Shown in pieces: positions 1 through 64,000 of a stretch of DNA of 64,000 nucleotides (position 1 is its first letter; each line of letters begins with the position of its first letter). The notes under the pieces are model-generated. The model saw only the letters and a list, made by a program, of their open reading frames with translations, ran no database searches and was not told the DNA's origin. Position numbers and translations under genes: made by a program. The DNA comes from Thermobifida halotolerans (GTDB lineage: Bacteria; Actinomycetota; Actinomycetes; Streptosporangiales; Streptosporangiaceae), in assembly GCF_003574835.2 (NCBI RefSeq), contig NZ_CP063196.1, positions 2,728,001 through 2,792,000 on the forward strand, in the 5' to 3' direction.

Positions 1-207
1 GGCGAGGTCGCGGTAGCCGACCTGGGCCCCGACGGCGACGCCGCGGCGGACGGCCTGCCCGCAGACCCCGCGCAGCACGGTGGGGTCCCCGGCGTGGAAG
101 CCGCAGGCGACGTTGGCGCTGGTGACGATGGACAGCAGTGCCTCGTCGTCGCCGAGTTCCCAGCGACCGAAACCCTCACCGAGGTCGGAGTTGAGGTCGA
201 TGCGCAT
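1..207 (-). CDS. pxpA: 5-oxoprolinase subunit PxpA (LamB/YcsF family), 5' part only
   Basis: The first 69 residues are present and the rest lies beyond the window edge. The translation starts [14 protein letters not shown] and continues with [12 protein letters not shown] (residues 31-42) and GAQVGYRD (60-67), the typical N-terminal blocks of the LamB/YcsF family. PxpA works with PxpB and PxpC in ATP-dependent opening of 5-oxoproline to glutamate in the cytoplasm; the partner genes would lie outside the window. The ATG at 207 is chosen because the family motif begins directly after it. Family assignment is firm; the role as 5-oxoprolinase is by family. Confidence 0.85.
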
Positions 208-301
208 CGGGGTCTTCCTGTTCGTGCGGTCGGTCGGGGCCGACGGCGCGTCCGCACCGTGCCGTCCTCCGCCCGGGAACCGCCCGGAGGACGGGACCGG
301 G

Positions 302-1222
302 TCAGTTTCCCTGGTTGTTCTTGGCCCTGTGGCGCTGTTCGACGCGCCTGCTCCGCGGCCTGGGTCGGGTGTTGGCGCGCAGCCGCAGCAGTTGCAGTTG
401 CACGGGCAGGCGCAGCGCGGGGCCGGTCGCGGAGCCGCTGCGCGTGCCCTTCGGGGAGTCGGCGAACCCGGGCACCACCGCCTCGACCGGGGTCATGGGG
501 GTGCTCGGCGGGGTCAGGCGGTCGGGTACGCCGGGAAGGGCGGGGGCCTCCTCTCCCGCCGCCTCCTCCTGCTTCTCCCGCTTCCTCCGCCTCTTCCACA
601 GGGACTCGCCGAAGCTTTTGGCGGCCTTCGGGGAGCGTTCGCCGGACAGGCGCGCGCGGCGCCGGTCGAGCAGGCGGGTGATCAGCGGCCACTCCACCCT
701 GGCGGGCTGGGCCAGAGCGGCCCACAGGTACGCCTTGGTGCCCCACGCCTCCATCGCCCTGCGGGCCCGGGAGACGGTGAAGTATCCGGGAAACGCCAGC
801 AGCAACTGCGGCCAGGCCAGCAGGAAGGCGACGGTGTAGGGGAACAGCCCGCCTCCCGCGATCGACGCCGCGGCGCCCATCACGACGGGTGTCATCGCCA
901 GACCGATGCGCAGACCGGTGATCTGGCGGAAGCGGTGCAGCGAACGGCGCACCGAGACCTCGGGCGGGATTCCCTCGGGCAGCGGCGTGGGCTGGGCGAC
1001 GCACGCCAGCAGCAGTGAACCGACCGCGACCGACACGGCCAGCAGGATCGTCCATCCCGGCGCCGACCACTGACCGCGCAGGACAAGAGCGAGCAGCCCC
1101 AGCACCAGGACCGGTATCGGGATGTAGAAGAAGACCTGGCGTCGGATCTGGCCTGCCGCCGTGGGCTCCTGGACGTATTCCACGACGCGAGTACGCAACC
1201 GCTCCACCACGGACGCCGCCAC
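302..1222 (-). CDS. Membrane protein of unknown function, 306 aa
   Basis: Not recognised as a named family. Four hydrophobic segments are visible at about residues 30-48, 57-75, 105-123 and 128-146. A long basic, proline-rich cytoplasmic-type tail follows from about 150 to 306, with [11 protein letters not shown] near residue 215. The GTG start at 1222 has a strong ribosome binding site (AAGGGGGAG) just upstream. It lies between pxpA and the fasR-like gene on the same strand. No catalytic motif is seen. It could be a small integral membrane scaffold; no function is proposed. Confidence 0.75.
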
Positions 1223-1484
1223 TACTCCCCCTTACCACGTGTTCCGTCTCACCAACCGGTTGACACGCCCCTGCGCCGGGCCGGAGAACCGTGACCACGG
1301 TACGAAGAGAAGCGGACACAACCTCTGCGCGTGTCCACCGCTCACGTTATCCGGTTTTCACGTGTCGTGCGGCTTCTTTCTGCCACCCCTCCCGGTGCCG
1401 AAACACCCGTCGGGAACGGCGCTTCCGCCGCTTCCGGGAAACGCGGAAGGACCGCGGGAGGGTTCCCGCCGCCGGATCCGGGGC

Positions 1485-2687
1485 TCAGCCGCGTTCGGCC
1501 AGCCGCCCCAGGGTCAGCGCGATCCGCAGCACGAAGGAGCCGCGCCCGTCCGCGGGGGCGAACCCGGTGAGCTCGGCCACCCGGCTGAGCCGGTAGCGCA
1601 CGGTGTTGGGGTGGACGAACAGCATCCGCGCGGTGGACTCCAGGGACGAGGCGTGCTCCAGGTACACCGCCAGGGTGTCCAGCAGGGGGGTTCCCGCGTC
1701 GCGCAGCGGCAGGTACACCTCTTCGACGAGTCTACGTCGAGCGTCCCGGTCGCCGTCCAGTGCCCGTTCGGGCAGCAGGTCCTCGGCGGCGACCGGTCGG
1801 GGCGCGTCGGGCCACCCCGGGGCCGCGCGCAGGCCGTCCACCGCGGCGCGGGCCGACCGACTGGCGGCGCGCAGGTCGGACACCGGCGGCCCCACCACCA
1901 CGGCTCCGGGGCCGAAGAGCCCCGCCAGGGGGGTGGCCGCGGCCATCGGGTCGGGGGTGGTCTGGTCGTTGACGCCCACCACGACCACCACCCGCTCCCC
2001 CTGGACCCCGGCGAGCACGTCGTGTCCGGACCTGCGGGCGCGCGCCCGCAGGTCCGCCAGGACCTCCTCGGCGTCCTGGTCTCCGAGGAGCCCGGCGATC
2101 GCGATCACCGGCGTGCGCGACCAGCCCAGCGACGCCCCCCAGGTCTGCAGCCCCTCCTCGCGGTCCCCGTGCAGCAGCGCGTCGACGATGAGCGCCTCCA
2201 GGCGGGCGTCCCAGGCGCCCCTGGCCTCGGCGGCCCGGGCGTAGACGCGGGCGGTGCTGAAGGCCACCTCCCTGCTGTAGCGGAGCATGGCCTCGCGCAA
2301 CTGCTGCTCGCCGCCCGGCGCGGCCAGTTCCGTGACGCGGCTCTCCACGACGTCGATGACGACCCGCACCATCTCCACCGTCTGCTGCAGCGACACCGAG
2401 CGGGTCAGTTCCCGGGGCGCGGTGCCGAAGACCTCCACGGCGATCGCCGGGCGTCCCCGGTCGGGGTGCTTGAACCAGTCGACGAAGGCGGCCACACCCG
2501 ACTGGGCGACCAGCCCCACCCAGGAGCGGTCCTCGGCGGACATGGAGCGGAACCAGGACAGCCGCTGCTCCATCCGTGCCACCGCGGCGGTGCCCAGGGA
2601 GCCCATGGCGCGTTCCAGCCGCCGCACGGTCTCCGCGCGCACGGCGGCCTCGTCGGTCGGGGGCGCGTCAGTGGAATCGGTGGTCAT
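1485..2687 (-). CDS. fasR: PucR-type transcriptional regulator, FasR-like
   Basis: A 400-residue protein with a C-terminal PucR helix-turn-helix (about 330-400, containing ARMLFVHPNTVRYRLSRV), the DNA-binding part of this family. It is divergent from fabD, the position held in Streptomyces by FasR, the activator of the fabD-fabH-acpP-fabF operon. FasR function is therefore inferred from family plus location. The ATG at 2687 (MTTDSTD) is preferred over the longer reading from 2825 because AGGGGA sits directly before it and the upstream extension has no family character. The shared 200-bp intergenic region carries a dyad at 2802-2822 that may be its operator. Confidence 0.82.
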   Translation of the reverse strand: MTTDSTDAPPTDEAAVRAETVRRLERAMGSLGTAAVARMEQRLSWFRSMSAEDRSWVGLVAQSGVAAFVDWFKHPDRGRPAIAVEVFGTAPRELTRSVSLQQTVEMVRVVIDVVESRVTELAAPGGEQQLREAMLRYSREVAFSTARVYARAAEARGAWDARLEALIVDALLHGDREEGLQTWGASLGWSRTPVIAIAGLLGDQDAEEVLADLRARARRSGHDVLAGVQGERVVVVVGVNDQTTPDPMAAATPLAGLFGPGAVVVGPPVSDLRAASRSARAAVDGLRAAPGWPDAPRPVAAEDLLPERALDGDRDARRRLVEEVYLPLRDAGTPLLDTLAVYLEHASSLESTARMLFVHPNTVRYRLSRVAELTGFAPADGRGSFVLRIALTLGRLAERG

Positions 2688-2801
2688 TCCCCTAGGGTGG
2701 CACCCCGGGCCGGGACGGCCGTCCGGTGGGATCCCCGCTTCCGGAAGCCGGGAGACCAAAAGGTGACCCAGGACACTCTCATCTCGGGTATCAGCTCCCG
2801 T

Positions 2802-2822
2802 TTTTGTGAGGGTTCTACAAAA
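2802..2822. promoter_or_regulatory. Dyad between fasR and fabD, candidate FasR operator
   Basis: Inverted repeat TTTTGT - 9 nt - ACAAAA, flanked outward by CCCG and CGGG (imperfectly spaced), about 68 nt before the fabD start. It is the most AT-rich and most symmetrical element in the divergent region. Binding by the FasR-like protein is inferred from location only. Confidence 0.5.
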
Positions 2823-2889
2823 CACGGGCGGTGAACTTCGTACCTGTCTCTATCAAGCTGGTGATGTTCTACAGGGCAAGGTGGATGCT

Positions 2890-3846
2890 GTGCTTGCAAT
2901 CGTCGCTCCGGGCCAAGGGGCCCAGGTACCCGGTTTCCTCTCCGCGTGGCTCGAACTCCCCGGCATGGCGGAGCGGTTCGCCGAGTGGTCGGACGTGGTC
3001 GGCCTCGACCTCGTCCACTACGGCACCGCCGCCGACGCCGAGGAGATCCGTGACACCGCGGTGGCCCAGCCGCTCCTGGTGAGCGCGGGCATCGCGGCGA
3101 CCGTCGCGATGTTCGGCGACCTCGACTCCGCCGCGTCGGTCGACGTGGTCGCCGGGCACAGCGTCGGCGAGTTCACCGCCGCCGCGGTCGCCGGGGTGCT
3201 GTCCCCCCGCGACGCGCTGGCCCTGGTCGCCGAGCGCGGCCGGGGCATGGCCGAGGCCTCCGCCGTCACCCCCACCGGCATGACCGCGGTGCTGGGCGGC
3301 GACCGCGACGAGGTGCTCTCCGCGATCGAGGCCGCGGGCCTGACCCCCGCCAACGACAACGGCTCGGGACAGATCGTCGCCGCCGGCACCGTCGAGCAAC
3401 TGGAGGCGTTCGCCGCCGCTCCCCCCGCCAGGGCCCGGCTGCGTCCGCTGTCGGTGGCCGGCGCGTTCCACACCCACCACATGGCTCCGGCGGTGGATCG
3501 GGTCGACGCGCTGGCGGCCACGACGAGCGCCGACGACCCGCGCACCCGACTGCTGTCCAACCGTGACGGCGCGGTCGTGACGTCGGGGGCGGAGTACCTG
3601 TCCCGCCTGGTGTCGCAGATCAGCTCACCGGTCCGGTGGGACTCCTGCACCGCCACGCTCGCCGACCTCGGCGTCACCGCACTGATCGAACTCCCTCCCG
3701 CGGGCACCCTCACGGGTCTGGCCAAGCGCGCGCTGCGCGGCGTCGAACTGCTCGCCGTCAAGTCTCCCGAGGACCTGGACCGGGCGCGTGAACTCGTCAA
3801 GACGCACGCGGGCGCGGTCTCCGCCGACCTGGAAGGGCAAGCGTGA
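2890..3846 (+). CDS. fabD: Malonyl-CoA:ACP transacylase
   Basis: A 318-residue protein that loads malonyl groups from CoA onto acyl carrier protein for fatty-acid elongation. The nucleophile elbow GHSVGE is at residues 89-94 (Ser91), and the histidine of the Ser-His pair lies in GAFHTHHM near 196. The oxyanion-hole segment APGQGAQ is at the N-terminus. GTG at 2890 is chosen: AAGGTGGA lies 4 nt before it, and MLAIVAPGQGAQ matches the usual FabD start; GTG at 2881 is an alternative. It is first of a tight operon, its stop overlapping the fabH start by one base. Confidence 0.95.
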   Translation: MLAIVAPGQGAQVPGFLSAWLELPGMAERFAEWSDVVGLDLVHYGTAADAEEIRDTAVAQPLLVSAGIAATVAMFGDLDSAASVDVVAGHSVGEFTAAAVAGVLSPRDALALVAERGRGMAEASAVTPTGMTAVLGGDRDEVLSAIEAAGLTPANDNGSGQIVAAGTVEQLEAFAAAPPARARLRPLSVAGAFHTHHMAPAVDRVDALAATTSADDPRTRLLSNRDGAVVTSGAEYLSRLVSQISSPVRWDSCTATLADLGVTALIELPPAGTLTGLAKRALRGVELLAVKSPEDLDRARELVKTHAGAVSADLEGQA

Positions 3847-4799
3847 TGAAAACCTCCCCAGCATCCCCCGGAGCGCGTGTCGTCGCCTTCGGCGAGTACC
3901 AGCCCGCCAACGTCGTCACCAACGACGACCTGGCCGCCCGAGTGGACACCTCCGACGAGTGGATCCGCAGCCGCGTGGGCATCGCCGAGCGCCGCATCGC
4001 CTCCCCCGAGGAGAGCCTGACCGACATGGCGGTGGCCGCGGGCGGCAAGGCGCTGGCCGCCAGCGGACTGGGCCCCGAGGCCATCGACCTGGTGATCGTC
4101 GCGACCTGCACCCAGAAGGACCAGATCCCCAACACCTCGGCGAGCGTGGCCGCGCGCCTGGGCATCACCGCGCCCGGAGCCTTCGACGTCAACGCGGCCT
4201 GCGCGGGCTTCTGCTACGCCCTGAGCCTGGCCAACGACGCGGTGCGCGGCGGTTCGGCGCGCAACGTGCTGGTGATCGGCGCGGAGAAGCTCTCCGACTG
4301 GCTCGACTGGGACGACCGCTCCACCTGCGTGATCTTCGCCGACGGCGCGGGCGCCGTGGTGGTGTCCGCGGCGGAGGAGCCCGGCATCGGCCCCGTGGTG
4401 TGGGGCAGCTCCGGCGACCGCGCCGACAAGATCTACCTGCGCGACCACAAGTACCTCCACCAGGAGGGCCAGACGGTCTTCCGGTGGACCACCACCGAGC
4501 TGTACCCGGTGGCGCTGGAGGCGCTGGAGCGGGCCGGTGTGGCCCCCGAGGAACTCACCGCGTTCGTGCCGCACCAGGCGAACCTGCGCATCGTGGAGTC
4601 CATCGCCCGTAGGCTGGGCGCGCCTCAGGCGCTCGTCGCCCGCGATATTGTCACCGCGGGGAACACCTCGTCGGCTTCCATCCCGCTCGCGCTCTCGCGC
4701 ATGATCGGGCGCGGCGAACTCCCCTCGGGAAGCACCGTGCTCACCCTGGGTTTCGGAGCCGGCCTCACGTATGCGGCACAGGTGCTGCGGCTTCCCTGA
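3846..4799 (+). CDS. fabH: Beta-ketoacyl-ACP synthase III
   Basis: A 317-residue initiating condensing enzyme that joins an acyl-CoA primer (branched-chain primers in most actinobacteria) with malonyl-ACP. The active-site cysteine is in DVNAACAGFC (Cys119), the histidine in VPHQAN near 245, and the asparagine in AGNTSSASIP near 275, giving the complete Cys-His-Asn triad. The ATG at 3846 overlaps the fabD TGA (TGATG); a GTG at 3843 is also in frame. Translational coupling with fabD is likely. No odd features. Confidence 0.95.
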   Translation: MKTSPASPGARVVAFGEYQPANVVTNDDLAARVDTSDEWIRSRVGIAERRIASPEESLTDMAVAAGGKALAASGLGPEAIDLVIVATCTQKDQIPNTSASVAARLGITAPGAFDVNAACAGFCYALSLANDAVRGGSARNVLVIGAEKLSDWLDWDDRSTCVIFADGAGAVVVSAAEEPGIGPVVWGSSGDRADKIYLRDHKYLHQEGQTVFRWTTTELYPVALEALERAGVAPEELTAFVPHQANLRIVESIARRLGAPQALVARDIVTAGNTSSASIPLALSRMIGRGELPSGSTVLTLGFGAGLTYAAQVLRLP

Positions 4800-4888
4800 C
4801 ACCGCGGTCCGGCTCCGTTTCGCAACACACCGAAGCCGTCGGGCGTGTCCCGCCTCATGGCAGCAAGAACGTAAAGGAGAAACCTGAC

Positions 4889-5128
4889 ATGGCCTACTCG
4901 GACAAGGAGATCCTGGACGGCCTCGCCGAGATCATCGACGAGATCGCCGGTGTCCCCGCGGGCGAGGTCACCCCGGAGAAGAGCTTCGTGGACGACCTCG
5001 ACATCGACTCGCTGTCGATGGTTGAGATCGCCGTCGCCGCGCAGGACAAGTTCGGCGTGGAGATCCCCGACGACCAGCTCAAGGACCTCAAGACGGTCCA
5101 GGACGTCATCACCTACATCCAGAAGTAG
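4889..5128 (+). CDS. acpP: Acyl carrier protein
   Basis: A 79-residue acidic ACP that carries the growing acyl chain on a phosphopantetheine arm. The attachment serine is Ser41 in DLDIDSLSMVEI. Length and charge are typical. AAGGAGAAACCTGAC places a good ribosome binding site ahead of the ATG. It lies between fabH and fabF, the usual order of the actinobacterial housekeeping fatty-acid operon. Confidence 0.97.
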   Translation: MAYSDKEILDGLAEIIDEIAGVPAGEVTPEKSFVDDLDIDSLSMVEIAVAAQDKFGVEIPDDQLKDLKTVQDVITYIQK

Positions 5129-5265
5129 GCGACGCCGTCACCGCCCGCCGACGCCGTACTCGTCGGCGGGCACGTCCAGCCCGCGCTCGGGGATCGTCTT
5201 CGAGCGGCCCGCGCGCCGCGGGGAGCACGGCGCACCGACCACCATGACGAGAAGGGCGATCGACC

Positions 5266-6504
5266 ATGAGTAACCGCGAAGTCGTCGTCACCGGCCTTGG
5301 AGTCAGCAGCCCTCTGGGAGGCGACGTCGCCACGACCTGGTCGGCGCTGCTCGAAGGTCGATCCGGCATCACCAACCTGCCCGAGGAGTGGCACGAGAAG
5401 CTTCCCGTGCACTTCGCGGGCCTCCTCGCCGAGGAACCGTCCGAGAAGCTGGAACGCCACCGACTGCGCCGCCTGGACCGGACCCAGCAGATGGCGCTGA
5501 TCACCGCGCACGAGGCGTGGGCCGACGCGGGCTCCCCCGAGGTCGACCCGCTGCGCCTGGGTGTCGTGGTGTCCAGCGGCATCGGCGGCATCCTGACCAC
5601 CCTCAACCAGTACGACACCTTCCGGGAGAAGGGCTGGAAGCGGGTCTCGCCGTTCACGGTGCCGATGCTCATGCCCAACAGCCCGGCCGCCGCGGTGGCC
5701 CTGGAGTTCACCGCGCGCGCGGGCTCCCACGCCACGGTGAGCGCCTGCGCGTCCAGCGCCGAGGCCATCGCCGACGGCATCAACATGATCCGCTCCGGCC
5801 GCGCCGACATAGTGATCGCGGGCGGCTGCGAGGCCGCGATCCACCCGCTGAACGTCGCCGCGTTCGCCGCGATGCGCGCGCTGTCCACCCGTAACGACGA
5901 CCCGCAGGGCGCCTCGCGCCCCTTCGACGTCAACCGGGACGGCTTCGTCATGGGCGAGGGCTCGGGCACGCTGATCCTGGAGTCGGCCGAGCACGCCGCC
6001 GCGCGCGGCGCCCGCGTCTACGCGGTGGCCGCCGGAACCGGGTACACCTGCGACGCCTACGACATGGTGCAGCCCGACCCGGCGGGCGAGGGGGCGGCCC
6101 GCGCCATCTCCGCCGCGATCGACGACGCGGGACTGCGTCCCTCCGACATCGCGCACGTCAACGCGCACGCCACGTCCACCCCGGCCGGCGACGTCCCCGA
6201 GACCATCGCGATCCGCACGGCGCTGGGCGACTCCGCCGCCGACGCGGTCGCGGTCACCTCCACCAAGTCCATGACCGGTCACCTGCTGGGCGGCGCGGGC
6301 GCGCTGGAGTCCGTCGCGACGATCCTGTCCCTGCACCACGGGGTGGTTCCGGCCACGATCAACGTCGAGGAGATCGACCCCGGGGTCGCCGTCGACGTCG
6401 TCGTGGACAAGCCGCGGGAACTGCCCGCCGACGCGGTCGCCGCGCTCAACGACTCCTTCGGCTTCGGCGGCCACAACGTCGCCCTCGTGTTCCGTCGGCC
6501 GTGA
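5266..6504 (+). CDS. fabF: Beta-ketoacyl-ACP synthase II
   Basis: A 412-residue elongating condensing enzyme. Catalytic Cys161 is in TVSACASSAEA. The two histidines are in NAHATSTPAGD (about 301) and GHLLGGAGALE (about 336), giving the Cys-His-His set of KAS I/II. The C-terminal NDSFGFGGHN loop is intact. It follows acpP after 137 nt, within the fab operon. Full length; start ATG at 5266 follows MSNREVVVTGLG, the typical opening. Confidence 0.96.
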   Translation: MSNREVVVTGLGVSSPLGGDVATTWSALLEGRSGITNLPEEWHEKLPVHFAGLLAEEPSEKLERHRLRRLDRTQQMALITAHEAWADAGSPEVDPLRLGVVVSSGIGGILTTLNQYDTFREKGWKRVSPFTVPMLMPNSPAAAVALEFTARAGSHATVSACASSAEAIADGINMIRSGRADIVIAGGCEAAIHPLNVAAFAAMRALSTRNDDPQGASRPFDVNRDGFVMGEGSGTLILESAEHAAARGARVYAVAAGTGYTCDAYDMVQPDPAGEGAARAISAAIDDAGLRPSDIAHVNAHATSTPAGDVPETIAIRTALGDSAADAVAVTSTKSMTGHLLGGAGALESVATILSLHHGVVPATINVEEIDPGVAVDVVVDKPRELPADAVAALNDSFGFGGHNVALVFRRP

Positions 6505-6639
6505 CCCGAAGGGGCGCGTCCGCCCGGTCCGCGTCGCGGCGGCCGCGCCCCGGTCCACCGAGCTCTCCACTCCCGCTTCCGCGGACGCGCAGCCCGTCCG
6601 CCCGGTAACGACCGCGTTTCCCCGAAGGAGCTGGCCCAC

Positions 6640-8079
6640 GTGACTGTGATCGACAACCGCGTCGCCGGTCCCTCGACGTCGACCGCCACGACCGAGGACT
6701 CCCGCAACCCGCGCGTCCGTCTCGCCTCCTTCTTCGACGAGGGGTCGCTGCGGCTGCTCACCGCCGAGGACGACAGCGCCGCGCTGGCGGGTGTGGGCCG
6801 GATCAACGGCATGCCCGCGGTGGCCTTCGCCAACGACCCCCGCATCCAGGGCGGGGCGATGGGCACCGCGGGGTGCGCGGTGATCGAGACCGCCTACGAG
6901 CACGCGGTCCGCGAGCGGATGCCGGTCATCGGCCTGTGGCACTCCGGCGGCGCGCGGCTGGCCGAGGGCGTGGAGAGCCTGCACGCGGTGGGCCGGGTGT
7001 TCGCCGCGATGACCCGCGCCTCGGGCGTGGTCCCCCAGATCTCGGTGGTGCTGGGCCCGGCCGCGGGCGGCGCCGCCTACGGTCCGGCGCTCACCGACAT
7101 CGTGGTGATGTCGCGGGGCGCCAAGGTCTTCGTGACCGGACCGGACGTGGTGCGCAGCGTCACCGGCGAGCAGATCACCGCCGAGGACCTGGGCGGTGTG
7201 GACGCGCACGGGCGGCGCAGCGGTGTTGTGCACGTGACCACCCCCGACGACGTCTCCGCGATGCTCCAGGGCCGCAGACTGGCCCTGCTGCTGGGCCACC
7301 AGGGGCAGCTACGGCTGCGGGACGTGACCGACGTGGACCTGGGCGGGGTGCTCCCGGAGTCGCCGCGGCGCGCCTACGACATCAAACCCCTAGTGAACGG
7401 CGTCCTGGACTCCCCGCTGACCGAGGAGTCGGTGGAGTTGCAGGCCAGGTGGGCGCCGAACATCGTCATCGCGCTGGGCCGCATGGGTGGGCGCACCGTC
7501 GGCGTCATCGCCAACAACCCGCTGCGCAAGGGCGGCTGCCTGGACTCGCTGTCCGCGGAGAAGGCCGCCCGCTTCGTGCGCATGTGCGACTCCTTCGGGG
7601 TTCCGCTGGTGGTTCTGGTGGACGTCCCGGGCTATCTGCCCGGGGTGGGCCAGGAGTGGGACGGCGTGGTGCGCCGCGGCGCCAAACTGCTGCACGCCTT
7701 CGCCGAGGCGACCGTTCCCCGGGTGACCCTGGTCGTCCGCAAGTCCTACGGCGGGGCCTACATCGCGATGAACTCGCGCTCCCTGGGCGCCACCCGGGTT
7801 CTGGCCTGGCCGACCGCCGAGGTCGCGGTGATGGGCGCGGTGGCCGCCGTGCGCATCCTGCACCGCAAGAAGCTCGCCGCCGTCCCCGAGGAGGAGCGTC
7901 CCGCGCTGGAGGCCCGGTTGGCCGCCGAGCACGAGAGGATCGCCGGGGGACTGGACCGTGCCCGTGAGCTCGGTGTGGTCGACGAGGTCGTCGCTCCCGA
8001 CCGGACCCGCAGCGCGCTGGCCGCGGCCATCGCCACCGCGCCGCCCGCCCGCGGGGCGCACGGCAACATTCCGCTGTAG
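6640..8079 (+). CDS. accD6: Acyl-CoA carboxylase carboxyltransferase (beta) subunit, AccD6-like
   Basis: A 479-residue crotonase-fold carboxyltransferase that moves the carboxyl group from biotin to acetyl-CoA or propionyl-CoA. N-half motifs include LWHSGGARLAEGVESL, GPAAGGAAYGPAL and TGPDVVRSVTGE. The C-half carries GVIANNPLRKGGCLDSLSAEKAARF, DVPGYLPGVGQEWDGVV and KSYGGAYIAMNSR, the biotin-side blocks. It directly follows fabF, as accD6 follows the kas genes in mycobacteria, so supply of malonyl-CoA to this operon is the likely role. The start is GTG 6640 with GGAG upstream. Substrate preference cannot be read safely from sequence. A hairpin terminator follows at 8090. Confidence 0.88.
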   Translation: MTVIDNRVAGPSTSTATTEDSRNPRVRLASFFDEGSLRLLTAEDDSAALAGVGRINGMPAVAFANDPRIQGGAMGTAGCAVIETAYEHAVRERMPVIGLWHSGGARLAEGVESLHAVGRVFAAMTRASGVVPQISVVLGPAAGGAAYGPALTDIVVMSRGAKVFVTGPDVVRSVTGEQITAEDLGGVDAHGRRSGVVHVTTPDDVSAMLQGRRLALLLGHQGQLRLRDVTDVDLGGVLPESPRRAYDIKPLVNGVLDSPLTEESVELQARWAPNIVIALGRMGGRTVGVIANNPLRKGGCLDSLSAEKAARFVRMCDSFGVPLVVLVDVPGYLPGVGQEWDGVVRRGAKLLHAFAEATVPRVTLVVRKSYGGAYIAMNSRSLGATRVLAWPTAEVAVMGAVAAVRILHRKKLAAVPEEERPALEARLAAEHERIAGGLDRARELGVVDEVVAPDRTRSALAAAIATAPPARGAHGNIPL

Positions 8080-8089
8080 TGGTTTCCGC

Positions 8090-8126
8090 CCGCGGCGCGG
8101 GGAGCTCCTCGGTGCCCGCGCCGCGG
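8090..8126 (+). terminator. Hairpin after the fab/accD operon
   Basis: Perfect 12-bp arms CCGCGGCGCGGG and CCCGCGCCGCGG with a 13-nt loop, starting 10 nt after the accD stop. No T-run follows, as is common in high-GC actinobacteria. Confidence 0.6.
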
Positions 8127-8337
8127 CGGTTGTCCGGCTCACCGCCCGCAGATCGTGCTTTCGCGCCGCGGTTTCGCTGGTCGGGGCGGACATGCGTTAT
8201 GATCGGCACAGCCGTCTGTGTCCCAGGTCTCTTTTCTCGGGGCCCTCTCCGCACCCCCGTCAGGGCGCACGCAGAGTTCAAGTTGTTTTAACCCCGCCGC
8301 CCTCCCGGGGAGCTTTGCGGATCGCGACCATTGTGGT

Positions 8338-9477
8338 GTGCCTCCACAGACGAGTTTCTACGATGACACGCGCCTCGACACCGTGGCGGCCGTGAGCCGT
8401 CCCGTGGCACTGCGTCCGATCGTCGACCTGGATTCGGGAGCGGTGCTGGCGATCGAAGCCGTGTACCCCGCCGAGGAGCAGCACGGTGAGGACGTCGCCA
8501 CGCTGGCCGAGCGCCTGGGCCGTACCGCACGCGAGGTCATGGCACGCGAGAACCTGCTCCCGCTCGTCCTCCCGGTTCCCGCCCGGCTGCTGACCGCCGG
8601 ACGGGAACCGTTCGCGTTTGTGGAGGACACCCTGCGTCGGAGTGGCCGTCGGCCTCGCGACGTCACGTTCATGCTGGACCCCGAGATCCGGCAGTTGCCC
8701 CGCGAACACCTCGTCCGAGGGCTGGCCCACCTGCGGGAACTGGGCTTCCGCTACGCGTTCGGCACCGCGCGGGTCCCTCCCGACCTGCTGGTGGAGACCG
8801 CCCCGTTCCTGTTCCGCATCGACGGCACGCTGACCTCCGGGCTGCCCGACAACGAGCGGTTCGCCGCGATCGTGGACGGCATGACCCGGATCGGGCGCGG
8901 CGCCGGAACGTTCCCCCTGGCGTCGGGGGTGACCTCGGTGACGCAGTTGGTGAGCCTGCGCCAGGCGGGCGTCCGCCTCGCCCAGGGGCCGTTCTTCGCC
9001 GGGGAGGACTGGGCGCCGGGCGACCGCGTCACCCCGCTTCCGGATCTCACCCTGGACCCGGCCTCGTCCGACACGGCGGGGGGTCCCCGGGTCTCGGAGT
9101 TCATGGTCCCGGCGGTGACCATGACCTGTGACGCGACCGCCGAGGAGGTGCTGGAGGCGTTCAGCAACGACTCCGCCCTCAACAGCGTCATCCTGCTCGA
9201 CCACCGCGAACGTCCGGTGGCCGCCCTGGACCGGGCGCGTTTCCTGCTCTCCATCACCGGTCCCTACGGGCACGCGCTGTACGCCAAGCGTCCCGCCCAG
9301 CGGCTGGCCGATCCCCCCAAGACCGTGCCGCGCACCGTCCCCGCGCTGACCGCGCTGCGCATCGCGGGCGTCGACCGGGAACGGGTCTACGACGACCTGA
9401 TCGCCGTCAACGAGTTCGGGCAGTGCATGGGCGTGGTCCACGTCAGCGACATCATCCGCGGCCTGTCGCAGGCCTGA
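8338..9477 (+). CDS. Degenerate EAL-domain protein with C-terminal CBS-like region
   Basis: About 379 residues. The first ~240 resemble an EAL domain (PIVDLDSGAVLAIEAVYPAE at the start, GVRLAQGPFF at the end). The catalytic ExLxR signature is replaced by EAVYP and the metal-binding acidic residues are not evident, so it is probably a cyclic-di-GMP or other ligand sensor rather than a phosphodiesterase. The last ~130 residues (VSEFMVPAVTMTCDATAEEVLEAF to MGVVHVSDIIRGL) look like a CBS pair. The start is uncertain: GTG 8338, 8383 and 8392 and a longer reading from 8218 are all in frame, and none has a clear ribosome binding site. It stands alone between two terminators. Confidence 0.72.
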   Translation: MPPQTSFYDDTRLDTVAAVSRPVALRPIVDLDSGAVLAIEAVYPAEEQHGEDVATLAERLGRTAREVMARENLLPLVLPVPARLLTAGREPFAFVEDTLRRSGRRPRDVTFMLDPEIRQLPREHLVRGLAHLRELGFRYAFGTARVPPDLLVETAPFLFRIDGTLTSGLPDNERFAAIVDGMTRIGRGAGTFPLASGVTSVTQLVSLRQAGVRLAQGPFFAGEDWAPGDRVTPLPDLTLDPASSDTAGGPRVSEFMVPAVTMTCDATAEEVLEAFSNDSALNSVILLDHRERPVAALDRARFLLSITGPYGHALYAKRPAQRLADPPKTVPRTVPALTALRIAGVDRERVYDDLIAVNEFGQCMGVVHVSDIIRGLSQA

Positions 9478-9485
9478 CGGTCCTT

Positions 9486-9503
9486 TCCGGGGCGAACCCC
9501 GGA
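9486..9503. terminator. Short hairpin between convergent genes
   Basis: TCCGGGG - CGAA - CCCCGGA, 9 nt after the EAL/CBS stop and 52 nt before the end of the convergent SGNH gene. A tetraloop of the stable GNRA/CNNA kind. Could serve either direction. Confidence 0.5.
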
Positions 9504-9554
9504 GCGGCCGGTCCCCGGGACGCCTCCCGGCGTCTCCTCCGCGCCCCGGCCCGG

Positions 9555-10454
9555 TCAGCCCGGTCGCCGCCGCTCCCCCTCCAGCAGGGCGGCCAGCTCG
9601 GTCAACTCGGGCCGTTTGGGGAGCAGGCCGTCACCGCTGGAGCGCCCCATGAGCCTGCGGCCCAGCCACGGAACCAGGAACCTCACCGCCCACCGGCGGG
9701 TCTCCCGGCGGCGCAGGATCCGGGGCCGCGGTACGTGGGGGGTCGGCCAGGGGCGTGCCCACAGGTCGCGGGGGCCGATGGGATGGCCGAGCAGTTCGGC
9801 GACGCGGGCCGCGACGATCCGGTGGCCCGCCGCGTTGAGGTGCAGGCGGTCCACGCTCCAGGCGCGCGGATCGTTGAGGGCGTCCAGCGCCCACAGATCG
9901 ACGATGTCGACACCGTTGCGTTCGGCTATCGCCCGCAGGTGCATGCTGAACACCGCGATGCGTCCGCGGTAGACCCGCAGCACCGGCACCCATCCGGTGT
10001 CGTGCCCCGAGAGCATGACCACTCTGATGCCCGCCTCGCGGAGGCGGCGGACGCCCCTGTCGTACTGGAGGGCGAGCTGGTCGAGGTCGGTGTTGGGCCG
10101 CAGGACGTCGTTTCCTCCGGCGTGCACGGTGACCAGGTCGGGGGCGAACTCCAGCGTCTGCTCCAACTGCTCGCCGAAGATGTGCTGCATGCGCCGTCCC
10201 CGCACCGCGAGGTTGGCGTAGCGGAACCCCGGAGCCCTGGTGCTGAGGTGTTCGGCGAGCCGGTCGGCGAACCCCCGATAGGAGCCGTCGGGATGGGGGT
10301 CGTCCAGTCCTTCGGTGATGCTGTCTCCGATGGCCACGTAGGAGCGGATGGCCGTCGGGAGTCGTGCCCCCGCACGGCGGAACGGCTCCCCTCCGGGATC
10401 GCTGGCCTCCCCTCCCGACCGAAGGGGGAGGATTCCCTTGTCTGAGGTGGTCAA
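9555..10454 (-). CDS. SGNH/GDSL-family esterase or lipase
   Basis: A 299-residue cytoplasmic hydrolase. Block I is AIGDSITEG (Ser at about 44), block III is HAGGNDVL near 112, and the C-terminal Asp/His pair is in VDRLHLNAAGH near 202. The complete Ser-Gly-Asn-His set is therefore present. No signal peptide is visible; the N-terminus is polar and basic. The TTG start at 10454 has AGAGAGGG just upstream; starts further inside (near SYVAIGDS) are possible. The substrate is unknown: members hydrolyse acyl esters or thioesters. It is monocistronic and convergent with the EAL/CBS gene. Confidence 0.8.
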   Translation of the reverse strand: MTTSDKGILPLRSGGEASDPGGEPFRRAGARLPTAIRSYVAIGDSITEGLDDPHPDGSYRGFADRLAEHLSTRAPGFRYANLAVRGRRMQHIFGEQLEQTLEFAPDLVTVHAGGNDVLRPNTDLDQLALQYDRGVRRLREAGIRVVMLSGHDTGWVPVLRVYRGRIAVFSMHLRAIAERNGVDIVDLWALDALNDPRAWSVDRLHLNAAGHRIVAARVAELLGHPIGPRDLWARPWPTPHVPRPRILRRRETRRWAVRFLVPWLGRRLMGRSSGDGLLPKRPELTELAALLEGERRRPG

Positions 10455-10987
10455 GTGACCCTCTCTTTCTCAGGTGGTCGGCGCTTCGCGGGCTCTGGCG
10501 CGCGGCTGTCGCGCCCTGGCACGGGATCGGGGCTCCGGCCGTCCCCGACGCGGGTGCCGGCCGGGGCGGCGCCTCCGGTCGGCGGCGCGCCACCGCCACC
10601 TCGCCGGAGCGTTCGGTGGCGACGGGGAAGGTGTGTCGTCCACGCCCCGCAGGTTCCGCCGCCGCGCGTCCGGCCCCTCCCGGAGGCGGCGACGGTCCGG
10701 GGGAGGCGGCCTGTGCCGAGGCCCGTGTCGGCCCGGGCCGCACCCCACCGTGCCACTCGCCGCCGACGTCCGACCGGATCGCGCCACGGAGACCGTGACG
10801 ACCGCTGCGCGTCTGTCCCTCCCGCGTCGTGGCCGATGTGTCAGGGTGAGTCGTGGGGGTACGAAGAACCAGATAAGCATACCGCCGCCCACCGTCGGCG
10901 GCCGGTCGAGGCGGGACCGGCGCCGACCGCGCGGCCGTCCCGCGCGGTGGCCGCCTCCGTCCGACACCGCCAAGGAGTGCGAGAACC
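10455..10987. other. Intergenic region without a supported gene
   Basis: 533 bp between the divergent SGNH hydrolase and sseB-like genes. Open frames exist on both strands, but they are arginine/proline-rich, overlap one another and match no family. It presumably holds both promoters; no clear -10/-35 pair was identified. Confidence 0.6.
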
Positions 10988-11446
10988 GTGACCACCCATT
11001 CTGATCCCGGTCCCACCGATTCCGTCCCCTTCCCCGTCAACCCGGTGGAGGAGGCCCTGGCCTCCGTCGTCGAGACGGACGACCCCGCCACGGTCGAGGA
11101 CGGCGCGGACACCGGCGCCGGACCGGTGGCGGCCTTCCTCGATGTCCTGCGCGACGGTCCCCTGTGGGTTCCGCTGCCCGAGGGGTCGGGGCCGCAGGAC
11201 GACGGTTCGGTGTCTCTTCCGACCCTGGACGTGGCGGGTGAGCTGTTCGTTCCGGTCTTCACCTCCCAGGAGCAGTTGAGCGTGCGCAGCGGCGACCTGC
11301 CCTTCGCGGTCGTCACGGCCGGGGAGTTGGCGTCCGCCCTGCCGGCGGGGGTGGGGATGGCGGTCAACCCCGGCAACACGATGAGTGTCCCGATCGGCCC
11401 GGAGACGGTGCGGTCGCTGCGGACCCCGTCCGCTTCCGAAGGGTGA
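10988..11446 (+). CDS. SseB-family protein
   Basis: A 152-residue acidic protein with an SseB N-terminal domain: DVLRDGPLWVPLPE near 45-58, then GELFVPVFTSQEQL and MAVNPGNTMSVPIGP near 130. The SseB domain occurs in many actinobacterial cytoplasmic proteins of unsettled function, often linked to type VII or ESX-like contexts elsewhere, but no such genes are seen here. GTG 10988 follows AAGGAG. A strong hairpin lies immediately downstream. Confidence 0.75.
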   Translation: MTTHSDPGPTDSVPFPVNPVEEALASVVETDDPATVEDGADTGAGPVAAFLDVLRDGPLWVPLPEGSGPQDDGSVSLPTLDVAGELFVPVFTSQEQLSVRSGDLPFAVVTAGELASALPAGVGMAVNPGNTMSVPIGPETVRSLRTPSASEG

Positions 11447-11449
11447 CCG

Positions 11450-11487
11450 GGGGCTGGGGAGGCGCAGGCGGGCTCCTCCCCAGCCCC
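11450..11487 (+). terminator. Hairpin terminator after sseB-like gene
   Basis: Perfect 13-bp arms GGGGCTGGGGAGG and CCTCCCCAGCCCC with a 12-nt loop, starting 3 nt after the stop codon. Confidence 0.7.
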
Positions 11488-11516
11488 GCGCGCTCCCGGT
11501 AACAGAAAAATCACCT

Positions 11517-11539
11517 CATACGCACTGAAACGACGTATG
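11517..11539. promoter_or_regulatory. Dyad CATACG-N11-CGTATG upstream of the 708-aa orphan
   Basis: An inverted repeat in a locally AT-richer stretch, about 285 nt before the start at 11824. The rest of the 377-bp gap (11447-11823) holds the sseB terminator and no gene. It may be an operator for the downstream gene; the binder is unknown. Confidence 0.35.
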
Positions 11540-11823
11540 TGCAGATTGCCCAGCATTCCCCTACTTGGTGTACTGTCAGGATCTCCCGTTGGGCACTACA
11601 CAGGACGCGTTCTCCCACGTACGATCTGCGAAAGGTCGGCATCGTCGACGTCGGACCCGGTGCTCCGCCCCCCACCGCTCATGCTTGGCCACATCGACGG
11701 GGACGGCCACGGTGCGACGCCCGTCCGCCCCCAGGGAGCGTAATGTGTAGCGCGTAACCGGACATCCGTGTCGTTCTCGCACATTCCGCGAGTCGTGTGC
11801 CAGGAGGTCGAGGTCCCCCGTCG

Positions 11824-13950
11824 ATGAACGCCGTCTCGCCGATCAGCCTCACCGACCTCGTTCCCGCTCTGCGATGGAGTAGACCGACCGACATCTCCGC
11901 GGTCCTACGGCACCCACGGTTGGTGGACGGCTGGTGGCGGTCTCTTCCCCTGCCCCGCGTGCTCGACATCGCCGGACCCACGTGGCTGGCCCACTGCCTG
12001 GCCCGGCTGGCCGTCGAGCAGTGGGACCACCTGGAGGTCTGCGAGTTCCTGCCGACGCTGCGCGGACTCGCGGTGGACATGGACGAGATCGCCGAGCCCG
12101 TACGCGGCGCCGTGCTGGCCACCGCGGGCGACTGGGAACGGCTGGTCTGCACCTCCCCCCAGACGATGCGCGAATGGGACTTCCCCAACAACTGCGACGT
12201 CCTCGAGGTCGTCAGCACGGTGATGTGGCGGTCGGTCGTCCCCTTCACCAGCGGCCCCTTCAGCGGCCCCGCCCCCTCCCCCGCCCTGATGATCGAGGCC
12301 GTACGCACCATCGCGAACTGGATGCCGTCCTCCGCGCCCGAGCACGTCCACAACGCGTTGGCCTACCTCACCAACGCCACCGGCGCCGACTCCGCCGGTC
12401 CCACCACCGACTCGGTCAGGAGCACGCAGACCCCCGCCACGCGCGCCATCCGGACGCTGCGCGCCCTGCGCGCCCACCGGGACCGCGACCTGGCCGCCGG
12501 CGAGGACGGCGCGACGGCATCCGCGCACACCCCCGACTCCGAAGAGCCCGTCCCCCTGCTGGCCCGGCGCGGCGGCAGCCCCCTGCTCGGACCCGGCGGA
12601 ACCCTGCGCCGCCCGGCGTTCGGGCCGCCCAAGGCACTGCGCTCCCAGGCCCGGCAGGCGGCCGCGGTCGTCGAGGACACCGCCCCCGAACTCGGCGCGC
12701 ACCCCCTGGTTGACCTGTTCGAGCAGCTGTGCCGGGACTGGAGCGAGCTGGAGCGGCTCATCGCCACCGAGCGGTTGTTCACCTCGGAGCCGACCAGCAT
12801 CCGGTTGCTCGCCGACCAACTGCAGATGGACATCGGCGAACTGCGCAACGCCCAGCGCACCGTCGAGGAGCGCCTGCTCCAGTGGCTCAGCTCCCCGGTC
12901 GGCGCGCCGATGGCCCGGCACCTGCGCGAGGTGTCCGACCAACTGGGCGTGGCCACCACCATCGACCACCTGGTCAACGCGCACCCCGACCACCAGGTCG
13001 ACGTGCCCTCCCTGGGCATCCCGCTGTGGCGGATCGTCATGACGCTGTTCACCGACCGGCGGCTGGACGACAACTGGCTGCTGGCCGCCGACACCGGGCA
13101 CCTGCGCTGGCAGACCCGCCAACTGCTCTCCGGCCAGCCCAGCGTCACCGAGGCGGGCCTGCGGCTGGGCAAGCTCGGCATCCGCACCCAGGCGCTGCGG
13201 GCGTGGCTGCTGAGCACCCCGGGCGTCAGCATCCAGGACGGCTACGTCCTGGTCGACGAGAGCGTGCCGTTGCACGCGGCCGAGGCCACGGGCGACTTCG
13301 GCGGGCATGCGGCGTTCCCCGCCGGTTCCCCGTCCATGACCACCAACGGCCTGCCCATCCGCCGCCGCCCCGCCGCCGAGTCCAGGCCCTCCCCCGAGCC
13401 GAGGGCGGGCGTGGTCACCTCGGCGCGCTGCTTCCGCGCTCCCGACGGACGCTGGTGGCACCGCATCGACGTGACCGCCGACCAACTCAACGGCGCACCG
13501 GTCGCCGTGCCGCCGGGCTACGCCGCCCACCTCGGACTGCAGCCGGGACGCCTGCTGTGCCTGACCGGCCCCGGCGCGGACCTGCTGGTCCTGGTCTGGC
13601 GGGACCAGGCGGCGTTCGACTCGCTGCGTCCCCTGCTGCGCCGCCTGGGCGCCCAGCCGGGGGACCGGCTGTTCATCACCGTCAACGGCGACCGGTTGGA
13701 CGCCCGCCTGCTCCAGGCCGCCGAGGTCCCCGCCGACAGCGGCCACCTCGGCCGGGCGCTGAGCCTGATCGGCTACACCGCGCCCGCCAGCCCCCAGGAG
13801 GCCGTCGACATCATCGCCCGCCGGATCAGCGAGGACGACGGGGGCTTCGCCGGCGGCCCGGCCGAACTGCTGGACCTGCTCAGTGAGCGCGGCGACGACG
13901 ACATCGCCGAGGAGCTGCGGTTGTCCCTGCACGCCGTCCAGAGGTTGTGA
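11824..13950 (+). CDS. Large orphan protein, 708 aa, unknown function
   Basis: Not recognised. The N-terminal third (1-190) is helical with scattered tryptophans. Residues 190-290 are low-complexity and Arg/Pro-rich (probable linker). Residues 295-450 are helical, with a sigma-like or HTH-like stretch RLLADQLQMDIGELRNAQRTVEERL near 340. A second linker lies at 490-535, and the C-terminal ~170 residues form a compact alpha/beta region starting RCFRAPDGRWWHRIDVTADQL. No transmembrane segment or signal peptide. ATG 11824 is preferred, preceded by AGGAGGTCGAGG. It could be a DNA-binding or regulatory multidomain protein; that is only a guess from the helical middle part. Confidence 0.8.
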   Translation: MNAVSPISLTDLVPALRWSRPTDISAVLRHPRLVDGWWRSLPLPRVLDIAGPTWLAHCLARLAVEQWDHLEVCEFLPTLRGLAVDMDEIAEPVRGAVLATAGDWERLVCTSPQTMREWDFPNNCDVLEVVSTVMWRSVVPFTSGPFSGPAPSPALMIEAVRTIANWMPSSAPEHVHNALAYLTNATGADSAGPTTDSVRSTQTPATRAIRTLRALRAHRDRDLAAGEDGATASAHTPDSEEPVPLLARRGGSPLLGPGGTLRRPAFGPPKALRSQARQAAAVVEDTAPELGAHPLVDLFEQLCRDWSELERLIATERLFTSEPTSIRLLADQLQMDIGELRNAQRTVEERLLQWLSSPVGAPMARHLREVSDQLGVATTIDHLVNAHPDHQVDVPSLGIPLWRIVMTLFTDRRLDDNWLLAADTGHLRWQTRQLLSGQPSVTEAGLRLGKLGIRTQALRAWLLSTPGVSIQDGYVLVDESVPLHAAEATGDFGGHAAFPAGSPSMTTNGLPIRRRPAAESRPSPEPRAGVVTSARCFRAPDGRWWHRIDVTADQLNGAPVAVPPGYAAHLGLQPGRLLCLTGPGADLLVLVWRDQAAFDSLRPLLRRLGAQPGDRLFITVNGDRLDARLLQAAEVPADSGHLGRALSLIGYTAPASPQEAVDIIARRISEDDGGFAGGPAELLDLLSERGDDDIAEELRLSLHAVQRL

Positions 13951-13977
13951 GCCCGGCCGCCGGTCCGGCGCGGCGGC

Positions 13978-14721
13978 TCAGGACGGACCGGCGGCCGCGG
14001 CCTGCTCCACCGCGCTGAGCACACCGTCCCTCCAGGGACGTCCGTGTCCGGGGAACACCACCGCGGCCCGGGTGGCCGCCAGCGCCTCCAGCGATTCGAG
14101 TGCGCGGGCGCTGTCCGCCGTCGCGGCGCCCGAGACGATCTGGGGCCCCTCGACCCCGGTGTAGGGGTCGAGGGTCACCAGGGCGTCACCGGTGATGACC
14201 GCGTCGTGCTCGGGCAGGTGCAGCGCGCAGTGGCCGAAGGTGTGCCCGGGGGTGAACACGATCCGGGGACGTCCGGGGACGTCGAGCACCTCTCCGGGGG
14301 TGAGCGGGGACAGGTCCGTCACCCCGTCGACGGTGAGCGCGCCCGCGGCGACCATGCCCGTGAGGATCGGGATGCCTCCCGGGTGGCGCAGCGGGTACCA
14401 CAGCCGGCTGTTCTCGTGCTGGTACTGGGAGGGGTGGGCGGCGACGAAGAACTCCTCCGGGTGCGCCCACACCGGGAGTCGCCACTGCCCGCGCAGCCTC
14501 GCCGCGAGCCCCAGGTGGTCGAAGTGCGCGTGGGTGAGCACCACCGCCCTCACCTGTTCGGGCTCCGCGCCGACCTTCCGCAGCGCGCGCAGCAGCAGCG
14601 GCCAGGTCGCGGGCAGGCCGGTGTCCACGACCGTGACCCCGTCGTCGTCGACCACCAGGTACAGGTTGACGTGGGCGTGTCCGAGGCGGTGGATTCCCGG
14701 CAGCGTGTGTCTGTAGGCCAT
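13978..14721 (-). CDS. MBL-fold metallo-hydrolase
   Basis: A 247-residue single-domain metallo-beta-lactamase-fold enzyme. The zinc motif is LTHAHFDHLG (HxHxDH) near residue 63; further ligands are GHTFGH near 173, the Asp of VITGDAL near 189 and FPGHGRPW near 229. The set fits a binuclear hydrolase of the glyoxalase II/lactonase kind. Substrate unknown. Start ATG 14721 follows GGGAGGGAAG and overlaps the stop of the DUF1269 gene by one base, so the two are co-translated. Convergent with the 708-aa orphan; the 27 bp between them can fold as an imperfect hairpin. Confidence 0.86.
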   Translation of the reverse strand: MAYRHTLPGIHRLGHAHVNLYLVVDDDGVTVVDTGLPATWPLLLRALRKVGAEPEQVRAVVLTHAHFDHLGLAARLRGQWRLPVWAHPEEFFVAAHPSQYQHENSRLWYPLRHPGGIPILTGMVAAGALTVDGVTDLSPLTPGEVLDVPGRPRIVFTPGHTFGHCALHLPEHDAVITGDALVTLDPYTGVEGPQIVSGAATADSARALESLEALAATRAAVVFPGHGRPWRDGVLSAVEQAAAAGPS

Positions 14722-15251
14722 CAGCTTCCCTCCCGGACGGACCGCCGCCGTGCGGACGGGGCGGTCTCCTCGTCCTGCAGCGCCCTGACGAGTTCTTCCT
14801 CGTCCTTCCTGGTCAGGCTGGTCTCCAGCACGACCGGTTCGAGCGGCCGGAACGCCTCGACGACGCGGTCCCGGGTGGCCGAGCGCGCCAGCAGGAACAC
14901 CGCGGCCCTGCCCTCCTGCAGTTGGCGGCCGATGTCGCGGATCATGCCGTCGTCGATCCCGATGTCGGTCAGCCTGCCCGCGACCGCCCCGGCGGCCGCC
15001 CCCACGGCCAGACCGAGGACGGGGGACAGAAACAGTGTTCCGATCAGTGTGCCCCACAGGGCGCCGCCCGCGGCCCCCACACCGGTCGTGCTCAGCGTCT
15101 GCTGGATGCGCGGTCTGCCCCTGGCGTCCCGGTAGACGTAGGCGGCGTCCCGCAGTTGCAGCAGTTCTCTCCTGGCCAGGTCGTCGGCGATCTCCAGCGC
15201 CTGCTCCGCCCGGTCCCGGTCGGCCACGCCGAACACCACCAGATGCGTCAT
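14721..15251 (-). CDS. DUF1269-family membrane-associated protein
   Basis: A 176-residue protein. The N-terminal 60 residues (THLVVFGVADRDRAEQALEIADDLARREL) fit DUF1269. A glycine-rich hydrophobic hairpin at about 56-92 (VGAAGGALWGTLIGTLFLSPVLG then AVGAAAGAVAG) resembles glycine-zipper membrane segments. The acidic tail is LTRKDEEELVRALQDEE. First gene of a two-gene unit with the MBL hydrolase, joined by a TGATG overlap. Role unknown; a membrane-stress role has been suggested for related families but is not shown here. Confidence 0.75.
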   Translation of the reverse strand: MTHLVVFGVADRDRAEQALEIADDLARRELLQLRDAAYVYRDARGRPRIQQTLSTTGVGAAGGALWGTLIGTLFLSPVLGLAVGAAAGAVAGRLTDIGIDDGMIRDIGRQLQEGRAAVFLLARSATRDRVVEAFRPLEPVVLETSLTRKDEEELVRALQDEETAPSARRRSVREGS

Positions 15252-15348
15252 GGGAGGGCCTCCGTCTCCTGTCCGCGGGACTGCGCCTCCTTCCCCCTCT
15301 GACCGGGCGGTGCTGTTCCTCACCGGGCCGCGCGCCAAGAAACGGCAA

Positions 15349-15376
15349 ACGCCCGCAGCCGGTCGGCTGCGGGCGT
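15349..15376 (-). terminator. Terminator of the suf operon
   Basis: On the minus strand, 12-bp perfect arms ACGCCCGCAGCC and GGCTGCGGGCGT around a 4-nt loop, followed by TTTGCCGTTTCTT. It lies 36 nt after the sufT stop, a convincing intrinsic terminator. Confidence 0.8.
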
Positions 15377-15412
15377 CGGCGCCGACGGGACGTCCCCGTC
15401 GGCGGTGGTCCG

Positions 15413-15775
15413 TCAGACGTTGAAGCCCAGCATCCGCAACTGGTCCCGACCGTCCTCGGTGATCTTGTCGGGACCCCACGGCGGCATCCAGACCCAGTTG
15501 ATCTTGACCTCGCGGTCGAACTCGTCCAGCGCGCTGGCGGCCTGGTCCTCCAGCACGTCGGTGAGCGGACAGGCGGCGCTGGTCAGCGTCATGTCGACGA
15601 CGATGGAGGTGTCGTCCACGTTCAGCCCGTAGACCAGACCGAGGTCGACGACGTTCACGCCCAGTTCGGGGTCGATGACGTCCTTGAGCGCGTCGGTGAT
15701 CTCCTCGACGAGCGCCTCGTCCGCCTCGGCGGCCGGGGCCTGCGGGGTCTGGGCGGTCTCGTTTCCGGCGGTCAT
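15413..15775 (-). CDS. sufT: Fe-S cluster assembly factor SufT (MIP18/DUF59 family)
   Basis: A 120-residue protein with a DUF59 domain: DALKDVIDPELGVNVVDLGLVYG (about 28-50), the Cys-containing TLTSAACPLTDVL near 69, and WVWMPPWGPDKITEDGRDQL. SufT proteins help mature or deliver Fe-S clusters. Last gene of the suf operon; its ATG overlaps the sufU stop by 4 nt. Followed by a terminator at 15349-15376. Confidence 0.9.
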   Translation of the reverse strand: MTAGNETAQTPQAPAAEADEALVEEITDALKDVIDPELGVNVVDLGLVYGLNVDDTSIVVDMTLTSAACPLTDVLEDQAASALDEFDREVKINWVWMPPWGPDKITEDGRDQLRMLGFNV

Positions 15776-16251
15776 GCGGCCCCCTCCTTCTGGGTTGCCA
15801 GTGACTTGGCGGTCGCGTCCTTCCACGCCATCCAGGCGAGCAGCGCGCACTTGACTCGGGCGGGGTACTTCGACACCCCGGCGAAGGCCACCGCGTCCTC
15901 CAGCACGTCCTCGTCGGGCTCCGCCTGCCCCCTGGACTGCATGAGCGCGGTGAACTCCTCCAGAACGGCCATCGCCTCGTCGACGGTCTTGCCGACGAGC
16001 AGCTCGGTCATGACCGAGGCGCTGGCCTGGCTGATGGAGCAGCCCATGCTGTCGTAGGAGATGTCGGCGACCGTGGCGGCGCCGTTCTCCCCGTTCTGCT
16101 CGGGCCTGAGGTGCACCCGGAGGGTGACCTCGTCGCCGCAGGTCGGGTTGATGTGGTGGCTCTCGGCGTCGAACGGCTCCCGCAGCCCCTTGCGGTGCGG
16201 GTTGCGGTAGTGGTCCAGGATGATCTCCTGGTACATCGCGTCGAGTTTCAT
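15772..16251 (-). CDS. sufU: SufU-type sulfur relay protein
   Basis: A 159-residue zinc-containing protein of the IscU-like SufU group, which accepts persulfide sulfur from SufS. Zinc/persulfide residues Cys38-x-Asp40 (NPTCGDEV), Cys71 (SMGCSIS) and Cys135 (ARVKCALLAW) are all present, and the SufU-specific insertion between the second and third cysteines is visible. Starts 12 nt after sufS. Typical of Gram-positive and actinobacterial SUF systems. Confidence 0.95.
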   Translation of the reverse strand: MKLDAMYQEIILDHYRNPHRKGLREPFDAESHHINPTCGDEVTLRVHLRPEQNGENGAATVADISYDSMGCSISQASASVMTELLVGKTVDEAMAVLEEFTALMQSRGQAEPDEDVLEDAVAFAGVSKYPARVKCALLAWMAWKDATAKSLATQKEGAA

Positions 16252-16263
16252 GGCACGCCTCTC

Positions 16264-18305
<2,042 letters not shown>

Positions 18306-18315
18306 GGTGTCTCTT

Positions 18316-18648
18316 TCACGCCTTCTCGGTGTCCAGCGAGACGAGTACGTCGTCGCCGTCGATCTTCACTCGGTAGGTGGGGACCGCCTGGGTCGCCGGC
18401 GGGTTGATCGGCTTGCCCGTGCGCAGTTCGAAGCAGGAGCCGTGCAGCCAGCACTCGATGGTGCCGTCCTCGACCTCCCCCTCGGAGAGGTTGACCTCGG
18501 CGTGCGAGCAGATGTCGCTGATCGCGTACACCTCGCCCTCGCTGCGGGCGATGGCGACGGGCGTGCCGTCGACCTCCACGCCCAGCGCCCCCTCCTCGGG
18601 GACCTCGCCGAGCGCGCAGACCCTGGTGTAGGTTCCTTCACTACTCAT
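18316..18648 (-). CDS. Rieske-type ferredoxin in the suf operon
   Basis: A 110-residue single Rieske domain: Cys47-x-His49 (DICSHAEV) and Cys66-x2-His69 (CWLHGSCF) bind a 2Fe-2S cluster. Proteins of this size are annotated as non-heme iron oxygenase ferredoxin subunits; here the conserved location between sufD and sufC suggests an electron donor to, or product of, Fe-S assembly. Its start overlaps the sufD stop by 8 nt. The function in the operon is inferred. Confidence 0.9.
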   Translation of the reverse strand: MSSEGTYTRVCALGEVPEEGALGVEVDGTPVAIARSEGEVYAISDICSHAEVNLSEGEVEDGTIECWLHGSCFELRTGKPINPPATQAVPTYRVKIDGDDVLVSLDTEKA

Positions 18649-19801
18649 GCAGCGCCAGCTTCTCCTCGACCTCGTCCATGATGCGTTCCCGCAGTTCGGG
18701 GATCTCGATGCGGTTGAGGACCTCGGCGAAGAAGCCGCGGATCACCAGCCGCCGGGCCTCGTCCGCGGGGATGCCGCGGGACTGCAGGTAGAACAGGTGC
18801 ACGTCGTCCAGGCGGCCGCTGGCGCTGGCGTGTCCGGCGCCCTCGACCTCACCGGTGAAGATCTCCAGGTTGGGCACGGAGTCCACGCGGGTGCCGTCGG
18901 TGAGCACGAGGTTGCGGTTGTGCTCGTAGGAGTCGGTGCCCTCGGTGCCCTCGCCGATGATCACGTCGCCGATCCACACCGCGTGCGCGTCCTCGCCGCT
19001 GAGCGCCCCCTTGTACTCGACCCGGCTGCGGGTGCGGGAGACGTTGTGGTCGATCAGCGAGCGGTGCTCGTGGTGCTGGGCCTCGCCGGTGAAGTACAGG
19101 CCGTACAACTCGGCGTCGCCGCCGGGGCCGGTGTAGCCGACCTTCGGCGACAGGCGCACCAGGTCCCCGCCGAGGGTGACCACGACGCTGCGGAAGCGCG
19201 CGTCGCGCCCGACCTTGGTGTACTGGTGCGACACGTGGACGGCGTCGCGGTCCCAGTCCTGGAGGCTGACGACGTCGAGCCGGGCGCCGTCGTCGACGAC
19301 GAACTCGACGTTGTCGGCGTAGACCGAGTTGCCGCGGTACTCCAGGACCACGGTGGCCGAGGCGGAGGTCTCGACCCGGACCAGCACGTGGCCGTAGGCG
19401 TCCCCCTGCTCGGTGCCGGTGACGGTGACGAACACCGGCTCGCTCGCCTCGGTGTTCTTCGGCACCGTGACGACGACGGCCTCGGCGAAGGACCGGTAGG
19501 CCAGGGCGCTGACCCGGTCGCTGGGCAGGAAGGAGCGGCCCAGGCGGGCGTCGTCGCGGCCCACGGTCTCGACGACGACCTCCGGCGGGGCGGTCACCTT
19601 GACGTCGGCCACGCCGTCGGCGATGTCACGGCCGTCGTGCAGGCCGCGGAGCCTGCGCAGCGGGGTGAAGCGCCACTCCTCCTCGCGCCCGGTGGGCTTG
19701 GGGAAGTCGTCGGGATCGAAGGATCCGTGGACGTCGAGTTTGGAGACGGGAAGGTCGCCGCCGTGGCTGTGTTCCCTGATTCCGAGATTGGGGGTGGCCA
19801 T
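18641..19801 (-). CDS. sufD: Fe-S assembly protein SufD
   Basis: A 386-residue scaffold partner of SufB and SufC. The beta-helix core and the C-terminal SufBD block (HASASGRLDDVHLFYLQSRGI, then EARRLVIRGFFAEVLNRI) are clear. The start is ATG 19801 (MATPNLGIREHSHGG), right after the sufB stop at 19804; longer readings through sufB are the wrong frame for SufB and should be ignored. Confidence 0.95.
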   Translation of the reverse strand: MATPNLGIREHSHGGDLPVSKLDVHGSFDPDDFPKPTGREEEWRFTPLRRLRGLHDGRDIADGVADVKVTAPPEVVVETVGRDDARLGRSFLPSDRVSALAYRSFAEAVVVTVPKNTEASEPVFVTVTGTEQGDAYGHVLVRVETSASATVVLEYRGNSVYADNVEFVVDDGARLDVVSLQDWDRDAVHVSHQYTKVGRDARFRSVVVTLGGDLVRLSPKVGYTGPGGDAELYGLYFTGEAQHHEHRSLIDHNVSRTRSRVEYKGALSGEDAHAVWIGDVIIGEGTEGTDSYEHNRNLVLTDGTRVDSVPNLEIFTGEVEGAGHASASGRLDDVHLFYLQSRGIPADEARRLVIRGFFAEVLNRIEIPELRERIMDEVEEKLALHE

Positions 19802-19803
19802 GA

Positions 19804-21216
19804 TCAGCCGACCGCTCCTTCCATCTGCAGCTCGATGAGCCGGTTCAGTTCCAGCGCGTACTCCATGGGGAGCTCGCGGGCGATGGGCTCGACGAACCCG
19901 CGGACGATCATCGCCATGGCCTCGTCCTCGTCCAGACCGCGGCTCATCAGGTAGAAGAGCTGGTCCTCGCTCACCTTGGAGACGGTGGCCTCGTGGCCCA
20001 TCTCCACGTCGTCCTCGCGGACGTCCACGTACGGGTAGGTGTCGGAGCGGCTGACGGTGTCGATCAGCAGCGCGTCGCACTTGACCGTGGACTTGGAGTG
20101 CTCGGCCCCCTCCTGCACCTGGACCAGGCCGCGGTAGGAGGCGCGGCCCCCGCCGCGGGCCACCGACTTGGAGACGATGGTCGAGGAGGTGTTGGGGGCG
20201 CAGTGCACCATCTTGGAACCGGTGTCCTGGTGCTGGCCCTCGCCCGCGAAGGCGATGGACAGGGTCTCGCCCTTGGCGTGCTCGCCCATCAGGTAGACCG
20301 CCGGGTACTTCATGGTGACCTGGGAGCCGATGTTGCCGTCGACCCACTCCATGGTGGCGCCCTCGTAGGCGACGGCACGCTTGGTCACCAGGTTGTAGAC
20401 GTTGTTCGACCAGTTCTGGATGGTCGTGTAGCGGCAGCGGGCGTTCTTCTTGACGATGATCTCGACGACCGCCGAGTGCAGCGAGTCCGACTTGTAGATC
20501 GGCGCGGTGCAGCCCTCGACGTAGTGGACGTAGGCGCCCTCGTCGACGATGATGAGCGTCCGCTCGAACTGGCCCATGTTCTCGGTGTTGATCCGGAAGT
20601 AGGCCTGCAGCGGGATCTCCACGTGCACGTTCTTGGGCACGTAGATGAAGGAGCCGCCGCTCCACACCGCGGTGTTGAGCGCGGCGAACTTGTTGTCGCC
20701 GGGTGGGATGACCGTGCCGAAGTACTCCTTGAACAGCTCGGGGTGCTCCCGCAGCGCGGTGTCGGTGTCCAGGAAGACGACGCCCTGGGACTCCAGGTCC
20801 TCGCGGATCTGGTGGTAGACGACCTCGGACTCGTACTGCGCGGCGACCCCGGCGACCAGGCGCTGCTTCTCGGCCTCGGGGATGCCCAGCTTGTCGTAGG
20901 TGCGGCGGATGTCCTCGGGCAGGTCCTCCCAGGAGGCGGCCTGCTTCTCGGTGGACCGCACGAAGTACTTGATGTTGTCGAAGTCGATCTTCGACAGGTC
21001 GGCGCCCCAGGTGGGCAGCGGCTTCTTGGTGAACAGGCGGAGCGCCTTGAGGCGCAGGTCCCGCATCCACTCCGGCTCGTTCTTCTTGGCCGAGATGTCG
21101 CGGACGACCTCCTCGTCGAGACCGCGGCGCGCCGAGGCGCCGGCCACGTCGGGGTCGGCCCAGCCGTACTCGTAGGTGCCGAGCCCTTCGAGCTCGGGGT
21201 GCGCGGTAGACGTCAT
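19804..21216 (-). CDS. sufB: Fe-S assembly scaffold SufB
   Basis: A 470-residue core scaffold on which the cluster is built. Typical blocks include [22 protein letters not shown] (66-87), [24 protein letters not shown] and the C-terminal [22 protein letters not shown]. Cysteines in CTAPIY and CRYTTIQNW lie in the cluster region. ATG 21216 overlaps the sufR TAA (TAATG), so the two are translationally coupled. Confidence 0.96.
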
Positions 21217-22019
21217 TACGCGGATCCTCCTGGACGAGACGTCCTGTCGTGGCGTTGTGTGTCCGTGTCCCGCTGGGTGCGGGTCTCGGCGGTCAGGGAG
21301 CCGATGTCGCGGGGGCTGACGTGGGTGGTGCAGACGCCGTCGCCGTGCGCGATGGTGGCCAGGCGGCGCACCGGGGTGCCCAGCAGCCGGGCGAAGGCCT
21401 CGACCTCGGCGTCGCACAGTTCGGGGAACTCCGCCGCCACGTGGGCGACCGGGCAGTGGTGCTGGCACAACTGCTCTCCCCCGGCCGGCGCCCCGCCCGC
21501 CGAGGCGGCGTAGCCGTCGTTGGACAGCGCGTCGGCGAGCAACCGGACCCGCTGCTGCGGGGGCGCGGCGGCGAGCACGGAGCGGTACCGGCGTTCGAGG
21601 TCGGCCACCTGGCGTCGTGCGAACTCGGCGACGGCCTGCGGTCCCGCCTTCTCGGCGAGGAACCGCAGCGCGCTGGCTGCGAGGTCGTCGTAGCCGTGCA
21701 CGAACGCGTCGCGGCCGGCCCCGGTGATCGCGAAGACACGGGCGGGCCTGCCCCTGCGGCGGCGTCCGACGGGTCGGGCGTCGCGGGCCTCGACCATGCC
21801 CTCGCTCATCAGGTTGTCAAGGTGGCGGCGGATGGCCGCCGGCGTCAGCCCGAGCCGCTCGCCCAACGCGGACGCCGTGATCGGACCATGTTCGAGTATG
21901 AGTCGGGCGACCCGTGCCCGGGTGCCGGTCTCGGCGCCCAGATCGTGGCCAGCGGGTGTCCGGGACGCGCCGGTTCTGGCCGTCCCCTCCACACACTGTT
22001 TCCCGCCCATGTTTTTCAC
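21216..22019 (-). CDS. sufR: Fe-S-sensing repressor SufR
   Basis: A 267-residue regulator. The N-terminal winged helix ([33 protein letters not shown], about 34-66) matches the DeoR/ArsR-like DNA-binding part. The C-terminal half has Cys185, Cys189, Cys202 (LCQHHCP...PELC) and Cys220 (GDGVC), the cluster-ligating group of SufR. It heads the suf operon and most likely autoregulates it according to Fe-S status. Start is uncertain: GTG 22019, ATG 22010 or GTG 21992. Confidence 0.9.
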
Positions 22020-22079
22020 AACATCAGTGTGGCCTAATTACATCCCGATGGGCAAACTGTGTCGAGTGCCATAGGACAC

Positions 22080-22098
22080 ACAACTTAGCCTTGCCTAA
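22080..22098 (-). promoter_or_regulatory. Iron-box-like (IdeR/DtxR/DmdR) site upstream of sufR
   Basis: On the minus strand TTAGGCAAGGCTAAG heads a 19-bp stretch matching 13 of 19 positions of the classical iron box TTAGGTTAGGCTAACCTAA, with the left half nearly exact. It is about 60 nt before the sufR start. It suggests iron control of suf in addition to SufR; binding is not shown. Confidence 0.5.
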
Positions 22099-22277
22099 CA
22101 GGGATTTCTCCCCCGGTCCGCCGTCGAAGCCGGGGAAGGCCCGCCCCCGCTCCCTCCGGCCTCCCACCGAGCGGAAATCCTGTCTCACTCTCTGAGACAA
22201 CCGGTGCGTCTCCGGAGCCCCGGGGCCCCCACCGGCCCCGTGCGCCCCCTGCGTGCCCCCACCGTAGACTCTTCGTC

Positions 22278-23207
22278 ATGGACACCGCTGCGGTCGAGGT
22301 CACCGACCTGGTCAAGCGCTACGGCGCCGTCACCGCCGTGGCCGGCCTGTCGTTCACGGCCGCCCGGGGAGCGGTGACGGCGCTGCTCGGCCCCAACGGC
22401 GCGGGCAAGACCTCGACGATCGAGATCTGCGAGGGGTTCCGCCGCGCCGACGCGGGCCGCGTCCGCGTCCTCGGCCTCGACCCGCTGCGCGACGCCCACA
22501 CGCTCAAACCCCGGGTCGGCGTCATGCCGCAGAGCGGCGGGGTACCCACCGGCGCCCGCGCGGGCGAGTGGCTGCGCCTGATGGCCGCCTTCCACGCCAA
22601 CCCGGTCCCGCCCGAGACCCTGCTGGAGCGGCTCGGCCTGTCCTCCGCGGCGCGCACCCCCTTCCGGCGGCTGTCGGGAGGCCAGCAGCAGCGCCTGTCC
22701 CTGGCCGCCGCCGTCATCGGCCGCCCCGAGCTGGTGTTCCTGGACGAGCCCACGGCGGGACTGGACCCGCAGGCCCGCATCGCCGCCTGGGAACTGGTCG
22801 CCGAGCTGCGCGCGGCGGGCGTGGGCGTGGTGCTGACCACGCACTACATGGAGGAGGCCGAACGGCTGTCCGACCACGTGGTGATCATCGACCACGGCCG
22901 GGTGGTCGCCGACGGCCCCACCGCCGACCTCACCCGCGGCGGACAGGAACTGCGGTTCCGCGCCGGCGCCGGGCTGGACGTGTCCGACCTCGCCGCGGCG
23001 CTGCCGGCGGGCTGCGCCGTCACCGAGCACCCCGGCGGCCACTACACGGTGGCCTGCGCCGGTCCGACCGAGCTCGGACCGGGGCTGGTGGCGACCGTGA
23101 CCACCTGGTGCGCCGCCAACGCCGTCATGCCCGAGGACCTGCGCGTGCACCGGCGCACCCTCGAAGACGTCTTCCTCGAACTCACCGGCCGGGACCTGCG
23201 CGACTGA
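22278..23207 (+). CDS. ABC transporter ATP-binding protein
   Basis: A 309-residue ATPase of an ABC-2 type exporter. Walker A GPNGAGKT near 40, signature RLSGGQQQRLSL near 138, Walker B ELVFLDEPTAGLDPQ near 158, and the H-loop in TTHYMEEAE. The C-terminal ~80 residues form the accessory region common in drug/antibiotic exporters. Its stop overlaps the permease ATG by one base. Cargo unknown; export of a drug, lipid or heme-pathway compound is possible. Confidence 0.9.
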   Translation: MDTAAVEVTDLVKRYGAVTAVAGLSFTAARGAVTALLGPNGAGKTSTIEICEGFRRADAGRVRVLGLDPLRDAHTLKPRVGVMPQSGGVPTGARAGEWLRLMAAFHANPVPPETLLERLGLSSAARTPFRRLSGGQQQRLSLAAAVIGRPELVFLDEPTAGLDPQARIAAWELVAELRAAGVGVVLTTHYMEEAERLSDHVVIIDHGRVVADGPTADLTRGGQELRFRAGAGLDVSDLAAALPAGCAVTEHPGGHYTVACAGPTELGPGLVATVTTWCAANAVMPEDLRVHRRTLEDVFLELTGRDLRD

Positions 23208-24004
23208 TGCCCTCCTCCACCTCCTCCACCGCTCCCATCGACTTCACCCCCAACCCGGGGTCGGCTCCCGCCTGGCGCCGGATCTCGGCCCAGGCCGGAC
23301 TGGAGCTGCGGCTGCTGCTGCGCAACGGCGAGCAGCTTCTGCTGACCCTCGTCATCCCGGTGCTGCTGCTGGTCGGCTTCAGCGTCACCTCGCTGCTGGA
23401 CCTGGGCGAGCGCTCCCGGGTGGACTTCCTGACCCCGGGCGTGCTCGCGCTGGCGACGATGTCCACCGCGTTCACCGGGCAGGCCATCGGTACCGGCTTC
23501 GAGCGCCGCTACGGGGTCCTCAAGCGCCTGGGCGCCACCCCCCTGTCGCGGCTGGGGCTGCTGGCCGCCAAGACCCTGGCGGTGCTGGCGGTCCAACTCC
23601 TGCAGGTGTCGGTCATCTGCGCGGTGGCGCTGGCGCTGGGCTGGGACCCGCGGGGCGGCGCGGGCGGCGTGCTGTCGGCGGTGGTCCTGGTGGTCCTGGC
23701 CACCGCCGCGTTCAGCTCCTTCGCCCTGCTCATGGCGGGCACGCTGCGCGCCGAGGCCACCCTGGCCGCCGCCAACCTGGTCTACGTGGTGCTCCTGGGC
23801 CTGGGCGGGGTGGTCTTCCCCGTCGACCGCTTCCCCGCGGCGGCGCTGCCCCTCATCGAGGCCCTGCCCATCACCGCCCTGTCGTCGGGCCTGCGCGCGG
23901 TGCTGGCCGACGGCGCGACCCTCCCGGTCGGCTCCGTGCTCGTCCTGCTCGCCTGGACCGGGGTCGGCGCGGCGCTGGCGGGCCGGTTCTTCCGCTGGGA
24001 GTGA
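23207..24004 (+). CDS. ABC-2 type transporter permease
   Basis: A 265-residue permease with about six membrane segments (LLLTLVIPVLLLVGFSV, VLALATMSTAFTGQAIG, LAAKTLAVLAVQLLQVSVICAVAL, VLSAVVLVVLATAAFSSFALL, ANLVYVVLLGLGGVVFP, VLVLLAWTGVGAALAG). The GTGFERRYGVLKRLGATPLSR loop is typical of ABC-2 permeases. ATG 23207 overlaps the ATPase stop. The two form an exporter. Confidence 0.88.
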   Translation: MPSSTSSTAPIDFTPNPGSAPAWRRISAQAGLELRLLLRNGEQLLLTLVIPVLLLVGFSVTSLLDLGERSRVDFLTPGVLALATMSTAFTGQAIGTGFERRYGVLKRLGATPLSRLGLLAAKTLAVLAVQLLQVSVICAVALALGWDPRGGAGGVLSAVVLVVLATAAFSSFALLMAGTLRAEATLAAANLVYVVLLGLGGVVFPVDRFPAAALPLIEALPITALSSGLRAVLADGATLPVGSVLVLLAWTGVGAALAGRFFRWE

Positions 24005-24068
24005 CCGCCGACTCTCCGGCAGGCCCCGCCGCACCGCGGGACCTGCCCGTGCCGCCTAGAATCCCCGC

Positions 24069-24392
24069 GTGGAATTCCTCGGCGTCCCCTGGTTCGTTCT
24101 GGTGCGCCACCTCGGACCGCCGCTGGTGCTGCTGGGTGTCGGCGCGGCGCTGGTGCGGTGGCGCAGACCGGCGCGCACCGGTCTGGTCGTCGCCGCGCTG
24201 TGCGTGAACCTGCTGGCCGCGGCGCTGCCCTTCCTGTGGATCGCCTTCCAGGCGGCCACCGGACTGGCCAACCGGAGCGCCGCCGGGCTCGTCATGACCG
24301 GGTTGCAGCCGCTGGTGTTCTTCACCGCCTGGATGCTGCTGCTGGTGGCGGCCGTGGCACGGCCGCCGACCGTGGGACACCCGCACCGGTGA
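24069..24392 (+). CDS. Small membrane protein, 107 aa
   Basis: Three hydrophobic segments: about 8-27 (VLVRHLGPPLVLLGVGAALV), 36-58 (TGLVVAALCVNLLAAALPFLWIA) and 75-97 (MTGLQPLVFFTAWMLLLVAAVAR). No family recognised. It follows the ABC permease after 64 nt and may be co-transcribed with it. The GTG start at 24069 lacks an obvious strong ribosome binding site. A strong hairpin terminates the unit. Confidence 0.65.
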   Translation: MEFLGVPWFVLVRHLGPPLVLLGVGAALVRWRRPARTGLVVAALCVNLLAAALPFLWIAFQAATGLANRSAAGLVMTGLQPLVFFTAWMLLLVAAVARPPTVGHPHR

Positions 24393-24395
24393 GGG

Positions 24396-24429
24396 GGCGT
24401 GCCCGCCCCGCGCGGGGCGGGCACGCCCG
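24396..24429. terminator. Bidirectional terminator between the ABC unit and arcB
   Basis: Perfect 15-bp arms GGGCGTGCCCGCCCC and GGGGCGGGCACGCCC around GCGC, between two convergent genes. Confidence 0.72.
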
Positions 24430-24435
24430 GGGGGC

Positions 24436-25440
24436 TCAGCCGCCCAGGGTGGCGACCATGAGCGCCTTGATGGTGTGCATCCGGTTCTCCGCCTGGTCGA
24501 AGACGACGGAGGCGGGCGACTCGAACACCTCGTCGGTGACCTCCAGCGCGCTCAGCCCGGTGCGGGCGTGCAGGTCGCGGGCGACCTGGGTGCCCAGGTC
24601 GTGGAAGGCGGGCAGGCAGTGCAGGAACTTGACGTCGGGGTTGCCGGTGGCCTTGAGCGCCTCGGCGTTGACCTGGTAGGGCAGCAACTGCCGGATGCGC
24701 TCCTCCCACACCTCGGCGGGCTCGCCCATCGACACCCACACGTCGGTGTAGACGAAGTCGGCTCCGGCCAGGCCCTCGGCGACGTCCTCGGTGAAGGTGA
24801 CGCGGGCGCCGGTGGTCTCCGCGATCGAGCGGGCGGGCGCGGCCACGGTCTCCTCGTCGGGCCACAGTTCGCGGGGGGCGACCATGCGCACGTCCACGCC
24901 GAGCATGGCGCCGGTGACGGTGAGGGAGTTGCCGAGATTGTTGCGGGCGTCGCCCATGTAGGCCAGGGTGACCTCGCCCAGCGGCTTGTCGGTGTGCTCG
25001 GTGACGGTGAGGAAGTCGGCGAGCATCTGGGTGGGGTGCCACTCGTCGGTGAGGCCGTTCCACACCGGCACTCCCGCGTACTCGGCCAACTCCTCCACCA
25101 GGGACTGCTCCGAGCCCCGGTACTCGATGCCGTCGAACATCCGCCCCAGGACCCGGGCGGTGTCCCTGATGGACTCCTTGTGGCCGATCTGCGAGCCCGC
25201 CGGGTCCAGGTAGGTGACGTGGGCGCCCTGGTCGTGGGCGGCCACCTCGAAGGCACACCGGGTGCGGGTGGAGGTCTTCTCGAAGATCAGGGCGATGTTC
25301 CTGCCGAGCAGCCGCGGCTGCTCGGTGCCCGCGTACTTGGCGGCCTTCAGGTCGGCTGCCAGCCTGATCAGGAACAGCAGTTCCCGGGGGGTGAAGTCGA
25401 GTTCCTTGACGAAACTGCGGTTGCGCAGGTTGAACGCCAT
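24436..25440 (-). CDS. arcB: Ornithine carbamoyltransferase, catabolic type
   Basis: A 334-residue transcarbamylase. Carbamoyl-phosphate motif [16 protein letters not shown] near 55-70, [12 protein letters not shown] near 148, and the ornithine-side HCLPAF near 275 are intact. The length and the N-terminus [10 protein letters not shown] resemble catabolic ArcB of the arginine deiminase pathway rather than the shorter anabolic ArgF, and arginine deiminase lies just upstream. The reaction likely runs from citrulline and phosphate to ornithine and carbamoyl phosphate. No carbamate kinase (arcC) or arcD antiporter gene is seen nearby. ArgF remains the alternative name. Confidence 0.88.
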
Positions 25441-25496
25441 CGCGGCAGGCTCTCCTCTGTCCGTCACGTCAACATGTCTGGAAAGGTATACATATT

Positions 25497-25514
25497 AGCG
25501 AATAGGCATTCAAG
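25497..25514 (-). promoter_or_regulatory. ARG-box-like operator upstream of arcB
   Basis: On the minus strand CTTGAATGCCTATTCGCT matches the ArgR consensus (TGAAT-4 nt-ATTCA) at nine of the ten arm positions. It lies 57 nt before the arcB ATG in an unusually AT-rich 92-bp gap between arcA and arcB. It suggests ArgR and arginine control of arcB; the binder is inferred. Confidence 0.6.
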
Positions 25515-25532
25515 TACTTTTCCGGTCCCCGC

Positions 25533-26753
25533 TCAGGCGTCCCGCTCCACCGGACAGGTCATGCAGTGCGGACCGCCGCGTCCGCGCCCCAGTTCGTTGC
25601 CCGGGGTGGTGATGACCTCGATCCCGTTGGCGCGCAGGTAGGCGTTGGAGGAGACGTTGCGCTCGTAGGCCAGGACCACGCCGGGCTCCAGCGCGAAGAC
25701 GTTGCAGCCGTCGTCCCACTGCTCGCGCTCGGAGGAGAAGACGTCCTGGGTGGGGGTGAGCACCCGGATGTCGTCGACCCCCGCCGCGGCGGCGATGGCC
25801 CGGTGCATGTCCTCGGGCGGATGGTCGGTGATCTTCAGCTCCTTGTCGCTGTCACCCGGCTCGATCGTGTAGGAGGGCAGCATGCCCAGTCCCGCGTACT
25901 TGGTGAAGACGCCGTAGTCCACGTTGGTCATGACGGTGTCCAGGTGCATGGTGGAGCGCGCCTTGGGCATCCAGATGCCCAGGATGCGCCGGGCGCCGCC
26001 GCGGGCGAACAGCTCCCGCGCGAGCAGTTCCACCGCCTGGGGGCGGGTGCGCTCGCTCAGCCCCACCAGCACCGAGCCGTCGCCGACCGGCATCACGTCG
26101 CCGCCCTCGATGGTGGCGGGCGCCCAGGCCACCCCCGGGTTCCACACCTGGAAGTCGGCGTCGGCGAACAGCGGGTGCCACCGGTAGACGGCCTCGTACA
26201 GCGTGGTCTCGCGCATGCGGGCGCGCTTGCGCATGACGTTGATGGACACCCCGCCGTAGATCCAGCAGGAGGTGTCGCGGGTGAAGATGAGGTTGGGCAG
26301 CGGCGGCAGCACGAACGCGTCCAGGTCGAGGGTGTGGAACCACACCGACCGGGGTTCGGGCACCCGGTCCAGCAGCTCCCGCTTGGTGATGCCGCCGACG
26401 AGGAAACGGCGCAGCTGGGCGGCGTCCATCGCGTCGAGGCAGTCGCGGATGGCGTCCAGGGCCATGGGGCCGTAGAAGCGCTCGTCCAGCACGTGGTCGA
26501 GGATGGAGGACTCGGCCTCGGGGAGGTGAAGGATCTCCTCCAGCAGTTCCCCGAAGACGTGCACGGCCACTCCGCGGTCGCGCAGGTGCGCGACGAACAG
26601 GTCGTGCTCCTCGCGGGCGCGCTCCACCCACAGCACGTCGTCGAAGAGGAGGGCGTCCTTGTTGCTGGGGGTCAGGCGCTGCAGTTCCAGGTCGGGCCGG
26701 TGCACGATGACCCGGCGCAGGCGGCCGACCTCGGAGTTGACGGAAAAGGCCAC
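25533..26753 (-). CDS. arcA: Arginine deiminase
   Basis: A 406-residue enzyme converting arginine to citrulline and ammonia. The catalytic cysteine is in GGPHCMTCP near the C-terminus (about 398). Other active-site blocks are [14 protein letters not shown] near 170, [17 protein letters not shown] near 230 and [13 protein letters not shown] near 284. GTG 26753 ([12 protein letters not shown]) follows GAGGAG. With arcB downstream it gives the first two steps of the arginine deiminase pathway, which yields ATP only if a carbamate kinase exists elsewhere. Confidence 0.95.
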
Positions 26754-26889
26754 GGCTTGCTCCTCACTGTCTCGACCGACCCGTGGGCGTGCCGGAGCGC
26801 ACGGCGCGATTCGACCACGCCCGGAGGCTTTCCCGCCAGCCTCTCCCCTTACTCCCGCCCCGCCCACCCCGCCTTCATAGGATGATCCG

Positions 26890-27792
26890 GTGAGCAGCGA
26901 TTCCCTTCGGCGGTCCGTGGCGGGGCCGCTCTCCCGCGCCGCGACGCTGACCCGTGCCGCGGGCGCCGCCGTGCCGCCGACCTGGCTGGTCGGAATCAGC
27001 ATCCTGTCGGTGCAGCTCGGCGCGGGCGTGGCCAAGAACCTGTTCGCGGTCCTGCCGCCCAGCGCCGTGGTGTGGCTGCGCCTGCTCAGCTCGGCCCTGG
27101 TGCTGCTGGCGCTCGCCCGGCCCGCACCGCGCGGCCACACCCGCTCCGACTGGCTGGTGGCCGCCGGTCTCGGGGTGGCGCTGGCGACGATGAACTACGC
27201 CATCTACGAGTCGTTCGCGCGCATTCCGCTGGGCGTGGCGGTGACCATCGAGTTCCTGGGGCCGCTGGCGGTGGCGGTCGCGGGGTCGCGCCGCTGGAGT
27301 GACCTGGTGTGGGTGGCGCTCGCCGGAACGGGGGTGGCGCTGCTGGGCCGGGGCGAGGGCGGCGTGGATCTCGCCGGTGTGGCGTTCGCGCTGCTGGCCG
27401 CCGCGGCGTGGGCGGCCTACATCCTGCTCAGCGCGGCCACCGGCCGCCGCTTCCCCGGCACCTCGGGGCTGACGGTGGCCAGCGCGGTCGGCGTGCTGCT
27501 GGTCGCGCCGGTCGGGATCGGCCAGGGCGGCACGGCCCTGCTGCGGCCGGAGGTGCTACTGGTCGGGCTCGCCGTGGGGCTGCTGTCGTCGGTGGTCCCC
27601 TACTCCCTGGAGATGCGGGCGCTGCGCCGGATTCCGCCGCGGGTGTTCGGCATCCTGATGAGCCTGGAGCCGGCCGCCGCCGCGCTGGTGGGCATGGTGG
27701 TGCTGGGCGAGTTCCTCACCGTCGCCCAGTGGGCGGCGGTGGCCTGCGTGGTCGCCGCCAGCGTGGGCGCGACCCGCTCCGCGCGGACCTGA
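26890..27792 (+). CDS. EamA-family (DMT superfamily) transporter
   Basis: A 300-residue membrane protein with about ten hydrophobic segments arranged as two EamA halves (about 25-145 and 155-295). Characteristic stretches are [17 protein letters not shown] at the end of half one and [24 protein letters not shown] in half two, as in RhtA/YdcZ-like exporters. It is divergent from arcA with only 136 bp between them. Export of amino acids or related metabolites is typical of the group; a link to arginine catabolism is speculative. Confidence 0.85.
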
Positions 27793-27889
27793 GCCCGCCC
27801 GGCCCCTGCGAAGGGTCCGTGTCGTCGCAGTTCACCGCAGGCACGGACCCCGAAGGGAACTCCCGCGCCCCTCTACTACGATCTGTCGT

Positions 27890-28951
27890 ATGACAGCCTC
27901 TCCCCGATCTGTCGCGTTCGCGGCGGACGACATCGTGATCCTGAACCTGCCGCTGTGGGCCTGGCAGGTGGCGTTCTGCGTCGTCGGGGTGGCGGCGCTG
28001 GTGCTGCTGGCCCGCACGATCTGGCATCCCACGACCTCGTCGCTGCGCTGGTGGGCGCTGGGCAACGTCGTCGTCAACGCCGGAATCGCGGTGACCGGCG
28101 CGACGGTGCGCGTCACCTCCTCGGGGCTGGGCTGCTCGGAGTGGCCCAGGTGCACCCCGGAGAGCTTCGTGCCGGTGGGCACCCACCACTCGGCGTTCAA
28201 CGCGACCATCGAGTTCGGCAACCGGACGCTGACGTTCCTGGTGCTGGCCGTCGGGGTGATCGTGCTCGTGGCGACGCTGCGCCTGCGGCCCCGCAGGCGC
28301 GACCTGACGGTCATGGCCGCCCTGGTGCCGGTCGGGGTGCTGGGCCAGGCGGTCGTCGGCGGCATCACGGTCTGGAGCGACCTGCACCCGGCCTCGGTGG
28401 GCGCGCACTTCGTGCTGTCGGTCCTCGTGGTGGTCGTCACCATGGCCTACTACGTGCGCTGTCGCGAACCCCGGGGGGACCTGCGCCCCACCGTGGGGCC
28501 GCGGCTGCGGACGGCGGTCGCCGCTCTGGTCCCGGTGGGGCTCGTGCTGATCGTGGCCGGTGTCGTGGTCACCGGCACCGGCCCGCACGGCGGGGACGCC
28601 GCCGCCCCGCGCTGGGACTTCCCGTTGGAGGCGGTGACCCGCGTCCACTCGGCCCTGGCGTGGCTGACGACCGCGCTGGCCGTGGCCGTGCTCGTCGCGG
28701 CGGTCCGCACCGGCGCGCCACGCCTGGTGCGTGTCCAGGCGTGGCTGCTGGTCGCCGTGGTGTTCGCCCAGGGCGGGCTGGGCTACGTGCAGTACCTGCT
28801 GGGCCTGCCCGCCTGGCTGGTGGTGCTGCACGTGCTGGGGGCGCTGCTGACGTGGACGGCGATCCTGCGGCTGTACTTCGCCACCGCCGAACGCGTCACG
28901 GTCCCCACCGGGGCGGCTGCTGCTGCGGCGGTCCCTGCCGCCAGTCGGTAG
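27890..28951 (+). CDS. ctaA: Heme A synthase (COX15/CtaA family)
   Basis: A 353-residue membrane enzyme with eight hydrophobic segments that oxidises heme O to heme A for cytochrome aa3. Conserved blocks include VTGATVRVTSSGLGCSEWPRC (Cys pair region), HSAFNATIEFGNRT (His, Glu-Asn), GGITVWSDLHPASVGAHF, and in the second half VTRVHSALAW and LHVLGALLTW with the heme-ligand histidines. The 3' 56 bp overlap the convergent prsW-like gene. ctaB, the preceding step, lies about 10 kb away. Confidence 0.92.
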   Translation: MTASPRSVAFAADDIVILNLPLWAWQVAFCVVGVAALVLLARTIWHPTTSSLRWWALGNVVVNAGIAVTGATVRVTSSGLGCSEWPRCTPESFVPVGTHHSAFNATIEFGNRTLTFLVLAVGVIVLVATLRLRPRRRDLTVMAALVPVGVLGQAVVGGITVWSDLHPASVGAHFVLSVLVVVVTMAYYVRCREPRGDLRPTVGPRLRTAVAALVPVGLVLIVAGVVVTGTGPHGGDAAAPRWDFPLEAVTRVHSALAWLTTALAVAVLVAAVRTGAPRLVRVQAWLLVAVVFAQGGLGYVQYLLGLPAWLVVLHVLGALLTWTAILRLYFATAERVTVPTGAAAAAAVPAASR

Positions 28952-30227
28952 CGGGCGGCTGCGGCGGCATGCCGCCCTGCTGGGCGTGCGCCTGGGCGAT
29001 GACGTGCTGGAAGTCCGAACGCCGCAGGAACCCCGAGTCGGTGGGCTGCTGTGTCCAGGTCGGCGCGGCGGGCTGGACGGCCCGTCCGAGGAACGCCTCG
29101 CGGGCCATGTGCATGAGCGCCAGGATGGCGTCGCGCCGCTCCCACCAGTCGGGTCTGGCCACGCCCCGGTCCAGGCGCCGGTGCAGCAGCGCGAGTTCGG
29201 TGGCGGCCAACTGGTAGTCCTCCATCGCCCGGCGCCCGCGCGCCCCCGCGACCTGCCGCGCCCAGGCGCGCGCCCGCTTGCGCCCTCCCATGGTGCTGAG
29301 CATCTGGATGTCGTGGGGCGTGACCAGCCCGGTGGGGATGTACTGCGGCAGGTAGTGGGCGATGGCCGCGACCTGGCGGCGGCGGTCGCGCACCGCCACG
29401 ACGATGAGGGCCACCAGGACGCAGAACAGCAGGGCGTAGACCAGGCCCAGCCCGGTCCAGCCGAACGCGGTGGAGCCGTTCCACAGCGCGTGCAGCACGA
29501 CCGCGCCGAGCCAGCCGAGGACCGGCATGAACAGGCGGCCCACGCCCCGGTGCGTGGCGGCGTAGGCCACGCCCAGACCGATCATGGCGGTGTAGAGGGG
29601 GTGGCCCAGCGGCGCGATGATCCCGCGCAGCACGAAGGTGACCGCGAATCCGGCGGCTCCCTCGGTGAACAGCGCACCGAGGAAGTAGGAGACGTTCTCG
29701 ACGAAGGCGAAGCCGGTGGCGACCATGGCCGCGTAGATGATGCCGTCGGTGGAGGAGTCGATCTCGTGGCGGCGCCGCCACAGCAGCAACAGCAGGGCCA
29801 GGCCCTTGGCGCTCTCCTCCACCAGCGGCGCGCCCACGGCGGCGCTGAGGTAGGCGCCCAGGTCCTCACCGAACACCGGGACGGTGTACAGCTCCATGCC
29901 GAGGGTGTTGAGGACGAACGACGTCAGCACCGCCACGCCCGCGCCCCACAGGAACGCGAACAGCAGAACCGAGTTCGGCTCCGGTTCGAGCCGGTCCAGC
30001 AGCAGGATGAGGGGGACGAGGATGGTGACGGGGACGACTGCCGCGACGAGGCTGACGAGGAACGCGACGACTCCCGCGGTCCCGGCTCCGACGAGACCGC
30101 TGAGCAGCAGGTAGCCAAGCATCAGCAGCATGCACAGGACGCTCACCACGATTCCGGCGATCAGGCCGACGGAGTGGCGTCCGGGCTTGCGACCTTCCAG
30201 GATCGCTTTGGTGTCTAGGGGACGCAT
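28896..30227 (-). CDS. PrsW-family intramembrane metalloprotease
   Basis: A 443-residue membrane protein with about eight hydrophobic segments in its first 270 residues. The PrsW core motifs are APLVEESAKGLALLL (EE pair) near 134, YAAMVATGFAFVENVSYF near 165, FVLRGIIAPLGHPLYTAMIG near 200 and VVLHALWNGS near 246. The C-terminal ~170 residues are cytoplasmic, basic and Gln/Pro-rich at the end. PrsW proteases act on membrane anti-sigma factors; the target here is unknown. Its coding 3' end overlaps ctaA by 56 bp. Confidence 0.85.
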   Translation of the reverse strand: MRPLDTKAILEGRKPGRHSVGLIAGIVVSVLCMLLMLGYLLLSGLVGAGTAGVVAFLVSLVAAVVPVTILVPLILLLDRLEPEPNSVLLFAFLWGAGVAVLTSFVLNTLGMELYTVPVFGEDLGAYLSAAVGAPLVEESAKGLALLLLLWRRRHEIDSSTDGIIYAAMVATGFAFVENVSYFLGALFTEGAAGFAVTFVLRGIIAPLGHPLYTAMIGLGVAYAATHRGVGRLFMPVLGWLGAVVLHALWNGSTAFGWTGLGLVYALLFCVLVALIVVAVRDRRRQVAAIAHYLPQYIPTGLVTPHDIQMLSTMGGRKRARAWARQVAGARGRRAMEDYQLAATELALLHRRLDRGVARPDWWERRDAILALMHMAREAFLGRAVQPAAPTWTQQPTDSGFLRRSDFQHVIAQAHAQQGGMPPQPPATDWRQGPPQQQPPRWGP

Positions 30228-30347
30228 GGCATTCGAGCGTAGCGTCTGACCGCCGCGGCTCCGCAGGCGGTGGAGCGTCGACCACCGCCTGCCCGCCCGC
30301 CCGCGCGCGTCTTCCGACCTGCGGTCGTCTCCGCCCGTCCGCCGTTC

Positions 30348-31583
30348 TCAGCGGGATCCGCTCCAGCGGGGCCACGGGCGTGTCTCCTCCAGGGCCCGCG
30401 CCGCGGCGACGAGGAGGTCGTCGCGGTGGTGGGCGGCCACGATCTGCAGTCCCACCGGGCGGCCGTCGGCGTCCAAACCCGCCGGAACCGTGACCGCCGG
30501 GTGTCCGCTGAGGTTGAAGGCCCAGGTCAGCGCGGTATTCATGACCGGTCCGGGGCCGTCGTGGCCGTGCGGCGGATGGGGGGTGGTCGGAGTGAGCAGC
30601 AGGTCGGCGGTCGCGAACAGCTCATCCAGCGCGGCGTTGTTGTGGCGGACGGCTGCCTCGGATTCCCCGGAGGCGGCCGCGCCGCGTCGGGCCAGCCACG
30701 CCCCGGCCGGATCACGCAGGCGCACGACGGCATCGGTCCAGACGACGGCCCCGGTGTCGGCGAGGTCGCGGGCGGCGGCGCGGGCGACCGCCGCGACGGC
30801 GGCGTCGACGTCGGCGAAGCCGAGGTCGGTGCTCCAGACGGCGCGCGGGGGACGGTCCGGCGGGAGGGTGTCGGGGGGAGGCGGCGCGCCGAGGACGACC
30901 TGCCGGTACAGCGCCACGTCGGCCACGGTCCGGGCTATCGGTCCGCCGACGGTGAGTCCGGCGCGGTCGCGGGCGGGCAGCAGTCCCGTGGTGGGTTTGT
31001 ATCCGACCGCGCCGCACCAGGCGGCGGGGATGCGGGTGGAGCCCGCGCCGTCGCTGGCGGTGGCCAGCGGCACCATGCCCGCGGCCACGGCCGCGCCGGA
31101 CCCGGCCGACGAGCCGCCGGGGGTGCGGTCGGGGCACCACGGGTTGACGGTGCGGCCGCGTTCGGTGGTCCCCCAGGTCTGCCACTCGGTTCCGGGGCCG
31201 GGCACCGAGGTGGCGCCGACGGGCACGCATCCGGCGGCCAGGAGCCGCCGCGCCTGGTGGGAGCGGTCCTGTTCGGTGCCCTTGACCGCGATCGGGACCC
31301 CGGCCAGTGGGAGCGGGTGGCCCTCGGCGAGCATGCGGTCCACCAGCGCCGCCCGATGCCCGGCCTCCTCCGCCCACACCTCGGCGAACGCGCGGATCGC
31401 GGGGTCGACGCGGCGGATGCGCTCCAGGGCGAGTTCGGCGACCTCGGTCGCGCGCAGCGCGCCGCCGGTCACCAGGTCGCGAACGCGGCGCGCACCCCAC
31501 TCCGGGTAGTCGGCGGGATCGGGCCGGTCGCGCGGGGACTCCGGTCCAGCGGGGCGGGCCGCCGGGCGGTGCTGGTGTCGCAT
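30348..31583 (-). CDS. Amidase-signature family hydrolase
   Basis: A 411-residue enzyme with a Ser-Ser-Lys catalytic triad: the lysine in GVPIAVKGTEQ near 100, and the glycine/serine-rich signature GGSSAGSGAAVAAGMVPLA near 155-175 with the cis-Ser and nucleophile Ser. The downstream DGAGSTRIPAAWCGAVGYKP block is also typical. Substrate not predictable (aliphatic amides, allophanate or others). ATG 31583 follows AAAGGAGCGACC. Slightly shorter than most family members (about 450-500). Confidence 0.88.
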   Translation of the reverse strand: MRHQHRPAARPAGPESPRDRPDPADYPEWGARRVRDLVTGGALRATEVAELALERIRRVDPAIRAFAEVWAEEAGHRAALVDRMLAEGHPLPLAGVPIAVKGTEQDRSHQARRLLAAGCVPVGATSVPGPGTEWQTWGTTERGRTVNPWCPDRTPGGSSAGSGAAVAAGMVPLATASDGAGSTRIPAAWCGAVGYKPTTGLLPARDRAGLTVGGPIARTVADVALYRQVVLGAPPPPDTLPPDRPPRAVWSTDLGFADVDAAVAAVARAAARDLADTGAVVWTDAVVRLRDPAGAWLARRGAAASGESEAAVRHNNAALDELFATADLLLTPTTPHPPHGHDGPGPVMNTALTWAFNLSGHPAVTVPAGLDADGRPVGLQIVAAHHRDDLLVAAARALEETRPWPRWSGSR

Positions 31584-31602
31584 GGTCGCTCCTTTCGGGG
31601 GC

Positions 31603-31836
31603 TCACCCGTCCTCGGCGGCGAGCACGGCGGCGTAGGGACGCTCCCCCGACGCGAGCAGGTCCGCTCGGGGACGCCGCGCGACCGGGAGGAGCAGCAGGT
31701 TGCGGTTCCAGGGGGCGTCCTCGGCGGCGCACAGCGCGGCGAGGGCGTCGGGCGGTGTGGCGGAGTTCTCGGCCGGCGCCCGCCGGACGAACGGATGGTG
31801 ACTGCGCAGCAGGCGGCGCAGGGCGGCCGGGTCCAC
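31603..31836 (-). pseudogene. Remnant of a variant leucine-rich (HEAT-like) repeat gene
   Basis: The frame reads PAALRRLLRSHHPFVRRAPAEN then SATPPDALAALCAAED and PWNRNLLLLPVARRPRADLLA. This resembles variant leucine-rich repeats (xPxVRxxxAxNPxTPPxxLxxLxxD). The frame is open upstream to about 31911, but there is no start codon there; the only candidate GTG at 31836 has its ribosome binding site directly abutting. A decayed fragment is more likely than a real 77-residue gene. It lies between the amidase and TetR genes on the same strand. Confidence 0.4.
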
Positions 31837-31946
31837 CTCCCGTTCGGCGAGTACGCGGTGGTCTTCGGGGGTGCGGCCGTCGGAGCAACTCCGGGCCTCC
31901 CGGGTCCGTCATCGTGGCTCCCCGATTGCCGCGGGGCCGGTCGGGC

Positions 31947-32597
31947 CTACCGGGACACGGCCCCGGCGGGGGCCTCCAGGCGGGGGTGGAGCGCCTCCAG
32001 TCCCGCGATGAACGCGTGCAGGGCGAGTTCGAAGCTGTCGTCGTCGATCTCGGCGGCGAGTTCGGGCAGGCGGTGCGCCTGGGAGAGGTTGGGGTAGCGG
32101 TCCTGGTAGACGCGGGCGTCGGCGTCGAAGCCGCGGGCGAAGGAGTTGATCGCGGCACCGACCACCAGGTAGCGGGTCGAGGCGCCGATCATGGTGGCCA
32201 GCCGGGCGGGCCAGCCCGCGGCGACGAGCCCGCCGTGGACCGCGTCGGCGCGGCGCAGCGCCTCGTCGCGGCGCCCCGGGCCGGAGGCGATGAAGGCGAC
32301 CATGTTGGGGTGCGCGGCCAGGGCGTCGCGGTAGGAGCGCGCCCACACGGTGAGTCCGCGTTTCCAGTCGCCGTCCTTGAAGCCGGAGACGTCTATGCCG
32401 GCGGTGATGCGGTCGACGACGTCGTTGAGCAGCTCCTCCTTGGTGCGGTAGTGGCTGTACAGCGACGGGGCCTGGACGCTGAGCTCCTGGGCGAGCTTGC
32501 GCATGGACAGCCCGTCCAGTCCGTCGCGGTCGACCAGGGCCAGTGCGGCCTCCTGGATGCGCGTCCGACTCAGCAGCGGTGTCCTGGGTCGAGCCAC
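31947..32597 (-). CDS. TetR-family transcriptional regulator
   Basis: A 216-residue regulator. N-terminal TetR helix-turn-helix at about 10-55 (IQEAALALVDRDGLDGLSMRKLAQELSV then SLYSHYRTKEELL). The C-terminal ligand region is of the TetR_C_1 kind (LTVWARSYRDALAAHPNMVAF). GTG 32597 (MARPRTPLLSRTRI) is preferred over the longer, Arg-rich reading from 32672. It is divergent from the acyl-CoA ligase gene, so control of the ligase and dehydrogenase pair in response to an acyl-CoA is the natural guess. Confidence 0.87.
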   Translation of the reverse strand: MARPRTPLLSRTRIQEAALALVDRDGLDGLSMRKLAQELSVQAPSLYSHYRTKEELLNDVVDRITAGIDVSGFKDGDWKRGLTVWARSYRDALAAHPNMVAFIASGPGRRDEALRRADAVHGGLVAAGWPARLATMIGASTRYLVVGAAINSFARGFDADARVYQDRYPNLSQAHRLPELAAEIDDDSFELALHAFIAGLEALHPRLEAPAGAVSR

Positions 32598-32820
32598 AGC
32601 GAACCCCCCGTTCTTCCCTCTTCTCCTGCGCCTGCCCCTCGTGGGCGTGCGCTCGCGCCCGGATCGCCTCAAGTATCGGCCAGAACCGGCCCCGAGGTGG
32701 TGGGCCGACCGGACTTCACAAACCGAACACTGTTAGATTAAATGTGACGCGCGACTCCATTCCGCCCGGCCTGTGCTGCTTCCAGCCACGCCAGAGGACC
32801 AGCCGTACCGAAGGAGCCCC

Positions 32821-34347
32821 ATGCAACTCTCGCTCGCCACGATCCTGGCCGAAGCCGCGCGCCGCCACCCCGACCGCACCGCGATTATCACCGACGACGC
32901 GCACGTGTCCTACGCGACCCTGTGGGAGGACTCCCTGCGGTACGCCGGAGCGCTGCGCTCCCTGGGCGTGGTCCCCGGCGACCGTGTCGCCCTGCTCGCG
33001 GGCAACGTCGTCGACTTCGTGCGCTGCTACTACGGCATCCTCGCCGTGGGCGGCACCGTGGTGACCGTCCCGCCGATGCTCAGCGCCGAGGAGGCGGCCT
33101 TCCTGCTCTCCGACACCGGGGCGCGCCTGGTCCTGGCGCAGGACATGTTCGCCGCACTGGCCCGCGCCGCCGTGGGCGACGGCGACGTCCAGGTGCGCAC
33201 GACCGGTGAGCCGCACCGCCCCGACGCCCTGGAGTCGGTCGCCGCCGCCGCGGAACCGCTGCCCTCCCACGTCTCACGCTCCCCCGACGACGTCGCCGTG
33301 ATCTTCTACACCAGCGGCACCACGGGCACGCCCAAGGGCGCCCTGCTGACCCACCTCAACCTGGTGATGAACGCCACCGTCAACGCGTTCGACGTCCACC
33401 CCATGAGCGGCGACGACGTCGTCATGGGCTCCCTGCCGCTGTTCCACACCTTCGGCCAGTCCGTCGCCCTCAACACCACCTTCCGGGTCGGCGCCACCCT
33501 GGTCCTGCAGGAGCGCTTCGACCCGGACGAGGCGATCCGGATGATGCGCGAGCACGGCGCCACCATCTTCGACGGCGTGCCCACGATGTTCGTCCGCCTG
33601 GCCGAGGCCGCGGCCAACCACAGCGAACTCCCCGACCTGCGGTTCTGCGTCTCCGGCGGTGCGTCCCTGCCGGAGGTGGTGCTGCGCCGGTTCGAGGAGG
33701 CGTTCTCCACCACCATCTACGAGGGCTACGGCCTGTCGGAGACCTCGCCGACGGCCAGCACCAACCAGCCGCTGTACGGCGCCCGCACCGGGTCGGTCGG
33801 CCACCCCATCTGGGGCGTGGACGTGGAGATCGCCCGCGCCGACATCGACGAGCGCGTGGAACTGCTGCCCAGGGGCGAACAGGGCGAGATCGTGGTGCGC
33901 GGCCACAACGTCTTCGCCGGCTACCTCAACCGTCCGGAGGCCACCGCGGAGGCGGTCGTCGACGGCTGGTTCCGCACCGGCGACATCGGCTTCCGCGACG
34001 ACGAAGGCTTCATCCACATCGTGGACCGCAAGAAGGACCTCATCATCCGCGGCGGCTTCAACGTCTACCCGCGCGAGGTGGAGGAGGTCCTGCTGCGGTT
34101 CCCGGGGATTTCCCAGGTGGCGGTGGTCGGACTGCCCGACGCCGAACTGGGTGAGGAGGTCTGCGCGGTGGTGGTGCCCGAGAAGAAGGGCGCCGTCGAC
34201 CCCGCCGAGCTCCAGTCCTGGGCTCGCGAACGCCTGGGCAGGCACAAGTACCCGCGCAGAGTGGAGATCGTGACCGAGCTTCCACTGGGCCCGAGCTTCA
34301 AGGTACTCAAGCGCGAACTGCGTGCGCGCTTCGGGGGAAAGAGTTAG
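32821..34347 (+). CDS. Long-chain-type acyl-CoA synthetase
   Basis: A 508-residue AMP-forming ligase. The P-loop YTSGTTGTPKGALLTH is at about 163-178, the adenylate motif YEGYGLSETSPTA near 300, and the hinge WFRTGDIGFRDDEGFIHIVDRKKDLIIRGGFNVYP (about 382-415) with the catalytic-lysine region at GPSFKVLKRELR. It activates fatty or aromatic carboxylic acids as CoA thioesters; chain length cannot be inferred. It forms an operon with the acyl-CoA dehydrogenase 5 nt downstream. Confidence 0.9.
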   Translation: MQLSLATILAEAARRHPDRTAIITDDAHVSYATLWEDSLRYAGALRSLGVVPGDRVALLAGNVVDFVRCYYGILAVGGTVVTVPPMLSAEEAAFLLSDTGARLVLAQDMFAALARAAVGDGDVQVRTTGEPHRPDALESVAAAAEPLPSHVSRSPDDVAVIFYTSGTTGTPKGALLTHLNLVMNATVNAFDVHPMSGDDVVMGSLPLFHTFGQSVALNTTFRVGATLVLQERFDPDEAIRMMREHGATIFDGVPTMFVRLAEAAANHSELPDLRFCVSGGASLPEVVLRRFEEAFSTTIYEGYGLSETSPTASTNQPLYGARTGSVGHPIWGVDVEIARADIDERVELLPRGEQGEIVVRGHNVFAGYLNRPEATAEAVVDGWFRTGDIGFRDDEGFIHIVDRKKDLIIRGGFNVYPREVEEVLLRFPGISQVAVVGLPDAELGEEVCAVVVPEKKGAVDPAELQSWARERLGRHKYPRRVEIVTELPLGPSFKVLKRELRARFGGKS

Positions 34348-34352
34348 GAAAG

Positions 34353-35528
34353 ATGGTCGACTTCGCACTGACCGAAGAACAGCGGGAGGTCCGCGACTGG
34401 GTGCGCACCTTCGTCGAGCGCGAGCTCATGCCGCTCGAACAGGAGGTGTTGCGCCGTGAGCGCACCGGCGAGGGGCACGGTCTGACCTCCCAGGAACTGC
34501 ACGACCTCCGGCAACTCGCCAAGAAGTCCGACTTCTGGGGAATCCAGACACCCGTCGAGTACGGCGGCATGGGGCTGGACGCGATCACCACGGCGCTGGT
34601 CGAGACCGAACTGGGGCGCACGTTCGTCCCGTTCAGCTTCGGCGGCAGCGCCGACAACATCCTCTACTACGCCAACGAGGAGCAGAAGCGGCGCTACCTG
34701 CTGCCCACGATCGCGGGCGAACGGAAGTCCTGCTTCGCCATCACCGAGCCGGGCGCGGGGTCGGACGCCAAGGCGATCCGCACCCGGGCGCACAAGGACG
34801 GCGACCACTGGGTGATCAACGGCGAGAAGACCTTCATCACCGGAGGCAACGAGGCCGACTTCACCATGGTGTTCGCCGTCACCGACCCCGAGAGGGGGGC
34901 CGACGGCGGGGTCACCTGCTTCCTGGTGGACCGCGAGGCGGGATGGCGCTCCGAGCCCATCCCCACCATGGGCGAGTGGGGTCCGGCCTCGCTGGTCTTC
35001 GAGGACGTGCGGGTGCCCGAGTCCAACGTGCTGGGCGAGGTCGGCCAGGGCTTCGCGCTGGCGATGAAGTGGATCGGCCGGGGCCGCTACCTGCTCCCCG
35101 CGCGCGCCCTGGGCGCCTGCGAGCGGCTGCTGAGCATGGCCGTCGACTACGCCAACACGCGCGAGACCTTCGGCAGGCCGATCGCCGACCGCCAGGCCAT
35201 CCAGTGGATGATCGCCGACTCCCAGGTGGAGATCGAGGCGCTGCGCCTGCTGGTGCTCAACGCCGCCTGGCAGGTGGACAACGACCGGGACTCCCGGCAC
35301 GCCCAGTCCATCGCCAAACTGTACGGCGGTCAGAAGGCCAACGAGATCGTCGACCGGGTGCTGCAGATCCACGGGGGCATGGGCTACACCCGCGAGCTCC
35401 CCGTCGAGCGCTGGTACCGCGAACTGCGGCTGCTGCGCATCTACGAGGGGACCGACGAGATCCAGCGCCGCACCATCGCGCGCGACCTGCTCAAGGGGTA
35501 CGTCAAGGTGGGTTCCACGCTGGGGTGA
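34353..35528 (+). CDS. Acyl-CoA dehydrogenase
   Basis: A 391-residue FAD enzyme. The signature CFAITEPGAGSDAKAIRT is at about 128-145 and the C-terminal HGGMGYTRELPVERWYRELRLLRIYEGTDEIQRR at about 344-377. The base is the glutamate in IYEGT. It oxidises acyl-CoA to enoyl-CoA, following the ligase gene 5 nt upstream, so the pair provides activation and the first oxidation of an acyl chain. Stop at 35528 is followed at once by a perfect 17-bp hairpin. Confidence 0.92.
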   Translation: MVDFALTEEQREVRDWVRTFVERELMPLEQEVLRRERTGEGHGLTSQELHDLRQLAKKSDFWGIQTPVEYGGMGLDAITTALVETELGRTFVPFSFGGSADNILYYANEEQKRRYLLPTIAGERKSCFAITEPGAGSDAKAIRTRAHKDGDHWVINGEKTFITGGNEADFTMVFAVTDPERGADGGVTCFLVDREAGWRSEPIPTMGEWGPASLVFEDVRVPESNVLGEVGQGFALAMKWIGRGRYLLPARALGACERLLSMAVDYANTRETFGRPIADRQAIQWMIADSQVEIEALRLLVLNAAWQVDNDRDSRHAQSIAKLYGGQKANEIVDRVLQIHGGMGYTRELPVERWYRELRLLRIYEGTDEIQRRTIARDLLKGYVKVGSTLG

Positions 35529-35531
35529 GGA

Positions 35532-35575
35532 ACGCGTCGGGGCCGACGTCCGGGCGGGCGTCGGCCCCGACGCGT
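35532..35575 (+). terminator. Strong hairpin after the acyl-CoA dehydrogenase gene
   Basis: Perfect 17-bp arms ACGCGTCGGGGCCGACG and CGTCGGCCCCGACGCGT with a 10-nt loop, 3 nt after the stop codon. Confidence 0.75.
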
Positions 35576-35905
35576 GTCGGGAGGCCCGTCCCCGCCGCCG
35601 TCCTGTCGGCGGCGGGCGCCGGTTCCCCCACCGCTCCACGGACCACCGGGACAACAGGAATCCCAGACCCGAAACCGGGAACATAACCCCAACAACGGAC
35701 AACAAAGAATCCGGGTCGGAAAAATTAACATACCGATCCCCATTCTCGGAATCACTGCCCGGTAGATTCCATTCCCCACCCCCGAAGGCCAGCCGTGATC
35801 CATTAGATATGGAGTTTCCCGGCCTTTTTCCCTCCGGATCCGTATAGTCGGTGGCGGTCAGAGGAATCCCCCTGTGGTCGAGGCGATCTGGAGGACAAGA
35901 ATCCC
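35576..35905. other. AT-richer intergenic leader of the methyltransferase gene
   Basis: A 330-bp stretch with visibly lower GC than its surroundings (about 35650-35850), including AATTAACATAC and TTAGATATGGAG. No ORF of note. It probably holds the promoter for the gene at 35906; no single -10/-35 pair stands out. Confidence 0.5.
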
Positions 35906-36781
35906 GTGGCAGACAGCGCCCCCTTCCACGGACCCGCATACCCGGACGAAAGACCACCGATTCCCGATATCGATCTGAGCGTCCCAACGGTCGCGCGCAC
36001 CTACGACGCACTGCTGGGCGGCAAGGACAACTTCGAGGCCGACCGCATAGCCGCCCAGATCATCGAATCGGTCAATCCCGGATCAAAAACGCTGATCCGG
36101 CAGAACCGCAGGTACCTGACCCGTGCGGTGGACCACGTCGCGGGCGCCCTGGGGATCGACCAGTTCCTCGACCTGGGCTCGGGGCTGCCGACCATGGAGA
36201 ACACCCACCAGATCGCCCAGCGCCGCGTCCCGGAGGCGCGGGTGGTCTACGTCGACATCGACCCGATCGTCCTGACCCACAGCCGCGCGCTCCTCGTGGA
36301 CAACCCCCACACCGGGGTCGCCGTGGGTGACGCGCGCCACGTGACCGAGGTCCTGACCTCCCCCGAGGTCACACGACTGCTCGACTTCGACCGGCCCGTG
36401 TGCCTCATGCTGGTCAGCCTGCTGCACTGCGTCTCCGACGCCGATGACCCGTGGGGACTGGTACGCCGCTACTTCGACCGGTTCGCGCCCGGATCGGTGC
36501 TCATCCTGTCCCATCTGGCCTCGGACGACGCGGCGGCCGCCCGGAGGCTCGGCGACCACATCCGCGAACTGGGCATGGACTGGGGCTACATCCGCCGTCC
36601 CGAGGAGGTGGAGCGGCTCTTCGACGGTCTGGCGCTCGTCTCCCCCGCCGTCGACGACTCCGCCGCCCCGATGCTGGTGGACTGCGAGGGCTGGCGCAAC
36701 GGGAACGTTCCCCCGACCCCCCGCCCCGCCGACCCGGACCAGAAGATCTGGGAGCACGCGGGCGTGGGCGTCAAACCCTGA
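35906..36781 (+). CDS. SAM-dependent methyltransferase (PF04672-type)
   Basis: A 291-residue protein of the actinobacterial S-adenosyl methyltransferase family. Diagnostic blocks: PTVARTYDALLGGKDNFEADR (about 27-47), RQNRRYLTRAV, QFLDLGSGLPTMENTHQIAQ (SAM-binding, about 84-103), VVYVDIDPIVLTHSRALL and the C-terminal IWEHAGVGVKP. Members are abundant in actinobacteria and their substrates are mostly unknown. GTG 35906 follows GGAGG at longer than usual spacing. Preceded by a low-GC leader, followed by a palindromic hairpin. Confidence 0.9.
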   Translation: MADSAPFHGPAYPDERPPIPDIDLSVPTVARTYDALLGGKDNFEADRIAAQIIESVNPGSKTLIRQNRRYLTRAVDHVAGALGIDQFLDLGSGLPTMENTHQIAQRRVPEARVVYVDIDPIVLTHSRALLVDNPHTGVAVGDARHVTEVLTSPEVTRLLDFDRPVCLMLVSLLHCVSDADDPWGLVRRYFDRFAPGSVLILSHLASDDAAAARRLGDHIRELGMDWGYIRRPEEVERLFDGLALVSPAVDDSAAPMLVDCEGWRNGNVPPTPRPADPDQKIWEHAGVGVKP

Positions 36782-36784
36782 CGC

Positions 36785-36802
36785 CCGCGCGGATCCGCGC
36801 GG
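36785..36802. terminator. Palindromic hairpin between convergent methyltransferase genes
   Basis: CCGCGCGGATCCGCGCGG, a perfect 18-bp palindrome 3 nt after the stop at 36781 and 12 nt before the convergent gene end at 36815. Confidence 0.5.
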
Positions 36803-36814
36803 TTTCGCGCCCCC

Positions 36815-37453
36815 TCACGAGGTCGCAGCAGGCGGCCGCGGCGGCTCGTCCGCGCGGCGGCGCAGCACGGCCACCAGGAAGTCCGACTCGGCGGTGAAGG
36901 GCCGCAGGTCCCAGGTCGCCAGCGTCAGCTCCGTGACGAGCCCGGCCCGCTCGACGTCGCCGAAGAACCGGTCGAACGGGTATCCGCGTCCCGCACCGAA
37001 GCCGACGACCACCCGGCCGTCCGCGGTCACCTGGTCGCCCATCCTGCGCAGTACCTCGACCTCGGTGCCGGGCGCCAGGAAGGTCATCACGTTGCCCGCG
37101 CACACCACGGCGTCGAACGGCTCCTCCCCCCTCTCCGTCAGGTCGAGTTCGGCCAGGTCCCCCACCCGCCAGTCGCCCCCCGGATGGTCCTCGCGCGCCG
37201 CGGCGACCAGGTAGGGGTCGATGTCCACGCCCACCACGTCGTGCCCGCGCGCGGCCAGTTCGCCGCCGACGCGCCCCGGACCGCAGCCCGCGTCCAGGAC
37301 CCGCGATCCGCGCGCGAGCATCGCGTCGACCATGCGGGCCTCCCCGGCCAGGTCCCGCCCCTGGGCGGCCATGGTCCGGAAACGTTCCACATACCAGCGG
37401 GAGTGGCCGGGGTTCTCCCGCACCCGGGCCTCCCAGGCGGTGATCTCTCTCAT
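36815..37453 (-). CDS. Class I SAM-dependent methyltransferase
   Basis: A 212-residue methyltransferase. Motif I RVLDAGCGPGRVGGELAARGHDVVGVDID (about 51-79) is textbook for the Rossmann SAM fold; a motif IV-like segment is FDAVVCAGNVMTFLAPG near 113. The ATG at 37453 (MREITAWEARVREN) is chosen; the track-length reading from 37597 adds an unrelated N-terminus. The substrate is unknown. Convergent with the PF04672 methyltransferase but unrelated in sequence. Confidence 0.88.
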   Translation of the reverse strand: MREITAWEARVRENPGHSRWYVERFRTMAAQGRDLAGEARMVDAMLARGSRVLDAGCGPGRVGGELAARGHDVVGVDIDPYLVAAAREDHPGGDWRVGDLAELDLTERGEEPFDAVVCAGNVMTFLAPGTEVEVLRRMGDQVTADGRVVVGFGAGRGYPFDRFFGDVERAGLVTELTLATWDLRPFTAESDFLVAVLRRRADEPPRPPAATS

Positions 37454-37614
37454 GGCTCCCACCCTCTCACCGTTCCGCCTCCCGCCGTCCGGGAGGGCCG
37501 CGCTCCCTCCTTCCGCGGCAGGACCCTCCTCCCTCCCCGAGGCGGGGAATGTACGCTCGTTTTCCACCGTTTTCGGCGTTTCCGCCCGCACACGCACGAG
37601 AGGCCCTCCGCGCG

Positions 37615-38019
37615 ATGCCCCAGCCCGTCTCCCCGTCCGCCAGCGGACCGGCGCCCTCCCTGCTGTGGGGGGCGCGGGCCACCGCGCTCGTCCACGCCGC
37701 CCTGCTCGTCTTCGAGTTCGCCACCGCCGGACAACTGGTGGCGCAGAACCTCACCGCCCTGCCGCTGCACTCGGCAGGCGCGGTCGCGCTGCACGCGGCA
37801 GCCGGGGCGCAACTGGCCGTCACGCTGCTGCTGTGGCGGCCCGGCGGGGGGTCGCCGCTGCCGGCGGTGCTGAGCGCCGCGGCGTTCGCGCTCGGCCTCG
37901 TCCAGGCCTACCTGGGCAGCCACCTGCTGCTGGAACTGCACGTCCCCCTGGCGCTGGTCCTGGTCGCGCTGGTGACGTGGGTGCTGGTGCTGGTGTGGCG
38001 TCCCGCCGCCCGCTCCTGA
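37615..38019 (+). CDS. Small membrane protein, 134 aa
   Basis: About four hydrophobic segments: around residues 18-38 (LLWGARATALVHAALLVFEFATAG), 50-72 (HSAGAVALHAAAGAQLAVTLLLW), 82-100 and 104-128 (ELHVPLALVLVALVTWVLVLVW). The spacing recalls small heme- or copper-related four-helix membrane proteins, and the gene lies near ctaB. No family motif was identified. ATG 37615 begins the hydrophobic protein; no strong ribosome binding site. Confidence 0.65.
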   Translation: MPQPVSPSASGPAPSLLWGARATALVHAALLVFEFATAGQLVAQNLTALPLHSAGAVALHAAAGAQLAVTLLLWRPGGGSPLPAVLSAAAFALGLVQAYLGSHLLLELHVPLALVLVALVTWVLVLVWRPAARS

Positions 38020-38356
38020 CCCGCGGCGACGCCCCGGTCGACGGCGCTCCCGGGGGCGGCGGAGACCGCCGTGGACAGGCGGCCAGGAGGTCCGGCAGCG
38101 CCTCGCGCCGCTCCGGCTCGGTGGTGGGCAGGACCGCGTACCAGGCGAGCGCGCCGGGGGAGCCGATCAGCCGGGGCCGGTCGCGCCGCGCAGAAGTCCG
38201 AGGCGGTCCGGCCCTGGGCGGCCGCGTCGGTTCCGGGAGTGGTGAGGTGGTGGCCGAGGAAGTGCCTCGGCGCTTTGGCGGGGGCTCGGGATCCCCGCCA
38301 CCCGACCACGCGTCCGCCCCGGACGGGGGCGCCGACCGCCGGGTCCGCGGACGAGA
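38020..38356. other. Intergenic region with a possible decayed coding stretch
   Basis: Between the small membrane protein gene and the ctaB terminator. The minus strand at about 38080-38180 reads PRLIGSPGALAWYAVLPTTE followed by PERREALPDLLAA, which looks protein-like, but the frame has no start, no neighbours of the same kind, and runs into low-complexity sequence. No supported gene. Confidence 0.4.
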
Positions 38357-38387
38357 GACGGGAGGCCCCCCGGGGGAGCCTCCCGTC
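38357..38387 (-). terminator. Terminator after ctaB
   Basis: Arms GACGGGAGGC and GCCTCCCGTC around an 11-nt CCCCC/GGGGG loop that can itself pair, 19 nt past the ctaB stop on the minus strand. Confidence 0.6.
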
Positions 38388-38406
38388 GCGGACCGGCGGG
38401 ACGGCC

Positions 38407-39390
38407 TCAGCCGACGACGTTGGCCAGCAGGGGGTCGACCGTCACCGCGACGAACAGCAGCGCCAGGTAGGCGTTGGACAGGTGGAAGAACCCCATCGTC
38501 CTGAGCCTGGGCCCCGTCACCCCGGCACGGACCTGGTGGTAGAGGCGGTGCGCCTGGACCAGCAGGACCGCCCCCAGCGCCCCGGCGACCACCGGGTAGA
38601 GCGGGGTGGTGTCGGCGACGGGCCACAGCAGCAGCGAGACCACCACGGTCGCCCAGGAGTACAGCACGCACTCCAGCAGCACCCGGCGGTCCCCGGCCAC
38701 CACCGGCAGCATGGGGACGTTCGCGGCGGCGTAGTCCTCGCGGTAGCGCATCGCCAGCGCCCACGTGTGCGGCGGGGTCCAGAAGAACACCACCAGGAAC
38801 AGGATGAACGGCGCCCAGTCGAGGCGTGCGGTGATCGCCGCCCAGCCGATGAGCACCGGCATGCAGCCCGCGATGCCGCCCCACACGACGTTCTGCGCGG
38901 TGCGGCGCTTGAGCAGCAGGGTGTAGACGAAGATGTAGAACGCGATCGCGAACAGCGACAGCCCCGCCGCCAGCCAGTTCACGAACACCGCGAAACCGAC
39001 CGTGGACAGCACCGCCAGGGTCAGCCCGTAGACCATCGTGCCGCGCGGGGTGACCTGCTGCATGGCGGTGGGCCGCCTGCGGGTGCGCCGCATCGCGCGG
39101 TCGATGTCGCGGTCGATGTAGCAGTTGATGGCGTTGGCGCTGGCCGCCGACATGGTGCCGAACACCAGCGTGGCCAGGGCGGTGCCCAGCGGCGGCACCC
39201 CCTGGGCGGCCACGAACATCACCGGGATGGTGGTGATCAGCAGCAGTTCGATGACCCGGGGCTTGGACAGCGCGACGTAGGCGCGGACGTAGGCGGCGAG
39301 GGAGGAGGGGCGGGACGCGGCTCCGGTGGACGGGTCGGCCCCCGGCTCGGAGCGGGCCTCGGAGGCGGAGGGACGGCCGAGAAGGGTCAT
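38407..39390 (-). CDS. ctaB: Protoheme IX farnesyltransferase
   Basis: A 327-residue UbiA-family membrane enzyme that adds farnesyl to heme B, giving heme O. The prenyl-diphosphate motif [12 protein letters not shown] (NxxxDxxxD, about 85-96) and the second aspartate-rich loop [17 protein letters not shown] are present, within about nine hydrophobic segments. Product goes to heme A synthase (gene at 27890). The start is uncertain: ATG 39390 ([10 protein letters not shown]) is used; a TTG at 39420 adds ten residues. Divergent from tkt, with a 586-bp gap. Confidence 0.93.
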
Positions 39391-39976
39391 GGCCGCCGCC
39401 GTACCGGGGCCACGCGCCAAGTCGCCGTTCTCGGCTGCTGCTGGGGTCGCCGACCGTGCGGCGCGGAACGCACGGCGGCCCTCACCCGCTCTACGGACAC
39501 AGACACGCTCAAACCTCGAAAGAACTGGGAGTCAGGGCATCATCGTTTTCACGGCCGATCACCACGGATACGCGGCGCGGTGCGGCGCTCCGGCGGCCCC
39601 TCGCGCGCCCGGCACGGGCGCGCGATACCGTCAACGACAGAGTGTAGTGCTAGCGCGAAGCGGCCTCTCACCGGGGCCGCTTCGCCACGTGCGGCCCGTC
39701 CCGGGCGAGGTCGCGGGCCGCGCCGCCCGGCGGTCCCCCGGCCTCCGGAGGGAGGAGCGGTCAAGGATAGGGCAACGATTCCGCGTGCGGGTTTCAACGG
39801 TAGGGTCTGGGTAGTCACTAGCCCTCGGGCGTATGCACCTCGTCACGCACGGCGACCCCGCGTGTGGCACGTCGCTCCGCACTCCTCGGCGCGGCGTCAC
39901 GGTGCACCCACCCATATCCTTCCGGCCAGCATCCCGCGAACTGGCCTGGATGCGCGAAAGGAGCCCTGAAGCCCGC
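39391..39976. promoter_or_regulatory. Divergent ctaB-tkt promoter region with a hairpin
   Basis: 586 bp without a supported gene. A perfect 11-bp stem GCGAAGCGGCC (39655-39665) / GGCCGCTTCGC (39675-39685) lies in the middle and could be a leader hairpin for tkt or a terminator-like element separating the two units. The stretch TTTCAACGGTAGGG followed by GGGTAGTCACTAG near 39790-39822 may be the tkt promoter, but spacing to a canonical -10 is not convincing. Confidence 0.45.
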
Positions 39977-42100
39977 GTGAACATCGGCACCCCGAAGACC
40001 TTGGACTGGTCGGAGCCGGACCGACGCACCGTCGACGTGGTGCGCGCTTTGGCCATGGATGCGGTCGAGGAGGCGGGCTCCGGCCACCCCGGGACCGCGA
40101 TGAGCCTGGCTCCCGCCGCCTACCTGCTGTTCCAGAAGGTGATGCGGCACGATCCCAGTGAGCCGACGTGGGTCGGCCGGGACCGCTTCGTCCTGTCGTG
40201 CGGCCACTCCAGCCTGACCCTCTACATCCAGCTCTACCTGGCCGGCTACGGCCTGGGCCTGGACGACATCAAGCGGCTGCGCCAGTGGGGCAGCCGCACC
40301 CCCGGCCACCCCGAGCACGGGCACACCGCCGGGGTGGAGACCACGACCGGCCCCCTGGGCCAGGGCGTCGGCAACGCGGTCGGCATGGCCATGGCCGCGC
40401 GCCGCGAGCGGGGTCTGTTCGACCCCGACGCCGCCCCCGGGGAGAGCCCCTTCGACCACTACGTCTACGCCCTGTGCTCCGACGGCGACGTCCAAGAGGG
40501 CGTCAGCCACGAGGCGAGCGCGCTGGCGGGCACCCAGAAACTCGGCAACCTCATCATGATCTGGGACGACAACCGGATCTCCATCGAGGACGACACCCAG
40601 ATCGCGTTCACCGAGGACGTCGCCGCCCGGTACGAGGCCTACGGCTGGCACGTCCAGGAGGTCGACTGGGTCGGCGACGGCGGCACCTACCACGAGGACG
40701 TCGAGGCGCTGTACGCGGCGATCCTCGCGGCGCAGGCCGAGACGGAGCGTCCCTCGTTCATCCGGCTGCGCACCATCATCGGCTGGCCCTCGCCCAACAA
40801 GCAGAACACCGGCAAGATCCACGGCGCCGCGCTGGGCGCCGAGGAGGTCGCCGCCACCAAGCGGGAGCTGGGCCTCAACCCCGACGCGCGCTTCGACGTG
40901 CCCGACGAGTTGCTGGAGCACGCCCGCGGCGCGGTGGCGCGGGGCCGTGCCGCCCGCCGGGAGTGGGACGCCGCCCTGGCCGCGTGGCGCTCGGGCGCCG
41001 GGGAGCGCGCCGAGCTGTTCGACCGCCTGTCCGCGGGCACCCTGCCCGAGGGCTGGGAGAAGGCCGTCCCGACCTTCGAACCCAGCGCCAAGGGGGTGGC
41101 CACCCGCAGCGCGTCGGGCAGCGTGCTCAGCGCGGTCGCGCCGGTGCTGCCGGAGCTGTGGGGCGGTTCGGCCGACCTGGCGGGCTCCAACAACACCACG
41201 CCCAAGGGCGAGCCGTCGTTCGTCCCCGAGGAGTACTCCACCAAGGCGTTCTCGGGCCACCGCTACGGCCGGGTACTGCACTTCGGCGTGCGCGAGCACG
41301 GCATGGGCGCGATCCTCAACGGGATCGCGCTGCACGGCCCCACCCGCCCCTACGGGGGCACGTTCCTGGTGTTCAGCGACTACATGCGCCCGTCGGTGCG
41401 GCTGGCCGCGCTGATGAAGCTGCCGGTGACCTACGTGTGGACGCACGACTCCATCGGCCTGGGCGAGGACGGCCCCACCCACCAGCCGGTGGAGCACCTG
41501 TGGTCGCTGCGCGCCATTCCCGGCCTGGCGGTGGTGCGCCCCGCCGACGCCAACGAGACGGCGGTGGCCTGGCGCACGGTGCTGGAGCGCGGCGACGGCC
41601 CGACGGCGCTGGCACTGACCCGGCAGGCGGTGCCGGTGCTGGACCGCTCCGAGCTGGCGCCGGCGGAGCTGACCGCCCGCGGCGGCTACGTGCTGGCCGA
41701 GGCGAGCGACGGCCGTCCGCAGGCGATCATCGTCGCCACCGGAAGTGAGGTGCAGATCGCACTGGAGGCGCGTTCCCGGCTGGAGGAGGCGGGTACGCCC
41801 ACCCGTGTGGTGTCGATGCCGTGCCTGGAGTGGTTCAACGAACAGGACGACGCCTACCGCCAGCAGGTGCTGCCGCCGTCGGTGCGGGTGCGCGTGTCGG
41901 TGGAGGCGGGAATCGCCCTGGGCTGGCGCGAGCTGATCGGCGAGGCCGGTGAGTCGGTGAGTCTGGAGCACTTCGGCGCGTCGGCGCCCTACGCGACCCT
42001 GTACGAGCAGTTCGGGATCACCGCGGACCGGGTGGTGGCGGCGGTGCACGCCAGCGCCGCGCGGCTCGGCGGCGACCGGGGAACGACAACAGGCAACTGA
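39977..42100 (+). CDS. tkt: Transketolase
   Basis: A 707-residue TPP enzyme of the non-oxidative pentose phosphate pathway. Motifs: [10 protein letters not shown]-like [16 protein letters not shown] (about 32-47), [11 protein letters not shown] near 67, the TPP-binding [17 protein letters not shown] near 156, and the C-half [19 protein letters not shown] near 434. It exchanges two-carbon units between ketose donors and aldose acceptors. GTG 39977 is used, with AAAGGAG upstream at long spacing; ATG 39950 is an alternative adding nine residues. First gene of the tkt-tal-pgi-zwf-opcA-pgl run. Confidence 0.96.
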
Positions 42101-42166
42101 CGGTTCGGGGAGGGTCGCCGCGGAGTGCGGCCCTCCCCTCTTCTCTTCGAGGAGTGTCGAGAAGCG

Positions 42167-43273
42167 ATGGGCAGCCCTCTTCAGCAACTCTCCGACGCAG
42201 GCGTGTCCGTCTGGCTGGACGACATCAGCCGGCAACGGCTGCGCAGCGGCAATCTCGCGGAGCTGATCGTCGAACGCAACGTCGTGGGCGTCACCTCCAA
42301 CCCGACGATCTTCGCCAAGGCCCTGGCCGAGGGCGACGCCTACGACGACCAACTGCACGACCTGGCGCTGCGCGGGGTGTCGGTGGAGGAGGCGGTGCGC
42401 GCCATCACCGCCTACGACATCCGCTGGGGCGCGGACGTGCTGCGCCCCGTCCACGAGGCCAGCGGCGGCGTGGACGGCCGCGTGTCGCTGGAGGTCGACC
42501 CCCGCCTGGCGCACGACACCGAGCGGACCGTCGCCGAGGCGCGGGCCCTGTGGTGGCTGGTGGACCGGCCCAACCTGATGATCAAGATCCCCGCGACGGT
42601 CGAGGGGCTGCCCGCCATCACCGCGGCGCTGGCCGAGGGCATCAGCGTCAACGTGACCCTGATCTTCTCGCTGGAGCGCTACCGGGCGGTGATGGAGGCG
42701 TTCCTGACCGGACTGGAGCGGGCGCGGGAGGCCGGCCGCGACCTGTCGACGATCCACTCGGTGGCGTCGTTCTTCGTCAGCCGGGTCGACACCGAGGTGG
42801 ACGCGCGGCTGGCCAAGATCGGCACCGAGGAGTCGGTGGCGCTGCGCGGCCGGACCGCGCTGGCCAACGCGCGCCTGGCCTACGCCGCCCACGAGGAGGT
42901 GTTCTCCGGTGAGCGGTGGGCCGCGCTGGAGGCCGCGGGGGCACGCGTCCAGCGTCCGCTGTGGGCGTCCACCGGTGTCAAGGACCCGGAGCTGCCCGAC
43001 ACCCTGTACGTGACCGAACTGGTGGCGCCGCACACGGTCAACACGATGCCCGAGGCCACGCTGTCGGCGGTGGCCGACCACGCGCGGGTCACCGGTGACA
43101 CGGTGCGCGGCGGCTACGAGGCGGCGCGCGCCCACCTCGACGCACTGGAGGCGGTCGGTGTGAACATGGCCGACGTGGTGGAGAAACTGGAGGTCGAGGG
43201 CGTCGACAAGTTCGCCAGGTCCTGGGAGGAGCTGCTGGACCGCGTCGCCCGGGAACTCGACGCCAACGCCTGA
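42167..43273 (+). CDS. tal: Transaldolase
   Basis: A 368-residue class I transaldolase. [15 protein letters not shown] near 36 and the Schiff-base lysine in [11 protein letters not shown] near 138 are clear, as is [12 protein letters not shown] near 165. It moves the dihydroxyacetone unit from sedoheptulose-7-phosphate to glyceraldehyde-3-phosphate. ATG 42167 ([13 protein letters not shown]) follows GAGAAG; the reading from 42125 is too long. It follows tkt after 66 nt. Confidence 0.95.
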
Positions 43274-43428
43274 GAATTCCCTCACTCGTCCGTTTCGTCG
43301 CCACCCAGCCGGTTTGCGGGAAAGAATGGCGGAGGCCCCGCCGGCCCCCTCCTTCCGAATTCCGTTCGGTACTGCGGGGAAGGGACAATTGCAGTGACCG
43401 TGTGTGAGACGAGGAAGGACCAATCGCC

Positions 43429-45063
43429 TTGAGCAGTGACCAGGTACAGGCCGGGGGCCTCACCATCACCCTGCGCGGCGCGGTGCGGAGCGCGACCGAG
43501 GACGCGCTGCAGAAGTTGCGGGACGACCGGGTGGCCTCCCGGCTGGCCGCCAAGGACGCCTCCCTGTGGGGTCCCGCGGCCGAACCCGAGGCGTCGATCC
43601 GGCTGGGCTGGGTGGACCTGCCCGAGAGTTCCCGCGCGCTGCTGCCGCAGATCGCCGAGATCGCCCGGGCCAAGCGCGAGGCCGGACTGGACCGGGTGGT
43701 GCTGGCGGGTATGGGCGGCTCCTCGCTGGCCCCCGAGGTGATCGCCGCGAGCCGTGGCGCGCGGCTGGTCACCCTGGACACCACCGACGCCCACCAGGTG
43801 CGCCGCGCCGTCGAGACCGACCTGGAGCGCACGGTCGTGGTGGTCGCCTCCAAGAGCGGCGGAACCGTCGAGACCGACAGCCACCGCCGCGCCTTCGAGC
43901 AGGCGTTCACCGACGCGGGCATCGACCCGGCCGAACGGATCGTCGTGGTCACCGACCCGGGCTCGCCGCTGGCCGAGCTGGCCGCCGAGCGCGGCTACCC
44001 GACCGTGCTGGCCGACCCGAACGTCGGCGGCCGCTACAGCGCGCTCAGCGCGTTCGGCCTGGTGCCCAGCGCACTGGCCGGGGTGGACGTCGAGGCGCTG
44101 TTGGACGAGGCCGCCGCGGTCGCGGCGACACTGGCCGACGAGGCCAACCCCGCGCTGGTGCTGGGCGCGGCCCTGGGCGGCTTCGGCGGGCACGACAAGG
44201 TGGTGCTGGCCGGGGACACCCCGGTGGGGATGGGCGACTGGATCGAGCAACTGGTGGCCGAGTCCACCGGCAAGGACGGCGTGGGCCTGCTGCCGGTGGT
44301 CGTCGAGGGCGTCTCCGCCCCCGGCTTCGCCCCCGAGCCCGACACCCACCTGGTGGTCTACGGCGAGACCGCCCCCGACGCGCCCGACACCGTCGACACG
44401 GTGGTGACGGGTCCGCTCGGCGGCCAGTTCCTGGCCTGGGAGTACGCCACCGCGGTGGCGGGCTGCCTGCTCGACATCAACCCGTTCGACCAGCCCAACG
44501 TGCAGGAGTCCAAGGACAACACCAAGGCGCTGCTGGAACTGTCGAACAACGGCACGCTGCCCACCGGCGCGCCGCTGCTGACCGACGGAGCGGTCGAGGT
44601 GCACGCCTCCGACGCCGCCGGACTGGCCGACGTCAAGGACCTCGCCTCGGCGCTGCAGACCCTGCTGCGTTCGGTGCCCGAGGACGGCTACCTGGCGGTG
44701 ATGGCCTACCTCGACCGCGACGCCGAGGGCGACGGGCGGGCCGCCTCGCTGCGTTCCGGGCTGGCCGCGCTGACGCCGCGCCCGGTGACGTTCGGGTGGG
44801 GGCCGCGTTTCCTGCACTCCACCGGCCAGTACCACAAGGGCGGCCCGGCCAACGGGGTGTTCCTGCAGATCACCGGTGAGGTCGATGCGGATCTTCCCGT
44901 TCCGGGCAAGCCGTACTCGTTCTCGCGGCTGCAGTTGGCGCAGGCGCTGGGCGACTTCAACGCGCTGGCCGAGCGCTCCCGTCCCACGGTCCGCCTGCAC
45001 CTGCGCGACCGGGCGGCGGGCCTGGAAGAGCTGAACCGGGCGCTGGGTGCGATCCAGCCCTAG
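43429..45063 (+). CDS. pgi: Glucose-6-phosphate isomerase
   Basis: A 544-residue sugar isomerase. GMGGSSLAPEVIA near 88-100 and the phosphate-binding VVASKSGGTVETDSH near 139 mark the SIS fold. Later blocks include the INPFDQPNVQESKDNTK helix near 348 and the C-terminal GPRFLHSTGQYHKGGPANGVF near 461. Interconverts glucose-6-phosphate and fructose-6-phosphate. The TTG start at 43429 has GAGGAAGGA upstream. Sits between tal and zwf, linking glycolysis to the pentose phosphate branch. Confidence 0.94.
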   Translation: MSSDQVQAGGLTITLRGAVRSATEDALQKLRDDRVASRLAAKDASLWGPAAEPEASIRLGWVDLPESSRALLPQIAEIARAKREAGLDRVVLAGMGGSSLAPEVIAASRGARLVTLDTTDAHQVRRAVETDLERTVVVVASKSGGTVETDSHRRAFEQAFTDAGIDPAERIVVVTDPGSPLAELAAERGYPTVLADPNVGGRYSALSAFGLVPSALAGVDVEALLDEAAAVAATLADEANPALVLGAALGGFGGHDKVVLAGDTPVGMGDWIEQLVAESTGKDGVGLLPVVVEGVSAPGFAPEPDTHLVVYGETAPDAPDTVDTVVTGPLGGQFLAWEYATAVAGCLLDINPFDQPNVQESKDNTKALLELSNNGTLPTGAPLLTDGAVEVHASDAAGLADVKDLASALQTLLRSVPEDGYLAVMAYLDRDAEGDGRAASLRSGLAALTPRPVTFGWGPRFLHSTGQYHKGGPANGVFLQITGEVDADLPVPGKPYSFSRLQLAQALGDFNALAERSRPTVRLHLRDRAAGLEELNRALGAIQP

Positions 45064-45074
45064 CCGCCCGGACC

Positions 45075-45104
45075 GCCGCGGCCGCCGTCCGTGGCGGCCG
45101 CGGC
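45075..45104 (+). terminator. Perfect hairpin between pgi and zwf
   Basis: 12-bp arms GCCGCGGCCGCC and GGCGGCCGCGGC around GTCCGT, 11 nt past the pgi stop. It lies within the pathway run, so it may act as an attenuator or processing site instead of a full stop. Confidence 0.5.
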
Positions 45105-45153
45105 ACCCCGCCGGACCGGCCGCGACCGCGACTCGACCTGAGAGGGATGCGAC

Positions 45154-46698
45154 GTGAAAGAACCGGTGATGCCGGGAGCGGTGCCCAACCCGCTGCGCAG
45201 CGCGCTGGACCGGCGGCTACCGCGCATCGCGGGGCCGAGCGTGCTGGTGCTGTTCGGGGTCACCGGCGACCTGTCCCGCAAGAAGCTGCTGCCCGCCATC
45301 TACGACCTGGCCAACCGGGGACTGCTGCCGCCCGGGTTCGGCCTGGTGGGCTTCGCCCGCCGCGAGTGGGCCGACCAGGACTTCGCGCAGGTCGCGCACG
45401 ACGCGGTGCGCGCGCACGCGCGCACCCCGTTCCGTGAGGACGTGTGGCGCCAGCTCAGCGAGGGCATGCGGTTCGTCCCCGGCGAGCTGCACGACGACGC
45501 CGCGTTCGACACGCTGACGCGGACCGTGCGCGAACTGGACGCCAGCCGCGGCACCGGCGGCAACTACGCGTTCTACCTGTCGCTGCCGCCGAAGCTGTTC
45601 CCGACGGTGCTCACCCAGCTGAAGCGGTGCGGGCTGGCCGAGGACTCGGACGGCTCGTGGCGGCGCGTCGTCATCGAAAAACCCTTCGGCCACGACCTGG
45701 CCAGCGCCCAGGAACTGAACGCGCTCGTCGACGACGTGTTCCCGCCGCACGCGGTGTTCCGCATCGACCACTACCTGGGCAAGGAGACCGTCCAGAACCT
45801 GATGGCGCTGCGGTTCGCCAACACCCTGTTCGAGCCGATCTGGAACCGCTCCTACATCGACCACGTGCAGATCACCATGGCCGAGGACATCGGCGTGGGC
45901 GGGCGCGCCGGATACTACGACGGCATCGGCGCGGCCCGCGACGTCATCCAGAACCACCTGCTGCAACTGCTGGCGCTGGTGGCGATGGAGGAGCCGCTGT
46001 CGTTCACCGCCGACGCGATCCGCGCCGAGAAGGTCAAGGCGCTGTCGGCGGTGCGGCTGCCCGAGGACCTGGCCACCGGCACCGCGCGCGGCCAGTACGC
46101 CGCCGGGTGGCAGGGCGGCGCGAAGGTGGTGGGCTACCTGGAGGAGGAGGGCATCTCCCCCGACTCCGCCACCGAGACCTACGCGGCGGTGAAGCTGGGC
46201 GTGAACACGCGGCGCTGGGCGGGCGTACCGTTCTACCTGCGCACCGGCAAGCGGCTGGGGCGGCGGGTCACCGAGGTCGCGCTGGTCTTCCAACGCACCG
46301 CCAACCAGGTGTTCGACCACGTCGACACCGAGGAGCAGGGCGCGAACTCGCTGGTCATCCGGGTCCAGCCGGACGAGGGGGTGACGCTGCGGTTCGGCTC
46401 CAAGGTGCCGGGCCCCAGCATGGAGGTGCGCGACGTGAGCATGGACTTCAGCTACGGCGAGTCCTTCACCGAGGCCAGCCCCGAGGCCTACGAGCGGCTG
46501 ATCCTGGACGTGCTCATCGGCGACCCACCGCTGTTTCCCCGCCAGGAGGAGGTGGAGCTGTCGTGGCGGATCCTCGACCCGATCGAGGAGTTCTGGGCCA
46601 AGAACGGCCGCCCCGAACCGTACGAGTCGGGTACGTGGGGGCCCCGCTCCGGCCACGAACTGCTGGCCCGTGACGGCCGCCAGTGGCGCAGGCCGTGA
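45154..46698 (+). CDS. zwf: Glucose-6-phosphate 1-dehydrogenase
   Basis: A 514-residue enzyme, first step of the oxidative pentose phosphate pathway, producing NADPH. The nucleotide-binding GVTGDLSRKKLLPAIYDLA is at about 35-53, and the substrate/catalytic RIDHYLGKETVQN near 203. EKPFGHDL and FYLRTGKRL are also typical. GTG 45154 follows AGAGGG. opcA, its activity partner in actinobacteria and cyanobacteria, follows after 154 nt. Confidence 0.96.
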   Translation: MKEPVMPGAVPNPLRSALDRRLPRIAGPSVLVLFGVTGDLSRKKLLPAIYDLANRGLLPPGFGLVGFARREWADQDFAQVAHDAVRAHARTPFREDVWRQLSEGMRFVPGELHDDAAFDTLTRTVRELDASRGTGGNYAFYLSLPPKLFPTVLTQLKRCGLAEDSDGSWRRVVIEKPFGHDLASAQELNALVDDVFPPHAVFRIDHYLGKETVQNLMALRFANTLFEPIWNRSYIDHVQITMAEDIGVGGRAGYYDGIGAARDVIQNHLLQLLALVAMEEPLSFTADAIRAEKVKALSAVRLPEDLATGTARGQYAAGWQGGAKVVGYLEEEGISPDSATETYAAVKLGVNTRRWAGVPFYLRTGKRLGRRVTEVALVFQRTANQVFDHVDTEEQGANSLVIRVQPDEGVTLRFGSKVPGPSMEVRDVSMDFSYGESFTEASPEAYERLILDVLIGDPPLFPRQEEVELSWRILDPIEEFWAKNGRPEPYESGTWGPRSGHELLARDGRQWRRP

Positions 46699-46852
46699 AG
46701 CGGGACGCGCACACACCGCTCAACCCGGGCGCTGCCCGGGGTAGGGGGAGCACGGTCCCCCACTCACCAGCCAACCACCGTCGGGGCCCACTCCGCCAGG
46801 CCGACCGCGCGCCTGTGGACAGCCCTCCGGCGGCCCGTTCCGGGGAGGACCG

Positions 46853-47779
46853 TTGACGCTGTATCTTCCGCGAACCACGACCGCGCAGATCACCGAGGCG
46901 CTGGCCGCAGAGCGGCACCGTGTCGGCGGCGGCGCGATGAACCTCGTCCTCACCCTCATCGTCGTCACCGACGAGACCGACCACTACGACGCGGTGCAGG
47001 CGGCCACCGAGGCCGGGCGGGAGCATCCCAGCCGGGTGATCGCGCTGATCCTGCGCGACCCCGACACCGAACCGGCGATCGACGCCGAGATCCGCCGCCC
47101 CGGCACGTCGGGACCGGGCGAAACCCTGCTGCTGCGGCTGTACGGGCCGCTCGCCGAGCACGCCGACTCGGTGATCACGCCGCTGCTGGTGCCCGACACC
47201 CCGGTGGTGGCGTGGTGGCCGGGCATCGGCCCCACCAACCCGGTGGCCGACCCGGTGGGCCGCCTGGCGAACCGGCGGATCACCGACGCGCACCGCGCCG
47301 CCGACCCGGTCGCCGACCTGCTGGAGCGCGTCCGCCACTACCACCCCGGCGACACCGACCTGGCCTGGACCCGCACCACGCCGTGGCGCTCCCTGCTGGC
47401 CTCCACCATGGACCAGGCGTGCGGGTGGGTGACCGGCGCCGAGGTCTCCGCCGAGGCGCACCACCCCAGCGCCGACCTGCTGGCCGCGTGGTTGGCGCAG
47501 CGGCTGGACGTTCCGGCGCGGCGCCACGTCTCCACCGGCCCGGGCATCACCGAAGCGGTCCTGGTCACCGAGGACGGCCCCATCACCATCAGCCGCAAGG
47601 ACGGCCGGGTGGCCACCCTGCACCGGCCGGGACGGCCCCTCCAGACGGTGGCGCTGTCGCGGCGCCGGGTCGCCGAGTACCTCGCCGAGGAACTGCGCCG
47701 CCTGGACTCCGACGAGATGTACGAGCTCACCGCCAAGTTCATGGTGGAGCGGCTGAGCGGAACGGAGGTGTCGGCGTGA
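46853..47779 (+). CDS. opcA: Glucose-6-phosphate dehydrogenase assembly protein OpcA
   Basis: A 308-residue OpcA-family protein needed for full activity or assembly of G6PDH in several bacteria. Starts TTG 46853 with GGGGAGGA upstream (MTLYLPRTTTAQITEALAAERHRVGG). The middle block WWPGIGPTNPVADPVGRLANRRITDA, near 120-145, is characteristic. Its stop overlaps the pgl GTG (GTGA). The zwf-opcA-pgl order is standard for actinobacteria. Confidence 0.94.
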   Translation: MTLYLPRTTTAQITEALAAERHRVGGGAMNLVLTLIVVTDETDHYDAVQAATEAGREHPSRVIALILRDPDTEPAIDAEIRRPGTSGPGETLLLRLYGPLAEHADSVITPLLVPDTPVVAWWPGIGPTNPVADPVGRLANRRITDAHRAADPVADLLERVRHYHPGDTDLAWTRTTPWRSLLASTMDQACGWVTGAEVSAEAHHPSADLLAAWLAQRLDVPARRHVSTGPGITEAVLVTEDGPITISRKDGRVATLHRPGRPLQTVALSRRRVAEYLAEELRRLDSDEMYELTAKFMVERLSGTEVSA

Positions 47780-48564
47780 GCCGGATCGTCAACCCGCCCA
47801 CCGTGGTCGTGCAGCCCGACGCCGACCTGCTGGCCAAGGCCACGGCGGCGCGCATCGTCACCCGCCTGGTGGACGCCCAGGCGCTGCGCGGCACCGCGTC
47901 GGTCGTGCTGACCGGCGGCGGCATCGGTATCGCGGTGCTGGAGCGGCTGGCTCAGGCCCCCGCACGCGACGCCGTCGACTGGTCGCGCGTGGACGTGTGG
48001 TGGGGCGACGAGCGGTTCCTGCCGTCCGGCGACCCCGAACGCAACGAGACGCAGGCGCGCCGCGCCCTGCTGGACCACGTGCCGGTCCCCGCCGAGCGGG
48101 TGCGTCCGATGGCCGCCTCCGACGGGGTGGACGGCGACGACCCGGAGGCGGGGGCGCGCCGCTACGCCGACGCGCTGCGGGAGGCGGCCGAGTACGGCGA
48201 CGCGGTGCCGGTGTTCGACGTGTGCCTGCTGGGCGTGGGCCCGGACGCGCATGTGGCCTCGCTGTTTCCGGAGCGGCCCGCGATGTACGAGACCGAGCGG
48301 ACCGTGGTGGCGGTGCACGGCTCGCCCAAGCCGCCGCCGGTGCGGATCTCGCTGACGCTGCCCGCGATCCGCGCCGCCCGCGAGGTGTGGCTGCTGGCGT
48401 CGGGCGAGTCCAAGGCCGACGCGGTCCGCATGGCCCTGGACAAGGCCGGACCGGTGCAGGTTCCGGCGGCGGGGGCGCGCGGCCGCAACCGTACCCTGTT
48501 CCTTCTGGACTGCGCGGCGGCGAGCGCCCTGCCGCCGGGCTTCTACGTTCCGGGGACGGTCTGA
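47776..48564 (+). CDS. pgl: 6-phosphogluconolactonase
   Basis: A 262-residue DevB-type lactonase that opens 6-phosphogluconolactone. Typical blocks: SVVLTGGGIGIAVLERL near 37-53, VDVWWGDERFLPSGDPERNE near 74, CLLGVGPDAHVASLFP near 152 and LTLPAIRAAREVWLLASGESKA near 193. The GTG start at 47776 overlaps the opcA stop by 4 nt, indicating translational coupling. No 6-phosphogluconate dehydrogenase gene follows within this window. Confidence 0.95.
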   Translation: MSRIVNPPTVVVQPDADLLAKATAARIVTRLVDAQALRGTASVVLTGGGIGIAVLERLAQAPARDAVDWSRVDVWWGDERFLPSGDPERNETQARRALLDHVPVPAERVRPMAASDGVDGDDPEAGARRYADALREAAEYGDAVPVFDVCLLGVGPDAHVASLFPERPAMYETERTVVAVHGSPKPPPVRISLTLPAIRAAREVWLLASGESKADAVRMALDKAGPVQVPAAGARGRNRTLFLLDCAAASALPPGFYVPGTV

Positions 48565-48581
48565 GCCCCGTTCGACCACCG

Positions 48582-48632
48582 TCCCGGTGCCGCGGTCGCG
48601 TTCGCGCGTGCGAGGCGACCGCGGCACCGGGA
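48582..48632. terminator. Long bidirectional terminator between pgl and the SSI gene
   Basis: Perfect 18-bp arms TCCCGGTGCCGCGGTCGC and GCGACCGCGGCACCGGGA with a 15-nt loop, between two convergent genes; the strongest stem in the window. Confidence 0.8.
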
Positions 48633-48655
48633 TCAGCGACCGCCGGTCGCTTCGG

Positions 48656-49075
48656 TCATCCGGGGAACACCCCGCCGGTGGAGTTGCTGAGACTGCAGGC
48701 GTCACCGGCGACCACCGAGTGGTAGACGCCCCGGCCGTTCCAGTGGCCGACCGCCGTGCCCCGCGTCGGCCAGATCACCGGAGGGCAGGGGTCGTAGAGG
48801 GGCGGCAGGGCCTCGAAGTCGCCGTCGACCTCGCGCAGGGCGTCGCAGGCGAACTCCGGGTAGGGGTGGGTGCCGCCGTCGGGACCGCACTCCAGGGTGA
48901 GGAACCGGTGGTCGCCGCCGGAGCCTTCCAGCGGCTGGATGATGAGGGCGAGGAAGGCGTCGGGGCCGCTGCCTTCGGGCTGGGAGTCGGCGGCCGCCGG
49001 GGCCGCGGCGAGGGGGAGCACGCAGGCGGCGACGGCCAGGGAGGCCGCCGCTCGGCGCAGTGCCGGAACACGCAT
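48656..49075 (-). CDS. Secreted subtilisin-inhibitor-like (SSI family) protein
   Basis: A 139-residue precursor. Signal peptide: MRVPALRRAA basic start, hydrophobic core to about 27, cleavage likely after APAAA (29). The mature part has the SSI signature LECGPDGGTHPYPEFAC (about 61-77) and the four-cysteine pattern Cys63-Cys77 and Cys97-Cys127, with 14 and 30 residue spacings as in Streptomyces SSI. The C-terminus NSTGGVFPG also fits. By analogy the reactive bond follows the residue two after Cys97, here Pro99-Val100, where SSI has Met-Val; proline at P1 is unusual. Good ribosome binding site (GGAAAGG). Confidence 0.88.
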   Translation of the reverse strand: MRVPALRRAAASLAVAACVLPLAAAPAAADSQPEGSGPDAFLALIIQPLEGSGGDHRFLTLECGPDGGTHPYPEFACDALREVDGDFEALPPLYDPCPPVIWPTRGTAVGHWNGRGVYHSVVAGDACSLSNSTGGVFPG

Positions 49076-49560
49076 GGGGAACCTTTCCACTGCTGGGACG
49101 GGGGGACAGCGCGACGCGGGTGCTCCTGCCGCTCCGGGAGCGCTTGTCACGCCCCGGAGTCGGCCCACGACACGCCTACTGTAACCGGAGGGACGGACAC
49201 CGGTCCCCGCCGATCCCCCGGCAACCCCGCGCCCCCTCAGGGCTGCCGGGCCTCCCGGCCGAAGCGGACCGCCCGATACCGCCGACTCGCGTCCCCAGGT
49301 GCCCTGTGCATCCCCGCGGTGATCCCGGCTGGACTTTGCTGGTGGGGTTCTCGTGAGGCGCCGGTGGCACGGAGGCCGCGAGTCGGCCCCGGGCATTCCA
49401 CCCCGACCCCCGCGACGCAACCCCACGGGCTGCCGGTGGTCGCCCGCCCCGGACGGCTGGTGCGGAATGCCCCGCCCTCCCCCGGTTCTCCGAGAGAATC
49501 GGCGCCCACCGCAGAACCGAACACCCAAACCTCGGCGAGAGCACGGCCAACGGTGTTCCT
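49076..49560. other. Intergenic region without a supported gene
   Basis: Between the SSI gene and the DUF397 remnant. Frames on both strands are Arg/Pro/Gly-rich with no family character. It should hold the SSI promoter (minus strand, near 49100-49180); CGCCTACTGTAACC near 49177 could be part of it. Confidence 0.5.
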
Positions 49561-49669
49561 GGGCGGGCCCGGTCGAAGTCGAACCCGCCCGCGCGGACGC
49601 CCCGGGTGAAGGCCCGCCACTCCTCGCGGGTGTATCGGAGTCGCCGCCTTGCGAGCCCTCATCGGTCAC
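49561..49669 (-). pseudogene. DUF397 gene remnant
   Basis: A GTG (49669) preceded by AAGGAA opens VTDEGSQGGDSD. In another frame a few codons on, the sequence RYTREEWRAFTRGVRAGGFD appears, the usual end of DUF397 proteins, without its own stop. The core (WRKSSYSxxxGxCVEV) is missing. This fits a deletion and frameshift in a DUF397 gene, a family normally paired with an XRE regulator; no such partner is present here. Confidence 0.5.
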
Positions 49670-49813
49670 TTCCTTCTGCCGGTCAGTCGGACAACTTCTG
49701 CTTCCAGACAAGCTTGTGAACGGCAAAAGTATGTGCGGGCCCAGCAGGAAGTGAGCGGTTCGCTACCGGAAGCCGCCGCCGTTCCGCTGTGGATCACCAC
49801 CACGACACAGAAC

Positions 49814-49851
49814 GGCCCGGGCGCAACAGCTACCAACCACCCGCCCGGGCC
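49814..49851 (+). promoter_or_regulatory. Hairpin in the leader of the 57-aa ORF
   Basis: 10-bp arms GGCCCGGGCG and CGCCCGGGCC with an 18-nt loop, ending 21 nt before the GTG at 49873 and just before its ribosome binding site. It may be a regulatory leader structure. Confidence 0.4.
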
Positions 49852-49872
49852 GCGCATCGAGGAAGGACTCCT

Positions 49873-50046
49873 GTGGACGACTCCCTTCCCGACTCCTCCA
49901 GTGTGCCGCACTCCGGTTCTCCCGACGAGACCGTCCGCAGCCCCGAACCGGAGCGCCCCCGCCGTGTTCGCCGATCGCGTGCGGCCTCCTGGTCTGGCTG
50001 TAGCCCCCCGGGGCGGAGGCCCCTTCACCCGCTCCCCCGGGGCTGA
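49873..50046 (+). CDS. Possible small ORF, 57 aa, unknown
   Basis: GTG at 49873 with an excellent ribosome binding site (AGGAAGGA, 5 nt before the start). The product is acidic at the N-terminus (DDSLPDSSSVPHSGSPDETV), then Arg-rich ([21 protein letters not shown]). No family. A strong intrinsic terminator follows 60 nt later and a hairpin precedes it, so a short transcript is plausible even if the peptide is not the product. Codon usage is not clearly gene-like. It might be a small regulatory RNA instead. Confidence 0.35.
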   Translation: MDDSLPDSSSVPHSGSPDETVRSPEPERPRRVRRSRAASWSGCSPPGRRPLHPLPRG

Positions 50047-50105
50047 GGCCACACGGCCCCTCGACCGGGGCCAGCCACTCCTCCTCGGCTTCCCGGCACC
50101 GGGGC

Positions 50106-50141
50106 AAAGGGGCGGACGGCCGCCGGCCGTCCGCCCCTTTT
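50106..50141. terminator. Strong intrinsic terminator with T-tract
   Basis: Perfect 16-bp arms starting AAAGGGGCGGACGGCC, three-nt loop, ending in CCCCTTTT. With A-run and T-run it can act in both directions. The following 288 bp to 50429 hold no gene I can support; a poly-T stretch lies at 50412-50425. Confidence 0.85.
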
Positions 50142-50429
50142 CTCCTCCCATCCCGGCGGTGGTCGAGGGCGACGGCGGCGCGGTCGCGAAGAGTGCTCGG
50201 GTCGGCGGGGGGGTGCGGTATCAGGCTTGTCCGCGACGCCGGGACGGATGCCTCCGGAAACGGGGACCGGAGAGGGATGCGGGGGGACAGAAACCATTCC
50301 GCGGCACCGGGCGCACCGGCACCGGACAACACGCACCGTGGTTGAAGTAGCGTTTTCCAGCGCCGATTGCAAACAGAGAGTAACATGGCCAACACGGCAA
50401 GGGAAAGTCCTCTTTTCTTTTTTTCTGAT

Positions 50430-50825
50430 TTATCCCGGCCACGGCTCCGTTGTCCCGTCCGCGTCCCCGTCGTCGTGGACCGTTCGGCGCACCCCCTCCC
50501 CGCCGGGGTGGCAGTCCAGCGCGCGGCAGCCGATGACCGTCCCGTCGGCGGCGCGCACCAGGTCGGTGGGCACCAGCAGGTCGCGGCGCTCCGGGTGGGC
50601 CGCGGCGACCAGCGCGGAGACGATGTACCAGGTCCCCGGGCACACCTCGGGCAGCGCGGCGCGCCCGTAGTACTGGCGGACCAGGGGCACCCCGTCGACC
50701 AGACCGACGCACACCCTGGTCACCGGCACCCGTACCGGCCGCGCCGCGGCCGGATAGCGCCTGACCACCCGGGTGCCGTCGGCGAAGACCGTCACCTCGT
50801 GCGGGGTCAGGTTCAGCAGCGGCAT
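50430..50825 (-). CDS. Unknown protein, 131 aa, NLTPHEV family
   Basis: Opens MPLLNLTPHEVTVFADG, and contains PGTWYIVSALVAAAHPERRDLLVP (about 63-86). This pattern (N-terminal NLTPH, central IVS...RxDLxxP) is seen in small bacterial and phage proteins of unknown function. No signal peptide. ATG 50825 has GAGGAAGAG upstream. A GTCCGAGAG element lies upstream in the gene's own orientation (50889-50897). Divergent from the 197-aa gene. Confidence 0.75.
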   Translation of the reverse strand: MPLLNLTPHEVTVFADGTRVVRRYPAAARPVRVPVTRVCVGLVDGVPLVRQYYGRAALPEVCPGTWYIVSALVAAAHPERRDLLVPTDLVRAADGTVIGCRALDCHPGGEGVRRTVHDDGDADGTTEPWPG

Positions 50826-50888
50826 CCGGGCTCTTCCTCGCCATGGGCACGTGTCGGGAATCCGCGGAACGCGGAGGACACCCGGTGC

Positions 50889-50897
50889 CTCTCGGAC
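50889..50897 (-). promoter_or_regulatory. Shared GTCCGAGAG element, site A
   Basis: Read on the minus strand as GTCCGAGAG, 63 nt before the ATG at 50825. One of five same-orientation copies in this cluster. Confidence 0.5.
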
Positions 50898-50945
50898 GGC
50901 CCGGCAGAAGCCGGTCCGCAATGCCCGAGAACCCGCGGGCCGGAC

Positions 50946-50958
50946 TGTCCGAGAGACA
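50946..50958 (+). promoter_or_regulatory. Shared TGTCCGAGAG element, site B
   Basis: TGTCCGAGAGACA, 33 nt before the ATG at 50992. TGTC and GACA form a small dyad around CGAGA. Confidence 0.6.
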
Positions 50959-50991
50959 CGGGCATCACAGCCGCAACGCGAGGGAGAGCAG

Positions 50992-51585
50992 ATGCGCGCC
51001 AGGAACCGGGCGTCGGAACCCCGTATCCCGTTCGCTCAGCGACGGAGGCTGCGGCGTCAGGCCCGTGCCGACGCCCGTGTGGTGCTCCCCGCGCTCGTGG
51101 CACCGAACCGGTCCGTCTCCCTGGGAATCTCCACCGTCGACGAGCAGGTCTTCGCGGCCCACCAGGGCCTGGAGCGGGAGTACCTGCGTCTGCTCACCGT
51201 GCTGCGCCCCATCGACAGGGAGATCGAGGTCCTGGAGACCCGGATCGCGTTGGCCCGCATGGAGATCGACGCCCGGAACGAACGGACGGTGCTGCTGCCT
51301 GTCCCGCAGGAGGAGGACCCGGCCCGCATCCGGTTGCAACGGGAGGTCGTCCACACCGCCCGTCGGCTGCCCCCGCTGCGCAAGGAGCGCGTATCCCACA
51401 TCGCGGAGGCCCGGGCGGAGGGCAGGCGGATCATCGCCTACCACGAGCGCCTGATCTCTGTGTACCTGACCGAACTGTGCCGCCGGCACCCCGACGGCCA
51501 GGAGTTGAACCTGCTGCTGAGGGAGCGCCGCGGCAGCGCCCCGGGATTCGTCGCCGAACCCCCCTGGCTCACCGAGGAGCCGTGA
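50992..51585 (+). CDS. Coiled-coil protein, 197 aa, unknown
   Basis: A soluble, strongly charged protein with an extended heptad-like region from about 55 to 165 (HQGLEREYLRLLTVLRPIDREIEVLETRIALARMEI, then IRLQREVVHTARRLPPLRKERV). No family recognised. N-terminus basic (PFAQRRRLRRQARADARV). ATG 50992 follows AGGGAGAG. The next gene starts 63 nt downstream, so the two may form an operon, but the second has its own copy of the shared element. Likely a structural or partner protein of this cluster. Confidence 0.78.
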   Translation: MRARNRASEPRIPFAQRRRLRRQARADARVVLPALVAPNRSVSLGISTVDEQVFAAHQGLEREYLRLLTVLRPIDREIEVLETRIALARMEIDARNERTVLLPVPQEEDPARIRLQREVVHTARRLPPLRKERVSHIAEARAEGRRIIAYHERLISVYLTELCRRHPDGQELNLLLRERRGSAPGFVAEPPWLTEEP

Positions 51586-51602
51586 CCCGGTCCCGTGCCC
51601 GC

Positions 51603-51612
51603 TGTCCGAGAC
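51603..51612 (+). promoter_or_regulatory. Shared TGTCCGAGA element, site C
   Basis: TGTCCGAGAC, 36 nt before the ATG at 51649, in the 63-nt gap after the coiled-coil gene. Confidence 0.5.
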
Positions 51613-51648
51613 CTTTCCCCGACCGCATCGCCCGCCGAGGAGTCCACG

Positions 51649-52455
51649 ATGAACCACGCCTCGATCGAGGATCACCCCGCCCCTCCCGACCGTCCCGCCC
51701 GCCCAACCTCCGACCTCAGCGACGAGCAGCGCGAGAAGATCATCAACGCCCACCTCATCGAGGCCGGCGGCGTCATGGTCCCGCTGCTGGTCCTGCTGTT
51801 CTGCATGGCCCTCTACGTCGCGATCATCGCCGCGGACTGGGCGTTCAACGCCGACTCCTTCGCGCTGTACTTCACGCAACTGGTGGACTGGCAGGTCCAC
51901 GTGCTCTCCGGTGTGTTCGCCACCATCTACGCCGTCGCCGGATTCCTGGCCCTGGTGCAGCCGACCCGGCGGGGGCGGTGGCTCGCCGGAGCCGCCGCAC
52001 TGGTCCTGGGCGCCTCCTCGGTCGTCGGCGTCCTGCGCTACCTGGGGTCGGCCGGAGAGGTCCCGCTGGAGGAGAGGATCCTCGGGGAGTTCTTCCACGA
52101 GTGGATCCCCCTGGTGCTGCCGCCCCTGTTCGCCATGCTCCCCTTCGTCGTCGGCATCATGCTGCACCGGGGAGCCACGAACGCGTTCTTGACCCTGCGG
52201 CTCGCGTGGGTGCGGAGGAGGGCCCGCCGCGCCGTCGCCGAGTACGGCAGGCAGCAGGGTGAGTACGAGCGCCGCAAGAGGCACGTCGAGGACCTCGACG
52301 CGCTGCACGGCTCCCTGGAGTCGGAGACCGAGAAGGTCCGCCTGGCGGTGCGGGGACGGCTGGAGCGGGCCCGCTTCCACGCCCGCTATCTGATGGCGCA
52401 CCGGCCGGACGACCCGCCCTACCTCAGGGGGAACCTGGACGGCGCCCGGCGGTGA
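51649..52455 (+). CDS. Four-TM membrane protein with coiled-coil tail, 268 aa
   Basis: Hydrophobic segments at about 41-61, 84-104, 110-130 and 152-172. A polar N-terminus precedes them, and a charged coiled-coil C-terminus follows (RRRARRAVAEYGRQQGEYER, then KRHVEDLDALHGSLESETEKVRLAVRGRLERARF, to about 250). No catalytic motif or family recognised. ATG 51649 follows GAGGAG. The topology suggests a membrane anchor with a cytoplasmic coiled coil that could pair with the coiled-coil proteins encoded on either side. Confidence 0.78.
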   Translation: MNHASIEDHPAPPDRPARPTSDLSDEQREKIINAHLIEAGGVMVPLLVLLFCMALYVAIIAADWAFNADSFALYFTQLVDWQVHVLSGVFATIYAVAGFLALVQPTRRGRWLAGAAALVLGASSVVGVLRYLGSAGEVPLEERILGEFFHEWIPLVLPPLFAMLPFVVGIMLHRGATNAFLTLRLAWVRRRARRAVAEYGRQQGEYERRKRHVEDLDALHGSLESETEKVRLAVRGRLERARFHARYLMAHRPDDPPYLRGNLDGARR

Positions 52456-52531
52456 CCGGGCGGGAGGACGAGAGGAGCGGCGCGGGAATCCGTGCCGCTC
52501 CTCGTTTCGCGTCCGCCCGGCGGTCGCGCGG

Positions 52532-52939
52532 TCACTCCACCGCCGTCTCCTGACGCAGCTTCCGCCGGATGCGGTGGTCCAGCAGCGCGTGCCGCAGGTT
52601 GGCGAGGACCGCCGCCATCCGGTCCACCTCCTGCCCGGCGGCCTCCACCGCCACCCGCTGCTCCTCGACGCGGCCCCGCGCCCATCCGGCGATCTGGTCG
52701 ATCTGCTCGTCGCGCCTGCGCCGTTCGCCCTCCAGGACGGCCTCGGCGTCCGACTCGAAGGCGTTGACCCACGGGTCGAAGAAGTCGCCGTTGCCGAAGT
52801 CGAACACCTCGGGTTTGCGGTGGATCAGCTCCTCAAGCCGTCGGCGCAGCACGTCCTCGTCCAGGATCCGGTCGAGGTCGTAGGGCTGGTAGGTCCACGT
52901 GGGCTTCGGCCGCTCCGGGCCGCGTCTGAACCAGGGCAT
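52532..52939 (-). CDS. Coiled-coil protein, 135 aa, unknown
   Basis: Opens MPWFRRGPERPKPTWTYQPYD and contains FDFGNGDFFDPWVNAFESDAEAVL (about 45-68), then a charged helix to the end (QIDQIAGWARGRVEEQRVAVEAAGQEVDRMAAVLANL). Soluble, no signal peptide, no known family. ATG 52939 follows GGAGGGGAC. It is divergent from the lipoprotein gene, and a TGTCCGAGAG element precedes it in its own orientation. Confidence 0.75.
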   Translation of the reverse strand: MPWFRRGPERPKPTWTYQPYDLDRILDEDVLRRRLEELIHRKPEVFDFGNGDFFDPWVNAFESDAEAVLEGERRRRDEQIDQIAGWARGRVEEQRVAVEAAGQEVDRMAAVLANLRHALLDHRIRRKLRQETAVE

Positions 52940-52971
52940 GCGGTCCCCTCCTGTGCGTGGTCTCACCGGGT

Positions 52972-52982
52972 TCTCTCGGACA
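52972..52982 (-). promoter_or_regulatory. Shared TGTCCGAGAGA element, site D
   Basis: Minus-strand TGTCCGAGAGA, 32 nt before the ATG at 52939. With site E it forms an 11-bp inverted repeat spaced by 16 nt. Confidence 0.6.
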
Positions 52983-52997
52983 CCGGCTCTGTGGGGG

Positions 52998-53012
52998 TTG
53001 TCCGAGAGACAA
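52998..53012 (+). promoter_or_regulatory. Shared TTGTCCGAGAGACAA element, site E
   Basis: TTGTCCGAGAGACAA, 49 nt before the ATG at 53062; nearly palindromic (TTGTC/GACAA). Confidence 0.6.
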
Positions 53013-53061
53013 CCGCGGGACGGAGAACACGCCGCGAGGCCCCACAGAAAGTGAGACGGAC

Positions 53062-53907
53062 ATGCTTTCCCGCACCTCCAAGGCTTCTGCTCTGCTGCTG
53101 ACCGCGGCCGTGCTGGCGGTCACCGCATGCTCCGGCGACGGCACCGGGGGCGGAGAGTCCGCCGAGGACGACAGTGCCTTCCCCACCCGCGCGTGCGGCG
53201 CGGTGGTCGACGTGTCGGGCTCCGCCGACGGCGGCCGGGTCGTGGAGCGGGCTTCCGAGTGGATCGCGGAGTTCCTCGACCCCGCGTCCTCATCCGGCTC
53301 CCGCTGCGACAGGCTGGTCATCACCGTGGCGATCCACAACAGCGAGGCGCTCACCTGCGACCCGGTGGAGTTGGAGATCGCCGTCTCGGGGGCGAACAGC
53401 CGCGCGCAGAACGCCTCCTGGGAGCGGAACCGGCAGGAGACCGGCTTCGTGCCCGTCGAGGAGGGCGAGACGCCGTCGGGTCCCGGCGTCGACGCCTGGG
53501 AGGAGCTGCGTGCCTGTGGCGTGCGGATGATCGAGGAGCGCAGCAACCAGGACAACAAGCTGCACTCCGACGTCCTGGGCGCGCTGCGCAAGCTCGGCGA
53601 CCTGATGGACGACGGCCTCGACGGCGGCCGGATCGCGGTGGTCAGCGACGGCGAGCACAACGCCGAGACGCACTTCGGCGAACTGGACCTGGGCAGCGCC
53701 GAGTCGCGCGCGGAGGAGATCGAGCGGCTGCGCGAGGAGGGCCTGCTGCCCGACCTGTCCGGGGCCGAGGTGGTGTTCTACGGGCTGGGCAGCGGCCTGG
53801 AGGCGTCGTGGACCAGTTCGGAGGTGACCCGGCTGAAGGACTTCTGGGAGGAGGTCTCCCTGGCCGCGGGCGCGACGGCGGTCGACGACGCGTCCGCGGC
53901 GGAGTGA
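53062..53907 (+). CDS. Putative lipoprotein with von Willebrand A-like domain
   Basis: A 281-residue exported lipoprotein. Signal peptide with lipobox VTAC; the lipid-anchored Cys would be Cys23. After a Gly/Ser/Glu linker, residues 45-54 read GAVVDVSGSADGG, with an Asp-x-Ser-Gly-Ser metal-ion-dependent adhesion (MIDAS) type motif at 50-54. A second acidic strand is RIAVVSDGEHN near 193. Conserved cysteines at about 45, 83, 99 and 151 could form disulfides. The vWA assignment is moderate; partner and ligand are unknown. It is the outward-facing member of the five-gene cluster. Confidence 0.75.
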   Translation: MLSRTSKASALLLTAAVLAVTACSGDGTGGGESAEDDSAFPTRACGAVVDVSGSADGGRVVERASEWIAEFLDPASSSGSRCDRLVITVAIHNSEALTCDPVELEIAVSGANSRAQNASWERNRQETGFVPVEEGETPSGPGVDAWEELRACGVRMIEERSNQDNKLHSDVLGALRKLGDLMDDGLDGGRIAVVSDGEHNAETHFGELDLGSAESRAEEIERLREEGLLPDLSGAEVVFYGLGSGLEASWTSSEVTRLKDFWEEVSLAAGATAVDDASAAE

Positions 53908-53919
53908 GCCTCGCGCACG

Positions 53920-53950
53920 GGGGCGGGCGCCGGAAACGGCGGCCCGCCCC
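53920..53950. terminator. Hairpin between the lipoprotein and lyase genes
   Basis: GGGGCGGGCGCCG - GAAA region - CGGCGGCCCGCCCC (one bulge), followed by TTCGGTTT, between convergent genes. Confidence 0.6.
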
Positions 53951-53970
53951 TTCGGTTTCCCTCCGAGGTG

Positions 53971-56238
53971 TCAGGGGTGGTGGATGTCGGGCCACGGCGG
54001 CGCCGCCATGCCGTCGCCGATGGGGAAGGACGGGTGCGGCGGCTGGTTGTAGGCGGTGTTCTGCCAGGCGACCGCCACCCGGTACTGGGTGTCGTGCATC
54101 AGGGTGGGCACGCGCAGGTCGGTCGGGTGGGGCGTGGCGTGGATGCGCAGCGCCGAGTTGTCGCCGGTGCGCCAGACGACCTCCTCGCGCCAGTCGCCGA
54201 GGATGTCGCCGGACAGCGCCGGGGTGGCCTTGGTGCCGTTGTTGGAGGCCACGCCGCTTCCGGTGAGCAGGCGGCTGTCGCCGTTCGGACCGTACTTGTC
54301 GATACGGGTCTGGTCGAGCAGTTCCCGGGTGGGGTCGCCGTCCCACCAGATCAGGAAGTTGGCCGAGCCGGGCTTGCGGCCGACGCTGGTTCCGGAGGTG
54401 TTGAGCAGGCCGCTCACGCTCGACGACCAGAACTCCGCGCCGGGGCTGCCCGCCCAGACGTCACCGGCCACGCCGCGCCCGTTGTCGTCACCGGAGGCGG
54501 TGCGCCACAGGGTGGCGCCGGTGCGCGCGTCGACCAGCCACGCGTTGGGCTGGGAGCTGCTCTCGGAGACGCCATAGACCTCCAGGCCGGAGCGGTGGGG
54601 CACGAAGTCGCCGACGTGCAGGGCGTCGCCGTGGCCGTAGCCGGTGGTCCACATGGCGCGCCCGTCGTCGTCGACGGCCATCGCGCCGAACATGATCTCG
54701 TCGCGGCCGTCGCCGTCGGCGTCGGCGACGGACAGGGAGTGGAAGCCCTGGCCGTCGTATCCGCGTCCGGCGTTGGTGGAGCTGTCGGTGTCGAAGGTCC
54801 ACCGGCGGGTCAGCCGCCCGTCGCGGAAGTCCCACGCCGCGATGACGGTGCGGGTGTAGTAGCCGCGGGAGAAGATCATGCTGGGCCGCTGTCCGTCCAG
54901 GTAGGCGGTTCCGGCGAGGAAGCGGTCCACCCGGTTGCCGTAGGAGTCGCCCCACGACGACACGTTGCCGCGGGCTGGCACGTAGTCGGCGGTGTCCAGG
55001 GCCCGGCCGGTGCGTCCGTCGAAGACGGTCAGGTACTCGGGGCCGGACAGCACGTAGCCGGAGGAGTTGCGGTGGTCGGCGGAGGCCGAGCCGATGACCG
55101 CGCCCGTGCCGTCGCGGGTGCCGTCGGCGGTCTTCATGGCGACCTCGGCGCGGCCGTCGCCGTCGTAGTCGTAGACCTGGAACTGGGTGTAGTGGGCTCC
55201 GGCGCGGATGTTGCGGCCCAGGTCGATGCGCCACAGCCGGGTGCCGTCGAGTTCGTAGGCGTCGATGAGCACCGGGCCGGTGTGGCCGGACTGGGAGTTG
55301 TCCTTGGCGTTGGTGGGCTCCCACTTGAGGACGATCTCGTAGCGGCCGTCGCCGTCGAGGTCGCCGACGCTGGCGTCGTTGGCGTCGTAGGTGTAGGAGG
55401 AGCCGTTGACACTGCCGCCCGCGGGGCGCTGCAGGGGTACGTCGAGGTAGCCGTCGGTGAAGTTCAGGGAGGCGGGCGAGGCGGCCCGCTCGACTCCGTC
55501 GACGACCGGGCGCACCGTGTAGGAGGCGTCCGCCGGGGCGCCGGAGTCCAGGTAGGAGGTGGCGTCGGTGAGCGGGGCGGAGTTGAGGCGGGTGGAGCCG
55601 CGGTAGACGTTGAACGCGACGTCCTGCGGGTCCGAGCCGAGCAGCCGCCAGCTCACCAGGTTGCCGTCGCCGCTGCGCACGCTGATCAGGCCGCGGTCGA
55701 GCCGTTCGGCCTGGCGGGCTCCGGTGGGGTCGGCCGGGGGCTCCGGCTCCTCCGGTTCTTCAGGCTCCTCGGGCTCTTCCGGTTCCTCGGGGTCGTCCGG
55801 GTCGGTCCGGCCGGTGCAGACGACGCCGTTGAGGGTGAAGGACTCGGGGACGCCGACCTCTCCGGTGTGGGTGGCGTTGAAGCCGAAGCTGACCGTGCCG
55901 CCGGTGCCGATCGCGGCGTTCCAGGAGACGTTGGAGGCGGTGACGTCGGCTCCGGAGGAGGCGAACTCGGCGTTCCAGCCCTGGGTGATGCGCTCCCCGG
56001 AGGGGAAGCTCCACCGCAGGGTCCAGCCGTCGACGGGATCGCCGAGGTTGGTGACGGTGAGGTTGCCGGTGAAGCCGGTGTTCCACTGGTTGACGCTGTA
56101 GTCGACGTCGCATCCGGCGGCGGCCGCGGCGGGGGCGCCGGTCGCCACGGCCGCGGTCGAGCACAGGGCGAGCGCGGTGAGCACGGCGAGGGCGCGTGCC
56201 GGTCCTCGCGGAGCGCTGTCGGGGGGAACGTGCCGCAT
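53971..56238 (-). CDS. Secreted rhamnogalacturonan lyase (PL11) with CBM2
   Basis: A 755-residue secreted enzyme. Signal peptide to about residue 41 (ATGAPAAAAA). Family 2 carbohydrate-binding module at about 43-141, framed by Cys43 and Cys141 with surface tryptophans at 52, 72, 88 and 106. An acidic Pro-Glu repeat linker spans about 145-168. The rest is a PL11 beta-propeller: AERLDRGLISVRSGDGNLVSWRLLGSD (about 178), repeated DxDGDGRxE metal sites (SVGDLDGDGRYEIVLKWEP, YDYDGDGRAEVAMK, DADGDGRDEIMFG) and GDILGDWREEVVWRTGDNSALRI near 690. It cleaves the rhamnogalacturonan backbone of pectin. A CelR-like operator lies upstream. Confidence 0.93.
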   Translation of the reverse strand: MRHVPPDSAPRGPARALAVLTALALCSTAAVATGAPAAAAAGCDVDYSVNQWNTGFTGNLTVTNLGDPVDGWTLRWSFPSGERITQGWNAEFASSGADVTASNVSWNAAIGTGGTVSFGFNATHTGEVGVPESFTLNGVVCTGRTDPDDPEEPEEPEEPEEPEEPEPPADPTGARQAERLDRGLISVRSGDGNLVSWRLLGSDPQDVAFNVYRGSTRLNSAPLTDATSYLDSGAPADASYTVRPVVDGVERAASPASLNFTDGYLDVPLQRPAGGSVNGSSYTYDANDASVGDLDGDGRYEIVLKWEPTNAKDNSQSGHTGPVLIDAYELDGTRLWRIDLGRNIRAGAHYTQFQVYDYDGDGRAEVAMKTADGTRDGTGAVIGSASADHRNSSGYVLSGPEYLTVFDGRTGRALDTADYVPARGNVSSWGDSYGNRVDRFLAGTAYLDGQRPSMIFSRGYYTRTVIAAWDFRDGRLTRRWTFDTDSSTNAGRGYDGQGFHSLSVADADGDGRDEIMFGAMAVDDDGRAMWTTGYGHGDALHVGDFVPHRSGLEVYGVSESSSQPNAWLVDARTGATLWRTASGDDNGRGVAGDVWAGSPGAEFWSSSVSGLLNTSGTSVGRKPGSANFLIWWDGDPTRELLDQTRIDKYGPNGDSRLLTGSGVASNNGTKATPALSGDILGDWREEVVWRTGDNSALRIHATPHPTDLRVPTLMHDTQYRVAVAWQNTAYNQPPHPSFPIGDGMAAPPWPDIHHP
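55742..55800 (-). repeat. Imperfect 9-12 bp tandem repeat encoding the Pro-Glu linker
   Basis: Tandem copies of a TCCTCCGGT/TCCTCGGGC-like unit (plus strand) encoding repeated EEP between the CBM2 and PL11 domains. Low-complexity linker coding DNA, prone to length change. Confidence 0.6.
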
Positions 56239-56280
56239 GGGGAACTCCTCGTGGGGATCGGAACAGGGCACACACGCGTC

Positions 56281-56294
56281 TGGGATCGCTCCCA
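56281..56294. promoter_or_regulatory. CelR-type operator upstream of the lyase
   Basis: TGGGATCGCTCCCA matches the CelR operator TGGGAGCGCTCCCA of Thermobifida fusca cellulase genes at 13 of 14 positions. It sits 43 nt before the lyase ATG. It implies cellobiose-responsive control together with cellulases; binding is inferred. Confidence 0.75.
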
Positions 56295-56445
56295 AGCAGA
56301 GTTGCCACAGACCGTAACACGGCGAACACGCTACGGAAAAGGCTTTCCCGACGCCGCGACTCCACACCGCCTCTCCGCCGCCCGCCGCGGCGAAGAGGAC
56401 GGGTCACCCGGGAACCGGACAGCCGTCCCCGGGATCAGAGAGGGC

Positions 56446-56727
56446 ATGACCGAGATCTCCTGCCCCAAATGCCCCGGCGCCCTCGTGCGGCAGACCCTCG
56501 CCGGGGTGACGGTGGAAAAGTGCTCCCAGTGCCGGGGACTGTTCCTCGACCGCGGTGAACTCGAAGAACTGCTGGAGGCCGAGCACCGCTGGAACCGCGG
56601 CTTCGAGACCGGGTACAGCGGGGGGCGCCGCCGCCGCGACAGCGACGAGGACGACGCCCACGAGAAGGACTACCAGGGCGAACGACGCAAACGCCAGAAG
56701 AGCTTCCTGGACGAGATCTTCGAGTAG
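56446..56727 (+). CDS. TFIIB-type zinc-ribbon protein, 93 aa
   Basis: An N-terminal zf-TFIIB ribbon: Cys6-x2-Cys9 (ISCPKCPG) and Cys26-x2-Cys29 (VEKCSQCRGLFLDRGELEELL). The second half is charged (RRRRDSDEDDAHEKDYQGERRKRQK). Bacterial members are small single-domain proteins of unknown role. Start ATG 56446 follows AGAGAGGG. Divergent from the lyase gene; a hairpin follows the stop. Confidence 0.85.
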   Translation: MTEISCPKCPGALVRQTLAGVTVEKCSQCRGLFLDRGELEELLEAEHRWNRGFETGYSGGRRRRDSDEDDAHEKDYQGERRKRQKSFLDEIFE

Positions 56728-56758
56728 GGCCGGAGCCGCCCCGGTCGGCTCTGCCGCC

Positions 56759-56786
56759 CCGCCCCGCGATCCGGACCGCGGGGCGG
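56759..56786. terminator. Hairpin after the zinc-ribbon gene
   Basis: 10-bp arms CCGCCCCGCG and CGCGGGGCGG with an 8-nt loop, 32 nt after the stop. Confidence 0.55.
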
Positions 56787-56970
56787 CCACTCCCCCGCCG
56801 ACGGCTCCCGCCGGTCGGCGGAGCCGACATAACAGGGCCGGGCATTCGCTAGGCTCTTGGGGGGCGCGGCGCGTTTCCCCTGTCGGACCTGCGCCAAACA
56901 CCGTTCTTTTTCGAACGCGTGTATGATCATGATGCCAGTACCCGTACCTCTACCGAAGGGGAGCCGCATC

Positions 56971-57213
56971 GTGGTCACCGAGGTCTTCACGCGCAAGTAT
57001 TGCGACCCGCACGCCGTCACCGGCGAGAAGGTCGAGGCCACCGAGATCCTCCAGTTCGCCTGGGACGGCACCGTTCGCGAGGTCGACGCCTGTGAGGCGT
57101 GCAAGAAGGAGTACGACGCCAAGTTCGAGCCGCTGGTCGACTACTCCCGCCCGGTGAAGAAGCGCCGCACCAAGAAGGCGACCGACAGCACCCCCGCCCC
57201 CAGCGAGTCCTGA
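56971..57213 (+). CDS. Small Lsr2-like (N-terminal domain) protein with CxxH/CxxC pair
   Basis: An 80-residue protein from GTG 56971 (GGGGAG 7 nt upstream); a longer reading to ATG 56926 is possible. The pattern VVTEV...EATEILQFAWDGTVREVD...FEPLVDYSRPV parallels the dimerisation domain of Lsr2 (VTLVDD...ADETVEFGLDGVTYEID...VAAGRRV). The Lsr2 C-terminal AT-hook/DNA-binding domain is absent; a basic stretch KKRRTKK replaces it. Cys11-x2-His14 and Cys41-x2-Cys44 could bind zinc. TATGAT at 56922 may be its -10. The Lsr2 relation is my pattern match and needs a profile search. Possible role: dimerising with, or titrating, nucleoid protein. Confidence 0.6.
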   Translation: MVTEVFTRKYCDPHAVTGEKVEATEILQFAWDGTVREVDACEACKKEYDAKFEPLVDYSRPVKKRRTKKATDSTPAPSES

Positions 57214-57235
57214 GCCGCCCGCACCCCGCTCCGGT

Positions 57236-57830
57236 TCATCCAGCGCACTGCTCCTGAACAGTGTCCGGGAGGGAGTCTTGGGCCCGCGTTCCGGAACTGC
57301 GCGCATCCCGAACGGTGGTGGATGCGCTGGTCGCCCGCGTTCTCGTTCCCTCCGTTCGGCGACGTGCACCGTGTGCGCGCTCCGTGACGGGGTGGCGGGT
57401 TTCCTCACGCCCTCGGACACCACGATCGGCCTGGACAGTCCGATGCCCAGCACCATCACTCCGGTGATGCCGGGGCGGTGTTGTCCGTCGCCGGATCGGG
57501 TGCCCGAGGGCGCGCCCGCCGATCGCCACCGAGGCGGCGCCGTGGCGGGTCATGTTGCGGTCTGTGCTGGTGAGGGGCTTTCTCCAGTGCTGGCCGCCCC
57601 ACATGGGGATGTACGCTGGATCGACCGCGACGATCGCCGGGCCGTGTTCTGCGGCCGTGGACACGACGCGGGCCTCGAGCCCGCCGGTCGGCCTGCCGGA
57701 TGCGGTCTGCCGCTCCAGGTCGGCCCTGTGACCGTGGGAGGAGACACGGACCCGCAGACCCGCGCCGCCGGTCGCGGACGGCGAGGTGTCCGCGCCGATG
57801 TCGACCAGGACCGTGCGCGGCCCCACCCGC
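57236..57830 (-). pseudogene. TnpB-related transposase remnant
   Basis: The minus strand keeps the C-terminal part of an IS605-type TnpB-related protein: IVAVDPAYIPMWGGQHWRKP (RuvC-III-like DPAY block, about 57620), then RHGAASVAIGGRALGHPIRR. It ends at 57236. The N-terminal two thirds are missing or unrecognisable. The upstream frame (ADLERQTASGRPTGGLEAR) matches the bridge before RuvC-III only weakly. The usual DPAYTS reads DPAYIP. An old, inactive insertion. The stop is 22 nt from the Lsr2-like gene, so the element's right end is lost or inside that gene. Confidence 0.6.
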
Positions 57831-58115
57831 TTCGCGGGAACCGGCAGCGTGCCCTCACGGAACCGGCGGTACGCGGAGCAATCCCCTGTGCACGTGCCCG
57901 TTCCGCCAGGTTCATGCGCAAGATCGCACAGCACTCGTGACACCTGGGGAAACCCACGGACACCTGTCCGAGGGCAGTCCCACCCCCTCGGCCGCCTTCT
58001 GCTCTCGGGGGTGTGCCCCCTCCCGTTCGGGGTAGCGGGTGCGCGCCCGGCGGGAGGAGCGCGCCGCACAGACCCGAGAGGCCCGCCCGGGCGCGCAGAC
58101 GGGACTGGAGTTGGT
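57831..58115. other. Decayed or non-coding stretch before the permease gene
   Basis: 285 bp with no supported gene. TGTCCGAGGGCA at 57965 resembles the shared element of the 50-54 kb cluster but differs at two positions. Promoter of the permease presumably lies here. Confidence 0.45.
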
Positions 58116-59588
58116 GTGAGCATCTGGCGGACCAAGAGCATCGAGCAGTCGATCAGGGACACCGACGAACCGGGCCACCGGCTCCGCCGGGACCTCAGCG
58201 GCTTCGACCTGATCGTCTTCGGCATCGGCGTCATCATCGGGACCGGCATCTTCGTGGTCACCGGGCGCCAGGCGGCCGAGAACGCCGGCCCCGCCATCGT
58301 GCTGTCCTTCCTCGCCGCCGGAGCGGTGTGCGCGCTGGCGGCCATGTGCTACGCCGAGTTCGCCTCCACCGTGCCGGTCGCGGGCAGCGCCTACACGTTC
58401 GGCTACGCCACCCTCGGCGAGTTCGTCGCCTGGATCATCGGCTGGGACCTGATCCTGGAGTTCACCCTGGCCGCCTCCGTGGTGTCGGTGGGCTGGTCGG
58501 AGTACGCCGGCGACCTGCTCGGGGTACCCCTGTCCGTCCCGGTCGGGGACTACCGGATGAACGTCGGCGCGATGGCCGTCGCGGGAGCGCTGGGCCTGGT
58601 CGGCATGATGGGCGCCAAACTGTCGGGACGGGTCACCGCGGTCGTCGTGGCGGTCAAGGTCGGCATCGTGCTGTTCATCATCGCCGTGGGCGCCTACTAC
58701 GTGGACCCCGCGAACTGGACGCCGTTCGTCCCTCCCGCCGAACCCGTGCCGCAGGACGTCCAGAGCGCGGGCGACCGACCGCTCACCCGGGTCCTGCTCG
58801 GCCTGGAGCCCACCTCCTTCGGGCTGTGGGGCGTGATCGCCGCCGCCTCCGTGGTGTTCTTCTCCTTCATCGGCTTCGACATCGTCGCCACCACCGCCGA
58901 GGAGACCCGCAACCCCAAGCGGGACATGCCCGTCGGGATCTTCGGGTCGCTGACCATCGTGACGATCCTGTACATGGCGGTGTCCGCCGTCGTCACCGGC
59001 ATGCGCCCCTACCCGGAACTGGGCGTGGAGGCGCCCCTGGCCGACGCCTTCCGGTCGGTGGGCGCCGACTGGGCCGGGACGCTGATCTCACTGGGCGGCG
59101 TCATCGGCATCACCACCGTCATCCTGGTGCTGATGATGGGCCAGTCGCGGGTGGCGTTCGCCATGTCCCGGGACGGACTGCTGCCGCGCGGCCTGTCGCG
59201 CACCCACCCCCGGTTCGGCACCCCGTACGTGACGACGCTGCTGACCACCGCCGCCGTGGTGCTGCTGGCCGGTTTCGTTCCCATCGGCGCGCTGGAGGAG
59301 ATGGTCAACATCGGCACCCTGTTCGCCTTCGTGGTGGTGTCGGTGGGCGTGGTGGTGCTGCGCCGGACCCGCCCCGACCTGCCCCGCGCCTTCCGCGTGC
59401 CGTGGTCGCCGGTGGTTCCGGCCCTGGCGGCCCTGGCCTGCCTGTGGCTGATGCTGAACCTGACCGTGGTCACCTGGCTGCGGTTCGCGGCGTGGATGCT
59501 GCTGGGCGTGGCCGTGTACCTCCTCTACGGGATGCGCCGCAGCAGGCTCGCCGCACCCCCCGGGCGGCGCACCGCGGAGGAGGTGTGA
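58116..59588 (+). CDS. APC-family amino acid permease
   Basis: A 490-residue transporter with twelve to fourteen hydrophobic segments. Near the N-terminus, LSGFDLIVFGIGVIIGTGIFVVTG is the APC first-helix motif with GIG/GTG unwound region. FFSFIGFDIVATTAEETRNPKRDMP near 258 is typical of the cationic amino acid transporter branch. GTG 58116 (MSIWRTKSIEQSIRDTDEPGHRL) is chosen as the start of the conserved protein. Substrate probably basic or neutral amino acids. No link to arcA/arcB is seen, about 32 kb away. Confidence 0.9.
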   Translation: MSIWRTKSIEQSIRDTDEPGHRLRRDLSGFDLIVFGIGVIIGTGIFVVTGRQAAENAGPAIVLSFLAAGAVCALAAMCYAEFASTVPVAGSAYTFGYATLGEFVAWIIGWDLILEFTLAASVVSVGWSEYAGDLLGVPLSVPVGDYRMNVGAMAVAGALGLVGMMGAKLSGRVTAVVVAVKVGIVLFIIAVGAYYVDPANWTPFVPPAEPVPQDVQSAGDRPLTRVLLGLEPTSFGLWGVIAAASVVFFSFIGFDIVATTAEETRNPKRDMPVGIFGSLTIVTILYMAVSAVVTGMRPYPELGVEAPLADAFRSVGADWAGTLISLGGVIGITTVILVLMMGQSRVAFAMSRDGLLPRGLSRTHPRFGTPYVTTLLTTAAVVLLAGFVPIGALEEMVNIGTLFAFVVVSVGVVVLRRTRPDLPRAFRVPWSPVVPALAALACLWLMLNLTVVTWLRFAAWMLLGVAVYLLYGMRRSRLAAPPGRRTAEEV

Positions 59589-59622
59589 GCCCGGTCCCGC
59601 CCCGCCATCGACGGTCCTGCCG

Positions 59623-59647
59623 GAGAGGGCCTCTTCTCAGCCCTCTC
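59623..59647. terminator. Hairpin between convergent permease and GNAT genes
   Basis: 8-bp arms GAGAGGGC and GCCCTCTC with a 9-nt loop, 34 nt past the permease stop and 12 nt before the convergent gene end. Confidence 0.5.
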
Positions 59648-59659
59648 GTGCCGGAGTCG

Positions 59660-60766
59660 TCACTGCTGGAGCTCCGCGGTCCCCGGCGCGCCCGTCTGGG
59701 TGAGCAGCGTCATCAGCCGCCCCGGCCGCCGGGACGGGGTGGTTCCCGCCACCGGCAGGCGGGCCTGGACGGTACCGTCGCGCGGCGGCGAGAGGGTGGC
59801 GCCGAGCCGGCGCATGATCCGCTGCATGGGCTGGTTGTCGGGGATGGTCTCGGCGCGCACCTCGGCCAGCCCCCAGTCCGCGGCGATGGCGGTGAGGACA
59901 CGGGCCAGGCAGGTGCCGATCCCGTTGCCCTGCCAGATGTCCTCGACCAGGAACGCGATCTCGCCGACCCCCGGGTCCATCGTGTACATCAGGTGCGCCA
60001 GCGCGACGGGTTCACCCCCGCTCATGGGACGGGCGGCGAGGGTGAGTCCGCGCTCCCGGTCGCAGAAGACGTTGAGCAGTCGGGGGCTCAGCTCGTTGAT
60101 GCCGGAGAAGTAGCGGCGGCGCTTGGTCTCGGCGGAGGAGCGCCGGTGCAGGCGCTGCAGCGCGTCGGCGTCCTCCGGGCCGACCTGCCACACGAACAGT
60201 TCGGTGCCGCGGTGGGTGATGACCGAGCCCCGGGTGGGCGCCGGACCGGTGGGCGGCAGCACCGACCGCACCAGGGCGTCGGCGCGGGCCGACTCCGTCC
60301 AGGTGAAGGGGCGGTCCATGCGGTGCAGGCGGACGGCGCGCAGCGGACCGACCGGGACGAGCAGGACGCTCTCGGGTTCCTCGGGGAAGTCCGGGACGGG
60401 CTTGCCGAGGTTGGTCCAGCGCGCGTCGTCGGCGCCCAGGAGTCCGCGCAGCGCCTCGGGCAACTGGTTGGGGGCGGACCGCAGCCGCGCGGTGAGCAGC
60501 AGCGCACGGGTGACGTCGTCGCCCACGTCGCGGGGGGCGGCGGGCACCGCCAGGACGTCGCCGTCCCGGCTGCGTTCGGCGAGGTCGGCGAGCATGCGGT
60601 GGTGGGAGCCGGGAACGTCGACGATGAACTCGTCGACCGCGCCCACCGCGTCGGTGTGGATGGACAGCCCCACGACGTTTCCGCCGTGGTCGGCCATGAC
60701 CTGGACGATCCTGGCCAGCTCTCCCGGCCGGTCGTCGACCGCCACCCGGATGCGCCACAGAGCCAT
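59660..60766 (-). CDS. ACT-domain and GNAT acetyltransferase fusion
   Basis: A 368-residue protein. Residues 1-75 (ALWRIRVAVDDRPGELARIVQVMADHGGNVVGLSIHTD) form an ACT regulatory domain, which usually binds an amino acid. The C-terminal ~190 residues are a GNAT domain, with VEDIWQGNGIGTCLARVLTAIA (acetyl-CoA pyrophosphate loop) near 290 and LAEVRAETIPDNQPMQRIMRRLG near 315. Such fusions in actinobacteria are candidate amino-acid-controlled protein lysine acetyltransferases; the substrate is not known. ATG 60766 follows GGGAGGTGG; the GTG at 60775 is an alternative. Confidence 0.87.
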   Translation of the reverse strand: MALWRIRVAVDDRPGELARIVQVMADHGGNVVGLSIHTDAVGAVDEFIVDVPGSHHRMLADLAERSRDGDVLAVPAAPRDVGDDVTRALLLTARLRSAPNQLPEALRGLLGADDARWTNLGKPVPDFPEEPESVLLVPVGPLRAVRLHRMDRPFTWTESARADALVRSVLPPTGPAPTRGSVITHRGTELFVWQVGPEDADALQRLHRRSSAETKRRRYFSGINELSPRLLNVFCDRERGLTLAARPMSGGEPVALAHLMYTMDPGVGEIAFLVEDIWQGNGIGTCLARVLTAIAADWGLAEVRAETIPDNQPMQRIMRRLGATLSPPRDGTVQARLPVAGTTPSRRPGRLMTLLTQTGAPGTAELQQ

Positions 60767-60940
60767 CTCCGCCACCTCCCGAACCGGGGTGTCTTCTCAC
60801 CTCGGTGTCCCAGTCTCGGCAGCGGATGTTTCGGGGGTGCTACACGTGAGTAAGGGCCGGACGAAGCCGGGGCCATGCCCGTCCCAAGGAGATCCGGGCC
60901 CTGGAGGAGTCCGCCCCGCCGGGAGCGGACCGGGCTCCCC

Positions 60941-62161
60941 TCACACCTTCGCCGCGGTGAGGTCGGCCAGGGCCTCGGTGAGCGCGGTGACGCCCGCGTA
61001 GCAGTCGGCGGGGTCGGCGCGCTCCTCGGGAGCGTGCGAGATTCCGGTGGGGTTGCGCACGAAGAGCATCGTCGCGGGCACCGCCGAGGCCAGGATGGCC
61101 GCGTCGTGTCCGGCGCCGGTGGACATCACGGGTGCGGGCGAGTCGCCGCCGACGACGGCGGCCAGCCGGTCGCACAGCTCCTCGGGGAAGGCCACCTTCG
61201 GGAAGAAGGACTCCTGGAAGCTGGCCAGGGTGACGCCATGTTCGGCCGCGGCGAGGCGGGCCGCCAGGTCCACGCTGTCGACGAGGGAGCGCAGGGCGGC
61301 TTCCCCGGGGGCCCGGGCGTCCAGCCAGGCGCGCACCCGCGAGGGGATCGAGTTGCTGTTGTTGGGGGTGAGCCACACCCTGCCGACGGTGGCGACGGCG
61401 CCGTGCTCGACGGCGGCGCGGCGCACCGCGGTCACCGTCTCGGCGAACGGCAGCATGGGGTCGTTGCGGTCGGCGATCCGGGTGGTTCCGGCGTGGTCGG
61501 CCTGGCCGGAGAAGTCCATGCGCCATCGGCCGTGCGGCCAGACCGTTCCGGCCACGCCCACCGGGGCGCCCAGGCGGGCCAGGGAGCGTCCCTGTTCGAT
61601 GTGGAGTTCCACGAAGACGCCGATCCGGGCGAGCCGTTCGGGGTCGGCGCCGAGGTGGTCGGGGTCCAGTCCGGCGTCGGCCATGGCGCGGGCCCAGGTG
61701 ACGCCGCCCTCGTCGGTGAGCCCGCGTGCCCGCTCGGCGGTGATGGCCCCGGTGAGCAGGCGCGATCCGAGACGGGGCACACCGAAGCGGGCGCCCTCCT
61801 CCTCGACGAAGACCACCACCGCCAGGGGGCGGGTGGGCCGCAGTCCGCGCCGGTTGAGTTCGTCCACGGCAGCCAGTGCGCTGACCACGCCGAGCGGGCC
61901 GTCGAACGCTCCGCCGTTGGGGACGGAGTCCAGGTGCGATCCGGTGACGACCGCGTCGGGTCCCGGTTCTCCCAGCCAGGCCCACAGGTTGCCGTTGCGG
62001 TCGGTCTCCACCGTCATGTTCCGGGCGTGGGCCTCGGCGGTGAACCAGGTGCGGATCTCGGCGTCCACCGGTGTCCAGGAGTAGCGCTGGTAGCCGCCGG
62101 TGGTGCGGTCGCGTCCCAGAGGGGCGAGACCAGCCCACAACCGGTCGAAGGTGTCGCTCAC
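60941..62161 (-). CDS. M20-family amidohydrolase (allantoate/N-carbamoyl amino acid hydrolase type)
   Basis: A 406-residue zinc enzyme. Metal ligands: VVTGSHLDSVPNGGAFDGPLGV (His, Asp; about 75-95), VVVFVEEEGARFG (Glu pair) near 121, ELHIEQG (His) near 190 and MSTGAGHDA (His) near 360. The NNSNSIPSRV loop is the dimerisation-domain substrate segment. Family members hydrolyse allantoate, N-carbamoyl-beta-alanine or N-carbamoyl L-amino acids; the choice cannot be made here. GTG 62161 (MSDTFDRLWAGL) follows GAGGAG. Confidence 0.88.
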   Translation of the reverse strand: MSDTFDRLWAGLAPLGRDRTTGGYQRYSWTPVDAEIRTWFTAEAHARNMTVETDRNGNLWAWLGEPGPDAVVTGSHLDSVPNGGAFDGPLGVVSALAAVDELNRRGLRPTRPLAVVVFVEEEGARFGVPRLGSRLLTGAITAERARGLTDEGGVTWARAMADAGLDPDHLGADPERLARIGVFVELHIEQGRSLARLGAPVGVAGTVWPHGRWRMDFSGQADHAGTTRIADRNDPMLPFAETVTAVRRAAVEHGAVATVGRVWLTPNNSNSIPSRVRAWLDARAPGEAALRSLVDSVDLAARLAAAEHGVTLASFQESFFPKVAFPEELCDRLAAVVGGDSPAPVMSTGAGHDAAILASAVPATMLFVRNPTGISHAPEERADPADCYAGVTALTEALADLTAAKV

Positions 62162-62375
62162 GGGTCGCTCCTCATCGTCGCTGGGTCCTGCCTGTCGGGC
62201 CGTGACGGCACGCGAACCGGCGCGCCTCCCGGTTCTAGTTTCCCGAAACGGACCTCTCCGGCACGAGTGTCCCGCACCGGCTGTGCCGAGACGGTTACCG
62301 TCCCGCTCTCGGGAGCGTTCGCCTCCGTGTCGGCACTTCGGCCGGTCGACGCGCGACCGGGACGGGCAGCGCGGT

Positions 62376-62411
62376 GGGCGCCCACCGGGACGGAAAAACC
62401 GGTGGGCGCCC
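62376..62411 (-). terminator. Terminator after the mhqD-like gene
   Basis: Perfect 13-bp arms GGGCGCCCACCGG and CCGGTGGGCGCCC; the loop reads GTTTTT-like on the minus strand. 41 nt past the stop of the hydrolase at 62453. The rest of the gap 62162-62452 holds no gene. Confidence 0.7.
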
Positions 62412-62452
62412 TCCAGTGTGCGTGGGACGGACACGCACGGTGTGAGGAAGGT

Positions 62453-63082
62453 CTACGACACGGCTCCGGCGAACCATTGACGTGCCCTATTCAACACCTC
62501 GGGAGGCAGTCCGTGTCCACCCGGGTGCTCGTGCATCTGCACGGTCGCAGAGCATTCTCGCAGTTGATCGGCCAACAGGCGAGCCTGATCGATGGGTGTG
62601 ACGGTATCGGCGACCCCCGCCCCGACGAACACCGACACGTCCGAGAGGTCCACCGGCCGGATCGGTCTGCCCTGCAGCGGCGCGGCGACGGCGAACAGGG
62701 CTGCCCTGCGCAGCAGGCCGGGGTGCAGCAACAGGGTGGCCGCGGCCATGTTCGCCCCGTTGGAGAAGCCGACCGCGGCCGTGGCTGCGGGGTCGAGGCC
62801 GTAGGCCGCGGTGGCTGCCCGGACGAAGTCGGCCAGTTCGGCCGCGCGGGCGATCACGTCGTCGACGTCGAACACGCCCTCGCGCAGGCGGCGGAACCAG
62901 CGGTTGGCCCCGTTCTCGTCGACCCTGCCGCGCGGCGACAGCAGCGCGGCGCCGGGGACCAGGACCTGTCCCAGCTCCAGCAGGTCGTACTCGTCGGCTC
63001 CGGTGCCGTGCAGCAGGAGCAGGGTGGGCGCGCCCGGATGGCTCCCCGGGCGGAACACGTGGGTGAAGCCGAGATCGGCCAC
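62453..63082 (-). CDS. mhqD: Phospholipase/carboxylesterase-type alpha/beta hydrolase, MhqD-like
   Basis: A 209-residue hydrolase. N-terminal LLLLHGTGADEYDLLELGQ (about 22-40) carries the oxyanion region; the nucleophile elbow GFSNGAN is near 114 (Ser), the Asp is in GVADTVTP near 166 and the His in GHGLPPE near 195. GTG 63082 follows GAGGAG and lies 5 nt after the stop of the dioxygenase gene, so the two are translationally linked. In Bacillus MhqD/MhqO handle quinone-like electrophiles; the same is inferred here from the pairing. Confidence 0.85.
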   Translation of the reverse strand: MADLGFTHVFRPGSHPGAPTLLLLHGTGADEYDLLELGQVLVPGAALLSPRGRVDENGANRWFRRLREGVFDVDDVIARAAELADFVRAATAAYGLDPAATAAVGFSNGANMAAATLLLHPGLLRRAALFAVAAPLQGRPIRPVDLSDVSVFVGAGVADTVTPIDQARLLADQLRECSATVQMHEHPGGHGLPPEVLNRARQWFAGAVS

Positions 63083-63087
63083 CGGTC

Positions 63088-64000
63088 TCACTCCTCGGTC
63101 TTCAGGGCGGGCAGCGTCCGCTCGATCTGGGTCCGGTTGGGCTCCAGCCACGGCGGCAGCCGGAGTCTGCGGCCGAGTTCCAGCAGCGGCTCGTCGTAGT
63201 CGAATCCGGGGCCGTCGGTGGCGATCTCCAGCAGCACCCCGCCGGGCTCGCGGAAGTAGACGGAGGTGAAGTAGGAGCGGTCGCGCACCTCGGTCACGTT
63301 CACCCCGTCGTCCAGCAGGCGCTGCCGCCAGTCGAGTTGGGCCTGCTGGTCGGGGGCCCGGTAGGCGACGTGGTGCACGGTGCCCACGGCCACCTGGCCG
63401 AGCCGGGCGGTGGGCATGGCGACGACGTCCACGACGGTGCCCACGGCCTGTCCCGCCGCGCCGGTGCGGAAGCGCAGGCGCGCGCCGTCCTCGGCGGCCA
63501 GGGTGAAGCCGAGTCGGTCCTGGAGCATGGCGGCGGTCTGCTCGTGGTCGCGTTCGGTGAGGGTGACCGCGCGGATGCCGCGGATGGCGTGCTCGACCGG
63601 GACCCCGCCGCCGTCCCACGGGTCGGTGTCGTGGTGGTCGGGACCGGCTACCAGTTCGAGGAGCAGGCCGTCGGGGTCGCGCAGACTCAGCACGTCCTCC
63701 TCCAGCCGCTCCTCCGGCCTGCTGGAGGGCACGCCCAGCCGCGCCAGGTGCTGCTGCCACCAGCCGATCGATCCCTCGGGCACGGAGAAGGAGGTGACGG
63801 TGGCCTGGCCCGCCCCGATCCGCCCCCTGGGCGCCTCGGGCCACGGGAAGAAGGTCATGATGGTGCCCGGGTTGCCCGCGCGGTCGCCGTAGTACAGGTG
63901 GTAGGTGTCGGGGGCGTCGAAGTTGACCGTCCGTTTGACCAGCCGCATTCCCAACACGGTGCGGTAGAAGTCCGCGTTGGTCTGCGGGTCGCCGGCGATC
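63088..64000 (-). CDS. mhqO: Ring-cleaving dioxygenase / glyoxalase-fold protein, MhqO-like, 5' end missing
   Basis: Most of a VOC-superfamily protein of about 310-320 residues; the N-terminus is beyond the window (first visible residues IAGDPQTNADFYRTVLGMRL). Two repeats of the fold: residues in VLGMRLVKRTVNFDAPDTYHLYYGD and LEEDVLSLRDPDGLLLELVAGPDHH, then AVGTVHHVAYRAPDQQ and YFTSVYFREPGGVLLEIATD. His/Glu metal ligands are present (HHVAYR, LLEIATD). Paired with an MhqD-type hydrolase, it probably detoxifies quinones or other electrophiles. Stop at 63088. Confidence 0.87.
   Translation of the reverse strand, partial: IAGDPQTNADFYRTVLGMRLVKRTVNFDAPDTYHLYYGDRAGNPGTIMTFFPWPEAPRGRIGAGQATVTSFSVPEGSIGWWQQHLARLGVPSSRPEERLEEDVLSLRDPDGLLLELVAGPDHHDTDPWDGGGVPVEHAIRGIRAVTLTERDHEQTAAMLQDRLGFTLAAEDGARLRFRTGAAGQAVGTVVDVVAMPTARLGQVAVGTVHHVAYRAPDQQAQLDWRQRLLDDGVNVTEVRDRSYFTSVYFREPGGVLLEIATDGPGFDYDEPLLELGRRLRLPPWLEPNRTQIERTLPALKTEE

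Follow-up and report, generated by a model that had tools for sequence, protein, structure and literature searches.

The ring nuclease Crn4 was formerly called Unk_01 (PMC12830947). In archaea, CRISPR genes are governed by CARF-HTH factors such as Csa3 (PMC8844856, PMC8699464, PMC10013973), and in mycobacteria the PafBC promoters carry an asymmetric motif that is read with the housekeeping RNA polymerase (PMC11804915). For the actinobacteria considered here, the literature we searched offered no description of what turns on type III CRISPR systems and their ring nucleases. We analysed a cluster of five genes (g1 to g5) in a 64,000-nucleotide stretch of the Thermobifida halotolerans genome (the window), in which a short word, hereafter the tag, precedes every gene. 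Comparison with the described systems shows both likenesses and differences. The product of g1 aligns to Crn4a and Crn4b over its full length or C-terminal half with the T, H and R residues kept, and relatives of g1 are placed in a type III operon, whereas in T. halotolerans crn4 adjoins g2-g5 and is some 1.9 Mb away from the III-H locus. The arrangement we propose resembles Csa3 control in that one factor would coordinate several CRISPR-linked genes, but the Csa3 system is archaeal and its DNA element differs; reading of an asymmetric motif with the housekeeping polymerase, as at PafBC promoters, is likewise part of our proposal. A tagged operon encoding DnaJ-TPR, DnaK, GrpE and a kinase contains the same kinds of parts as the HSP70-GrpE-DnaJ/TPR conflict systems (PMC7159879), the defining GTPase GAP1-N2 being outside the comparison. 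Finally, g5-like genes of other genera have Ter-like neighbours, as in Ter systems that combine TerD/TerC with vWA proteins (PMC7824862), but the window cluster has no visible TerD or TerC gene, and a family search found none among g1-g5.

A shared element precedes all five genes of the cluster

Four genes of the cluster have an exact copy of GTCCGAGAG upstream and the fifth (g3) has GTCCGAGAC, in the direction of the gene every time (Table 1), and GTCCGAGA is found in all five upstream regions. A sequence-only reading had located one copy before each gene, and all five are where it put them, the g3 copy with one mismatch to the nine-mer. The gaps to the start codon that it gave (63, 33, 36, 32 and 49 nt) are corrected to 63, 36, 36, 33 and 53 nt; the values of 33, 32 and 49 nt had been measured from longer words. 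Its judgement that the recurrence is unlikely by chance held for the upstream placement: among 20,000 random five-gene sets drawn from 377 upstream regions, none had an 8-mer common to all five members and ten had one common to four. The word itself is not over-represented, with 24 words within one mismatch of the tag seen in the window against 37.2 expected. The five-gene tag is a real shared element, and its placement, not its abundance, is the unusual property. Two shorter copies that had been reported at 49687-49694 (minus) and 57965 found no support: neither is an exact nine-mer and no same-strand start was called within 120 nt.

Table 1. Genes of the cluster and their tag copies (window coordinates)
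Feature	Position	Strand	Description
g1 (crn4), 131 aa	50430..50825	-	Similarity to PDB Crn4a/Crn4b; PADLOC Unk_01; invariant T7, H9, R91
g2, 197 aa	50992..51585	+	Coiled-coil-like by eye; uncharacterised
g3, 268 aa	51649..52455	+	Membrane-like; uncharacterised
g4, 135 aa	52532..52939	-	Coiled-coil-like by eye; uncharacterised
g5, 281 aa	53062..53907	+	Likely lipoprotein, vWA-like DxSxS motif; homologues and weak structural matches
Tag of g1	50889..50897	-	CGTCCGAGAG-N6-GGTG; exact GTCCGAGAG; start codon 63 nt on; position kept in T. cellulosilytica
Tag of g2	50947..50955	+	TGTCCGAGAG-N5-GGCA; exact GTCCGAGAG; start codon 36 nt on
Tag of g3	51604..51612	+	TGTCCGAGAC; GTCCGAGAC, one mismatch; start codon 36 nt on
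Tag of g4	52973..52981	-	TGTCCGAGAG-N5-GGTG; exact GTCCGAGAG; start codon 33 nt on
Tag of g5	53000..53008	+	TTGTCCGAGAGACAA; exact GTCCGAGAG; start codon 53 nt on; sole complete 5-bp palindrome

The consensus is YGTCCGAGAG, often with GGYR 5-6 nt further on, and the conserved block is about 23 bp long. A pyrimidine stands immediately 5' of the word in 21 of 21 listed sites; GGYR follows after 5-6 nt in 11 and is missing from 10, including those of g3 and g5. The form GGTG after N5/6 occurs at 6 of 11 upstream sites of this genome versus 1 of its 39 remaining sites. The near-palindrome to which two copies had been said to extend failed as a general feature: the 5-bp arms are complete at g5 alone among the 21 sites, with four of five arm pairs formed at two others, and a palindromic operator is rejected on this count. 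Alignment of 20 Nocardiopsis crn4 leaders revealed a single block with no second conserved box; the remainder of the leader is unconserved and sometimes short (52 nt at locus L208).

g1 is Crn4 and its tag is conserved in relatives

The g1 product resembles PDB chains of Crn4a and Crn4b (E 6.6e-14, 7.1e-13 and 1.1e-12) and matches PADLOC Unk_01 (E 7.9e-35). Its residues T7, H9 and R91 are invariant across eight relatives and correspond to T13, H15 and R112 of Crn4a, although the pairing of R91 with R112/R103 is our own reading of the alignment. Similarity thus shows g1 to be Crn4, the off-switch of type III CRISPR signalling, while its cleavage of cyclic oligoadenylate is inferred. The earlier description of an unknown cluster therefore held only in part, with g2-g5 remaining uncharacterised.

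Conservation of the element before orthologues, which had been suggested as a check, was found. Of 33 named crn4 loci in relatives, 27 carry the exact tag no more than 160 nt from the gene; in five others, which are type III-H loci, crn4 shares an operon with cas6 and the tag precedes cas6, and at one distant crn4 locus it is missing. It stands before crn4 in all 20 loci from the genus Nocardiopsis (a set overlapping the 27) and in both Thermobifida that have the gene. As a control, the 33 loci hold 141 genes besides crn4, of which 10 are accompanied by a sense copy, all in III-H loci, leaving 131 without. The dnaJ and FHA-side sites described below are also kept in T. cellulosilytica. In that species a divergent tag copy lies 58 nt from the crn4 copy although g2-g5 are absent, and it is possible that the copy ascribed to g2 belonged originally to crn4.

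The tag at CRISPR and chaperone loci

Across several genera and at separate loci, the tag precedes type III genes (crn4, III-H cas6 and cas10) in sense; neither this nor the identity of g1 had been seen by the sequence-only reading. At III-H cas6 the facing copy is exact in 7/7 loci and a divergent copy, at variable spacing from it, is exact in six and has one mismatch in the seventh. The T. halotolerans III-H locus (Cas10h E 1.5e-184) has both copies, including one before cas6. The cas10 gene of another type III system is preceded by the tag at seven of nine Nocardiopsis loci (three exact, four with one mismatch), all in sense, and by an exact sense copy in T. cellulosilytica. At least four of these cas10 copies overlap the 3' end of a cas6-like coding sequence, and since two reading frames are involved, conservation there is of the DNA itself. 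Copies before cas10h fall within Can1-like coding sequence in a single frame and were therefore left out of the counts. No copy at up to one mismatch was present at 22 of 30 cas10 loci, including those of genomes G002 and G003 and locus L249 of T. halotolerans, and no sense tag precedes the second, III-B-like cas10 of T. halotolerans or the second one of T. cellulosilytica. At two places kept in T. cellulosilytica (the dnaJ and FHA-side sites) the tag precedes a DnaJ-DnaK-GrpE-kinase operon.

Genome-wide distribution

A genome-wide search for the word and for upstream bias had also been proposed. The raw nine-mer count is not above its control: exact GTCCGAGAG occurs 50 times in the T. halotolerans genome versus 98 for the reversed word and is thus rarer, while the 10-mer TGTCCGAGAG outnumbers its control (14 versus 5). 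Upstream bias is present, since 11 of the 50 exact sites are intergenic and within 120 nt before a same-strand start, where the background rate is 3.5% (p=1e-6), or 7 of 46 (p=0.001) without the four cluster sites. Sites facing away from a start within the same distance number 6 of 50, or 3 of 46. These tests rest on gene calls from our own caller, on a limit of 120 nt chosen after the cluster had been seen, and on background stretches that we set at round coordinates. Three tagged upstream sites (4256225, 4330849 and 5213417) precede genes without a known defence role. The bare word lies within 120 nt before starts at 4 of 32 sites in G002, which has no crn4 (one with the preceding pyrimidine), at 6 of 37 in T. 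cellulosilytica (four with it) and at 0 of 16 in G003. In eight Nocardiopsis genomes a strict extended pattern occurs at 25 places versus 5 for its control. Eight of these are crn4, one in each genome; the other 17 include seven within called genes and four that are intergenic and within 120 nt before a same-strand start, and behind those four no known CRISPR gene was found.

A proposed regulon centred on type III CRISPR

On balance, and without binding or expression data, we favour a model in which Thermobifida, Nocardiopsis and Streptomonospora have an antiviral regulon centred on type III CRISPR, with the tag as its directional promoter-proximal element. The data show the element and the way it is oriented, that it is conserved before crn4, III-H cas6 and dnaJ, and that it is present before the second-system cas10 at most of the Nocardiopsis loci examined; the remainder is inferred. 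Each gene or operon has its own copy, aimed at it from about 30-140 nt before the start codon, and a dedicated factor, be it an alternative sigma factor or an activator that adapts sigma, would read it as the main promoter box. Through that factor the cell would express the CRISPR machinery together with the ring nuclease that switches off its signalling and with other defence-like modules. Within the window the tag would serve Crn4 and the four-gene module, and because it also serves Crn4 there, g2-g5 are predicted to act in the same antiviral or infection-stress programme. Sense orientation, genomic upstream bias and conservation before orthologues all support the original proposal that the genes share a promoter element or operator, but the choice between a sigma factor and a transcription factor is undecided.

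A classical operator remains possible: a repressor or activator would bind the tag near ordinary promoters, giving the same regulon without the tag being a promoter box. The conserved block of about 23 bp suits a transcription-factor site, the distance to the start varies (31-140 nt), and Csa3-like control provides an archaeal precedent. Against this, the tag is always aimed at its gene, divergent genes have one copy each, the 20 Nocardiopsis leaders show no separate conserved -10/-35 beside it, and it is not palindromic. It is unlikely that the word is instead transcribed and acts in the leader as an RNA element, such as a protein- or ligand-binding site. Fixed orientation and a position 30 to 140 nt before the start would fit, but among the 21 sites only the g5 copy can form its hairpin in full, the rest of the leader is unconserved and can be short, and an Rfam search of 12 loci gave no match up to E 1, so that a known RNA family is rejected. 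Least credible of all is a local operator of the window cluster alone, with an accidental likeness to the CRISPR-linked sites. The bare nine-mer is not over-represented in the genome and crn4 is the sole CRISPR-linked gene of the cluster; however, the tag recurs at the 27 named crn4 loci, the five operon loci and 7/7 cas6 promoters, and is lacking from 131 of 141 other genes of those loci.

Several specific candidates found no support. The PafBC consensus is TGTCRGTG, which has TGTCNGNG in common with the tag, and a PafBC-type promoter carries TANNNT 8 nt downstream of the 5' motif; that part is not conserved in the Nocardiopsis leaders and 21 sites, where the consensus is GTGAGG-like. Promoters of ECF-type sigma factors have a pair of conserved boxes separated by about 16-18 nt, which the single block in the Nocardiopsis crn4 leaders does not match, although an unusual sigma factor is still possible. 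A CRISPR-repeat origin was dismissed by eye, as repeats occur in 8 of 24 scanned stretches (L266-L268, L271, L274 and L279-L281) and the word in none of them; the III-H stretches L048, L104 and L105 yielded no CRISPR array. No factor binding the tag was identified among regulator candidates taken by WYL profile or as the III-H neighbour. WYL profiles hit 52 places in seven genomes, and among the 30 with loci compared (the other 22 were left out) no group was in both tag-bearing Thermobifida yet absent from G002 and G003; nor did this comparison link a regulator of the PafBC family to the tag. The III-H neighbour (PADLOC Unk_06 region) is excluded because its Nocardiopsis homologue is unmatched in T. 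cellulosilytica, where the tag persists.

A bolder reading is a genome-wide infection-responsive regulon in which one factor, which might itself respond to a phage cue or to the second messenger of CRISPR, would switch on type III CRISPR, the ring nuclease, kinase/chaperone conflict modules and Ter-like membrane modules at many scattered loci. We are inclined to doubt it, because the Nocardiopsis pattern scan and the G002 counts argue against a wide regulon; if true, the tag could serve as a guide to new defence genes, g2-g5 being examples. The conserved, directional tag joins separate loci (crn4, III-H cas6, the other type III cas10, the kinase-chaperone operon and the uncharacterised lipoprotein module), offers a handle for finding the regulator, allows defence genes to be discovered by promoter instead of homology, and yields a predicted role for four genes that have no annotation otherwise. 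Searching the literature for GTCCGAGAG returned matches that, for the part judged by title, were unrelated, and no such element was found for type III CRISPR regulons or ring-nuclease promoters in the literature searched at listing level.

The g2-g5 module

Neither g2 nor g3 has a significant match in Pfam, PHROG, NCBIfam or PADLOC, and g4 lacks a family match in the same collections; g3 is present solely in its own genome among 60. Homologues of g5 occur in 53 of 338 genomes of the family, its own included. A Pfam search with g5 gave no match, and its structure model is of modest quality (pLDDT 70), with only weak vWA-type matches in a Foldseek search of the PDB (best E 0.004-0.02; none at E<=0.001). 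As one part of the favoured reading, and with no more confidence than the whole, we infer that g2-g5 may form a Ter-linked lipoprotein module within the tag regulon. In other genera, g5-like lipoproteins and their coiled-coil-like and membrane neighbours adjoin TerD/TerC-like genes at five of nine wider loci, as judged by eye.

g1 is a Crn4 ring nuclease

The sequence-only reading described the five-gene cluster g1-g5 as one of unknown genes, and this held in part. Sequence similarity and conserved residues show that g1 is a Crn4 ring nuclease, its cleavage activity being untested, while g2-g5 had no significant match in Pfam, PHROG, NCBIfam or PADLOC, and g3 no homologue in the other genomes among 60 searched. 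With phmmer, g1 matched chains named Crn4a, Crn4b and Crn4 H15A (E 6.6e-14 to 1.1e-12); it also matches PADLOC Unk_01 (7.9e-35), the earlier name of Crn4 (PMC12830947). In Crn4a numbering T13, H15 and R112 are conserved, and cleavage needs H15 and R112 (PMC12830947). T7, H9 and R91 of g1 are invariant across eight relatives, and on our reading of the alignment R91 is the counterpart of the catalytic arginine.

Position of the gene assigned to a family
Gene	Coordinates	Strand	Assignment
g1 (crn4)	50430-50825	minus	Crn4 ring nuclease

The tag is not frequent but is placed upstream of genes

The claim that a 9-bp word (the tag) precedes all five genes in the sense direction held: five copies were confirmed, 33-63 nt upstream of the start codons. 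That such recurrence is unlikely by chance held for placement, as judged by an 8-mer test and upstream enrichment, and not for raw word frequency. Words with up to one mismatch number 24 in the window, which spans G000:C1:2728001-2792000, against 37 expected, and the 5.5 Mb genome (G000) has 50 exact copies against 98 of the reversed word, so the bare word is not frequent; TGTCCGAGAG occurs 14 times against 5 for its control. When any 8-mer common to five random genes was sought between -120 and -21, none of 20,000 sets equalled the 5/5 of the cluster, and 4/5 was attained by 10. The pool for this motif-blind test was 377 upstream regions, some from stretches fetched for holding a tag copy.

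The genome-wide search proposed as a check thus gave a raw count below the reversed control, yet a bias to upstream sense positions is present. Of the exact sites, 11/50 are intergenic with a same-strand start no more than 120 nt downstream, where the background is 3.5% (p=1e-6); without the four cluster sites the count is 7/46 (p=0.001). Sites that point away from a nearby start (at most 120 nt) number 6/50, or 3/46 without cluster sites, and one of the 93 sites of ten scrambled 9-mers was a sense site. GGTG follows the tag by 5 or 6 nt at 6/11 upstream sites and 1/39 others (p=1.8e-4), an enrichment that is partly post hoc since the pattern was first noticed on the same sites. Gene starts came from a simple purpose-made gene caller, and the background covers only 0.3 Mb. 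In three genus-mates (G001, inferred to be Thermobifida cellulosilytica TB100, G002 and G003) sense copies within 120 nt were 6/37, 4/32 and 0/16, once repeated contexts and sites lacking a locus were excluded; counts alone therefore do not tell crn4-bearing genomes from those that lack the gene, but conservation does.

Conservation at crn4 loci

A family search found crn4 in 55/341 genomes, and 30 loci were read: 20 from one genus (Nocardiopsis, by its named records), two from Thermobifida and eight others. The exact sense tag was present in 20/20 Nocardiopsis loci, starting 52-101 nt upstream of crn4 and embedded in GTGTCCGAGAGAcTgCGGTGAgg, with no further conserved block in these leaders, single columns excepted. 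Both Thermobifida loci carry it at matching distance (-72 and -73). T. cellulosilytica lacks g2-g5 but keeps the two tags of the g1/g2 region at the spacing they have in the window (58 nt); insertion in G000 and loss in T. cellulosilytica both remain possible. Its crn4 sits by itself (L102/L284), with the pgl side and a lyase as neighbours, as in G000.

The remaining eight loci have no tag near crn4, even with one mismatch allowed. In the seven with a callable cas6, crn4 follows cas6 and precedes a Can1-like gene where the locus extends far enough; here the tag faces cas6 exactly in 7/7 and a divergent small gene exactly in 6/7 (one mismatch in the other), with varying spacing between copies. 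Among 33 named loci, which overlap the 30 and are largely of the same species, the tag lies directly before crn4 in 27, before cas6 in five (four exact, one with a mismatch at L316, where the start of cas6 was placed by eye) and nowhere in one (Arachnia). Conservation before orthologues, the other proposed check, thus held for crn4. Of the 27, two are recorded under other genera, one as a Streptomonospora and one as a Glycomyces; related species in these sets are not independent. Other genes in the 33 loci have a sense tag within 160 nt in 10/141 cases (cas6 four, the small gene three, cas10h three), all in type III-H CRISPR loci, and an antisense tag in 12. The cas10h copies were not counted as evidence because they lie within Can1-like coding sequence, in one frame.

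Type III CRISPR loci

G000 has a type III-H-like locus at ~901-913 kb (Cas6, Can1-like, Cas10h, Cas7, Cas5, Csx25) with two outward tag copies, before cas6 and before the divergent small gene; no CRISPR array was found in the stretches fetched. In this region (L048, G000:C1:893001-913000) the Can1-like protein is a CARF-nuclease-CARF effector, and the conserved small gene divergent from cas6 has no Pfam match.

A different, III-B-like Cas10 was found at 36 places, 30 with loci examined. The tag is exact at -72 in T. cellulosilytica and present, always in sense, in 7/9 Nocardiopsis loci (three exact, four with one mismatch). It is absent from the other three Thermobifida loci and from 17 loci of other genera, in two of which the upstream region was short or missing. 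The second cas10 copies in G000 and in G001 also lack a sense tag, even with one mismatch allowed. Several Nocardiopsis tags partly coincide with the 3' end of a frame judged by eye to be cas6-like, read as LSER in L275 and L276 and VRE in L271 and L279; since the frames differ, DNA rather than protein is conserved here. Besides cas10h, G000 has two III-B-like cas10 genes (G000:C1:4579917 and 2246380; L265, L267), both without a sense tag at that threshold, and CRISPR-like repeats lie near them (L266-L268).

Promoter box, operator or RNA element

The regulon reading, in which the tag is a promoter element common to scattered type III CRISPR-centred antiviral genes, is inferred from conservation and position, without expression data. 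The sequence-only suggestion of a common promoter element or operator is supported. The tag is asymmetric and aimed at its gene, each gene of a divergent pair has one of its own, and in crn4 leaders it is the sole conserved block, no -10 or -35 partner being recognisable; together these features favour a promoter box with a putative dedicated factor over an operator free in its orientation. No regulator reading it was found. An RNA element is not excluded, but the near-palindrome noted at some copies, which could form a hairpin, is not general, being complete at just 1/21 sites (chosen by gene, not at random).

For the promoter box, PafBC provides a precedent, a specific promoter motif being read with the housekeeping sigma factor (PMC11804915). 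The PafBC consensus is TGTCRGTG-N8-TANNNT; it has TGTCNGNG in common with the tag, whereas its TANNNT part is absent there.

Breadth of the inferred regulon

A DnaJ-TPR/DnaK/GrpE/kinase/FHA-like operon (FHA named by eye, DnaJ slightly under the Pfam cut-off) has tags before dnaJ and at the kinase gene end in both G000 and T. cellulosilytica; actinobacterial conflict systems include ones with HSP70, GrpE and DnaJ or TPR proteins (PMC7159879). In T. cellulosilytica tags also lie upstream of kinase genes whose PADLOC matches are generic (L282/L147, +59; L148, +211; L141, +44), that of L141 being doubtful because it is preceded by G. At L148 (G001:C8) a kinase domain and DruE-like sequence share one open frame, 211 nt after TGTCCGAGAG; its C-terminal part matches DruE profiles, and the frame is cut off at the locus end. 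The strict pattern GTCCGAGAG-N3..7-GRTGA occurs at 25 places in eight Nocardiopsis genomes (control, 5), eight of them crn4; of the other 17, seven are within called genes and four are intergenic and at most 120 nt from a same-strand start. This distribution counts against a wide regulon.

Some further copies were seen. One (L050 6434, G000:C1:3748433) lies 306 nt upstream of a gene encoding Eco57I methylase and DUF7008 domains, which we take to be PglX/BREX-like. Two Nocardiopsis loci (L210, L223) have GTGTCCGAGAGGAGTGGTGACCGCCAG in common, 233 nt upstream of a gene that by eye is STAS-like. CCAGTCCGAGAGGGCAGGATGGACACAT, a different context, is kept 32 nt upstream of an uncharacterised gene in G001 and G002 (L140, L154), and is probably unrelated to the tag because it is preceded by A.

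g5-like genes beside Ter-like genes

The g5 product is probably a lipoprotein, and a DxSxS motif can be read in its sequence. Its structure model is of modest quality (pLDDT 70), and the closest structural matches, to Sec24 chains and a vWA domain, are weak (E 0.004-0.02). A g5-like protein is present in 53/338 family genomes, G000 included. The cluster g1-g5 itself has no TerD/TerC-like gene. In five of nine wider loci viewed (L381, L384, L386, L387, L388) the g5-like gene has a coiled-coil-like gene on one side and a membrane-protein gene on the other, followed by genes named by eye as TerD, TerC and TerD. Ter systems have a described link to phage resistance (PMC7824862), and the g5-like, coiled-coil-like and membrane genes of these five loci could belong to actinobacterial Ter systems as a part not yet described.
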